Assembly (NCBI GenBank): GCA_029856435.1
Contig: JAHQXB010000125.1
Location: forward strand, 1 to 32,693
Length of the DNA: 32,693 nucleotides
Direction: 5' to 3'
DNA from: Candidatus Jordarchaeia archaeon
GTDB lineage: Archaea; Asgardarchaeota; Jordiarchaeia; Jordiarchaeales; Jordiarchaeaceae
The notes under the pieces are model-generated. The model was not told the DNA's origin, ran no database searches, and saw only the letters and a program-made list of their open reading frames with translations. Each line of letters starts with the position of its first letter. Position 1 is the stretch's first letter. Shown one piece after another: positions 1-32,693 of the stretch. The translations under genes were made by a program, and so were the position numbers.

Positions 1-58
1 TTTGCGTCGTGGCGCCCAGTGGTTGTTTTGCCTCTTTGAGGGTGTATAATCGCTCCAT
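1..58 (-). CDS. N-terminal end of a probable IS607-type transposase (serine recombinase), cut by window edge
   Basis: Reading the minus strand from an ATG at 58 gives 19 codons, MERLYTLKEAKQPLGATTQ, open to the window edge. This resembles the start of a MerR-like helix-turn-helix as found at the N-terminus of IS607 TnpA serine recombinases, which typically begin 'LYTxKEAxxLLGVxTxT'. The HTH would select the site and the resolvase domain, outside the window, would cut. The P and A in 'QPLGATT' replace residues that are usually L and V, so the copy may be degraded. It could instead be another MerR/excisionase-type protein. Only 19 residues are visible, so the call rests on N-terminal resemblance alone. 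Confidence 0.45.
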   Translation of the reverse strand, partial: MERLYTLKEAKQPLGATTQ

Positions 59-227
59 AGGCATCTTGCTGTAGTTCAGCATAATTCTATTTAAACCGCT
101 ATTTTAGAACTGTTAGCATGGGCTTTAAATGGGATAGGTTTCATAAAAGTTTTTCTGGCAAAATGAGATTGTATATGAGAAAAGATGGGCCTGTTTCACG
201 GGGTGAACTCGAAGACGCTTGTATTTT

Positions 228-1271
228 TCACGAAGTTTTCACGTCCAAAAACTTTTGGTCTTCGATTAACCGCATTAATCTTTTCAATCTTTCTTCGAGG
301 GGTGGGTGCTTTTTAAGTAGGGATTTATATTTTTTGAAAAGGTGCATAACCGCCTTGTTTTTTATCAGTATCCCGGAGTCGTCGGTATTTTCTGCTATTT
401 TAATTAGGGCTGATGCTAGGGCTTCCGGCTTCTTGGTGATGCGGGAGGAAACCATGTCTGCGAGAAATTCTCGTTCTCGGTAGATAGCGGACTCTATAAA
501 GTATCCGAGAGGGTTGTAGAACATAACTGCTCTGAGAAATGAGGATGCTTTTCTAACAAAGCCATCTCTATTCAGTATGTGAGCTGATTCGTGGCCCAAG
601 CAAGCTTCCAATTCCTCCTCGTCTAGTAGGTCGAGTAAACCGCTTGAAATAACTATGAGAGGTTTTTTCCTTCTATCATCTACAGTAAACACTATGGGTC
701 TCCCAAGCTTGAAAATGAAGAGTTCCGGTACAGGTATTTTCATCAGTTGGGCGAGTTTTTTAGTTATTTTTTTTATCTGGCTGTGGCTCGTAAAATTATT
801 ATTGTGTGTAGCGACGAGTTGGGATTTAAATAAATGGGTGCGGCTACCAAAAAGTTTTATTCCTTTGAACATGAAAACGAATACAAAACAAGCAACAACT
901 AGTTGGAAGCCGCAGTAAATTAAGAAATCGACACTTAATTTTTCAATCATTGGGGCAAATGAGTAGTTGTGAAGGAAAAAGTAAACTTGGAAAATTACTG
1001 CTCTTATAGGGAAAAAAAGAAGGGGTAGCAAAAGAGCGAAAAACCAAACCTTGGTTTTTATCGAGTAAGCGTCTTGTTTCACAATTTTACAAATGATAAG
1101 CGATATAAGGGGCATAGAAAGAACCAAACACACTAAAAATGATTGAATCATCTCGAGGGGCATAACAAATTGGTGATAGCCGAGCAGGAATTGGATATTG
1201 GTTTTTAGGGTTTCTTGAATAAATCTGACAATGAATTCTAATAGCTTAGAAAGTTCCTGAAACAGGTTCAT
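228..1271 (-). CDS. membrane-bound M56/M48-type zinc metallopeptidase (BlaR1-like)
   Basis: This is a 347-residue integral membrane peptidase. Hydrophobic segments lie at about residues 42-62, 76-98 and 115-137, followed by a cytosolic-type protease domain. The zinc site is HESAH at 227-231 (HExxH), and the likely third ligand is E268 in 'EREFLAD'. The ATG overlaps the stop of the upstream BlaI-like gene by ATGA, so the two are translationally coupled. In bacteria BlaR1/MecR1 peptidases of this type cleave or inactivate BlaI/MecI after sensing a beta-lactam outside the cell. No extracellular penicillin-binding sensor domain follows here; the protein ends about 75 residues after the third ligand. 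The sensed signal is therefore unknown. HtpX-like M48 quality-control protease is the alternative, but the BlaI neighbour favours a signalling role. Confidence 0.8.
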   Translation of the reverse strand: MNLFQELSKLLEFIVRFIQETLKTNIQFLLGYHQFVMPLEMIQSFLVCLVLSMPLISLIICKIVKQDAYSIKTKVWFFALLLPLLFFPIRAVIFQVYFFLHNYSFAPMIEKLSVDFLIYCGFQLVVACFVFVFMFKGIKLFGSRTHLFKSQLVATHNNNFTSHSQIKKITKKLAQLMKIPVPELFIFKLGRPIVFTVDDRRKKPLIVISSGLLDLLDEEELEACLGHESAHILNRDGFVRKASSFLRAVMFYNPLGYFIESAIYREREFLADMVSSRITKKPEALASALIKIAENTDDSGILIKNKAVMHLFKKYKSLLKKHPPLEERLKRLMRLIEDQKFLDVKTS

Positions 1272-1714
1272 TTATTAGACTCGCCCCTACTCCTTATCTT
1301 TTTTAGTTGTCTTTTTATTTCCTCTATCACCTCAGGGTTATTTAAATTTAGGTTTTCGAGCAAAAACATAATTGTGGGTTCCTCAAATGATTCGAAGAGC
1401 CCGCTGAGAACATTTCTTGCAACTAGCTCCTCAAATTCTTTCCTAGTAAGGGCAGGAGAATAAACATAGTATATCCCTCCCTCTCTAATGAGCTCCCTCT
1501 CCACAAGCTTTTTCTTATATAGCCTGTCCAGAATCGTAGCCACAGTGTTAAAAGCTACAGGTCTCCTAACTCTTATATCTTCGTGGATAGCTCGAACAGA
1601 AGCTTTTTTAAGCCTCCAAACAGTCTCCATCACTTCCGATTCTAGATCACCCAAAACCGTAGACAAATCCTTCTCATGGGGTTTGAATTCGTAAACTTTA
1701 GGTTCGTCAACCAA
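1268..1714 (-). CDS. blaI: BlaI/MecI/CopY-family winged-helix repressor
   Basis: The protein carries the winged-helix core of the penicillinase-repressor family: 'LGDLESEVMETVW', a recognition-helix region around 'FNTVATILDRLYKKKLVER', a wing with 'REGGIYYVYSPAL', then a helical dimerisation tail. Such proteins bind palindromic operators as dimers and are released when the partner M56 peptidase acts. I chose a TTG at 1714 because GGAGGGA (1730-1724) sits about 10 bases upstream. The frame stays open to another TTG at 1744, which lacks a Shine-Dalgarno and would add 10 residues. It is followed by the metallopeptidase with an ATGA overlap. The probable target is the divergent ABC operon, whose promoter has tandem palindromes; no matching site was found upstream of this gene itself. 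Confidence 0.85.
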   Translation of the reverse strand: MVDEPKVYEFKPHEKDLSTVLGDLESEVMETVWRLKKASVRAIHEDIRVRRPVAFNTVATILDRLYKKKLVERELIREGGIYYVYSPALTRKEFEELVARNVLSGLFESFEEPTIMFLLENLNLNNPEVIEEIKRQLKKIRSRGESNK

Positions 1715-2100
1715 AGTTATTCTTCCCTCCACTCTTTTAAACAAAAACGTGTAAAAAACTTAAGGGCAAATCAATTTTGTCCCCTCTTTCCCATTGGCAC
1801 AGCGTAATGGGAGTGTTTTTGCTCTGGGTAATACCTGTATATTCTTCTTGATTGTTGAGGGTGTAAAAGAGGTACAAGTTCTCACATTCAAATCCAAGAC
1901 TCGCTAGAAAAGCTGGATGAAACACTCCCATGCCTTCAAACAAAGCTCTTCACCCTTCTACTATTTTTATTTGGTGACTTAGGATATTAGTGGCTCATTT
2001 TGAGGCTGGTACTTAAATAGGCTTTAACAATACTCTTTGGGTTTGAGTGAGTTTAATTGGCTTTTTTGTTTTACCGTAATTTTTATATACCCACGCCGGA

Positions 2101-2110
2101 CATATAAATT
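2101..2110 (+). promoter_or_regulatory. TATA box of the ABC export operon
   Basis: CATATAAATT is an archaeal TATA-like element about 70 bases upstream of the first ATG at 2175. Transcription would start near 2130. A second, weaker element (TTTTATATAC) lies about 18 bases further upstream. Confidence 0.5.
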
Positions 2111-2111
2111 T

Positions 2112-2128
2112 AACTACGAAATGTAGTT
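2112..2128 (+). promoter_or_regulatory. operator palindrome 1 (BlaI-type half-sites)
   Basis: AACTAC-GAAAT-GTAGTT is a perfect 6-base inverted repeat with a 5-base spacer, immediately downstream of the TATA box. The ACTAC/GTAGT half-sites resemble the TACTAC...GTAGTA core of BlaI/MecI operators, whose spacer as I recall it is one base shorter. A dimer bound here would block transcription initiation. Confidence 0.6.
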
Positions 2129-2131
2129 TAT

Positions 2132-2146
2132 ACTACGAGCAATAGT
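2132..2146 (+). promoter_or_regulatory. operator palindrome 2 (BlaI-type half-sites)
   Basis: ACTAC-GAGCA-ATAGT repeats the layout of the first palindrome with one mismatch in the right arm. The two left arms are 19 bases apart (2113 and 2132), close to two helical turns, and the second site falls on the expected transcription start. Tandem sites suggest cooperative repressor binding. Confidence 0.5.
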
Positions 2147-2174
2147 TTAATCAAGAAAAGGAAAAGGAAAAACA

Positions 2175-2861
2175 ATGAAGAAAAACCCACTACTACTATT
2201 AATACTAGTACTAACCATAAGCCTGTCAATACCCCTACTAACAGCCCAAACCCAACAAGTCTACGCCCAACCCGTAAGCCACACATACACATTCACAGAA
2301 ACCGTACCCGGAGACCACACAAACGTTGAAGTAAATTTCACCGTGACCACCGACACCGGAATTCTACTAGAGGGCAACATAGCAGTATGGATCCTCAGAA
2401 TCAACGCCAAAAGTAGCAGCACCATAAATAACATAACCATTAACGGTGAGTCCAAAGGAACGAAAATAAGCCTAGGACTACTGCTACCACTTTCTGACGC
2501 CTTTTCCTCCGACACAAATATGACCCCACTACCCCCCCTCCGAAATAGCTTTACCCTTGCGAAGTCTGAAAACGTGTTATTATTTACAGGTATTGCGGGT
2601 CTCCCCGCTCAGATTTCATTTAATCTCAGCGTAACCATAGAACCTTCATCTGGAAGTCCGACGACTGTTTATTTGGCTAGTGACGTGCCAACGGTGTCTT
2701 TGATACTACCCAATCCGGGCAATGCTCCGCCGGTAATTAACTATTACCTCATATTATTGTACTCCATGGTTTTTCTTGTGCCTATATCGATGATTCTCTC
2801 AAATCGCTGGTTGAGGAATCGCAAAATGAAGAAAGAAGTAGTTGGAGGAGGTGCAGTGTGA
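2175..2861 (+). CDS. exported, membrane-anchored protein of the ABC operon (unknown function)
   Basis: This 228-residue protein has a classic signal peptide (MKKNP, then a long Leu/Ile-rich core ending near 'VYAQP'), an outside domain of about 150 residues rich in Thr/Ser with several N-x-T/S sequons (NFT, NIT, NLS), and a C-terminal membrane segment near 189-207 followed by the basic tail 'RWLRNRKMKK'. It is therefore a type I surface protein. The ATG has AAGGAAAAGGA upstream. It is the first gene after the twin-palindrome promoter, and the next gene starts one base after its stop. I do not recognise a family. Base use changes inside the gene: up to about 2500 the coding strand is A/C-rich, then G/T-rich. 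Its place in the operon suggests an accessory subunit of the exporter. Confidence 0.75.
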   Translation: MKKNPLLLLILVLTISLSIPLLTAQTQQVYAQPVSHTYTFTETVPGDHTNVEVNFTVTTDTGILLEGNIAVWILRINAKSSSTINNITINGESKGTKISLGLLLPLSDAFSSDTNMTPLPPLRNSFTLAKSENVLLFTGIAGLPAQISFNLSVTIEPSSGSPTTVYLASDVPTVSLILPNPGNAPPVINYYLILLYSMVFLVPISMILSNRWLRNRKMKKEVVGGGAV

Positions 2862-2862
2862 G

Positions 2863-3573
2863 GTGCGGAACAGAATTTTAGTTTTCCTTGTGGCACTCGC
2901 TGTGATTGTAGGCATAACTTCTGCGGTTTATTTCCAGGCAGAACCTACACCAACTTATCCCAACACCCCCTTTGTATTGTATTATCTTAAGTATGACTAT
3001 ACTGTGCAGAGTAACGGTACCGCTACTACAAGTGGGTTAACATCGAGTGTGGTTTGGTTTGAGGGTTACGCTGATCCAAACACGGTTGTGGTTGCTGAGA
3101 GAGACGGCTTTTCGCCAATTCAATATAGTGAGGTAAATCTTTACACGCGGGAAACAAATACCACTGGAGTGCACTTTCTGTGGTGGATTCCTCCCTGGTT
3201 GCCGATTGGGGCTCCTGTGAGCATAGGTAATAATACTGGTGTTATCGTGGGTGAAACTGAGTTAAAGGCGCAACAATTGGTGAGAAATACAAAGACGGCC
3301 TTTTATTCAGGGTCGGATAGAACTATTATCGCTAACTATGATACAAATAGTGGTTTTCTAATCCAGTTAGAAATCAAAGAAGGAGAAAAGATAAGCATTT
3401 ACCAACTGCAATCCACTCTCGGAGCTTCTCTTGGAGTCTCCAACTATTACTATGCGCGTGTAATCTTCCTATGCTTATTCATACCTGCCTTGGTGATTTT
3501 CATATTGACACTTCCTTGGCCTTGGAGAAGGTGGAGTCAGAGCTTATCTAAATTTCTAAGAAAGGAGGTTTAG
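2863..3573 (+). CDS. second membrane-anchored extracellular protein of the ABC operon
   Basis: The 236-residue product has an N-terminal membrane segment ('ILVFLVALAVIVGITSAVYF'), an outside domain of about 170 residues with several N-x-S/T sequons, and a C-terminal membrane helix ('IFLCLFIPALVIFILTL') followed by a basic, Trp-rich end. GTG at 2863 is the likely start: it lies one base after the previous stop with GGAGGAGGTG about 10 bases upstream. A TTG at 2842 would overlap the preceding gene. Both membrane ends place the central domain outside, like the preceding protein. I recognise no known family. It may form a complex with the preceding surface protein and the ABC permease. Confidence 0.7.
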   Translation: MRNRILVFLVALAVIVGITSAVYFQAEPTPTYPNTPFVLYYLKYDYTVQSNGTATTSGLTSSVVWFEGYADPNTVVVAERDGFSPIQYSEVNLYTRETNTTGVHFLWWIPPWLPIGAPVSIGNNTGVIVGETELKAQQLVRNTKTAFYSGSDRTIIANYDTNSGFLIQLEIKEGEKISIYQLQSTLGASLGVSNYYYARVIFLCLFIPALVIFILTLPWPWRRWSQSLSKFLRKEV

Positions 3574-3584
3574 GTGGCATCGGC

Positions 3585-4529
3585 ATGTTAGCTATCGAAA
3601 CAAAAAATCTAAAAAAGAGGTTCGGAAACTTTCACGCTCTAAGGGGAATCAACTTGGAAGTTGAGAAAGGAACCTGCTACGGTCTTCTAGGACCCAATGG
3701 AGCCGGAAAAACAACTACTATTAAAATCATACTGGGCCTGTTGTCACCAACAGAAGGCGAAGTCAAAGTTTTTGGGTACAAGGCGGGTTCATTCCAAGCC
3801 AGACAGAAAATAGGCTATTTGCCAGAGAGGGTAGGATACTATGCCCACGTTAAAGCCATTGACTTCCTGCGCTACATTGGAATCCTATCAAACATGTCAT
3901 CAGTAGACTTAGATGCCCGCGCAGAGGAACTACTGGAGTGGGTTGGACTCGGAGGTTGGGGTGAATCACCCATAGGTAATTTGAGTGCCGGAATGAAGCA
4001 GCGTCTCGGACTAGCTATGGCAGTAATGGGTGAACCCGAACTAGTGATTCTTGATGAGCCAACTAGTAATCTTGATCCTATAGGGAGAAGCGAGATACTG
4101 GAGAAAATAAAGGAGATAACTGAAGAGGGAAGAACTGTGTTTATTTCCAGTCATGTTCTTCCTGAGATCGAGGTTGTCAGCGACTACGTGGGAATTATTC
4201 ACAGAGGAGAAATGATAAAACAGGGCAAACTGAAAGACATAAAGAAGGCCGAATTGAGAAAAGGGAAGCACGACTACGAGCTCATTGTTGATAAACCCGA
4301 GGCGATTATTTCCGAGTTACAAAAGGCGCCCTTTGTTGCAAGTGTAACCCGAAGCGACGACCGCATACTCATAAAAGCAACAGATTTAGACCAATTGGGC
4401 CAGAACCTACCAAAAATACTAGTCGACGCAAAAGTTCAATTAGTCAAATTCGCCCCTCTGGGTGAAAGCCTCCAAGACATTTTCCTACAAATAATGGGGG
4501 AAACACAAAATGAGCAAAAAAAGAGTTAA
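3585..4529 (+). CDS. ABC transporter ATP-binding protein
   Basis: This 314-residue ATPase has Walker A GPNGAGKT (36-43), signature LSAGM (133-137), Walker B VILDEP (154-159) and an H-loop 'SSHVLPE' near 188. It follows the CcmA/NatA-type layout that works with ABC-2 permeases, with about 100 extra C-terminal residues. The Shine-Dalgarno AAAGGAGG spans the end of the previous gene. The 3' end overlaps the permease gene by 20 bases, so the two are translationally linked. It would power export of a lipid, peptide or drug; the substrate cannot be read from the sequence. Confidence 0.92.
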   Translation: MLAIETKNLKKRFGNFHALRGINLEVEKGTCYGLLGPNGAGKTTTIKIILGLLSPTEGEVKVFGYKAGSFQARQKIGYLPERVGYYAHVKAIDFLRYIGILSNMSSVDLDARAEELLEWVGLGGWGESPIGNLSAGMKQRLGLAMAVMGEPELVILDEPTSNLDPIGRSEILEKIKEITEEGRTVFISSHVLPEIEVVSDYVGIIHRGEMIKQGKLKDIKKAELRKGKHDYELIVDKPEAIISELQKAPFVASVTRSDDRILIKATDLDQLGQNLPKILVDAKVQLVKFAPLGESLQDIFLQIMGETQNEQKKS

Positions 4530-5556
4530 AACCAGAACGGTTCCAGAAAAACCAATAACAGTAGAGGAATCTTTAAGCGATAGAGCAGTCAACCTTTTAA
4601 ACCAGTCTATACGCCTCTGTTGGGAAGAAGTGAAAAACGCCTATAGGACAAAATCCTTCGTCGCCTTCGCTGCACTAATGGTGCTGCCCATGATAATAAT
4701 CCTCGTATCCTATGCAGTTACACAGTATCCCGACATGTTTAACCAGGTGCAAATCAGCCTATTCCTAAACGGCATATATGGAGAGGACGGAGCAATACTA
4801 ACCTTCAGAGACATTTTCGCAGGAACAATGGGCATAAGCACAGGACTCAGGGGTGGAATGGGCGGCTTTGCAACAATATACTACCTTGGGGTACCGATAA
4901 TCGCCATAGTAACAATTCTTACCTCCGGGATTATAGCTGGAGACCGCGAACATGGCACCCTACCCATATATGTCTCAAAACCAGTCTACAAAATTCAACT
5001 CGTTCTAACCAAGTTCTTGGGATTCGCTTTTATCAGCCTAATCTTAACCGGCCTAGTTTATTACACAATGTACTTCATATTTGCATTTTCTATCCTCGAA
5101 CCACTAGGAATACTAATGGAGGGCATAAGCTACACAATATACGTCCCAAACAATTTAACCATGGTAACCTGGCTTTTCATTTTAACAGTCGGCTCCGTCA
5201 CCACACTGTTCTCATCCATAATCGACCGCCCAATTCTTGCCGGCGTCATCGCCCTAATATATTTACTTGTTGTATCCTTCTTCTCAAGCTTCCTAATGTT
5301 TTTCCTAGGATCAATCGCCGACGCATTAAAATATCTTGACCTCGGGGGTTTAGCAACCAACATACTAAACGTAAACATTCTAGGATTCGAATACTACCAA
5401 GCAATATGGAACATAATCTCAAGCTTCGGCTTCATGGCACAACAACTACTAGGACAACTAGTAGACCCAACTACCGCCACCACAATACTAATCTCAATAT
5501 TACTTGTAACCCTCGGAGCAGCCTGCATAATAACACAGATACGCGAAGTAAAATAA
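4510..5556 (+). CDS. ABC-2 type transporter permease
   Basis: The 348-residue membrane protein has a soluble N-terminus of about 45 residues and then roughly six hydrophobic segments. The motif 'AGDREHGTLPIYVSKPV' is typical of ABC-2/NosY-like permeases at the cytoplasmic coupling helix. It overlaps the ATPase gene by 20 bases and ends the operon; a T-tract follows 14 bases later. With the ATPase and two surface-anchored partners it forms a complete exporter candidate. Members of this class move lipids, antimicrobial peptides or assembly factors; no substrate is evident. Confidence 0.88.
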   Translation: MSKKRVKTRTVPEKPITVEESLSDRAVNLLNQSIRLCWEEVKNAYRTKSFVAFAALMVLPMIIILVSYAVTQYPDMFNQVQISLFLNGIYGEDGAILTFRDIFAGTMGISTGLRGGMGGFATIYYLGVPIIAIVTILTSGIIAGDREHGTLPIYVSKPVYKIQLVLTKFLGFAFISLILTGLVYYTMYFIFAFSILEPLGILMEGISYTIYVPNNLTMVTWLFILTVGSVTTLFSSIIDRPILAGVIALIYLLVVSFFSSFLMFFLGSIADALKYLDLGGLATNILNVNILGFEYYQAIWNIISSFGFMAQQLLGQLVDPTTATTILISILLVTLGAACIITQIREVK

Positions 5557-5569
5557 CCCCCCACTATTA

Positions 5570-5576
5570 TTTTTTT
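5570..5576 (+). terminator. T-tract terminator after ABC operon
   Basis: A run of seven T lies 14 bases after the permease stop. Oligo-T on the non-template strand is the usual archaeal termination signal. There is no stem, which archaea do not need. Confidence 0.45.
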
Positions 5577-5671
5577 ATTCAAACAAAATCAAAGCAACCC
5601 CCTAAAAAAGGAAAAACAACATCTAAAGCTGGCGCTCGCCCACTGAACCAAGTCAAAATAAAAAAGAAGAT

Positions 5672-6472
5672 TCAGGTTTTAATTTTGCCCATATTCTTCA
5701 AAATATCTAAGGCCACCTTTCGACCGCTAAGCATGACTCCTCCAAAAATTGGTCCCATTCTGGGTCCGCCGGAGACTGCATTCGCTGCCATTCCTGCTAC
5801 ATATAGGCCGGGGTATACTTGTTTTGTGTATGCTACAAGCATTTTTTCTCCTATGTCTGCCCACATGGGCTTTTCTCCTATGATTTTTCCAGTTTCTGTT
5901 TCTAGTTTTGCTCCTGGGATTTTTCTTTGGACTATTTGGCATATTTCGGCAGCGTGTCCTGTTGCGTCTACTACATATTTGCATCTGATGGTCATAGGGT
6001 CTACGTGCAATTTGGCCATGTTTACCGCTGTCCACTGTATTACTACTCCGGTGATTTTGTCCGCTTCTCGAATCATGACGTCTTCGATGCCTATTAGGTT
6101 GAAAATCTTGGCTCCGGCGTCTATCGCGCCTGCTGTTAGTTTTGCTACGGTTTCCAAAGAGTTTGCTACAAAGTAGCCTTCTTGGAGTTCTTCGGTCTTT
6201 ATGCCAAACTCGTCCAGTATAAATTTGCCCTCTTTTTGCACTACTATTTTGTTGAACATCATTCCCCCACCGTGGCATCCTCCTCCAGTGCTGAGTTTTC
6301 TTTCGAACACCACGGTTTTGGCCCCTCCCTCCGCAAGATACTTGGCTGCTACTAGTCCTGAGGGTCCAGAGCCGGCGATTACGACATCTACATCTGTAGA
6401 GTCAATTAGTTCCTTCATGTACGCGTTTATTATTAGTTTGGTTATCACAATTTCGTCTAAACCAGTTGCCAT
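5672..6472 (-). CDS. thi4: thiazole synthase Thi4, sulfide-dependent type
   Basis: This 266-residue enzyme makes the ADP-thiazole precursor of thiamine from NAD and glycine. The N-terminal dinucleotide motif is GSGPSG (34-39), followed by the family signature around 'GGGCHGGGMMFNKIVV' (63-78) and 'VDATGH' (168-173). At the position of the yeast suicide cysteine the protein has His156 ('AKLHVDP'), as in methanogen enzymes that take sulfur from free sulfide and turn over catalytically. That implies a sulfidic, anoxic setting. The usual residue before HGGG is Trp or similar; here it is Cys66-His67. GGAGG lies 7 bases before the ATG. ThiC is encoded about 10 kb away, so both thiamine branches are represented. 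Confidence 0.92.
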   Translation of the reverse strand: MATGLDEIVITKLIINAYMKELIDSTDVDVVIAGSGPSGLVAAKYLAEGGAKTVVFERKLSTGGGCHGGGMMFNKIVVQKEGKFILDEFGIKTEELQEGYFVANSLETVAKLTAGAIDAGAKIFNLIGIEDVMIREADKITGVVIQWTAVNMAKLHVDPMTIRCKYVVDATGHAAEICQIVQRKIPGAKLETETGKIIGEKPMWADIGEKMLVAYTKQVYPGLYVAGMAANAVSGGPRMGPIFGGVMLSGRKVALDILKNMGKIKT

Positions 6473-6540
6473 CTTTTTTCCTCCAAACCGTAAAGATTTT
6501 AATTACTCGGTGGGTTGTTTTTTAAGCTTAGCTAATTATC

Positions 6541-6548
6541 ATATAAAT
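6541..6548 (-). promoter_or_regulatory. TATA box of thi4
   Basis: On the minus strand ATTTATAT lies about 70 bases upstream of the thi4 ATG. I saw no TPP riboswitch-like sequence in the leader. Confidence 0.4.
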
Positions 6549-6608
6549 CTAACGAAAAAATTTTTGGCTTTCTCGTGTGATTGTTCTACAAACATTTGTT
6601 TAACATTT

Positions 6609-6618
6609 ATTATAAATT
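6609..6618 (+). promoter_or_regulatory. TATA box of gcvH
   Basis: ATTATAAATT lies about 35 bases upstream of the gcvH ATG. The Shine-Dalgarno GGTAGGAGAG (6632-6641) sits between them, so the leader must be very short. Confidence 0.5.
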
Positions 6619-6649
6619 TAAATAGGTTTATGGTAGGAGAGATTTACTT

Positions 6650-7084
6650 ATGAAGCAGGTTGGAAAGTATCTATTCGCAGAGGAATTGTATTATACTAAG
6701 GATCATCTTTGGGCAAAAATTGAGGAAAATAACTATGTGAGGGTAGGCTGGAGTGACTTCGCTCAAAAGATTGCGGGGAAAGTTGTCTATATTAAGGTTA
6801 AAGAAGTAGGAACAAAATTGAAGCAGGAAGACGTGTTTGGCTCGATAGAAACTGGTAAGTATGTGGGAAAATTGTTTGCTCCTGTGGGTGGCATAATAAG
6901 GGAAATTGGTAAGGCTGTAAAAAATCCTAAGCTGGCAAATACTGATCCTTATGGGGAGGGTTGGTTTGTGCTTATCGAAGCTACAAATTTGGAAGAGGAC
7001 TTGGAGGAGCTGCTGCACGGTGAGGAAGCTCTTGAGTGGCTAAAAAGGGAAATAAAAGACAAAACCGGGGAAGAAGCGCAATAA
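6650..7084 (+). CDS. gcvH: glycine cleavage system H-like lipoyl carrier protein
   Basis: This 144-residue protein has the GcvH fold signature: 'TKDHLWAKIE', 'VGWSDFAQKIAGKVVYI', and the lipoyl hairpin 'GSIETGKYVGKLFAPVGG' with the attachment lysine at about K70, then 'PYGEGWFVLIE'. In the glycine cleavage system the lipoyl arm shuttles the aminomethyl group between P, T and L proteins. None of these partners, nor a lipoate ligase or synthase, is in the window. It could also serve as a lipoyl carrier in another reaction. The hairpin reads ETGK where many H proteins have ESVK, which is a usual level of variation. The C-terminal 20 residues are highly charged. Confidence 0.9.
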   Translation: MKQVGKYLFAEELYYTKDHLWAKIEENNYVRVGWSDFAQKIAGKVVYIKVKEVGTKLKQEDVFGSIETGKYVGKLFAPVGGIIREIGKAVKNPKLANTDPYGEGWFVLIEATNLEEDLEELLHGEEALEWLKREIKDKTGEEAQ

Positions 7085-7237
7085 TTGGGATTTGCTACGT
7101 TGCATCTTTTTTTAATTTATTTGGTTTGTAGTTTTTAGAAATTGTTTATTTGGCTTGTCTGTGTATTTAATTTGAAAATTGTTTCCGTTTGGTTTAAAAT
7201 TGTTTTAGGTATACTTCTTATTGGAGGGTTATTATAT

Positions 7238-8401
7238 TTGGTTGATCTTCGTCCTTGGGTTTTGGATAGTCATATTTCTCGGATTGCTTCTGAGATCCAA
7301 GAGTTGGAGTTGGGTCGTGGGAGGCTTGCGGAGACTTTTCGCAGGGTAAAGGAGAAGGATATTTTTGATATGGTGGATCGCGGCGGATTCCTCGATGTTT
7401 TTGAGAGGAGGTTATCCTACCCGGTGATTCCTGCAAAACTTGATGGGTTAAAGGTGGCCGCAGTAGATGGTGGAATGATAAGTAGAACTTTCCACGGAGT
7501 TGACTTAATGCTTATTAGGGCAGTTGCCGCAATCTTCACTTATGAATCCGAGGGAAGGGTTCAGGTGGAGTATTTCCCAAAGGAGTATCCCCCTCCCGCT
7601 ATTGTTTCCAATTTGGAGCCTCTATCTCGAAGCGACTTTGAAGTGTCATCGTCCTTAGAGCGTCTAATGGCTGAAATTAAAGTAGCCATTGATTGCCAGG
7701 AGAGGCATCCAGTAGATATTCTTATCTTGGATGGAGCCATACTTCCTTTGGCGAGTGATAGACCTTCATCGACCTCTCTGTTTAAAAAATATGAGGGCGT
7801 AGTAAAACTATTTGAAAAGCTTTACAAGGTTTCTTCCGATAATGGGATTCTACTCGCAGGGGTAGTTAAGGACAGTAGAAGTACTAGATTTGTTCAGATA
7901 CTCTCAAGATTAGCTCCCCTACTCATAAATAAGATTGAGGAGCTGAAGAACTTGTTGACATTTGATTATCGACGAGTAATTCAGCGTTCTAGGGATACTG
8001 AATTTTTATACCGTTTTCTCGATGTGGGGGAAAGAACAACAGTCTTAAAATACGTGGAGAACTACGAGAAATATCCCCCACTGAAGGACCTCAGGGAGGA
8101 GTGGGCTGAAAGACTTAACATTTTTTATCTTAAACCTGTTGAGTTAGACACTCCTCTAAGGATTGAATACCTCTCAGAGGCGCCAAACACTTTAGGCTCC
8201 AAAATTGTCCAAAGAATCTCCTCTCTCATCTACTCCCTGTCCCGTCACCACGCAGAATTCGGACTACCCTCAGTGCAAGTTGAGGCGCATTACCAAGCCA
8301 AGCTGCTGGAAACCGACTTGGACTTCATATATGATCAAATAATAGAGAAGACGGGAATGAGCGTTTCACTTATGAAAATAAAAAAAGCGTATGGTTTATA
8401 A
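7238..8401 (+). CDS. nurA: NurA 5'-3' nuclease
   Basis: NurA works with the HerA motor in archaeal DNA-end resection. The NurA domain shows its first acidic motif 'AAVDGGM' (Asp about 77) and a second, 'DILILDGAILP' (Asp about 165); the C-terminal part includes 'HHAEFGLPSVQVEAHYQAK'. The frame is open upstream to 7142 and would add a hydrophobic N-terminus, but GGAGGG (7223-7228) sits nine bases before TTG at 7238. I take that as the start, giving 387 residues and a soluble protein. herA follows after 88 bases on the same strand. mre11 and rad50, often in the same operon, are absent here. Coding bias is G/T-rich at the 5' end. Confidence 0.85.
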   Translation: MVDLRPWVLDSHISRIASEIQELELGRGRLAETFRRVKEKDIFDMVDRGGFLDVFERRLSYPVIPAKLDGLKVAAVDGGMISRTFHGVDLMLIRAVAAIFTYESEGRVQVEYFPKEYPPPAIVSNLEPLSRSDFEVSSSLERLMAEIKVAIDCQERHPVDILILDGAILPLASDRPSSTSLFKKYEGVVKLFEKLYKVSSDNGILLAGVVKDSRSTRFVQILSRLAPLLINKIEELKNLLTFDYRRVIQRSRDTEFLYRFLDVGERTTVLKYVENYEKYPPLKDLREEWAERLNIFYLKPVELDTPLRIEYLSEAPNTLGSKIVQRISSLIYSLSRHHAEFGLPSVQVEAHYQAKLLETDLDFIYDQIIEKTGMSVSLMKIKKAYGL

Positions 8402-8489
8402 CTCCAAATCTACAATTAAGAGGAGAAGGACGCTTTTAAGATATGTTTAAATGGATTCGTCATTAGAGTTTTTTTGAGGAGTGTAGGGA

Positions 8490-10031
8490 ATGAACTTTCT
8501 AGGGACTGTGATTGCATCAAGTTATCCGCCCGGCCCAACCACTTCAAATTTCAGCTTTGTTGTTACCAATAATGAGCCTATACCCGTAAGGAAGGGCCAG
8601 TTTGTTCAGATTAACACCGAGGACGGTTTACTTTTAGGTATGGTTCAAGAGATAGTTAAAACCAACCGCTTCTACTCCCATCCAGAATACGTTAGGGAAT
8701 ACGAGAGGGGCGGGCAGCCTTTAACCTCAATATTTCCATGTGATAGGTGGGATATGCTCATCGCAAATGTGAAACCCTTGGGTGTTTTCACCAATGGAAT
8801 TTTTGACAAAGTGAGTTTTCCCCCTTCACCTGGAGAGAAGGTTTACATAGCCGACGATGAAGTTCTCATAAATTTACTTGGGCTAGATGTGGAAAATGGA
8901 CTGAATTTGGGAAGTCTACGCTTCCATGACCTGCCGGCCTCGTTGAATATGACTAGACTGTTACAGAAACACTTGGCCATTCTGGCTATGAGTGGAAGTG
9001 GAAAATCTTACCTAGCCACAGTAATAATTGAGGAACTACTATCCAGAAAACCCGAAAGTGGAAGAGTAGCAGTAATCATCGTTGATGTTCACGGAGAATA
9101 CTCGTCAATTGCCAACAAGCCCGAAAAAAATGGTCAGCTTGACCTTTCCGAAAAAGTAACCGTCATAAAAAGTCCATTTGTTCAGTTCGCAACGCCACTC
9201 ATTTCAAATAGGTGGTTCGGAACATTCCAACCAGAAATGTCTCCCATACAGGTTCGAGAATTAGGACGAATAATCACCGAAATGAGGAGAGAACACCAAA
9301 ACAAATCCTACTCCCTAAAAGATCTACTAACCTACATAGAAAACGATGCAAAAATTCCGCAAAGGTCAAAAGAGGCGCTTCTAGGCTGGTTATACGAGCT
9401 GGAAGAAACAGACCTATTCGGAACAGAAGAAGCCCCTAACTTGGAGAATCTAGTTAAACCGGGACATGCAATAATCTTAGATTTAAGCGAAGCCACCAGC
9501 CTCAAGAAAAAACAATTAATTGTAGCCTACATTGCAACCAGACTATTTGGCCTTAGAAGAAGAGGAGTGATTCCTCCATTCACTATGATCCTTGAAGAAG
9601 CTCACCAATTCTGCCCCCAAGCGAGACAGGAACTAGCAATCTCCCAAAAAATTATTGAGCAAATAGCAAGAGAAGGAAGAAAATTCTACGCATCACTCTG
9701 CCTTATCAGCCAAAGACCCGTAAGACTTTCAACCACCATTCTCAGCCAAGCCAATACCCACATCATACTAAGAATATCTAACCCCAATGATTTGGACACC
9801 ATTAAAGCCAGCTCCGAAATGATAACCTCAGAAATTATCTCAATGATCACCAGCCTACCAGTAGGAGAAGCCCTAATCGTGGGCAGCGCCGTAAACTACC
9901 CTATCTTTGTGAAAATAAGACAACGTTACACTAAGGAATCCGCCTACGAGGTAGATTTGGAAAAAGCAGCTAAACTATTTGAAGAACAGTCAAATCCTGA
10001 AGAAACAAATAAAATAGCTAAAAAACACTAA
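8490..10031 (+). CDS. herA: HerA bipolar DNA helicase/translocase
   Basis: This 513-residue hexameric ATPase has an N-terminal HAS-barrel-like domain, about residues 1-140, that docks the nuclease. Walker A is 'AMSGSGKS' (about 166-173), Walker B 'MILEEAH' (366-372), then 'REGRKF' (394-399) and 'SQRP' (407-410) with 'LRIS' near 430, all typical of the HerA/FtsK clan. The order nurA-herA supports the end-resection role: HerA threads and unwinds the duplex so NurA can cut. Start is ATG with GGAG about 10 bases before it. The length matches archaeal HerA. Its 3' half is markedly A/C-rich compared with the start of nurA. Confidence 0.93.
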   Translation: MNFLGTVIASSYPPGPTTSNFSFVVTNNEPIPVRKGQFVQINTEDGLLLGMVQEIVKTNRFYSHPEYVREYERGGQPLTSIFPCDRWDMLIANVKPLGVFTNGIFDKVSFPPSPGEKVYIADDEVLINLLGLDVENGLNLGSLRFHDLPASLNMTRLLQKHLAILAMSGSGKSYLATVIIEELLSRKPESGRVAVIIVDVHGEYSSIANKPEKNGQLDLSEKVTVIKSPFVQFATPLISNRWFGTFQPEMSPIQVRELGRIITEMRREHQNKSYSLKDLLTYIENDAKIPQRSKEALLGWLYELEETDLFGTEEAPNLENLVKPGHAIILDLSEATSLKKKQLIVAYIATRLFGLRRRGVIPPFTMILEEAHQFCPQARQELAISQKIIEQIAREGRKFYASLCLISQRPVRLSTTILSQANTHIILRISNPNDLDTIKASSEMITSEIISMITSLPVGEALIVGSAVNYPIFVKIRQRYTKESAYEVDLEKAAKLFEEQSNPEETNKIAKKH

Positions 10032-10078
10032 AAAACTACATTTACCCAACTTATTAAACGTTTATCCTTGTAGACTCC

Positions 10079-10084
10079 TTTTTT
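10079..10084 (+). terminator. T-tract after herA
   Basis: Six T in a row about 48 bases beyond the herA stop are a plausible archaeal terminator. Confidence 0.3.
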
Positions 10085-10125
10085 GATAAGTGCACTTAAG
10101 TGTGGAAATTATGCTTTAGAATAAG

Positions 10126-10138
10126 TTTATAATATAAA
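10126..10138 (+). promoter_or_regulatory. TATA box of the MBL-fold hydrolase gene
   Basis: TTTATAATATAAA lies about 60 bases upstream of the ATG at 10196. A 10-base palindrome, CACTTAAGTG, lies about 25 bases further upstream (10093-10102), but it is short enough to arise by chance. Confidence 0.45.
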
Positions 10139-10195
10139 ATAATTACATACAGTTCGTTTATTTATAATTCGTAAACTTTTGGAGTGTTAAATACT

Positions 10196-11194
10196 ATGAG
10201 CCTAAATTTTGGAGAAGGAGTAGATAGGGTCAGAATTAGGGTTTTAACAGAAAATACAACTGATATTACCCTTCTAACAGATGAAAAATTTAGGGACAAA
10301 GTTCAGCAGCCGGGAGCTTCCACACTGTTGTGTATGGCGGAGCATGGTTTGGCACTGCTTTTTGAGGTAACCAAGAACAGTTCCACGCACACATTCTTGA
10401 TGGATGCTGGAGGACTAATAGGCTCCATAGCCAACAATATGAAATTTCTTCAGGTTGACTCAAAAAAGATTGAAAAATTCATTCTCTCACACGGGCACTT
10501 TGACCATTTCGGAGGGCTGAACCATATTATTAACCAATTTTCTACAGGGACCGAAATCATAACATCTCAAAACGCTTTTCTCCCCAAGTGGGCTCTCACA
10601 GGCGATTTATCAGGTAAACAAATCCAACTCGATAAAGAAAAATTGGAACAATTACAGAGGGAACAAAAAATTAGACAGCTGCCCGGTATTAATAGGGCTC
10701 TGTTTGATGAACAAATAAAGAACAATAATTTAAAACTTATCGAAACTAACAAGCCGGTCCAGTTGGCTCCGGGAGTTTGGACTAGCGGTGAAATAGAAAC
10801 TTCAATAAAAGAGGAGTTAACTGCTGGATTGTACGTTCAAAAAAATGGAGAAATTCTTTTTGACGACTTTAGAGATGAAATATCAGTAATTATTAATGTT
10901 AAGAATAGGGGACTGGTTATTCTCACAGGATGCGGACACACGGGAATAATGAATACTGTAAAAATGGCCCAAAAACTGTCAGGGATTGACAGAGTCTACG
11001 CCTTAATCGGAGGCTACCACATGAATTGGGCAAGCGAGGAACAAATCAAAAGAACTATAGACTTTCTAAAAAAATTAAAGGCAAAAGTTCTATGTGCTAT
11101 GCACTGCAGTGGATTTAGATTTACAGCGCGTATGATGAACGAGATTCCTGAGGCGGCAGTTCAGGGAATTGTGGGAACCGTTTTCAATCTATAG
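10196..11194 (+). CDS. MBL-fold metallo-hydrolase (COG1237 type)
   Basis: The 332-residue protein has the metallo-beta-lactamase signature HGHFDH (His99, His101, Asp103, His104), a second metal motif 'TGCGHTG' and a late 'AMHCSGF' His. It matches the COG1237 group, often labelled a dihydropterin-methyl-ribofuranosylaminobenzene-phosphate synthase, a methanopterin-type name that I would not accept without proof. ATG at 10196 has GGAG 11 bases upstream; an earlier GTG at 10184 overlaps that site. It is monocistronic, and an ArsR-type regulator converges on it. The substrate is unknown. Confidence 0.85.
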   Translation: MSLNFGEGVDRVRIRVLTENTTDITLLTDEKFRDKVQQPGASTLLCMAEHGLALLFEVTKNSSTHTFLMDAGGLIGSIANNMKFLQVDSKKIEKFILSHGHFDHFGGLNHIINQFSTGTEIITSQNAFLPKWALTGDLSGKQIQLDKEKLEQLQREQKIRQLPGINRALFDEQIKNNNLKLIETNKPVQLAPGVWTSGEIETSIKEELTAGLYVQKNGEILFDDFRDEISVIINVKNRGLVILTGCGHTGIMNTVKMAQKLSGIDRVYALIGGYHMNWASEEQIKRTIDFLKKLKAKVLCAMHCSGFRFTARMMNEIPEAAVQGIVGTVFNL

Positions 11195-11375
11195 GAAATA
11201 TTAAATCTAATTTTCCCCTTATCTTTTTTCTATCTTCAGGAAAAAGTGTTACTTATAAAAAAGGAATGGTGTTATTAACTAGTGTTTAAATGGAATTTTC
11301 TTTCACGTTATTTGTTGTTTGGCTTTAGTTCTCCTCCCGCATTTGCCATATACCTTTAATTATTTTTTGGTTATT

Positions 11376-11651
11376 TTAAGAAATTATAATCTGTATTTTT
11401 TCTACTGCAGGTTCGCAGACCTTACGGACTCCATGTTCTCCTGGTTCGTAGTGGGATTTTAGTAGTCCTGCCTTCTCTAGAATTTTTACTTGGGCTGAGA
11501 CATTGGCCTCTGTTTGTTTTAATGTTTCTGCTATTCTGCTAACATCCATTTTCTTTTCTCTGAGGAGTCTTAGAATTTCCCACCTCGTTTGGGAAGCTAG
11601 AGCTTTTGCAATTTTAGCTACATCCTCATTTTTAACAATTAATTCTGACAT
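11376..11651 (-). CDS. ArsR-type winged-helix transcriptional regulator
   Basis: This 91-residue HTH protein has 'LASQTRWEILRLLREKKMDV', then a recognition region 'QTEANVSAQVKILEKAGLL' and a wing 'YEPGEHGVRKVC'. It looks like a stand-alone archaeal ArsR/HTH_20 domain. Cysteines are limited to one in the wing, so no obvious ArsR metal site exists. ATG at 11651 is preferred because GGTGA lies five bases upstream; a GTG at 11660 would overlap it. Upstream is an inverted repeat downstream of a TATA box, fitting autoregulation. It faces the MBL gene tail to tail. Confidence 0.85.
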   Translation of the reverse strand: MSELIVKNEDVAKIAKALASQTRWEILRLLREKKMDVSRIAETLKQTEANVSAQVKILEKAGLLKSHYEPGEHGVRKVCEPAVEKIQIIIS

Positions 11652-11668
11652 TATCTTCACCGTTTTTA

Positions 11669-11686
11669 ATTCTTCTTAAAAAGAAT
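11669..11686 (-). promoter_or_regulatory. operator-like inverted repeat upstream of the ArsR-type gene
   Basis: ATTCTT-CTTAAA-AAGAAT is a perfect 6-base inverted repeat 18-35 bases before the start codon and just downstream of the TATA element. It is placed to let the encoded regulator shut off its own promoter. Confidence 0.45.
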
Positions 11687-11690
11687 AGTA

Positions 11691-11698
11691 CTTATAAC
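11691..11698 (-). promoter_or_regulatory. TATA box of the ArsR-type gene
   Basis: The minus strand reads GTTATAAG about 40 bases upstream of the ATG, with the inverted repeat directly after it. Confidence 0.45.
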
Positions 11699-12030
11699 TC
11701 TTTTTAAATTTATCTTGCTTTTAAATATACTTTTACCATATCTTTTATGTGTTATAATTTTTCATAATATTAGTACTCTATACTTTTACCTATTATCACT
11801 CATAGTATAACTTTAAAAAACTCCTATATGTTTAAGTATACACATTTTACCTTTTTTTCTTTTATTAAACCTTCTATTCAATTGGTTAATTTGATTATTT
11901 AAGTGTAAAATAACCATTTTCTTTTTAATTTGAATTGCAGAAATATGTCTCTAATAAAAATAGTTTAAAATAGAGGCCACTCTATTTTTTAATGAATTTT
12001 GGTTTTTTCCAGTTAGCCCGGTGTGGTTCA
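11699..12030. other. A/T-rich intergenic region upstream of rio2
   Basis: This stretch is very A/T-rich and has no plausible gene. It holds a 12-base direct repeat, TATACTTTTACC, at 11726-11737 and 11779-11790, and a hairpin at 11967-11988 just before rio2. The TATA element for rio2 is ambiguous because many A/T runs qualify. Confidence 0.6.
11967..11988 (+). promoter_or_regulatory. 9-base-pair hairpin/palindrome ahead of rio2
   Basis: AAAATAGAG-GCCA-CTCTATTTT is a perfect 9-base inverted repeat with a 4-base loop, ending 42 bases before the rio2 ATG at 12031. It may be an operator or an RNA hairpin in the leader. The trailing T run (to 11990) would also fit a terminator-like element, but nothing upstream on this strand needs one. 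Confidence 0.4.
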
Positions 12031-12897
12031 ATGGAGAAGGTAATCAGATCCTTTAAACAACTGGAGAGTGAAGATTTCAGGATCTTGGCTACTGTAGAAA
12101 GAGGGATGGGCAGCTATGAATACGTCCCTATAGACTACATTACAAAAAGTTTCCCTAAAAATGTGAGTGAAACCATTTCCCGGTTAGATCGTCTTCACAA
12201 GTTGAAGCTGCTTGTCCGCTGGATTGGCGCCTACATTGGCTACAGATTAACTCTTTCTGGGTACGACATTTTAGCTCTTGGTTCACTTGTTTCTTCTAAT
12301 ATCATTTATGCCTTCGGCCATAGGGTAGGTATAGGAAAAGAATCAGATGTTTACGATGCTTTAACCCCCTCTAACGAGAGGGTTATAGTTAAACTTCACA
12401 GGCTGGGCAGAACCAGTTTTAAGCAAGTACGACGGCTACGCAGCTATGTTCATAATAAGGGTGGTTCTTGGTTCTTTGCTAGTCGTGGCTCCGCAGAAAA
12501 AGAGTATTCGGCACTTCAAATTCTTTTCGAAGCGGGAATTAATGTTCCCCGACCTAGGGGGCAGAACAGACACGCAATAGTTATGGATTTTGTAGAGGGA
12601 GATGAACTATACTTAATCAGGAAATTGCCGAATCCATTAAAAATTCTCAACGAAATTTTAGATAATGTGAAACTATCATACCGTGTGGGTATAGTGCATT
12701 CGGATCTTAGTGAACACAACGTTATCGTTAAACCCGATTTTCACGTGGTTCTAATAGATTGGCCACAGTGGTTGCCAGTTAAACATGTGGAGGCTTTGCG
12801 ATATTTAAGAAGAGATGTCTCTAATATTCTCAGATTTTTTGAGAGGCGGTTCGGCGTAAGGAAAGATTTGGAAGAAACTATGAAAAAAATTCTTTAA
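12031..12897 (+). CDS. rio2: RIO2-type atypical serine kinase/ATPase
   Basis: This 288-residue archaeal Rio2 acts in small ribosomal subunit maturation. The N-terminal winged helix (about 1-85, 'LESEDFRIL' and 'YEYVPIDYI') is followed by the flexible P-loop 'GIGKESDVY' (100-108), a catalytic-site Lys in 'VIVKLHR' (about 121), the catalytic loop 'HSDLSEHN' with Asp225, and the metal-binding Asp243 in 'IDWPQW'. These are all the hallmark residues. I chose ATG at 12031, where family homology begins; an upstream ATG at 11992 would add 13 residues that do not resemble the family. It appears to stand alone in transcription. Confidence 0.93.
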   Translation: MEKVIRSFKQLESEDFRILATVERGMGSYEYVPIDYITKSFPKNVSETISRLDRLHKLKLLVRWIGAYIGYRLTLSGYDILALGSLVSSNIIYAFGHRVGIGKESDVYDALTPSNERVIVKLHRLGRTSFKQVRRLRSYVHNKGGSWFFASRGSAEKEYSALQILFEAGINVPRPRGQNRHAIVMDFVEGDELYLIRKLPNPLKILNEILDNVKLSYRVGIVHSDLSEHNVIVKPDFHVVLIDWPQWLPVKHVEALRYLRRDVSNILRFFERRFGVRKDLEETMKKIL

Positions 12898-13058
12898 ACT
12901 TTTTGTGATGACTTAATTTTATGCGGTGAAGCATTAATAATTGAATTATATAATAAAGGTGATATTTGTACAGACGATAAAGGTAAAAACATAGTTGGTT
13001 TTTTTTAAATTGAGGAAGGACTATTCAGCTTTCTGTTTTTAGAAACTGGTGGTTTAGC

Positions 13059-15122
13059 TTGTCGAAAATTGTATCGGGCTCCTGCATTATGGGCGTTGAT
13101 ATTCTACCTATGAGTTCTCCATCCTCAATGCTAAGTCGTAGGTATGCGGCCTTTCTATTAAGTAAGGATGCCAATGAAACCTTTGAGAAACTGACCTTAA
13201 GAGAACTCTTAAAAATCATCAACGAGGTAAAGCCAGATATTGTCGCGTCCGATAACATTTTTGAATTCGCGCCAAATCAGAGGGGGATAATATACCTGCT
13301 TAGAAGGTTTCCTCCCAGCACAAAGCTTGTACAGGTTACTGGTTCGCCTGCGGGTGGAATGGAGCCATTAACCAGTATTGCGGCAAAATACGGTCTAACT
13401 ATTTCTTCAAAGTTGAGTCCTACGGAGGCTGCTGAAGTTTGTGCTCGGCTCGCCGCCAAGGGTGTTGGCTACATTGTTTATGCCTTTGAGAATGAGACCA
13501 AGATTATCGTTTCGCGGGGTAGAACCTTAGGGCCGGGAGGTTCTAGTTCTGAGAGGTTCCGAAGGAGGCTGCATGCCCTAGTTTCACAAACTACCCAGGT
13601 GATTAAAAATATACTGGATGACGCTAGGATAGATTATGACCTCTATACCCAAGAATCTGAACATGGTTTAAAACAAAGTAAATTTCTGGTTTACGCGGAT
13701 AGGGCTAGACTAGGAAGTTTAGTAAAACCAAGCAGAGGGCGGGACGTTCAAGTTAAAGTTGAACCAGTGGTTCTTGATAAATTGGAATGGATTCCTCTCA
13801 TCCCCAAAGTTGTTACACCAGTATCAAAGAAGGCTCTTATTCTGGGAATAGATCCCGGAATAACCTGTGGTCTAGCCGTTTTGGATTTAGATGGAAACCT
13901 ACTTTTGCTTCGGAGCGAGAAGGAGTTAACACGAAAAAAGATTATAGAGGAAATTTCAAATTTTGGTGTTCCCATATACATTGGTTCAGATGTTTATCCC
14001 CCTCCAGAATTCGTTAAAAAACTAGCCAATTCCGTTAACGCCAAAATATTCTCTCCCTCACACACTATGAGTGTTGATGAGAAAAGGGAAATAACTAGGA
14101 AATTCCTAGATGGAAAAAGTTTAAAGGCCCGAGACTCCCATCAACGCGATGCTTTAGCTTCCGCTATAAAGGCATACCAATATCTAAAAAATAAATTTGA
14201 ACAGGTGGAGGCACACGTTAAAGAAATGAATGTAGATGTGCCTCTTGATCAGGTGAAAGCCTCAGTCGCCAAGGGTGCTTCCATAAGTGAGGCTATAGCG
14301 TCATTTTTGGAAGAGGAGGAGCTTGAGGAAGCCGAAGAAGTTAAGGCGGTATCGGAAGAAAAGCCTGAAGAAACGATTGATAAACTCAGGAAAAATCTGG
14401 AGCAGCTTCGCTGCAAATTCCGCAGGTGCAGAGAAAAGAACCAGAGGTTGGAGCAACAAATTTTACAATCTCAGGAAACGATTAACAGTTTGAAGGAGGA
14501 AATCAAGGCGCTAAATAACCAGTTGGAAGTGCTACGATCCGAAAATTTTGCAGAGATTAAGCTCAATCGGTTGCACACCAGGTATCATGAGGAGAATGCC
14601 AGATTAAAGGCGGAGTTAGCCAGAATTAAAAGCGAACTAGCCTCAGTAAGACTTCAACTATCCGGCCTCAGAAGAATAAAACTCATGGAGTCAAGAGGAC
14701 TCGTCTACCCCTTAAAAGTTGTGAAATCCTTTACTCAAGAGGAAATTCGTAAAGCAGATGAACTTCTGGGAATAAAGGCAGGAGACATAGTTTTTCTCGA
14801 AGACTCTACAGGAGGGGGACGCCAAACAGCTGAAATCCTAGTGCAGAAACGAATATCGGCTGTTATCTGCGGTTCCGGAATTTCTCACATAGCGCTGGAA
14901 AGATTTCTGGAAGCAGATATACCCATTATTCCACGTGAAGACATCAACATAAAACAAGTAGATGAATTTGCCATTGTAGATAAGGAAGAGTTGGAGAGAG
15001 TGCTAGCTAAGTATAAGCAGAAAACACTAGAACAGAAGAGGGCCCAAGCAGAGAAATTACTTGAAACCGTTGTCAAACAATATAGAGAAGAACGGCAACG
15101 TGAACTATCTGAGAACCATTAG
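13059..15122 (+). CDS. DUF460 protein: RNase H-fold nuclease-like domain with coiled coil
   Basis: A 687-residue archaeal conserved protein (COG2433 type). Residues about 10-250 form an N-terminal domain ('MGVDILPMSSPSS'). A RuvC/YqgF-like RNase H fold begins at 'LGIDPGITCGLAV' (Asp265) and closes with 'RDSHQRDALASA' near 355-368, keeping acidic residues that could bind metal. A coiled coil rich in Glu/Lys/Leu spans about 420-560, then a C-terminal domain. TTG at 13059 has GGTGGT six bases upstream; an ATG at 13089 is possible but would trim the conserved start. Function is unproven; the fold suggests nucleic-acid junction or RNA processing. Confidence 0.85.
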   Translation: MSKIVSGSCIMGVDILPMSSPSSMLSRRYAAFLLSKDANETFEKLTLRELLKIINEVKPDIVASDNIFEFAPNQRGIIYLLRRFPPSTKLVQVTGSPAGGMEPLTSIAAKYGLTISSKLSPTEAAEVCARLAAKGVGYIVYAFENETKIIVSRGRTLGPGGSSSERFRRRLHALVSQTTQVIKNILDDARIDYDLYTQESEHGLKQSKFLVYADRARLGSLVKPSRGRDVQVKVEPVVLDKLEWIPLIPKVVTPVSKKALILGIDPGITCGLAVLDLDGNLLLLRSEKELTRKKIIEEISNFGVPIYIGSDVYPPPEFVKKLANSVNAKIFSPSHTMSVDEKREITRKFLDGKSLKARDSHQRDALASAIKAYQYLKNKFEQVEAHVKEMNVDVPLDQVKASVAKGASISEAIASFLEEEELEEAEEVKAVSEEKPEETIDKLRKNLEQLRCKFRRCREKNQRLEQQILQSQETINSLKEEIKALNNQLEVLRSENFAEIKLNRLHTRYHEENARLKAELARIKSELASVRLQLSGLRRIKLMESRGLVYPLKVVKSFTQEEIRKADELLGIKAGDIVFLEDSTGGGRQTAEILVQKRISAVICGSGISHIALERFLEADIPIIPREDINIKQVDEFAIVDKEELERVLAKYKQKTLEQKRAQAEKLLETVVKQYREERQRELSENH

Positions 15123-15195
15123 CTTCCTCCCCATTCACGAACCACATATGATGCGAATTACATCAAATCTAAAAGAAGTGCTATGAACTTCGGTT

Positions 15196-15495
15196 CTACT
15201 TTTTGCCTTTAACTTCCTTACCCTTTTCCTTTTCTTTCTCTTTGGTTTCCTCAGCGAAATCAAGGGCCCCAGCATCTGGTTTTATGAATAAAATGTTATT
15301 TCCACGTATGAACACTTCGCCATATCTTGCTATTGGTTCATCACCGTCTAGTTCCTCAGCGCTTGTGAGACACAGGTTCATGTAGGAGTCACAGTGGGAT
15401 AATCTGCCTTGAAATGTTTTCCCATCTTTTAGTTTAACTTGAACTACGTTATTTATTGATTTTAGAAGTATTTGTAATGGCTGACGTTCAGACAT
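15196..15495 (-). CDS. Sm-like (LSm) RNA-binding protein
   Basis: This protein of about 99 residues has Sm motif 1 ('VVQVKLKDGKTFQGRLSHCD' with 'MNLCL') and Sm motif 2 ('IRGNNILFI'). Archaeal Sm proteins form rings that bind U-rich RNA. The ATG at 15495 has GGAG eight bases upstream; the open frame runs further back to 15534 but that part is not conserved. The C-terminus carries an unusual tail of about 20 residues made almost only of Lys, Glu and Gly. It converges with the DUF460 gene and is divergent from thiC. Confidence 0.92.
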   Translation of the reverse strand: MSERQPLQILLKSINNVVQVKLKDGKTFQGRLSHCDSYMNLCLTSAEELDGDEPIARYGEVFIRGNNILFIKPDAGALDFAEETKEKEKEKGKEVKGKK

Positions 15496-15632
15496 TTTTT
15501 CAACTCCAAAAACCTGAGAAATATAGGTAAACATTAATTTTAAAACCTATTCTTTCACTTAAAAATGTTTGCTAACACACTTCCGCAACAATAATATTGG
15601 GCTAAAAATATTTTTAAACCCTTGTGAAAAGC

Positions 15633-15693
15633 AATAATCTTCTGCTTGGAAATATTTTTAATTTTGTACTCGTTTACATACGTGAAGATTATT
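15633..15693. promoter_or_regulatory. long-spaced inverted repeat flanking the thiC TATA region
   Basis: AATAATCTTC (15633-15642) and GAAGATTATT (15684-15693) are exact reverse complements, 51 bases centre to centre, close to five helical turns. An A/T-rich TATA candidate (around 15651-15660) lies between them. Paired repressor sites are one reading; an RNA stem is unlikely because the left arm would be upstream of the transcription start. Confidence 0.35.
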
Positions 15694-15749
15694 AATGGGA
15701 AAACTTAAAGGTGTACACACTATTTTTGAAGGAAGGAAGTGTAGAAATT

Positions 15750-17060
15750 TTGACGACCCAGATACAATTAGCGAGGAAAGGAATAGCTTCAAGCGAGGCA
15801 ATACAAGTTGCAAAGGACGAAGACTTCCCACTAGACAAACTATTAAAACTAATAGCATCGGGTAGAGTTGTTATAACCCGAAATGTGAAGCGGGAGAACG
15901 TTAGGCCACTAGGAATAGGGGAAGGCCTCCGCACAAAGATAAACGCAAACATAGGTTCCTCAGCAGACTTCTGTGACATAGATTACGAATTGAGGAAGGC
16001 CAAAATAGCTGTTGAGTATGGCGCGGACACAATAATGGATTTGAGCACCGGTGGAGACATCGACGCCATAAGAAGGAAGGTGATAAAAAACATTAACGTA
16101 CCCCTAGGTACTGTTCCCATTTACCAAGCGGCGATAGAGGCGGGCAAAAGGAAGGGCGCCATAGTGGACATGGACGAGGATGACATGTTCAAAGCCATAG
16201 AGAAACACGCTGAGGACGGTGTAGACTTCATGACGGTACACGTTGGAGTAACCAAAAAAACAGTAGACCTACTGGTTAAACGCAAAAGAATAATCCCCAT
16301 GGTAAGCAGGGGAGGAACTTTCCATGCAGCTTGGATAATACATAATGGCCAAGAAAATCCACTGTACTCCAACTTTGATTACCTCCTCGAATTAGCTAGA
16401 AAATACGATTTTACTCTCAGCTTGGGGGACGGTCTAAGACCGGGTTGCATTCATGATGCAAGCGATGAGCTTCAGATGCAGGAGCTTTTAACAATAAGCG
16501 AACTTGTTGAGAGAGCAAGGGAGGGAGGGGTGCAAGTAATTGTGGAGGGACCGGGGCATATACCGATCCACCAAGTTGGGGCCAATGTTAGAATACAGAA
16601 GGCCCTATGCAAGGGCGCTCCCTTCTATGTGTTGGGCCCCCTAGTAACAGATTTAGCGCCCGGTTATGACCACATTACAGGAGCCATCGGAGGCGCCATA
16701 GCTGCAATGGAGGGTGCCGACTTTCTATGCTATGTCACTCCTGCTGAGCATCTAGGTCTACCTAACGAAGACGACGTTAAACTGGGTGTTATAGCCTCAA
16801 AAATTGCGGCTCACGCAGGAGACATTGCAAAACTCGGGGAAAAGGCATCTTATCGAGATGATGAAATGGCTCGCGCCAGAATCGCAATAGACTGGGAAAA
16901 ACAGTATGAACTATCTTTAGACCCCCGAAGGGCACAGTTATACCACGAAAGAGTGAAGGCCAAAGAGCCCAAGTCCTGCACAATGTGTGGACAGTTCTGC
17001 GCCATGAAGATTATTTCAGAAGCCCTCAACAACCCCAATATAGAAAAAATGAAGTGCTAG
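15750..17060 (+). CDS. thiC: phosphomethylpyrimidine synthase ThiC
   Basis: The enzyme converts aminoimidazole ribotide to the thiamine pyrimidine precursor by radical SAM chemistry. It shows 'NANIGSS', 'TIMDLSTGGDI', 'GTVPIYQA', 'TVHVGV', 'VSRGGT', 'LGDGLRPGC' and 'VEGPGHIP', all ThiC signatures. The C-terminal Fe-S motif reads CTMCGQFC, that is CX2CX3C, one residue shorter than the CX2CX4C of bacterial ThiC. TTG at 15750 is the probable start (MTTQIQLARKG), with GGAAGGAAG upstream; the frame is open back to a GTG at 15711. Length about 436 residues matches archaeal ThiC. It pairs functionally with Thi4 in this window. Confidence 0.94.
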   Translation: MTTQIQLARKGIASSEAIQVAKDEDFPLDKLLKLIASGRVVITRNVKRENVRPLGIGEGLRTKINANIGSSADFCDIDYELRKAKIAVEYGADTIMDLSTGGDIDAIRRKVIKNINVPLGTVPIYQAAIEAGKRKGAIVDMDEDDMFKAIEKHAEDGVDFMTVHVGVTKKTVDLLVKRKRIIPMVSRGGTFHAAWIIHNGQENPLYSNFDYLLELARKYDFTLSLGDGLRPGCIHDASDELQMQELLTISELVERAREGGVQVIVEGPGHIPIHQVGANVRIQKALCKGAPFYVLGPLVTDLAPGYDHITGAIGGAIAAMEGADFLCYVTPAEHLGLPNEDDVKLGVIASKIAAHAGDIAKLGEKASYRDDEMARARIAIDWEKQYELSLDPRRAQLYHERVKAKEPKSCTMCGQFCAMKIISEALNNPNIEKMKC

Positions 17061-17161
17061 AAAGTTTTCGACCTTAGACTCAATGAGGACTTACAAAATC
17101 GTTGGCGAGAGAGCCTCCAACTAGTCGTGGGGATTGTCAACTATTAAGTCACCCTACTTCA

Positions 17162-18412
17162 TTATGGTGGGGCTCGAAACAAGTAGACTTTGACTTCCTC
17201 TCCTTCTTCGATGAATTGTACTTCTGATCCTATCTCTATGTATCCCTGCGACAGGGCTAGTGTAGTTATGGCTTCGGAGCCTGTAGGAACTGGATAAGCT
17301 ACAAGCTTTTCTTTTTCCAGTTGAAGTCGGACTGGTTGGAAATTTAATCTTCCCCTTTCAGAGTAAATTCTCTTTCCAGTTACTGCTTTGACTTGTGGTC
17401 TACTGGTGGGAGGGAGGCCTGCCCACCTTCTAATTTGTGGGTCTACAAGAGTGTAGTATACCATAAGTGCCGATGTGGGGTATCCAGGTAACATAAAGAC
17501 TGGTTTTCCATTGTATGCTGCTACTGCTGTTGGTTTTCCTGGTTTTATTGATATTCCATGTATCAGAAAGTCTGGTTTGCTCACCTCACTGAGTGCTGTT
17601 GGCACGGTGTCGCCTGGACCCTTTGAGGTTCCTCCCGAAAATATGGCAATATCCGCGTTTACTAGGGAGTATTTAATGGATTTTATTAATTCCTCTTTAT
17701 CGTCTGGTATGATCCCCCTATATATGGGGGATCCGCCTGATTGTTTGACGGCTTGTGTTATGGTGACTGAGTTAATGTCGTAGATTTTTCCGTATTCCAG
17801 TTTAGAGCCTGGAGTTATTATTTCGTTTCCGGTGCTGGCGACTGTCACCAATGGTTTGGAGTAAACATTTACTTCTGTAACGCCGGTTGCCGAGATTACC
17901 CCCAAATCTTGGATGCTTAGCACGGTTCCTTTGCTCAATATTTTCTGCTCTTTTCTTATGTCGCGGCCGATTTTAACCACATTCTCCTCGGGAGACACAG
18001 GTCGGTAAATTCGCACTTGGTCATCTTCCTCCTCGGTGTACTCTACCATTACAACAGCATCCGCGCCTTCTGGTATGGGTGCTCCTGTGGCTATTTTAAC
18101 GCATCCACCTTCTTCTACGTGTAGATTACTCTTTTCTCCCGCTTTTATTTCTCCCAAAATTCTCAGAATTTTCGCCTCCTCCTCTTCCGCCCCGAAGGTG
18201 TCACTTGCCCTAACTGCATACCCATCTCTTGCGGCTCTTTGAAAGTGGGGTACATCAATTGGTGAAAAGAAGTCTTCAGCAAGAACTCGCCCCAAAGCCT
18301 CATTTATGCTAATTTTTTCAATTTTCCTCTTTATGCTTATTTTGGACAAGGCTTGAATCACGTCTTGGAGAGAAGTTGTGGTGTAAAAACTCTTCTTAGC
18401 TTCCTCTCTCAT
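17162..18412 (-). CDS. moeA: molybdopterin molybdenumtransferase MoeA, second paralog
   Basis: The 416-residue MoeA inserts molybdate (or tungstate) into adenylylated molybdopterin. Domains: MoeA N-terminal (1-170), MPT-binding (175-315, 'TGNEI', 'SGGTSKGPGD', 'KPGKPTAVAAYNGKPVFMLPGYP'), C-terminal beta-barrel. In the active-site motif the usual SAMDGYA reads 'AARDGYA', so Met is replaced by Arg62 while catalytic Asp63 stays. GAGGAGAC precedes the ATG. It starts 14 bases after the other moeA. Two MoeA copies in archaea are often explained as separate Mo and W handling; the substitution hints that this one may be specialised. Confidence 0.92.
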   Translation of the reverse strand: MREEAKKSFYTTTSLQDVIQALSKISIKRKIEKISINEALGRVLAEDFFSPIDVPHFQRAARDGYAVRASDTFGAEEEEAKILRILGEIKAGEKSNLHVEEGGCVKIATGAPIPEGADAVVMVEYTEEEDDQVRIYRPVSPEENVVKIGRDIRKEQKILSKGTVLSIQDLGVISATGVTEVNVYSKPLVTVASTGNEIITPGSKLEYGKIYDINSVTITQAVKQSGGSPIYRGIIPDDKEELIKSIKYSLVNADIAIFSGGTSKGPGDTVPTALSEVSKPDFLIHGISIKPGKPTAVAAYNGKPVFMLPGYPTSALMVYYTLVDPQIRRWAGLPPTSRPQVKAVTGKRIYSERGRLNFQPVRLQLEKEKLVAYPVPTGSEAITTLALSQGYIEIGSEVQFIEEGEEVKVYLFRAPP

Positions 18413-18426
18413 TCTTTGTCTCCTCT

Positions 18427-19683
18427 TTACACTACGATGTGGGGGAAAAGGGCAACTCTTACAATTTCCCCCTCATTTATACCCTCCACATTTTCTGGAA
18501 TTTCCACAATTCCATCGGCGTTTACCATACTACTTATTACCCCTGAACCGCCTACCCTTATGGGCAATGCTAGTACGCCCTCCCGGGTTTCCTCTATTTT
18601 GACGCGGACAAAATCCCGTCTGCCCAGAGTTGAAGCAACTTTCTTGGACATCTTTGCCTCAACAAATATGCGGGGATCCAGTTTTTCGGCTCCCAGCATT
18701 TTTCTTATGGTGGGCGCAACAAAGACTGTAAAGGCGATCATGGTTGCCACCGGATAGCCTGGTAGACTAAAAATTGGTTTACCGTTGAGGAATGCGGCAG
18801 CCGTAGGACTCCCCGGCTTCATAGCCACTCCGTGAAAAATTAACTCCCCCCTCTTTTTTAGAAGATCTGGAGTGTAATCATATTTTCCCACTGAGGTTCC
18901 GCCTGAAAAAACTCCCATATCATATTTTAAGACTTCATCTATGGCCTTTTCAAGCTCTTCCGGTCGGTCCGGGTATATCCCAAGAATCTTAGGTTCGCCA
19001 CCATAGACTCTCACAAGAGAAGCCAGGGTATAACTATTGGTGCAAACAACCTTTCCCACATCGGGAGTAGTGTAAATATCAACAAGTTCGCTACCGGTGG
19101 AAACAATTGCTACTTGAGGTTTTTTCGTCACCTTGACTTCCGTAATTCCACATTGTAGGAGCATTGCCTCCTCTTGGGGTCTTACCTGTTTACCACTACT
19201 TATAATTTTTTGACCCATTTTCACATCCTCTCCAACCCTAGAAATGTTTTGGCCGGGTGTTACCGGACTGTAAACTTCTACCTCATCATTGATACGCTTA
19301 GTGTATTCAACCATAACTACGGCGTCAGCCTCTGGAGGTATAGGGGCTCCGGTAGCGATTTGAGCCGCCCACCCCCTAGACACTTTAATGCTGGGCGGTC
19401 TTCCCACAACCACTTCCCCTACCACCTTGAGTTTGATGGGATTATGCTGGCTGGCGCCGAAGGTGTCCCGTGCTATCACGGCGTAGCCATCCATAGCAGA
19501 CCTATCAAAGTGTGGAATATTTCTCGGAGAATAAATATCCTCATAGATTATTCTTCCCAAAGATTCTGTTACCGGAATTATCTCCGGCTCTAACCTCTTA
19601 ATTCTGCTGATTATCCTGTTTAGCGCTTCATTAACTAGGGTGTACTCAGCAAAACCTCTCATACGAGTGCTGAACTCATCCAA
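18427..19683 (-). CDS. moeA: molybdopterin molybdenumtransferase MoeA, first paralog
   Basis: A 418-residue MoeA with canonical 'SAMDGYA' (Asp65), 'GAPIPPEADAVVMVEYT', 'SGGTSVGKYDYTP' and 'KPGSPTAAAFLNGKPIFSLPGYP'. It begins at a TTG two bases after the moaB stop, with AAGGAGG nine bases upstream; an ATG at 19662 is the fallback. It is the third gene of moaC-moaB-moeA-moeA. This copy is closer to the textbook active site than its neighbour and probably does the main metal insertion. Confidence 0.93.
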   Translation of the reverse strand: MDEFSTRMRGFAEYTLVNEALNRIISRIKRLEPEIIPVTESLGRIIYEDIYSPRNIPHFDRSAMDGYAVIARDTFGASQHNPIKLKVVGEVVVGRPPSIKVSRGWAAQIATGAPIPPEADAVVMVEYTKRINDEVEVYSPVTPGQNISRVGEDVKMGQKIISSGKQVRPQEEAMLLQCGITEVKVTKKPQVAIVSTGSELVDIYTTPDVGKVVCTNSYTLASLVRVYGGEPKILGIYPDRPEELEKAIDEVLKYDMGVFSGGTSVGKYDYTPDLLKKRGELIFHGVAMKPGSPTAAAFLNGKPIFSLPGYPVATMIAFTVFVAPTIRKMLGAEKLDPRIFVEAKMSKKVASTLGRRDFVRVKIEETREGVLALPIRVGGSGVISSMVNADGIVEIPENVEGINEGEIVRVALFPHIVV

Positions 19684-19684
19684 A

Positions 19685-20245
19685 CTACTTTTCCTCCTTG
19701 GAGTCTTTGGAAATTTTAGTTTTCATGTGGCTGATAATATGTTCTATTTCTGGAAGAATTAAACTGGTGAGGGCAGTGTGCACGGCGTTAGGTGATCCCG
19801 GTAAACAAAAAATCACCGCACCTTTATAGGTTCCCGCCTCGGCCCTAGTTAACATGGCGGCTGTCCCAATATCCTTGTAGCTCTCGAATCTGAAGATTTC
19901 CCCGAATCCAGGTATCCTCTTCTCAAACAGGGGAGTAATGGTTTCTATGGTTACATCTCTGGGTGAGAGGCCGGTTCCTCCGCTGGTTATTATTACCAAT
20001 ATTCTCCTTCCTACAAATTCGTTAAGAGATTTAATTATGAGTTGGGGTTCGTCAGGAACGATAGAAACTGAAGCCAGCTTGTGGCCCGCTTCTTCTATTA
20101 GCTTCCTCGCTATGGCGGTTGTTTCATCAGTGCTTTTTGCGCCAGTTTGAATTTCCCGGTAGCGTGTATCGCTGATCACTATTAATCCAAAGTCTAGAGT
20201 CCCAACTGGTACTCTGTGTTTTTCATGGGTGCTTTTGGGTTTCAT
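19685..20245 (-). CDS. moaB: molybdopterin adenylyltransferase MoaB
   Basis: The 186-residue protein has the MogA/MoaB signature 'TSGGTGLSPRDVTIETI' and 'FCLPGSPNAVHTAL'. Archaeal MoaB adenylylates molybdopterin to prepare it for metal insertion by MoeA. ATG at 20245 has AAGGTAGAG upstream and overlaps the 3' end of moaC by 23 bases. An N-terminal stretch of about 15 residues is basic and unconserved. It is part of the same operon as both moeA genes. Confidence 0.93.
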   Translation of the reverse strand: MKPKSTHEKHRVPVGTLDFGLIVISDTRYREIQTGAKSTDETTAIARKLIEEAGHKLASVSIVPDEPQLIIKSLNEFVGRRILVIITSGGTGLSPRDVTIETITPLFEKRIPGFGEIFRFESYKDIGTAAMLTRAEAGTYKGAVIFCLPGSPNAVHTALTSLILPEIEHIISHMKTKISKDSKEEK

Positions 20246-20711
20246 GTTGTTCTCTACCTTGACTATTTTTTGTTGGCTGTTTAGTTTTACTCACCACCCT
20301 AATTTCCTCTATTTCTGTGTCGGGGTACTGTCCTTCTTGGTCTTTTTCGTAGGGTTTAACCATGTCCCAAACTGTGAGTAGGGCAACAGAAGTTGCAACA
20401 AGTGCCTCCATTTCTACGCCTGTTTTGGACAACGACTGTACTGTGGATTCTACTGTAACCGTACTATTTCCAACAGAGATTTGGACATCAACTTTGGTTA
20501 TTGGAATAGGGTGACATAAAGGTATTATCTCTGGGGTTTTTTTGGCTGCCAGAATACCCGCTATCTGGGCAGTGGTGACGACATCACCCTTCCCCAAAGT
20601 TTTTTCCCTAATTCTTTGGATAGTTTCAGGCTTAAGTTTGATGGCGCCTCTCGCAGTTGCAATACGCAGAACATCTTCTTTACCACTAATGTCGGCCATA
20701 TCAATACTCAA
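20223..20711 (-). CDS. moaC: cyclic pyranopterin monophosphate synthase MoaC
   Basis: A 162-residue protein with 'ATARGAIKL', 'GKGDVVTTAQIAGI', 'LCHPIPITKVDV', 'KTGVEMEALVATSVALLT' and 'WDMVKPYEKD', the full set of MoaC motifs. It makes cyclic pyranopterin monophosphate with MoaA, which is not in this window. I start at TTG 20711 because GGAGGAT lies nine bases upstream; ATG 20699 is the alternative. It leads the moaC-moaB-moeA-moeA operon, divergent from mobB. The last 15 residues are Lys/Gln-rich and overlap moaB. Confidence 0.93.
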   Translation of the reverse strand: MSIDMADISGKEDVLRIATARGAIKLKPETIQRIREKTLGKGDVVTTAQIAGILAAKKTPEIIPLCHPIPITKVDVQISVGNSTVTVESTVQSLSKTGVEMEALVATSVALLTVWDMVKPYEKDQEGQYPDTEIEEIRVVSKTKQPTKNSQGREQHETQKHP

Positions 20712-20820
20712 AATGTTCCATCCTCCATATACGCCTCTTAAACCTAGAAAACCATAACATCAGTTAAATAAAAAGTATTCTAACGCCCTTTTATTATATT
20801 TCACTTAGATTTTTGAGGAA

Positions 20821-20868
20821 AATGGTTATCCTTTTATTGAGAAGAGGTTATTACGTTTAATAACCATT
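20821..20868. promoter_or_regulatory. three-half-site GGTTAT operator array between moaC and mobB
   Basis: GGTTATTA-CGTT-TAATAACC (20846-20865) is a perfect 8-base inverted repeat. A further direct copy, AATGGTTAT (20821-20829), lies 22 bases, two helical turns, upstream and is itself an exact reverse complement of ATAACCATT (20860-20868). It ends about 42 bases before the mobB start and lies in the shared divergent region, so it may control both directions. The bound regulator is unknown. Confidence 0.5.
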
Positions 20869-20909
20869 AAAGTTTCGATTGCAGGTAATTCTAAGTTGGG
20901 AGGAATAAT

Positions 20910-21692
20910 ATGATTTTCCAAATAGTTGGCTACCAGAGACACGTGGGCAAAACGTCTACAGCGGTTAGTTTAATTCAAGAGTTTAAAAAGAGAGGGTTTC
21001 GAGTTGCCGCCATAAAACATTCTCACAAATATGACGTCAGCCAAGACACTAGGGGAGCGCTGGGCTCGAAAGACACGGAAAGATATTTGGAGGCGGGGGC
21101 AGATGTTTGTGGAGCGATTACAGATAGCAGCCTAGTTTTGATAACTCCCGAAAATTCTCTTAATTGGGCCTTAAATATGGTGGCTCCCTTTTCTGACATA
21201 GTAATTTTGGAGGGATTCCGAGAGGAGCGCCGTCCAAGAATAATCGTGGCGGAATCAGCAGACCAATTTTTTGAGCTCTATGTTGAAAACCTAGTGGTGG
21301 CGGTCACTGGCGTTATCGCAGAGAATGAGAGCGAAAAAGAGAAGGTTAAGGGGGCTTATCCTAATATCCCCATAGTTTCTAAAGCATCAGAGTTAGCTGA
21401 TCTTTTACTCTCCAGATTTGTGGATGAAGTGATTAGCCGGCTAGAAAAGAAAACTTGTGCGGTGTGCGGTTATCCAAACTGTGACGAATACGCCAAAGCA
21501 CTAATAAGGGGAGAGGCCAAGCTATCCGCATGTCCTCAAAATGTGGCTCAAACAGTTTTATATGTTAATAACAAGAGAATTGCCATTAATCCCTTCGTAC
21601 AGAGAATTATCAGCGCCACAATTCAAGGAATGCTATCCACTCTAAAAAACATAGACAAACTCGAGAACATTTCTATCCACATAAAAAGTTGA
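20910..21692 (+). CDS. mobB: MobB-type GTPase with C-terminal Fe-S cluster domain
   Basis: The first 165 residues are MobB, which assists molybdopterin-guanine dinucleotide formation: P-loop 'GYQRHVGKT' (7-15), 'VAAIKHSHK' and 'VILEGFREERRPRI'. The C-terminal 80 residues add Cys183-X2-Cys186-X4-Cys191-X16-Cys208 in 'CAVCGYPNCDEYAKALIRG', which is the pattern of the small 4Fe-4S domain seen in corrinoid/CODH and RnfB-type proteins (PF04060-like). Bacterial MobB has no such domain. A GGAGG lies 7 bases upstream. It is divergent from the moa/moe operon. A likely inference is redox or substrate-protein docking of cofactor delivery to anaerobic Mo/W enzymes. Confidence 0.88.
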   Translation: MIFQIVGYQRHVGKTSTAVSLIQEFKKRGFRVAAIKHSHKYDVSQDTRGALGSKDTERYLEAGADVCGAITDSSLVLITPENSLNWALNMVAPFSDIVILEGFREERRPRIIVAESADQFFELYVENLVVAVTGVIAENESEKEKVKGAYPNIPIVSKASELADLLLSRFVDEVISRLEKKTCAVCGYPNCDEYAKALIRGEAKLSACPQNVAQTVLYVNNKRIAINPFVQRIISATIQGMLSTLKNIDKLENISIHIKS

Positions 21693-21774
21693 GCATCAAG
21701 TGAATCAAATGAAAAAGGTAACTTAAAAGATGTTTTTTGCTTCTTTATGCAGTAAGGTAAGGAGACGGGAACAG

Positions 21775-22587
21775 TTGCGATACGCCGTTAGGCTGGCGTA
21801 TATCGGCGAGAACTACTCTGGTTTCCAGAGGCAACCCAATATGAAAACGGTTGAAGGCACAGTTATCGAAGCCTTAAGAAAGGTAGGATGGATTGAAGAT
21901 GAAGAAAAAGCAAACTATAACCATGCGGGACGCACGGACCAAGGTGTGAACGCCCTCAGCCAGACCATTGCCTTCAACACTTCAGAAAAAATTATTTTAC
22001 CGGCTTTAAACAACAGCCTCCCCAGAGATATATGCTGCTGGGCTTACGCTTCCGTTGCCGAATCCTTTGATCCGCGCAGAGATGCTCTGCTCCGCACATA
22101 TAAGTACTATGCCATTTACGAAGGAGAAAACTTACGAGTAATGAAGAAGGCGGCATCCCTACTTAAGGGAACACATGACTTTAAAAACCTGTGCACTCCC
22201 AAACCGAACAGAAGAACCATTAGAACCCTACTTGAATCAAAAATCGAAAAAAGAGGAGACCTACTCATTTTCACCTTCTCTTCCAAAGGATTCCTAAGGA
22301 AAATGGTAAGAAAAATGGTCACCGCCCTACGAAAAATCGGCTCTGGCGAGAAAAACCTGCAATATTTAAAGGATTTGTTAAACCCAAATTATGAGCCTAG
22401 AGGAGGAGTTGCCCCCGCGGAGCCAAGCGGACTAATACTCTTTGACATAAAGTATCCCTTCGATTTTCTCGTAGATGAAGTCAGCAGAAAAATATTTTTA
22501 AAAACTTTGTATAAAAACTACATTCACGAGAGGATAAAAGCCCAGATTTGCAAAGTCATAATTTCCGAGCTTGAAAAGGCGAGCTAA
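21775..22587 (+). CDS. truA: tRNA pseudouridine synthase A
   Basis: TruA modifies uridines of the tRNA anticodon stem-loop (positions 38-40). 'GENYSGFQRQP', the catalytic motif 'AGRTDQGVNA' and 'FLRKMVRKMV' identify the family. TTG at 21775 gives MRYAVRLAYIG, a typical family start, with GGAG 10 bases upstream; an ATG at 21730 would add 15 residues with no good ribosome site. About 270 residues is normal length. The gene converges on rfcL, with only two bases between their ends. Confidence 0.92.
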   Translation: MRYAVRLAYIGENYSGFQRQPNMKTVEGTVIEALRKVGWIEDEEKANYNHAGRTDQGVNALSQTIAFNTSEKIILPALNNSLPRDICCWAYASVAESFDPRRDALLRTYKYYAIYEGENLRVMKKAASLLKGTHDFKNLCTPKPNRRTIRTLLESKIEKRGDLLIFTFSSKGFLRKMVRKMVTALRKIGSGEKNLQYLKDLLNPNYEPRGGVAPAEPSGLILFDIKYPFDFLVDEVSRKIFLKTLYKNYIHERIKAQICKVIISELEKAS

Positions 22588-22589
22588 AC

Positions 22590-23846
22590 CTAGCTCTTCA
22601 GCTCCTTCATTATCTTGTTGTAGGTCTTCTTATCACCTGAAATTTCTTCAATTAATTCCTCCTCAAACTCAAAAAATCTACATATTTTAGCAGCCCTCTT
22701 AGGATCAGCCTGGAAAATCACCTTCAAATAGGGAAGATAATACTCTACTCCTTCCAAAGAGGAGGCGTGACACTTCGCCCCTATCTTATTCCCAATGAGC
22801 GATAATTTGTCGCGAATGGATTTGGTTCTGCTCAGATTCCTTATCCAGGTTGGAAACTGATACTTAACATAGCCGGGTCTGCTAACTGTCCTTGATAGAG
22901 AAACACCAGCTGACATAAGCTCAAAAACATAGGAAAGTAAACCCCAGTGCTGCCTATTTTTAATTCGGCCCAAAAAAACGTCGGCCCTAGATATCATATT
23001 ATATGCCTCGCTTAATTCTTTTGCATCGCTCATATGTTGGGAAATGTTTTCGTTAATCCAGTGCATCATCATCTCGTAATCCACATCAGTTGAGGAAACT
23101 TCGTCCACAATCGCTCGGGCGTTGCTTTCCTTAAAAATTTTAGCTAACACTTCAAATATGCTTTTCATTTTGTCTCGCGAGTATACCTCTACATCTTCCA
23201 ATGTTAATTCTGCCTTGTTCTGGCCAAGGGCTTGTAAATCGTTAATTGCTGCACGCAAATCCCCCTCCGCATTATTTGCTATAGCTTCCAAAACCTGTTC
23301 CTCTACACGAATCCCCTCCTGATCACATATTCTTCTTAGGACTTTTACAATGGTAGGAGTACGTATCTTGTTGAAGGACACCATTTCACAGTACTGTCGT
23401 AAGGATGAGAACTTGAGATCCCAAGGATTATTTGCGGTTAGCACAACAGGATACTCAGTATTCCTAATTACTGATATTATGGCCCCCACTCCTCCCCTGT
23501 CCTCAGATCCACTCAGCCCATCTACCTCATCTATCAGCAACACTTTACCTTTTACCGGAAAAAGAGTGCTCATAGTTGACGCTGAGCCAACAGTGCGTTG
23601 AACCATCTCCAAGTTTCTCTTGTCACTTGCATTCACTTCAACAACTTCCAAATCCAAATCTTTGGCTACAGCATAAACAGAAACAGTCTTACCATTACCG
23701 GGAGGACCGTGGAGAAGTATGGCCTTCTTATCCCTATCTCTCCTCCAGCCCTTCAAAAAATTTAGCAACTGAGAGACCGCCTGATCGTTACCCACAACCT
23801 GTGATGTTTTTAGTGGCTTGTACTTCTCAGTCCAAGGTAAACTCAT
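22590..23846 (-). CDS. rfcL: replication factor C large subunit
   Basis: The clamp-loader large subunit has 'WTEKYKPLKTSQVVGN', Walker A 'GPPGNGKT' (47-54), Walker B 'VLLIDEVDGL' and an AAA+ lid, then a collar domain. With four RfcS subunits it loads PCNA. The ATG has GGTGA about five bases upstream and lies 10 bases after rfcS. The protein is 418 residues and ends 'NKIMKELKS' without the charged tail and C-terminal PCNA-binding (QxxLxxFF) box common in archaeal RfcL, so PCNA contact may use other sites. Confidence 0.94.
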   Translation of the reverse strand: MSLPWTEKYKPLKTSQVVGNDQAVSQLLNFLKGWRRDRDKKAILLHGPPGNGKTVSVYAVAKDLDLEVVEVNASDKRNLEMVQRTVGSASTMSTLFPVKGKVLLIDEVDGLSGSEDRGGVGAIISVIRNTEYPVVLTANNPWDLKFSSLRQYCEMVSFNKIRTPTIVKVLRRICDQEGIRVEEQVLEAIANNAEGDLRAAINDLQALGQNKAELTLEDVEVYSRDKMKSIFEVLAKIFKESNARAIVDEVSSTDVDYEMMMHWINENISQHMSDAKELSEAYNMISRADVFLGRIKNRQHWGLLSYVFELMSAGVSLSRTVSRPGYVKYQFPTWIRNLSRTKSIRDKLSLIGNKIGAKCHASSLEGVEYYLPYLKVIFQADPKRAAKICRFFEFEEELIEEISGDKKTYNKIMKELKS

Positions 23847-23856
23847 AAAATCACCA

Positions 23857-24843
23857 TTATTTGCCTTGAGTCTTCCCTAATTCTTGTCCCACTAGGCTGA
23901 ACTGGGCGAGTAGTGCGCTTAGCTGAATCTCCTCATGTGCCCCCTCACTCATGCGGAAATCAATCTCTCCAACTATGTCTGCTATGCGTACCTTCCATAT
24001 TTCTGGAATGTTAATGTTAAAGGTTTCCCTATGTACCTGCCTGACCACATCAATTCCCGATAGACCATAGTTTATCAAAAGCTCATGTAATTTTTTTCTA
24101 GCCTGCACAAAATCGCCACTTAAAGCTAATTCCAACATCTGCCTAACCTCCTCGGGCCTCGCCTTCCCGGTAACTTTGTAAACCGAGTCCGCATCAACTG
24201 CTACGCCCAAGGCAGAGGCTGCCTGAAGAGTGTTAATAGCCTTGCGCAAGTCTCCCTCAGAAACATACAAAACCGCCTCAACTCCATCATCCTTAAGCTC
24301 TACTCCCTCATTTTTCGAGATGAATTTAAGCATGCCAACGATGTCCTCTTTACTAAGGCGGGAGAAACGAAACAAGGCACACCTTGACTGGATAGGCTCA
24401 ATTATCTTGCTTGAATAATTTACAATCAAAATAAAGCGACAAGTACGAGTGTAGCGTTCCATGGTACGCCTTAGAGCCTGTTGCGCCTCCGATGTGAGGG
24501 CATCAGCTTCGTCCAGAACCAGAATCTTAAAGGGGATATCTCCAAGTGACATAGTTCTCGCAAAATCCTTTACCGTTGTTCTTATTACATCGATTCCCCT
24601 AGCATCGCTAGCATTCAATTCAAGAAAATTACCATAGAAATATTCCCGGAATAAGTCGTGAGCCAAACAAAGAGCCGCCGTGGTCTTACCTGTGCCAGGG
24701 GGGCCTGCAAATAGACAGTGGGGAAGATCCTTTTGAGCCACAAATCCTTCAAGGCGACTCACAATCTCCTTCTGATTAACTATTTCCTTCAAAGTTTTGG
24801 GCCTATATTTCTCAGTCCACATCTGAATTTCTTCACTCAACAT
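23857..24843 (-). CDS. rfcS: replication factor C small subunit
   Basis: RfcS has 'WTEKYRPKTLKEIV', Walker A 'GPPGTGKTT' (about 47-55), Walker B 'LVLDEADAL' (about 108-116) and the arginine finger 'SRC' (153-155), all at the usual spacing for a clamp-loader AAA+ ATPase. It is about 328 residues. The start is uncertain between GTG 24849, ATG 24843 and TTG 24840; GGTG lies 6 bases before TTG and 3 before ATG. It is first in the rfcS-rfcL operon. Confidence 0.95.
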   Translation of the reverse strand: MLSEEIQMWTEKYRPKTLKEIVNQKEIVSRLEGFVAQKDLPHCLFAGPPGTGKTTAALCLAHDLFREYFYGNFLELNASDARGIDVIRTTVKDFARTMSLGDIPFKILVLDEADALTSEAQQALRRTMERYTRTCRFILIVNYSSKIIEPIQSRCALFRFSRLSKEDIVGMLKFISKNEGVELKDDGVEAVLYVSEGDLRKAINTLQAASALGVAVDADSVYKVTGKARPEEVRQMLELALSGDFVQARKKLHELLINYGLSGIDVVRQVHRETFNINIPEIWKVRIADIVGEIDFRMSEGAHEEIQLSALLAQFSLVGQELGKTQGK

Positions 24844-25054
24844 TTGCACCGCCTGTTAATGGTCACTTTATACCATACCCAGAGTTTTTATAACAACCCT
24901 CCAAACCAGAATGAACGGTAAGGGCTCGATATACTGTGACATACTTAATTTTAAAAAACTTTGTATAAACTCCACTCCTTACCCCAATAATCCCCCTTTA
25001 AAATTAAAGAAAAAAAATAGTCCAATCACAAATCAGACCATTCAGTTACCTCCC

Positions 25055-25068
25055 TGAACATTTGTTCA
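25055..25068 (+). promoter_or_regulatory. palindrome upstream of the lrp-like gene
   Basis: TGAACA-TT-TGTTCA is a perfect 6-base inverted repeat about 63 bases before the likely TTG start at 25131. It could be the autoregulatory site of the Lrp-type protein. The core GAACATTT also occurs before glnA and before the HdrB-HdrC gene. Confidence 0.4.
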
Positions 25069-25130
25069 CCCTTTCTGGAAAAAATTAAATATCTGATTAC
25101 AAAAAATTGTTACAGGTGGTGCTATATACT

Positions 25131-25574
25131 TTGGCAATAGACAAGATAGATAAGGCGATACTAAAAGAGATACTTAAAAACTCAAGACAGTCACACAGAG
25201 AGATAGCCAAAAAAATTGGAGTATCAGTGGGAACCGTAGTCTCTAGAACCAAAAAAATGGAAGAAGAGGGAATAATCAAAGGATACACGGCGATTCTAGA
25301 CTATGAAAAGCTGGGATACGACTTAACAGTGGTAACCGAAATAACGGTTTCCCAAGGCAAACTACTAGAAGTAGATAGAGAAATTTCCCAAAACCCCCAC
25401 ACAGTCGCAGTCTACGACGTAACTGGAACCGTAGACGCAATCATCATTGCCAAATTTAAAAACAGGAATGAACTAAGCAACTTTACGAAAAGTTTACTAT
25501 CAATCCCCTACGTGGAAAGAACCAACACCCACGTAGTTCTAAACACCATAAAAGAAAACTTTGAAATACTATAA
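25131..25574 (+). CDS. Lrp/AsnC-family transcriptional regulator
   Basis: This 147-residue protein has an AsnC-type HTH ('AIDKIDKAILKEILKNSRQS', 'REIAKKIGVSVGTVVSR') and a C-terminal RAM/effector domain with 'YDVTGTVDAIIIAKF' and 'VERTNTHVVLNTIKENF'. TTG at 25131 has GGTGGTG 9 bases before it and gives LAIDKID; an earlier TTG at 25107 has no ribosome site. It sits about 390 bases upstream of glnA on the same strand, which suggests nitrogen or amino-acid control. The gene is A/C-rich on the coding strand. Confidence 0.9.
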   Translation: MAIDKIDKAILKEILKNSRQSHREIAKKIGVSVGTVVSRTKKMEEEGIIKGYTAILDYEKLGYDLTVVTEITVSQGKLLEVDREISQNPHTVAVYDVTGTVDAIIIAKFKNRNELSNFTKSLLSIPYVERTNTHVVLNTIKENFEIL

Positions 25575-25876
25575 AACATGGTTTCCCGTTTCCCGAAAAT
25601 ATATCGCTTCACAAAAATTTTGTGGTGCTTTTGGATATCTGTTGTCTTTCTTTAGTGCGCGGAAAAAGGATTTTTTGAACTTCTGTCAAAAGAGACTTAA
25701 GATGAGTAGTGGTTGGTTGTTTCGGACGAAAAAAAATTTAGTACCATTTTAAGCCGTTCCTCACACACAGTGTCGTTTTTTATTCTTTTGTGCCTCGAAT
25801 AATTGGAGGTTTTTGGTCCTGTAGCCCTGGGAAATTATTGAATATTTGTCTACTAAATGACTCATAAAAGGGAACA

Positions 25877-25890
25877 TTTATATATAAAAA
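25877..25890 (+). promoter_or_regulatory. TATA region of glnA (distal element)
   Basis: TTTATATATAAAAA is a strong TATA candidate. A second one, TTTATAAATA, lies at 25902-25911. The proximal element would place the transcription start near 25930, on the palindrome. Confidence 0.5.
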
Positions 25891-25919
25891 AGATAGAAAT
25901 ATTTATAAATATAAAAGAT

Positions 25920-25936
25920 TTGATTATGTTAATCAA
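25920..25936 (+). promoter_or_regulatory. palindromic operator upstream of glnA
   Basis: TTGATTA-TGT-TAATCAA is a perfect 7-base inverted repeat with a 3-base centre. The length and odd centre match what is known of archaeal Lrp/AsnC operators. It straddles the start expected from the proximal TATA box. It does not match the methanogen NrpR operator GGAA-N6-TTCC. Confidence 0.5.
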
Positions 25937-25967
25937 CAAGTATACAACTTTTTAGAGAGGCGAAAGA

Positions 25968-27308
25968 ATGCAATCCAAAGAAGACCTGAAGCAACAAATT
26001 ATTGAAAAGGTAAAATCCAGCGGAATAAGCCTCATTACCCTACAATTTGTAGACATATTCGGCACAGCAAAAACCTGTGCAATACCCCCCAGACAACTGG
26101 AAGAAGCCCTGGACAACGGCGTAGGCTTTGACGGCTCCTCAATTGAAGGATTTGCAAGGATCTACGAAAGTGATATGCGCTTAATTCCTGACCTCACCTC
26201 CTTCACAATCCTATCTCCAAGGATAACGGACAAGAAGGTAGCCACAATTTTTTGCGACGTATATAGACCAGAGGGCAAACCATTCGAAGGAGACCCCCGA
26301 TATGTTCTAAGAAGAAATCTAGAAGAAGCAAAGAAAATGGGCTTCAACTACTATGTGGGACCAGAACTAGAATTCTTCCTATTCAAACAAACAGACGGAA
26401 TAGAGCCAGTTCCCCAAGATCACGGGGGCTACTTCGATCTCGCACCCCTAGATTTAGCCTTTGAAGTTCGCGGGGAAGCCGCCGCAACCCTTGAAGATAT
26501 GGGCATAAATGTGGAAATGGGACACCACGAAGTGGCACCCGGACAACACGAAATTGACTTCAAATATGGCGACGCTCTGCACATAGCAGACGCTGTGATA
26601 ACCTATAAATATGTGTTAAAGGCCATCGCTAGGAAGCATAACCTTTTTGCGTCATTCATGCCTAAGCCGCTCTTTGGAGTAAATGGTTCAGGAATGCATG
26701 TTCATCAGAGTCTTTGGAACGGAAATAAAAACACCTTCTTTGATAAGAATGGAAAATATGGGCTTTCTGAGACTGCGCTTTACTTTATAGGCGGCCAGCT
26801 ACAATACATTAAAGAAATAATTTCTATTTTAGCGCCTACAGTAAACTCCTACAAGAGACTAGTTCCCGGATACGAAGCCCCAGTATACATATGTTGGGGA
26901 AGAAGAAACAGATCCGCCCTAATCCGGGTCCCAGAGTACTTCATTGGAAGAGAAAAATCTATTAGAGCTGAGCTTCGTTGCCCCGATTCTTCAACCAACC
27001 CCTACCTAGCATTCTCAGTGATGCTCAAAGCAGGCATTGAGGGAATTAAGAACAAGATAGAACCACCAAATCCCGTAGACGAAGATGTTTATGAATTCGA
27101 CGACGCCCAACTAAGAGAGTTTTATATTGATCAACTCCCCGGCTCACTTGGCGAAGCAATAAGCTACACAGAAAAAAGCAAGCTAGCCAAAGAAGCATTG
27201 GGAGACCATATCTTTTCAAGGTTCATAGAGGGCAAGAAGAAAGAGTGGAAAGAATTTTCAATGGCAGTAACCAGCTGGGAATGGCAAAGATACCTGCCAA
27301 TACTATGA
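25968..27308 (+). CDS. glnA: glutamine synthetase, type I
   Basis: The 446-residue enzyme makes glutamine from glutamate, ammonia and ATP. Family motifs: 'FDGSSIEGFARIYESDM' (54-70), 'GPELEFFLF' (131-139), 'GHHEVAPGQHEID' (185-197), 'NGSGMHVHQSLW' (239-250), 'RNRSALIRVP'. It is the shorter GSI-alpha type and lacks the adenylylation motif NLYDLPPE near the C-terminus. GAGAGGCG precedes the ATG. With the glutamate synthase genes downstream it forms a GS-GOGAT locus. Confidence 0.96.
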   Translation: MQSKEDLKQQIIEKVKSSGISLITLQFVDIFGTAKTCAIPPRQLEEALDNGVGFDGSSIEGFARIYESDMRLIPDLTSFTILSPRITDKKVATIFCDVYRPEGKPFEGDPRYVLRRNLEEAKKMGFNYYVGPELEFFLFKQTDGIEPVPQDHGGYFDLAPLDLAFEVRGEAAATLEDMGINVEMGHHEVAPGQHEIDFKYGDALHIADAVITYKYVLKAIARKHNLFASFMPKPLFGVNGSGMHVHQSLWNGNKNTFFDKNGKYGLSETALYFIGGQLQYIKEIISILAPTVNSYKRLVPGYEAPVYICWGRRNRSALIRVPEYFIGREKSIRAELRCPDSSTNPYLAFSVMLKAGIEGIKNKIEPPNPVDEDVYEFDDAQLREFYIDQLPGSLGEAISYTEKSKLAKEALGDHIFSRFIEGKKKEWKEFSMAVTSWEWQRYLPIL

Positions 27309-27415
27309 TTAATTCTTTGGAATGAGTTAGTTTTATCAGCGTTACTTTTAATGCTGTTGTCCGAAATTTTTACATAAAAAACATCCCTAGTAGGGTTTTA
27401 ATTCCCACTTAAAAG

Positions 27416-27448
27416 GGGGAGCGCCGCCTCTTTGGCTTGGGCCTCCCC
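27416..27448. ncRNA. GC-rich hairpin, possible structured RNA element
   Basis: GGGGAG...CTCCCC closes a stem with a bulged C, then GCC/GGC and an inner GCC-TCTTT-GGC hairpin. This is unusual in an A/T-rich intergenic region. CCCACTT occurs on both sides (27404-27410 and 27446-27452). Whether it is transcribed cannot be told. Confidence 0.3.
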
Positions 27449-27849
27449 ACTTTTGTGTTTTAGAGTCTCTGTCCAACTGGTAGCAACAATAGTATGGTTC
27501 AACTCCGCGGGGTGTGTTAAGCTTAAGCCTAAAAAGTCTTTTCCATAGAATCCAAAAAGGATAAGGACTTGTAAAAAGATGAAATTTGGCTGACTTGTGG
27601 AATGTGCGTCGCAGCTCCTTATGTTGAATGTGTGCGGTTTTTCTTCGAACTTTTTATTGTCCTCATATACCTTTTTTGTTGCCATGTATATTCGTTTAAA
27701 AATTACTAATAAGCATAATCTTTTTAGAAAAATATATAAATTAGTAATGGAATGTTCCCAACTAATCCGGCAACTAATATATAGACAGGTGACGAGTGAT
27801 CAGCTTCAGCACACGAAGTGATTTACAAAAAGCTGGAGGACAAATAAGC

Positions 27850-27912
27850 ATGGAAACGGATAGAGCTCGGAAACGAATAGTATTATTCTGGGTGACATAT
27901 GTTTTTTCTTAG
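27850..27912 (+). CDS. 20-codon small ORF with Shine-Dalgarno (unknown)
   Basis: An ATG at 27850 preceded 10 bases upstream by GGAGG opens a 20-codon frame (METDRARKR then a hydrophobic end). It ends 48 bases before the HdrB-HdrC start, so it could be a leader peptide. A chance ORF is just as possible; nothing in the sequence is a known family. Confidence 0.25.
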   Translation: METDRARKRIVLFWVTYVFS

Positions 27913-27960
27913 AAATCGGTAACATGTTGAATAATGAACATTTTTTCTATCGGTGATTGA

Positions 27961-29256
27961 ATGAGATACGCTCTATTCTTGGGTTGTTTGATTCCTTATA
28001 GACTTCCCTCGTTAGAGATGACTGCAAGAAGGGTTCTAAAAATTTTAGATGTGGAACTTGAAGATTTATCTGATTTCTCTTGCTGTCCGAACACTATAGC
28101 AGTGGAGTCTGTAAATGAAGATTATTGGTACTCCTTGGCAGCAAGGAATCTTGCATTGGCTGAAAAGAGTGGGCTTGACATTCTGTGTCTGTGTAGTGGT
28201 TGTTCTGAAAGCCTTAAAAGAGCTAACTATGAATTGAAAAGGAATTATGCTTTAAGGGAGAGAGTAAACTCTAAACTTTCAGAAATAGGTTTAAAGTATG
28301 AGGGAAGCATTGAAGTGAAACATTTTGTGGAGGTTTTAATTGAAACAGGGTTAGATACTATAAGAGAAAAAATTGTTTATCCCCTAAATGGTTTGAAGGT
28401 TGCCTGTCACTATGGTTGTCATCTTCTCAGACCCAGCGAAGTAATCTCCTTTGACAATCCTTTGAAACCAGTGTCTCTGGATAAGTTGGTTCAAACTTTG
28501 GGAGCAGAAACCGTTAATTATGAAAATAAAATGCTTTGTTGCGGTAGCGGTCTCAGTTTAGTGAAATCGGATAAGGCGCAAATATTATCAAAAAGAAAAC
28601 TGGACGAGGTTAAGAATAAGGCTGACTGCTTGGTTGTCGTCTGCCCTTCCTGTTTCCAACAGTATGACTCGGTCCAGAAGCTGATGAAGGAAAAACCAGA
28701 CGTTCCAATATTTTATTATCTGGAATTATTAGGATTAGCGCTAGGAATAGAACCTGAAAGTCTAGGATTATCCGCCCACAAAATAAGCGTTTCGAACTTG
28801 GTAAGTAGAATTTACGGGAGTATAGAGTCCTTAAAGGTTCTGTCCAAATTTTTTGACCTAGCAGTTCTCAAAAATTGTGCCAGATGTGGCGCATGTTCCT
28901 CTGATTGCCCAGTAGTAGATGAGACTTTCAACCCTCATAATATAGTTAAAATGCTCTTGGAGGGAAAGCTGAAAGAAGTCTTGGATGCAGGAGAATTCTG
29001 GCGATGCACCCAATGTTATACCTGCCACGAGCTTTGCCCCCAAAACATGGGGCTAATAGAAATTTTTTCAAAACTAAAAAGCATAGCCTCTCAAAAAGAG
29101 CGCATTCCAGAAGACATCAGAAACCAAATTGCCAATGTTTTGAATAATGGCTTCGCTATTCCTCCCTCTCAAGTGCTAAGAAAACGTTTTGATCTTCCCG
29201 AACCACCTAAACCGAATCTGGAAAAGATTAAGAAATTGGTGAAAAGCAATGTCTAA
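27961..29256 (+). CDS. heterodisulfide reductase-like HdrB-HdrC fusion protein
   Basis: In this 431-residue protein the HdrB-like half has two cysteine-rich CCG motifs: Cys9, Cys41-Cys42, Cys78-X2-Cys81, and Cys153, Cys193-Cys194, Cys228-X2-Cys231. Such motifs bind the noncubane 4Fe-4S clusters of HdrB. The HdrC-like half has two 4Fe-4S motifs, Cys306-X2-X2-X3 to Cys316 (CARCGACSSDC) and Cys349-359 (CTQCYTCHELC). The order B-then-C is the reverse of methanogen HdrD. GGTGATTG precedes the ATG. The gene overlaps the next one by 8 bases, so it belongs to the glutamate synthase operon. It probably carries electrons to that enzyme; a disulfide reductase role is also possible. Confidence 0.9.
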   Translation: MRYALFLGCLIPYRLPSLEMTARRVLKILDVELEDLSDFSCCPNTIAVESVNEDYWYSLAARNLALAEKSGLDILCLCSGCSESLKRANYELKRNYALRERVNSKLSEIGLKYEGSIEVKHFVEVLIETGLDTIREKIVYPLNGLKVACHYGCHLLRPSEVISFDNPLKPVSLDKLVQTLGAETVNYENKMLCCGSGLSLVKSDKAQILSKRKLDEVKNKADCLVVVCPSCFQQYDSVQKLMKEKPDVPIFYYLELLGLALGIEPESLGLSAHKISVSNLVSRIYGSIESLKVLSKFFDLAVLKNCARCGACSSDCPVVDETFNPHNIVKMLLEGKLKEVLDAGEFWRCTQCYTCHELCPQNMGLIEIFSKLKSIASQKERIPEDIRNQIANVLNNGFAIPPSQVLRKRFDLPEPPKPNLEKIKKLVKSNV

Positions 29257-30112
29257 AGTAATAGATGGCTGTGGAATTAGTGGAATTATGAGTACGAAGA
29301 AAAAATTGATTCCCGGAAGCGAGATAGTTACTTCCATAGACTCGATGAACTTTAGGTATAATGGGTTGGGTGGAGGATTTGCGGGTTATGGAATTTACCC
29401 CGACTACAAGGAGTACTACGCGTTCCATTTAAATTTCGAGGATCAGGAGGCAAAGACTAAAACAGAAAACTTTCTCTATGAGCGCTTAAGAGTCATAGAC
29501 GATGAACCGATTCCTATAAAAAAATCTGGGCTTATCGACGACACCAAATCTATAAGTTGGCGTTACTTTGTAGGTCCACCAAAGGATATAGAAAACGCTG
29601 ATGACTATATTGTTAAGGTGGTTATGCATATAAATGAAAATATTCCTGGAGCCTATGTTTTTTCGAGCGGGAAAAATATGGGGGTTTTCAAGGCGGTTGG
29701 TTATCCCAAAGCTGTGGCAGACTATTTCCAAATCGAGGATTATTCGGCGTATATTTGGATAGCTCACGGAAGATATCCCACCAATACACCTGGGTGGTGG
29801 GGAGGGGCACATCCGTTTAACATTCTGGACTGGTCAGTGGTCCATAACGGTGAGCTTAGTTCTTACGGCACTAATAAGAATTTCTTAGAAATGTGGGGGT
29901 ATAAGTGCACCTTACTGACTGACACCGAGGTTTTAGCATACTTGTTTGATCTACTGGTAAGGAGGCACAAGATTCCCGTAGAAATTGTATGTAATGTTAT
30001 GACTCCTAAGTTTTGGGACGAAATTAATTCTGATACTAGCCCGAGAGGAAAAGCTCTTCGAGCGTTAAGAATGACATATGGGGGGCAATTGTTAATGGGC
30101 CATTTAGCATAA
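29249..30112 (+). CDS. glutamate synthase glutamine amidotransferase domain, N-terminal part before a frameshift
   Basis: Class II amidotransferase that releases ammonia from glutamine for the synthase. The nucleophile is Cys8 in 'DGCGISGIMS', so the first seven residues must be cleaved as a propeptide. 'HGRYPTNTPGWWGGAHPFN' and 'VVHNGELSSYGTN' are family motifs. The frame ends early at a stop after 'TYGGQLLMGHLA'. In the next frame the sequence continues as 'NGPFSIIVATNRF', so the gene is interrupted at a run of six G (30080-30085); one extra G would restore it. It overlaps the HdrB-HdrC gene by 8 bases. Confidence 0.88.
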   Translation: MSKVIDGCGISGIMSTKKKLIPGSEIVTSIDSMNFRYNGLGGGFAGYGIYPDYKEYYAFHLNFEDQEAKTKTENFLYERLRVIDDEPIPIKKSGLIDDTKSISWRYFVGPPKDIENADDYIVKVVMHINENIPGAYVFSSGKNMGVFKAVGYPKAVADYFQIEDYSAYIWIAHGRYPTNTPGWWGGAHPFNILDWSVVHNGELSSYGTNKNFLEMWGYKCTLLTDTEVLAYLFDLLVRRHKIPVEIVCNVMTPKFWDEINSDTSPRGKALRALRMTYGGQLLMGHLA

Positions 30113-30114
30113 TT

Positions 30115-30309
30115 GTGGCCACTAACCGTTTCATGTTTGGATTAACGGATAGGATCAAGCTTCGCCCATTAATAGCAGCTAGAAAGGACGACCTCTTCTA
30201 CATTGCTAGCGAAGAGTGCGCGATAAGAAGTGTCTGTGAAAATCCAGACATTGTTTGGGCACCTAGAGGGGGAGAACAGGTGATTGCATATGTTCAAGAG
30301 GTGACCTAA
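30115..30309 (+). pseudogene. C-terminal part of the glutamate synthase amidotransferase after the frameshift
   Basis: The 64-codon frame has 'FGLTDRIKLRPLIAARKDD', 'IASEECAIRSVC' and 'WAPRGGEQVIAYV', which are the end of the class II amidotransferase domain of glutamate synthases. It is not a separate gene: the homology begins upstream of the apparent start, at about 30094, in the same frame. Its stop overlaps the ATG of the next gene by one base, as expected of an intact operon. Either a sequencing error in the G run or a recent mutation or programmed slip divides it. Confidence 0.88.
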
Positions 30310-31802
30310 TGTTTCCTCCTCAATTCAGTGTGGTAATTGACAATGATAAATGTGAAAAATGCAAGAGATGTACGATAAACTGCTCTTTTGAAGCCTTATC
30401 ATACGACGAGAAAGAAGATAAGATAGTCTCAAATGACCAAAAATGTGTTGCATGTTTAAGGTGTGCCAGTAAATGTCCTAAAGGCGCCATAACTATTAAA
30501 AAGAACGAAATCACCTTTTCTCCACATCCAACTTGGACTCCTGAAATACGATTGGACATAATTAAGCAAGCAGAAACCGGCGGCATGATAATCGCTGGCT
30601 GTGGAAACGACCTAAACTATCCCTGCTTATTCGACAGAATAGTTATTGATGCTTGCCAGGTGACTAACCCCTCCATAGACCCTTTAAGAGAACCAATAGA
30701 AGTATCTACCTATCTTGGCAAAAAACCCAAACAGTTGAAAATTGGAGACGATTTCAGTTTAGAAACAGAAATAACTCCAAACATTATGATTAATACTCCC
30801 ATAATCATCGGTCACATATCATATGGCGCCATCAGTCTTAACGCCCATAAAGCTTTAGCCATGGCGGCGAGCAAAGCTGGAACCCTAATGGGCTCAGGTG
30901 AAGGAGGCTTACACCCTGACCTTTACGAATTCGGAGACCATATAATAGTACAAGTGGCTTCTGGGCGTTTCGGCGTTCACTCCAAATATTTAGAGGTTGG
31001 CGCCGCCATAGAAATTAAAATAGGGCAGGGCGCAAAACCGGGAATAGGAGGTCATCTACCTGGGGAGAAAGTCACCGAAGATATTGCTGAAACTAGAATG
31101 ATACCAGTTCATACAGATGCCTTATCACCAGCTCCCCATCACGACATCTACTCAATTGAGGATTTGTCTCAGCTAATCTATGCTCTCAAAGAAGAAACAG
31201 ATTACATGAAACCTGTCTTCGTTAAAATAGCCGCAGTTCACAATAGCGCAGCCATAGCCAGCGGAATTGCTCGGGCAGGAGCAGACGCAATAACCATCGA
31301 TGGTTTCAGGGGAGGAACTGGCGCAGCTCCCAAAATTGTTAGAAACCATTTAGGTATACCCATAGAGGTAGCTATTGCCAGCGTAGACAAAAGGCTGCGC
31401 GATGAAGGAATAAGAAATGAAGTTTCACTCATCGCCAGTGGAAGCATAAGATCTGCTGCTGATGTCGTCAAGGCCATAGCTCTTGGGGCTGACGCTGTAG
31501 CAATTGTTACACCAGCTCTCATAGCTATGGGTTGCACGGTGTGTCAACAGTGCTATAGGGGGACGTGCGCGTGGGGAATTTGTACAACCCGACCAGATTT
31601 GGCTAGAAGACTTGATCCAGAAGTCGCTTCGCGAAAAGTTTACAACTTGATTAGCGCTTGGACTATGGAAATTAAAGAAGTCCTAGGAGCTTTGGGAATG
31701 AATGCAATTGAAAGTCTACGATACAATAGAGAACGCTTGAGAGGAGTAGAGATTGACCAAAAGACTTTAGAAATCTTGGGAATAAAAGCGGCAGGTGAAT
31801 AA
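30309..31802 (+). CDS. gltB: glutamate synthase, ferredoxin/FMN synthase subunit
   Basis: The 497-residue archaeal-type subunit starts with two 4Fe-4S motifs (Cys15/18/21/25 and Cys46/49/52/56), absent from the bacterial GltB. The FMN-binding TIM barrel follows ('SYGAISLNAHKALAMAA', 'GSGEGGLHP', 'KIGQGAKPGIGGHLPGEKV', 'DGFRGGTGAAP'), then a Cys-rich 3Fe-4S region 'CTVCQQCYRGTCAWGIC' near residues 415-431. It makes glutamate from 2-oxoglutarate and ammonia. The extra ferredoxin-like clusters suggest it takes electrons from a partner protein, for which the HdrB-HdrC fusion is the candidate. Confidence 0.95.
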   Translation: MFPPQFSVVIDNDKCEKCKRCTINCSFEALSYDEKEDKIVSNDQKCVACLRCASKCPKGAITIKKNEITFSPHPTWTPEIRLDIIKQAETGGMIIAGCGNDLNYPCLFDRIVIDACQVTNPSIDPLREPIEVSTYLGKKPKQLKIGDDFSLETEITPNIMINTPIIIGHISYGAISLNAHKALAMAASKAGTLMGSGEGGLHPDLYEFGDHIIVQVASGRFGVHSKYLEVGAAIEIKIGQGAKPGIGGHLPGEKVTEDIAETRMIPVHTDALSPAPHHDIYSIEDLSQLIYALKEETDYMKPVFVKIAAVHNSAAIASGIARAGADAITIDGFRGGTGAAPKIVRNHLGIPIEVAIASVDKRLRDEGIRNEVSLIASGSIRSAADVVKAIALGADAVAIVTPALIAMGCTVCQQCYRGTCAWGICTTRPDLARRLDPEVASRKVYNLISAWTMEIKEVLGALGMNAIESLRYNRERLRGVEIDQKTLEILGIKAAGE

Positions 31803-31804
31803 AA

Positions 31805-32539
31805 ATGCAAATAGATGCTAAAGGCCTTAGCTATACTGAGTTGAACAGGAAATTAAAAGAGCTTGTATCAAAAAAAGATGCTTTAGAAATAGACGTATTG
31901 AATGTTAATGGTCACCGTTACATAGGAACCGGATTAGAAAACTGTAAGGTAATTCTACGTTTGTATGGTGTTGCTGGAAATGATTTGGCAGCGTTTATGA
32001 ACGGTGGTTCAATATTTGTTTATGGAAATGCTGAGGACGGTGTGGGAAACACCATGAATGCAGGATTAGTTGTTATCCATGGAGATGCAAGAGACGTGGT
32101 AGGTTACTCCATGAGAGGAGGGAAAATTTTCATTAAAGGCAACGTGGGCTACCGAGCGGGTATCCATATGAAAGCCTATAAGAACCATTTCGCAAGTATA
32201 ATAGTTGGGGGAAAAGCCGAAGATTTTCTAGGAGAATATATGGCCGGTGGAATAATAGTAGTCCTGAATTCTAATAATGAGAAACATCCTGTAGGAAAAT
32301 TCACTGCAACTGGAATTCACGGAGGAACAATATTCGTTAGAGGCAAAATTTCAGAAGAAAATCTAGGAATCGGCGCCGAAATAGGGGCACCTAATGAAGA
32401 AGAACTAAGCCTTCTGAATGATCTAATTTCTGAATATTTCTCATATTTCCAAGTCGATGGAAATTTGGATGGCTCTGAATTCACCAAAATTTACTCTAAA
32501 AGTCACCGCCCATTTGCAAAACTCTACGTCTTAGAGTAG
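31805..32539 (+). CDS. glutamate synthase GXGXG (alpha/C-terminal) domain subunit
   Basis: The 244-residue protein is a right-handed beta-helix with repeating glycine pairs ('FMNGGSIFVYGNAEDGVGN', 'MNAGLVVIHGDARDVVG', 'MRGGKIFIKGNVG', 'MAGGIIVVL'). In bacterial GltB it is the C-terminal domain that joins the others; in archaea it is a separate gene. It starts two bases after the synthase subunit, giving the order amidotransferase, synthase, GXGXG. A T-tract follows the stop by about 50 bases. Confidence 0.95.
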   Translation: MQIDAKGLSYTELNRKLKELVSKKDALEIDVLNVNGHRYIGTGLENCKVILRLYGVAGNDLAAFMNGGSIFVYGNAEDGVGNTMNAGLVVIHGDARDVVGYSMRGGKIFIKGNVGYRAGIHMKAYKNHFASIIVGGKAEDFLGEYMAGGIIVVLNSNNEKHPVGKFTATGIHGGTIFVRGKISEENLGIGAEIGAPNEEELSLLNDLISEYFSYFQVDGNLDGSEFTKIYSKSHRPFAKLYVLE

Positions 32540-32587
32540 TTACTTAGAAAAATAGTGTTTCTATTCACTTTCCGCACTCTTGGTTTA

Positions 32588-32594
32588 TTTTTTT
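32588..32594 (+). terminator. T-tract after the glutamate synthase operon
   Basis: Seven consecutive T lie about 50 bases beyond the last stop and before the next gene, a plausible archaeal termination signal. Confidence 0.35.
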
Positions 32595-32612
32595 CTATTT
32601 TGCGGAGTTTGC

Positions 32613-32693
32613 ATGGCGATATGGAGGATGCCCGCCTTTACCGAACAATTCTTCGGAAACCCCCAAATCCCTGCAGAAGAAATGAGCAGAAAT
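32613..32693 (+). CDS. start of an unidentified gene, cut by window end
   Basis: An ATG at 32613 with GGAG five bases upstream opens 27 codons (MAIWRMPAFTEQFFGNPQIP, then AEEMSRN) to the window edge. It is well-formed protein-like sequence but too short to assign. An internal ATG at 32628 is another possible start. It lies on the same strand as the glutamate synthase operon, about 70 bases beyond it. Confidence 0.5.
   Translation, partial: MAIWRMPAFTEQFFGNPQIPAEEMSRN

Follow-up and report, generated by a model that had tools for sequence, protein, structure and literature searches.

A BlaI-like repressor and a membrane zinc peptidase are encoded by overlapping genes in an Asgard archaeon of the Jordarchaeia (Jordarchaeum group), and together they probably constitute a one-component, protease-controlled derepression switch of the BlaI-BlaR1 kind, which would answer to a signal other than beta-lactams and act on a divergent ABC exporter operon and a gene for a six-TM membrane protein. 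The gene pair lies at positions 228-1714 of the window, that is, of the whole 32,693-nucleotide stretch of DNA analyzed here.

The repressor and peptidase genes

The pair consists of the following genes:

228..1271, minus strand: membrane zinc peptidase, 347 aa; three predicted TM helices, gluzincin core of cytosolic type with HESAH...EFLAD, C-terminal HPPLEER; no sensor domain
1268..1714, minus strand: BlaI/MecI-family winged-helix repressor, 148 aa, with a TTG start (PF03965, PDB matches, alignment)

The preliminary description of this DNA proposed a BlaI-like repressor and a membrane zinc peptidase (HESAH, ExxxD) whose genes overlap by ATGA, and open reading frames, motifs and Pfam profiles all agree with it. 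The blaI gene overlaps the peptidase gene in exactly this tetranucleotide, and the Penicillinase_R, Peptidase_M48 and Peptidase_M56 profiles all score above cut-off. The mechanically called BlaI frame opens upstream, at TTG 1744; we placed the start at TTG 1714 because the N-terminus MVxKPxVYEFKPHEKDLS is conserved in an alignment of five species. The repressor is full-length for its family, comprising both the winged helix and the dimerisation region (PF03965, 74.9 bits against a cut-off of 22.6, positions 1-114 of 115), and carries a conserved N-terminal extension of ~25 aa. In the PDB, the best matches of its profile include MecI and BlaI. Asn101-Phe102, the cleavage site of Staphylococcus aureus BlaI, shows no conservation in the alignment. 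The BlaI tree has too little support to tell inheritance from transfer.

Between blaI and the operator described below, only two genomes (G000 and G003) have ~250 extra bases. This gap contains a 68-aa frame (window 1737-1943, minus strand), similar in the two genomes and shifted in the relative L003, which is probably a gene remnant.

A peptidase between the M56 and M48 families

The assignment of the peptidase to M56 held in part: Peptidase_M56 (PF05569) is matched with 35.8 bits against a cut-off of 31, but Peptidase_M48 (PF01435) scores higher, with 65 bits. HESAH occupies residues 227-231 (codons at window 579-593, minus strand) and EFLAD residues 268-272. As a motif, HESAH stands for the window only, the close relatives L003, L004 and L005 having HELAH. 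The catalytic set thus comprises HEXXH at 227, D at +9 (236) and E at +41 (268), with no TM hairpin between them. Three predicted TM helices lie N-terminal to the zinc domain, and the TM scan found no hydrophobic segment past residue 134, that is, the fourth TM helix of BlaR1 is missing. An HP motif is located at residue 322, and the C-terminal KKHPPLEERLKRL is an M48-type HPxxxER. Because a BlaR1-type spacing of 41 is joined here to an M48-type HPxxxER without a further TM helix, the protein reads in sequence as a mosaic of an M56 core spacing and an M48 C-terminus. Orthologues are 59-92% identical (91-92% in L003, Candidatus Jordarchaeia archaeon; about 60% in L004). The peptidase and the protein of operon gene 2 were modelled with AlphaFold from shallow alignments, and both models have low confidence (pLDDT about 45 and 44).

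No penicillin-binding domain had been seen in the peptidase, and Pfam confirms this, detecting neither a transpeptidase nor a beta-lactamase domain in a protein that stops at residue 347; the NCBIfam BlaR1 model gives 19.5 bits against a cut-off of 1200.

With HtpX (M48B) the peptidase shares the M48 profile match and HPxxxER. However, NCBIfam HtpX models score it at no more than 90 bits, far below all of their cut-offs (245-422), and its HEXXH-E spacing is 41, as opposed to 72 in L121, one of two HtpX-like paralogues (L121 and L120) encoded elsewhere in the same genome. L121 itself reaches up to 223 bits with the HtpX models, likewise under cut-off. Given these scores, the spacing and the separate paralogues, a housekeeping HtpX was ruled out.

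The divergent ABC operon and its tandem operator

Upstream of the pair, on the opposite strand, the following features were recognized:

about 2082-2089, plus strand: second TATA candidate, TTTATATA (from sequence)
2101..2112, plus strand: TATA-like box CATATAAATTTA, directly 5' of the operator (from sequence)
2113..2127, plus strand: operator dyad 1, ACTAC-GAAAT-GTAGT (pattern scan, cross-species alignment)
2132..2146, plus strand: operator dyad 2, ACTAC-GAGCA-ATAGT, 19 bp from dyad 1
2175..2861, plus strand: operon gene 1, 228 aa; N-terminal signal/TM and C-terminal TM; no Pfam family
2842..3573, plus strand: operon gene 2, 243 aa; a TM helix at each end; no Pfam family
3585..4529, plus strand: ABC exporter ATPase, DrrA-like (PF00005, 107.8 bits; DrrA1-3_C)
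4510..5556, plus strand: ABC-2 type permease (PF12679, 56.3 bits)

The true start of operon gene 2 is probably near 2863. Orthologues of operon gene 1 were found in L003, L004, L037 and L082, and the ATPase matches TIGR01188 with 227 bits, under the model cut-off. The tandem operator, two copies of ACTAC-N5-RTAGT, directly follows the TATA-like box and ends 28 bp before the ATG of gene 1 (2175-2861); an AT-rich box abuts the operator at all ten aligned sites. Among the four species G000, G001, G002 and G184, half-site identity at the ABC operon is 95% and spacer identity 37%, and in L004 the half-sites are likewise kept and the spacers changed. The exporter had been named as the likely output of the pair, and this conserved operator at its promoter strongly supports that proposal at the level of sequence. 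Single dyads, allowing two mismatches, occur 16 times in the window against 9.6 expected, which is near chance.

Two other loci of the window were noted. A metallo-beta-lactamase-fold protein (10184-11194, plus strand) has no operator dyad nearby and no visible link to the BlaI switch, and a molybdopterin cluster (17162-21692) comprises two MoeA, a MoaB-like protein, MoaC and MobB.

A probable two-locus regulon in the genus

A whole-genome scan with at most two mismatches placed the tandem operator at two loci and no others in all of four genomes (G000, G001, G002 and G003), and a reversed control pattern gave zero matches in the same scan; two mismatches is the limit of this approach, as at three the control matches about as often as the true pattern. 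Both sites are also present in G184, which belongs to another family by its label and could represent a Jordarchaeia contig binned there. The two loci are the divergent ABC operon and an orthologous gene for a six-TM membrane protein. At the latter, the operator lies directly 5' of a gene whose 241-244-aa product has five to six predicted TM helices (5/5 genomes examined) and belongs to no Pfam family. The half-sites at this second locus are 97.5% identical and the spacers 35% (G000, G001, G002 and G184). Two dyads are the rule there, and a single species has three or four in 19-bp steps (G002:C289:5710-5780, L078).

Each Jordarchaeia genome encodes only one full-length BlaI, and one of its two operator sites adjoins blaI. 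No clear dyad was found at the blaI promoter in Jordarchaeia. Judging from the operator sequences, BlaI most likely controls the neighbouring ABC exporter and one six-TM membrane protein.

Distribution in archaea

Among 393 genomes of Asgard and other archaea, mostly MAGs, 26 have a strong BlaI match, and the peptidase gene directly follows blaI in 22 of them; the pair is partial in two more (a fragment in G254, a contig end in G138). In the two genomes of family f58, blaI (L107 and L117) has no accompanying peptidase gene and adjoins replication factor C genes. The expected conservation of the neighbourhood was thus borne out for the pairing of repressor and peptidase, but not for the ABC neighbour, which is missing outside some lineages. 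The labels Loki-like, Thermococcaceae-like and Korarchaeota (probably the phylum of G359) are our own inferences.

The divergent arrangement seen in Jordarchaeia recurs in two groups, which adds to the case for the exporter as output. In the Loki-like genomes G160 and G147, the BlaI-peptidase pair faces genes for a small PLDc_N protein, an ATPase and a permease. Of 29 genomes from the phylum of G359, 7 have BlaI; in every one of these, the peptidase gene adjoins blaI and an ABC ATPase operon occupies the other strand. Exact TACTAC-N5-GTAGTA occurs in four of these seven, only at the blaI and ABC promoters and hence twice per whole genome. In the PLDc_N-ABC operon of both G359 and G398, just one CTAC-N5-GTAG dyad is found after the TATA box.

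In the Thermococcaceae-like genomes, the BlaI-peptidase pair has a dCMP-deaminase-like gene as neighbour and no ABC exporter (L104-L106, L108, L109, L111, L113, L115 and L116, with an M48 peptidase), and several other archaeal pairs likewise lack an ABC neighbour. The Thermococcaceae-like pair is a possible tractable relative of the switch. A divergent BlaI and M56/M48 pair with other neighbours was found in an Asgard genome of another family (L085:556-1804). Finally, two contigs in Asgard bins (L080 and L081, in G138 and G053) carry bacterial-looking BlaI-BlaR1 genes with long BlaI branches next to an RND pump; they are probably contamination and were left out of the archaeal evidence for the ABC link.

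Comparison with known systems

Like BlaI-BlaR1 and MecI-MecR1 of S. aureus, the archaeal system encodes a repressor together with a membrane gluzincin in a single operon that diverges from the gene under control, and it has the same catalytic set, the same H-E spacing of 41 and dyad operators. In S. aureus, the catalytic residues of BlaR1 are H201, D210 and E242, and BlaI is cleaved directly by BlaR1 (PMC9834060). Unlike BlaR1 and MecR1, the archaeal peptidase lacks a class-D beta-lactamase-like sensor, the fourth TM helix and a recognisable autocleavage loop, and the archaeal system has an M48-type HPxxxER, an archaeal TATA promoter and an ABC exporter as output. The equivalent of thermolysin His231 is present in ZMPSTE24 and absent from BlaR1, whose autocleavage loop lies there (PMC9834060).

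Sensor-less BlaI and M56/M48 pairs were also found on bacterial plasmids of Meiothermus, Priestia, Streptomyces, Mycolicibacterium and Paenibacillus. BlaI-BlaR of Mycobacterium tuberculosis is a further sensor-less pair of repressor and peptidase. As in the archaea, blaI in the five plasmid pairs is directly followed by the gene for a peptidase (284-314 aa) with a spacing of 41 and no large sensor domain; in contrast to the archaeal protein, all five peptidases have a further C-terminal TM helix and none has the HP motif, and none of the pairs lies opposite an ABC exporter. Sensor-less BlaI-M56 pairs are common in bacteria, and the archaeal switch is therefore of an already known kind. What is new is the archaeal operator with its two-locus regulon, the mosaic peptidase, and the recurrence of an exporter as output in Asgard archaea and in a further archaeal phylum. 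No archaeal BlaI-peptidase switch is described in the open-access literature that we searched (one library).

The closest experimental parallel is BlaI_0696 of Clostridium thermocellum, which recognizes inverted repeats 5 nt apart, in two copies per target, at three operons (PMC8457756). The repeat spacing, the paired copies and the small regulon are shared with the archaeal switch, whereas BlaI_0696 is bacterial, has the half-site GTCTAT and regulates its own blaI-blaR1 operon.

Proposed mechanism and alternative explanations

We propose that one dimer of the BlaI-like repressor would sit on each tandem dyad immediately 3' of the ABC operon's TATA box, and that BlaI would also occupy the second operator, ahead of the gene for the six-TM membrane protein. 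Bound BlaI would block transcription; repression, which we infer in preference to activation, fits the position of the operator downstream of the TATA box, its dyad form, the small regulon and the protein family. The membrane part of the peptidase would then sense a disturbance of the envelope, whereupon its cytosol-facing zinc domain would, by analogy with BlaR1, cleave BlaI and allow the exporter and the six-TM protein to be made. Sequence comparison supports the assignment to protein families, the operators and a regulon of two loci; removal of BlaI by its peptidase is proposed by analogy, and the inducing signal would presumably come from the envelope. An output made up of an ABC-2 exporter and a membrane protein suggests a membrane-active compound as signal, and the disturbance would most likely be caused by a compound, membrane-active or amphiphilic, that is then removed by the exporter.

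Another explanation keeps BlaI as repressor of the exporter and attributes its release to a small ligand or a different protein, with the peptidase as a co-transcribed HtpX-like quality-control protease. The M48 score above that of M56, the M48-type HP motif and the peptidase-less BlaI of one archaeal family (f58) are compatible with it, but the two genes are adjacent in at least 22 of the 26 archaeal genomes with strong BlaI and at all five bacterial plasmid loci, the genome has separate HtpX-like paralogues, and in its HEXXH-E spacing the peptidase agrees with BlaR1 and not with HtpX. We therefore regard release by a ligand as unlikely. The probability is lower still, and small, that the tandem dyads belong to another dimeric regulator and that BlaI controls something else. 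Such a separation would explain a Jordarchaeia blaI promoter with no clear dyad, and BlaI is tied to the operator through sequence; on the other hand, one of the two genomic sites adjoins blaI, the motif resembles bacterial BlaI-family operators, and in the second phylum the same dyad stands at the blaI and ABC promoters and nowhere else.

Two readings borrowed from bacterial relatives fare worse. The best NCBIfam match of BlaI is CopY_TcrY, which might point to a CopY-type metal-responsive repressor controlling metal export, although its 45 bits are far under the cut-off of 122. CopY operators are RNYKACANNTGTMRNY (PMC7253601). By residue count the window BlaI contains no cysteine and therefore has no C-terminal CxC metal site, and the output consists of an ABC-2 exporter rather than a P-type ATPase; metal sensing of this type is very improbable and was rejected. 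A true beta-lactam response acquired from bacteria would account for a repressor and protease core homologous to BlaI and BlaR1, but the sensor domain is absent, the pair is conserved in several archaeal lineages, and the PF00905 transpeptidase, detected in 10 of 14 control genomes, is missing from all four genomes of the genus. This reading was rejected as having almost no likelihood, in line with the original suggestion that the pair does not sense beta-lactams.

Implications

Beyond the protease-controlled BlaI switch itself, a broader and more doubtful proposal can be made, namely that it is an archaeal envelope-defence switch, present in Asgard archaea and at least one other phylum, in which a protease intermediate between M48 and M56 would directly sense membrane attack or the state of the exporter and destroy BlaI. 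If this were true, beta-lactam receptors in bacteria would have specialised late from a more ancient switch for an exporter. Envelope-to-transcription signalling is hardly known in archaea, and especially in Asgard archaea; the circuit proposed here is complete and testable, comprising a single repressor with its membrane protease, a defined operator and two loci as targets. That a second archaeal phylum repeats this operator logic suggests that BlaI switches under protease control are in general use among archaea, and the archaeal pair may show what role BlaR1-type switches have without a beta-lactam sensor.

Follow-up and report, generated by a model that had tools for sequence, protein, structure and literature searches.

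An HdrB-HdrC fusion as the probable electron-input subunit of a glutamate synthase in Asgard and other archaea, with a thiol pair as candidate donor

From which donor does a glutamate synthase draw its electrons when its operon is led by a gene for a fusion of HdrB and HdrC? The donor is NAD(P)H or ferredoxin in the glutamate synthases characterised so far, and F420H2 has been proposed for the enzyme of methanogens (PMC3448663). The locus that raises the question lies in a stretch of 32,693 nucleotides (contig JAHQXB010000125.1, hereafter the window), which is part of a 3.54-Mb Asgard genome of the Freyarchaeia/Jordarchaeia type. Among named organisms, its closest relatives are Candidatus Freyarchaeota SQRJ_82 and Jordarchaeum madagascariense, whose fusion proteins are 86% and 79% identical, respectively. 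We consider it fairly probable that the product of hdrBC-gltABC is an archaeal-type glutamate synthase of four subunits, with the fusion as a dedicated electron-input subunit that works in the thiol-oxidising direction. That the fusion serves GltABC as electron-input subunit at all is very probable, and the identification of the donor as a thiol is evenly balanced.

The operon and its leading gene

The genes are arranged in the order lrp, glnA, hdrBC, gltA, gltB and gltC, with a gap of 652 bases between glnA and hdrBC in which an Rfam search for an RNA regulator gave no match. The glnA gene adjoins the fusion also in the loci L009, L010, L119, L120 and L122. As the first-pass annotation had noted, the fusion gene overlaps the amidotransferase gene by 8 bases (ATGTCTAA), which the ORF coordinates of the window confirm. 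Pfam searches identified a Glu_synthase domain (PF01645, 460.5 bits) and a Fer4 dicluster in GltB, and subunits with class II amidotransferase (PF00310) and GXGXG (PF01493) domains in the same operon. An FMN-type Glu_synthase domain with two N-terminal [4Fe-4S] motifs is thus accompanied by both partner subunits of archaeal-type GltABC. The ORF of gltA in the window stops at 287 amino acids because of a one-base deletion, relative to L009, near 30081 in the G-run at 30080-30086; in L009 and L010 the gene is intact at 353 amino acids. Continued in the shifted frame, gltA would reach 30309 and overlap the start of gltB as TAATG. The frameshift may lie in the organism or in the assembly.

Coordinates of the hdrBC-glt locus and of the cluster sites encoded by the fusion gene
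Feature	Position in the window	Strand	Remarks
Lrp/AsnC-type regulator, 5' of glnA	25107..25574	+	Pfam HTH_24, AsnC_trans_reg; same position in locus L009
glnA, type I glutamine synthetase	25968..27308	+	TIGR00653 537.7 bits, above cut-off
HdrB-HdrC fusion, 431 aa, proposed electron-input subunit	27961..29256	+	
First HdrB cluster site, C9, C41, C42, C78, C81	27985..28203	+	aligned to 5odc_B C9/C41/C42/C78/C81
Second HdrB cluster site, C153, C193, C194, C228, C231	28417..28653	+	aligned to 5odc_B C153/C193/C194/C231/C234
HdrC ferredoxin motifs C306/C309/C312/C316, C349/C352/C355/C359	28876..29037	+	alignment A1
gltA, class II glutamine amidotransferase subunit	29249..30309	+	broken frame near 30081; ORF stop 30112
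gltB, FMN glutamate synthase subunit	30309..31802	+	N-terminal 2x[4Fe-4S] motif C15-C56, plus C409/C412/C415/C420
gltC, GXGXG subunit	31805..32539	+	PF01493 100.2 bits

The three-part architecture is the same as that of N-methylglutamate synthase (MgsABC), and the operon could in principle encode a related enzyme of that kind. This we regard as highly improbable: GltB has the Fe-S N-terminus of archaeal GltB and groups with archaeal GltBs in our tree, glnA adjoins, and a redox input would be pointless for such an enzyme. The first-pass annotation had also pointed to two extra 4Fe-4S motifs in GltB as ready to accept electrons. These motifs are indeed present, but they are not peculiar to this operon, since all 55 archaeal GltBs compared share the eight [4Fe-4S] cysteines without exception, whichever donor gene adjoins. 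Because they are universal in archaeal GltB, the clusters are no evidence for a particular donor, and we discarded them as such. Their universality implies that GltB can accept one-electron input from several partners.

The fusion consists of an HdrB module (about residues 1-284), a helical linker (278-295) and an HdrC module (about 300-416). Both modules, and the order in which B precedes C, had been proposed from inspection of the ORF and were recovered with Pfam (two CCG stretches and one 4Fe-4S dicluster at 303-362) and with NCBIfam (HdrB at 3-283, 280.9 bits, followed by HdrC at 304-416, 74 bits). The HdrB score is below the TIGR03288 cut-off of 345.15 bits, as is, just, that of a separate HdrB of the same genome (342.1 bits). 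When aligned to solved HdrB, the fusion has all ten cysteines of the HdrB clusters. Those of the first site are kept in each fusion that spans the positions, and those of the second are invariant among the aligned fusions. H150, G152 and H154 are also kept, as is Y151 in all fusions except one; P12 and R14, which are conserved in ordinary HdrB, are missing from many fusions and retained in that of the window. The HdrC half has eight cysteines for two [4Fe-4S] clusters. Four non-Asgard fusions in alignment A1 (L067:8725-10032, L069:2685-3998, L070:9183-10493 and L071:3-1250) are without the first of them, C306, and in these proteins the first HdrC cluster may be a [3Fe-4S] cluster or use a different ligand. 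The HdrB score below cut-off, the loss of P12 and R14 from many fusions and the missing C306 count against the main reading. In the AlphaFold model of the fusion (pLDDT 89, pTM 0.82), the HdrB half overlays solved HdrB at 1.4-1.5 Å with 36-40% identity, the closest solved chains being methanogen HdrB (1.4 Å to 5odc_B), and the HdrC half overlays 5odc_C at 2.3 Å. Compared with ordinary HdrC, the HdrC half is shortened at each end.

Two other parts of the window attracted our attention. A molybdenum/tungsten cofactor cluster occupies 17162-20245 and 20910-21692: a MoCF_biosynth gene and a pair of moeA paralogues adjoin one another on the minus strand, and just beyond them is a mobB gene with an added Fe-S motif. 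At 2175-3573, just before an ABC transporter pair, there are two successive ORFs (228 and 243 amino acids) without a Pfam match.

Linkage and inheritance of the fusion

To define the distribution of the fusion, we surveyed 228 Asgard genomes, a set of 393 genomes that includes about 165 other archaea, and in addition the phyla of G238 (29 genomes) and G249 (a single genome). Full-length fusions were found directly beside gltA in 32 of 32 cases in which the contig was long enough to be read (G096 and G098, at contig ends, are not counted), namely all 26 Asgard cases and all 6 from two other archaeal phyla. No full-length fusion away from gltA was detected in any of these genome sets. The remaining HdrB matches cover the HdrB part only, and those inspected were separate hdrC-hdrB genes, several of them near hdrA-like genes. 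One match that spans residues 2-435 (G175) was rejected as a fusion, as it consists of separate hdrC and hdrB genes. The separate hdr genes that we examined in fusion-bearing genomes likewise have hdrC followed by hdrB. The co-conservation with split glutamate synthase that the first-pass annotation had proposed as a test was therefore seen in every readable case and across three archaeal phyla; absence from other such operons would have spoken against it, and the fusion is present in others. This linkage supports the view that the fusion is the electron-input part of glutamate synthase.

Viewed from the side of the synthase, the fusion is present in 25 of the 28 readable Asgard gltABC units; this number includes G092 and G156, where the fusion is linked to gltA and gltB lies on a different contig. 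In the other three, which are G081, G178 and the second copy of G177, the position of the fusion is taken by a Pyr_redox_2/Rubredoxin_C flavoprotein, and a ferredoxin-like protein is encoded nearby. FrhB is encoded 3' of gltC in 12 methanogen-type operons, and a donor gene is lacking altogether from many archaeal gltABC operons. From this pattern of fusion, flavoprotein, FrhB or no donor gene, it follows that donor modules have been exchanged on a constant GltABC core. The flavoprotein resembles NADH oxidase and rubredoxin reductase, and together with the ferredoxin-like protein it is the presumed donor in its operons (L084:11284-12666, L085:10749-12107, L086:1302-3027). G177 has gltABC units of both types, one linked to HdrBC and one to the NADH-oxidase-like protein.

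The GltB tree placed all HdrBC-linked GltBs in a single clade of 32 (support 88/83), and the FrhB-linked and NADH-oxidase-linked GltBs each formed a clade of their own (100/100 and 95/99, respectively), which shows that GltB and its neighbouring donor gene are inherited together. Three members of the HdrBC clade are without the fusion. Two of these (L068, L121) are at contig ends; in the third (L072), glnA replaces the fusion and GltD-type and DHODB-Fe-S proteins are encoded nearby, which is consistent with loss and replacement of the fusion. The HdrB tree splits the fusions into an Asgard and a non-Asgard group, with a single origin not being rejected (AU p = 0.21). Since the GltB tree favours one clade, repeated independent recruitment of the fusion is disfavoured.

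Related combinations were seen in three further loci. Two of them (L078:700-8848 and L079:3-7896) contain, without gltA, genes for a large HdrA with an FlpD/MvhD domain, HdrC, HdrB, an FrhB-type protein, a GXGXG protein and a deep-branching GltB-like protein, possibly representing an HdrABC-coupled relative of glutamate synthase. In the third (L080, G050), FrhB, HdrC and HdrB are encoded 3' of a GltB-like frame.

Candidate electron donors

The first-pass annotation had suggested a thiol/disulfide or a ferredoxin couple. By analogy with thiol:fumarate reductase, the likeliest source of electrons would be the oxidation of a thiol pair, the main rival being HdrA or ferredoxin. The fusion would then fill the role that GltD (NADPH) has in bacteria and that has been proposed for FrhB-type proteins (F420H2) in methanogens. 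The oxidation of a dithiol or thiol pair would take place between the pair of non-cubane clusters in the HdrB half. The electrons would travel singly along the two [4Fe-4S] clusters of the HdrC half, enter GltB at its two N-terminal [4Fe-4S] clusters and go on to FMN. The FMN would reduce 2-iminoglutarate formed from 2-oxoglutarate and the ammonia freed by GltA. HdrBC would thus work as a thiol oxidase, much as in thiol:fumarate reductase, where the acceptor is fumarate, and Mvh/HdrABC enzymes would refill the thiol pool. The overall half-reaction of glutamate synthase has a potential near −60 mV and thiols lie between −140 and −280 mV (older and revised values for CoM-S-S-CoB), so that the flow would be downhill and would spare NADPH and ferredoxin. 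The revised potential of CoM-S-S-CoB is cited in PMC12054007. HdrB sites with both non-cubane clusters perform disulfide chemistry (PMC12054007), and the strict retention of both sites argues that the fusion does so too, rather than acting as a mere relay. The general statement, that many Asgard archaea and some other archaeal lineages feed ammonia assimilation from a low-molecular-weight thiol pair instead of NADPH, F420H2 or ferredoxin, we would place a shade below an even chance.

A relay is what the main rival reading would make of the fusion: its HdrC half would dock an HdrA-type flavoprotein or ferredoxin, and the HdrB clusters would only pass electrons to GltB. The separate HdrBCs of the window genome near large hdrA-sized genes speak for such a conduit, as do the loci L078 and L079, in which HdrA, HdrC, HdrB, FrhB, a GXGXG protein and a GltB-like protein are encoded in a row; moreover, the several archaeal gltABC operons without a donor gene suggest that GltB may draw directly on ferredoxin. 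However, no hdrA is present beside the fusion operons examined, the HdrC half is not only shortened but also scores lower than ordinary HdrC (49-79 versus 106-129 bits), and a plain relay would not need an intact pair of non-cubane sites. We therefore regard the conduit as rather unlikely.

Alternatively, HdrBC might sense the thiol pool or be coupled to it, or a disulfide might be reduced by means of glutamate oxidation or with spare electrons of ferredoxin. The known HdrB enzymes mostly reduce disulfides and their chemistry is reversible, which would suit such a role. Nevertheless, the adjoining glnA and lrp-type regulator and the amidotransferase subunit point to assimilation, and the oxidation of glutamate by a thiol couple is uphill by its potentials, which makes this reading improbable.

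That neither GltD nor an FrhB-type subunit adjoins the operon had been stated in the first-pass annotation, and neither was found there by Pfam or among the neighbours. It had also counted a GltD encoded elsewhere and co-purifying with the synthase as an argument against a new donor. The real donor could then be NADPH, delivered by a distant GltD-family protein, with an unrelated job for the fusion. Most of the 21 fusion carriers searched have some GltD-family protein, and the window genome has one, on contig C4. The C4 protein, however, adjoins a gene resembling indolepyruvate-ferredoxin oxidoreductase (IOR), the family was not found in at least three of the 21 carriers (G157, G339 and G249), and the fusion is linked exclusively to gltA. 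As these carriers are without a GltD-family protein, GltD is not needed, and we rejected it as the true donor; the reading as a whole has very little probability. In G238 the sole GltD-family match is weak and lies within its own fusion. The C4 protein (L042, G000:C4, about 4585-6200) has C-terminal 4Fe-4S motifs and is encoded directly 3' of the IOR-like gene. Proteins of the glutamate/leucine dehydrogenase family occur in nearly all fusion carriers, so GS-GOGAT is not their sole possible route to glutamate.

If a thiol is oxidised, CoM and CoB are the obvious candidates, since cycling of CoM/CoB has been proposed for Jordarchaeia (PMC9723677). Mcr was not found in 20 of the 21 carriers and is present in one, so that CoM/CoB is probably not the donor in most of them. 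ComA was not found in 17 of the 21, which is weak evidence on CoM because the control, M. acetivorans, also gave no match. CoM/CoB as the general thiol was thus rejected on the Mcr count, the ComA count not being decisive. Four carriers have ComA, among them the window genome and both of its genus-mates; CoM is therefore possible as the thiol in the window genome and unlikely as a general one. An 'unidentified heterodisulfide' has been invoked for the Mvh/HdrABC enzymes of Freyarchaeia and Atabeyarchaeia (PMC11291895). Because an HdrB site normally handles disulfides, the operon provides a handle on the thiol of the Asgard HdrABC enzymes, a question left by that study. If the proposal is true, nitrogen assimilation would serve as a sink for the Asgard heterodisulfide cycle. 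A further input module, shared by Asgard families and two other archaeal phyla, would alter the picture of ammonia assimilation in the archaea closest to eukaryotes.

Comparison with known systems

What would be new here is the proposed electron-input subunit, HdrBC, on an already known archaeal glutamate synthase. In a search that covered papers accessible without subscription we found no published description of an HdrBC-linked glutamate synthase, and a prior mention elsewhere is possible. Putative F420-dependent glutamate synthases, FGltS(I) and FGltS(II), have been reported in methanogens (PMC3448663, PMC3087415), and a third in an ANME group (PMC9012536). They share with the present operon the split GltABC, a dedicated redox subunit in the operon, and the same GltB family with its clusters, but their FrhB/FdhB-type subunit, which is absent from the window operon, lies 3' of gltC, whereas HdrB-HdrC lies 5' of gltA. 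NADPH-GOGAT (GltB-GltD) has the same Glu_synthase, GATase and GXGXG functions; in the window the synthase is divided into split subunits without GltD in the operon, the only GltD-family protein being the one on C4 beside the IOR-like gene.

The other relatives are found among the Hdr enzymes. Soluble HdrABC resembles the fusion in its ten HdrB cysteines, its folds and the 36-40% identity of the HdrB half. The fusion differs in being one chain with B first and an HdrC half shorter at both ends, and in having GltABC as its partner, with no hdrA in the window operon or in the related fusion operons by inspection of the neighbours. HdrD of HdrDE also unites HdrB and HdrC in one chain. However, HdrD has the order C-then-B, its partner is the membrane protein HdrE and it is a terminal reductase, whereas the fusion is B-then-C, a difference from HdrD that the first-pass annotation had rightly drawn, and no hdrE is among the annotated neighbours. 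TfrAB differs in module order, the CCG part being C-terminal in the TfrB model NF004898 and N-terminal in the fusion, and in the partner, which here is an FMN-type GltB and not a fumarate reductase flavoprotein, no such flavoprotein being encoded in the operon. It nevertheless combines HdrC-like and HdrB-like modules in one subunit, through which thiols feed electrons to a biosynthetic reductase.
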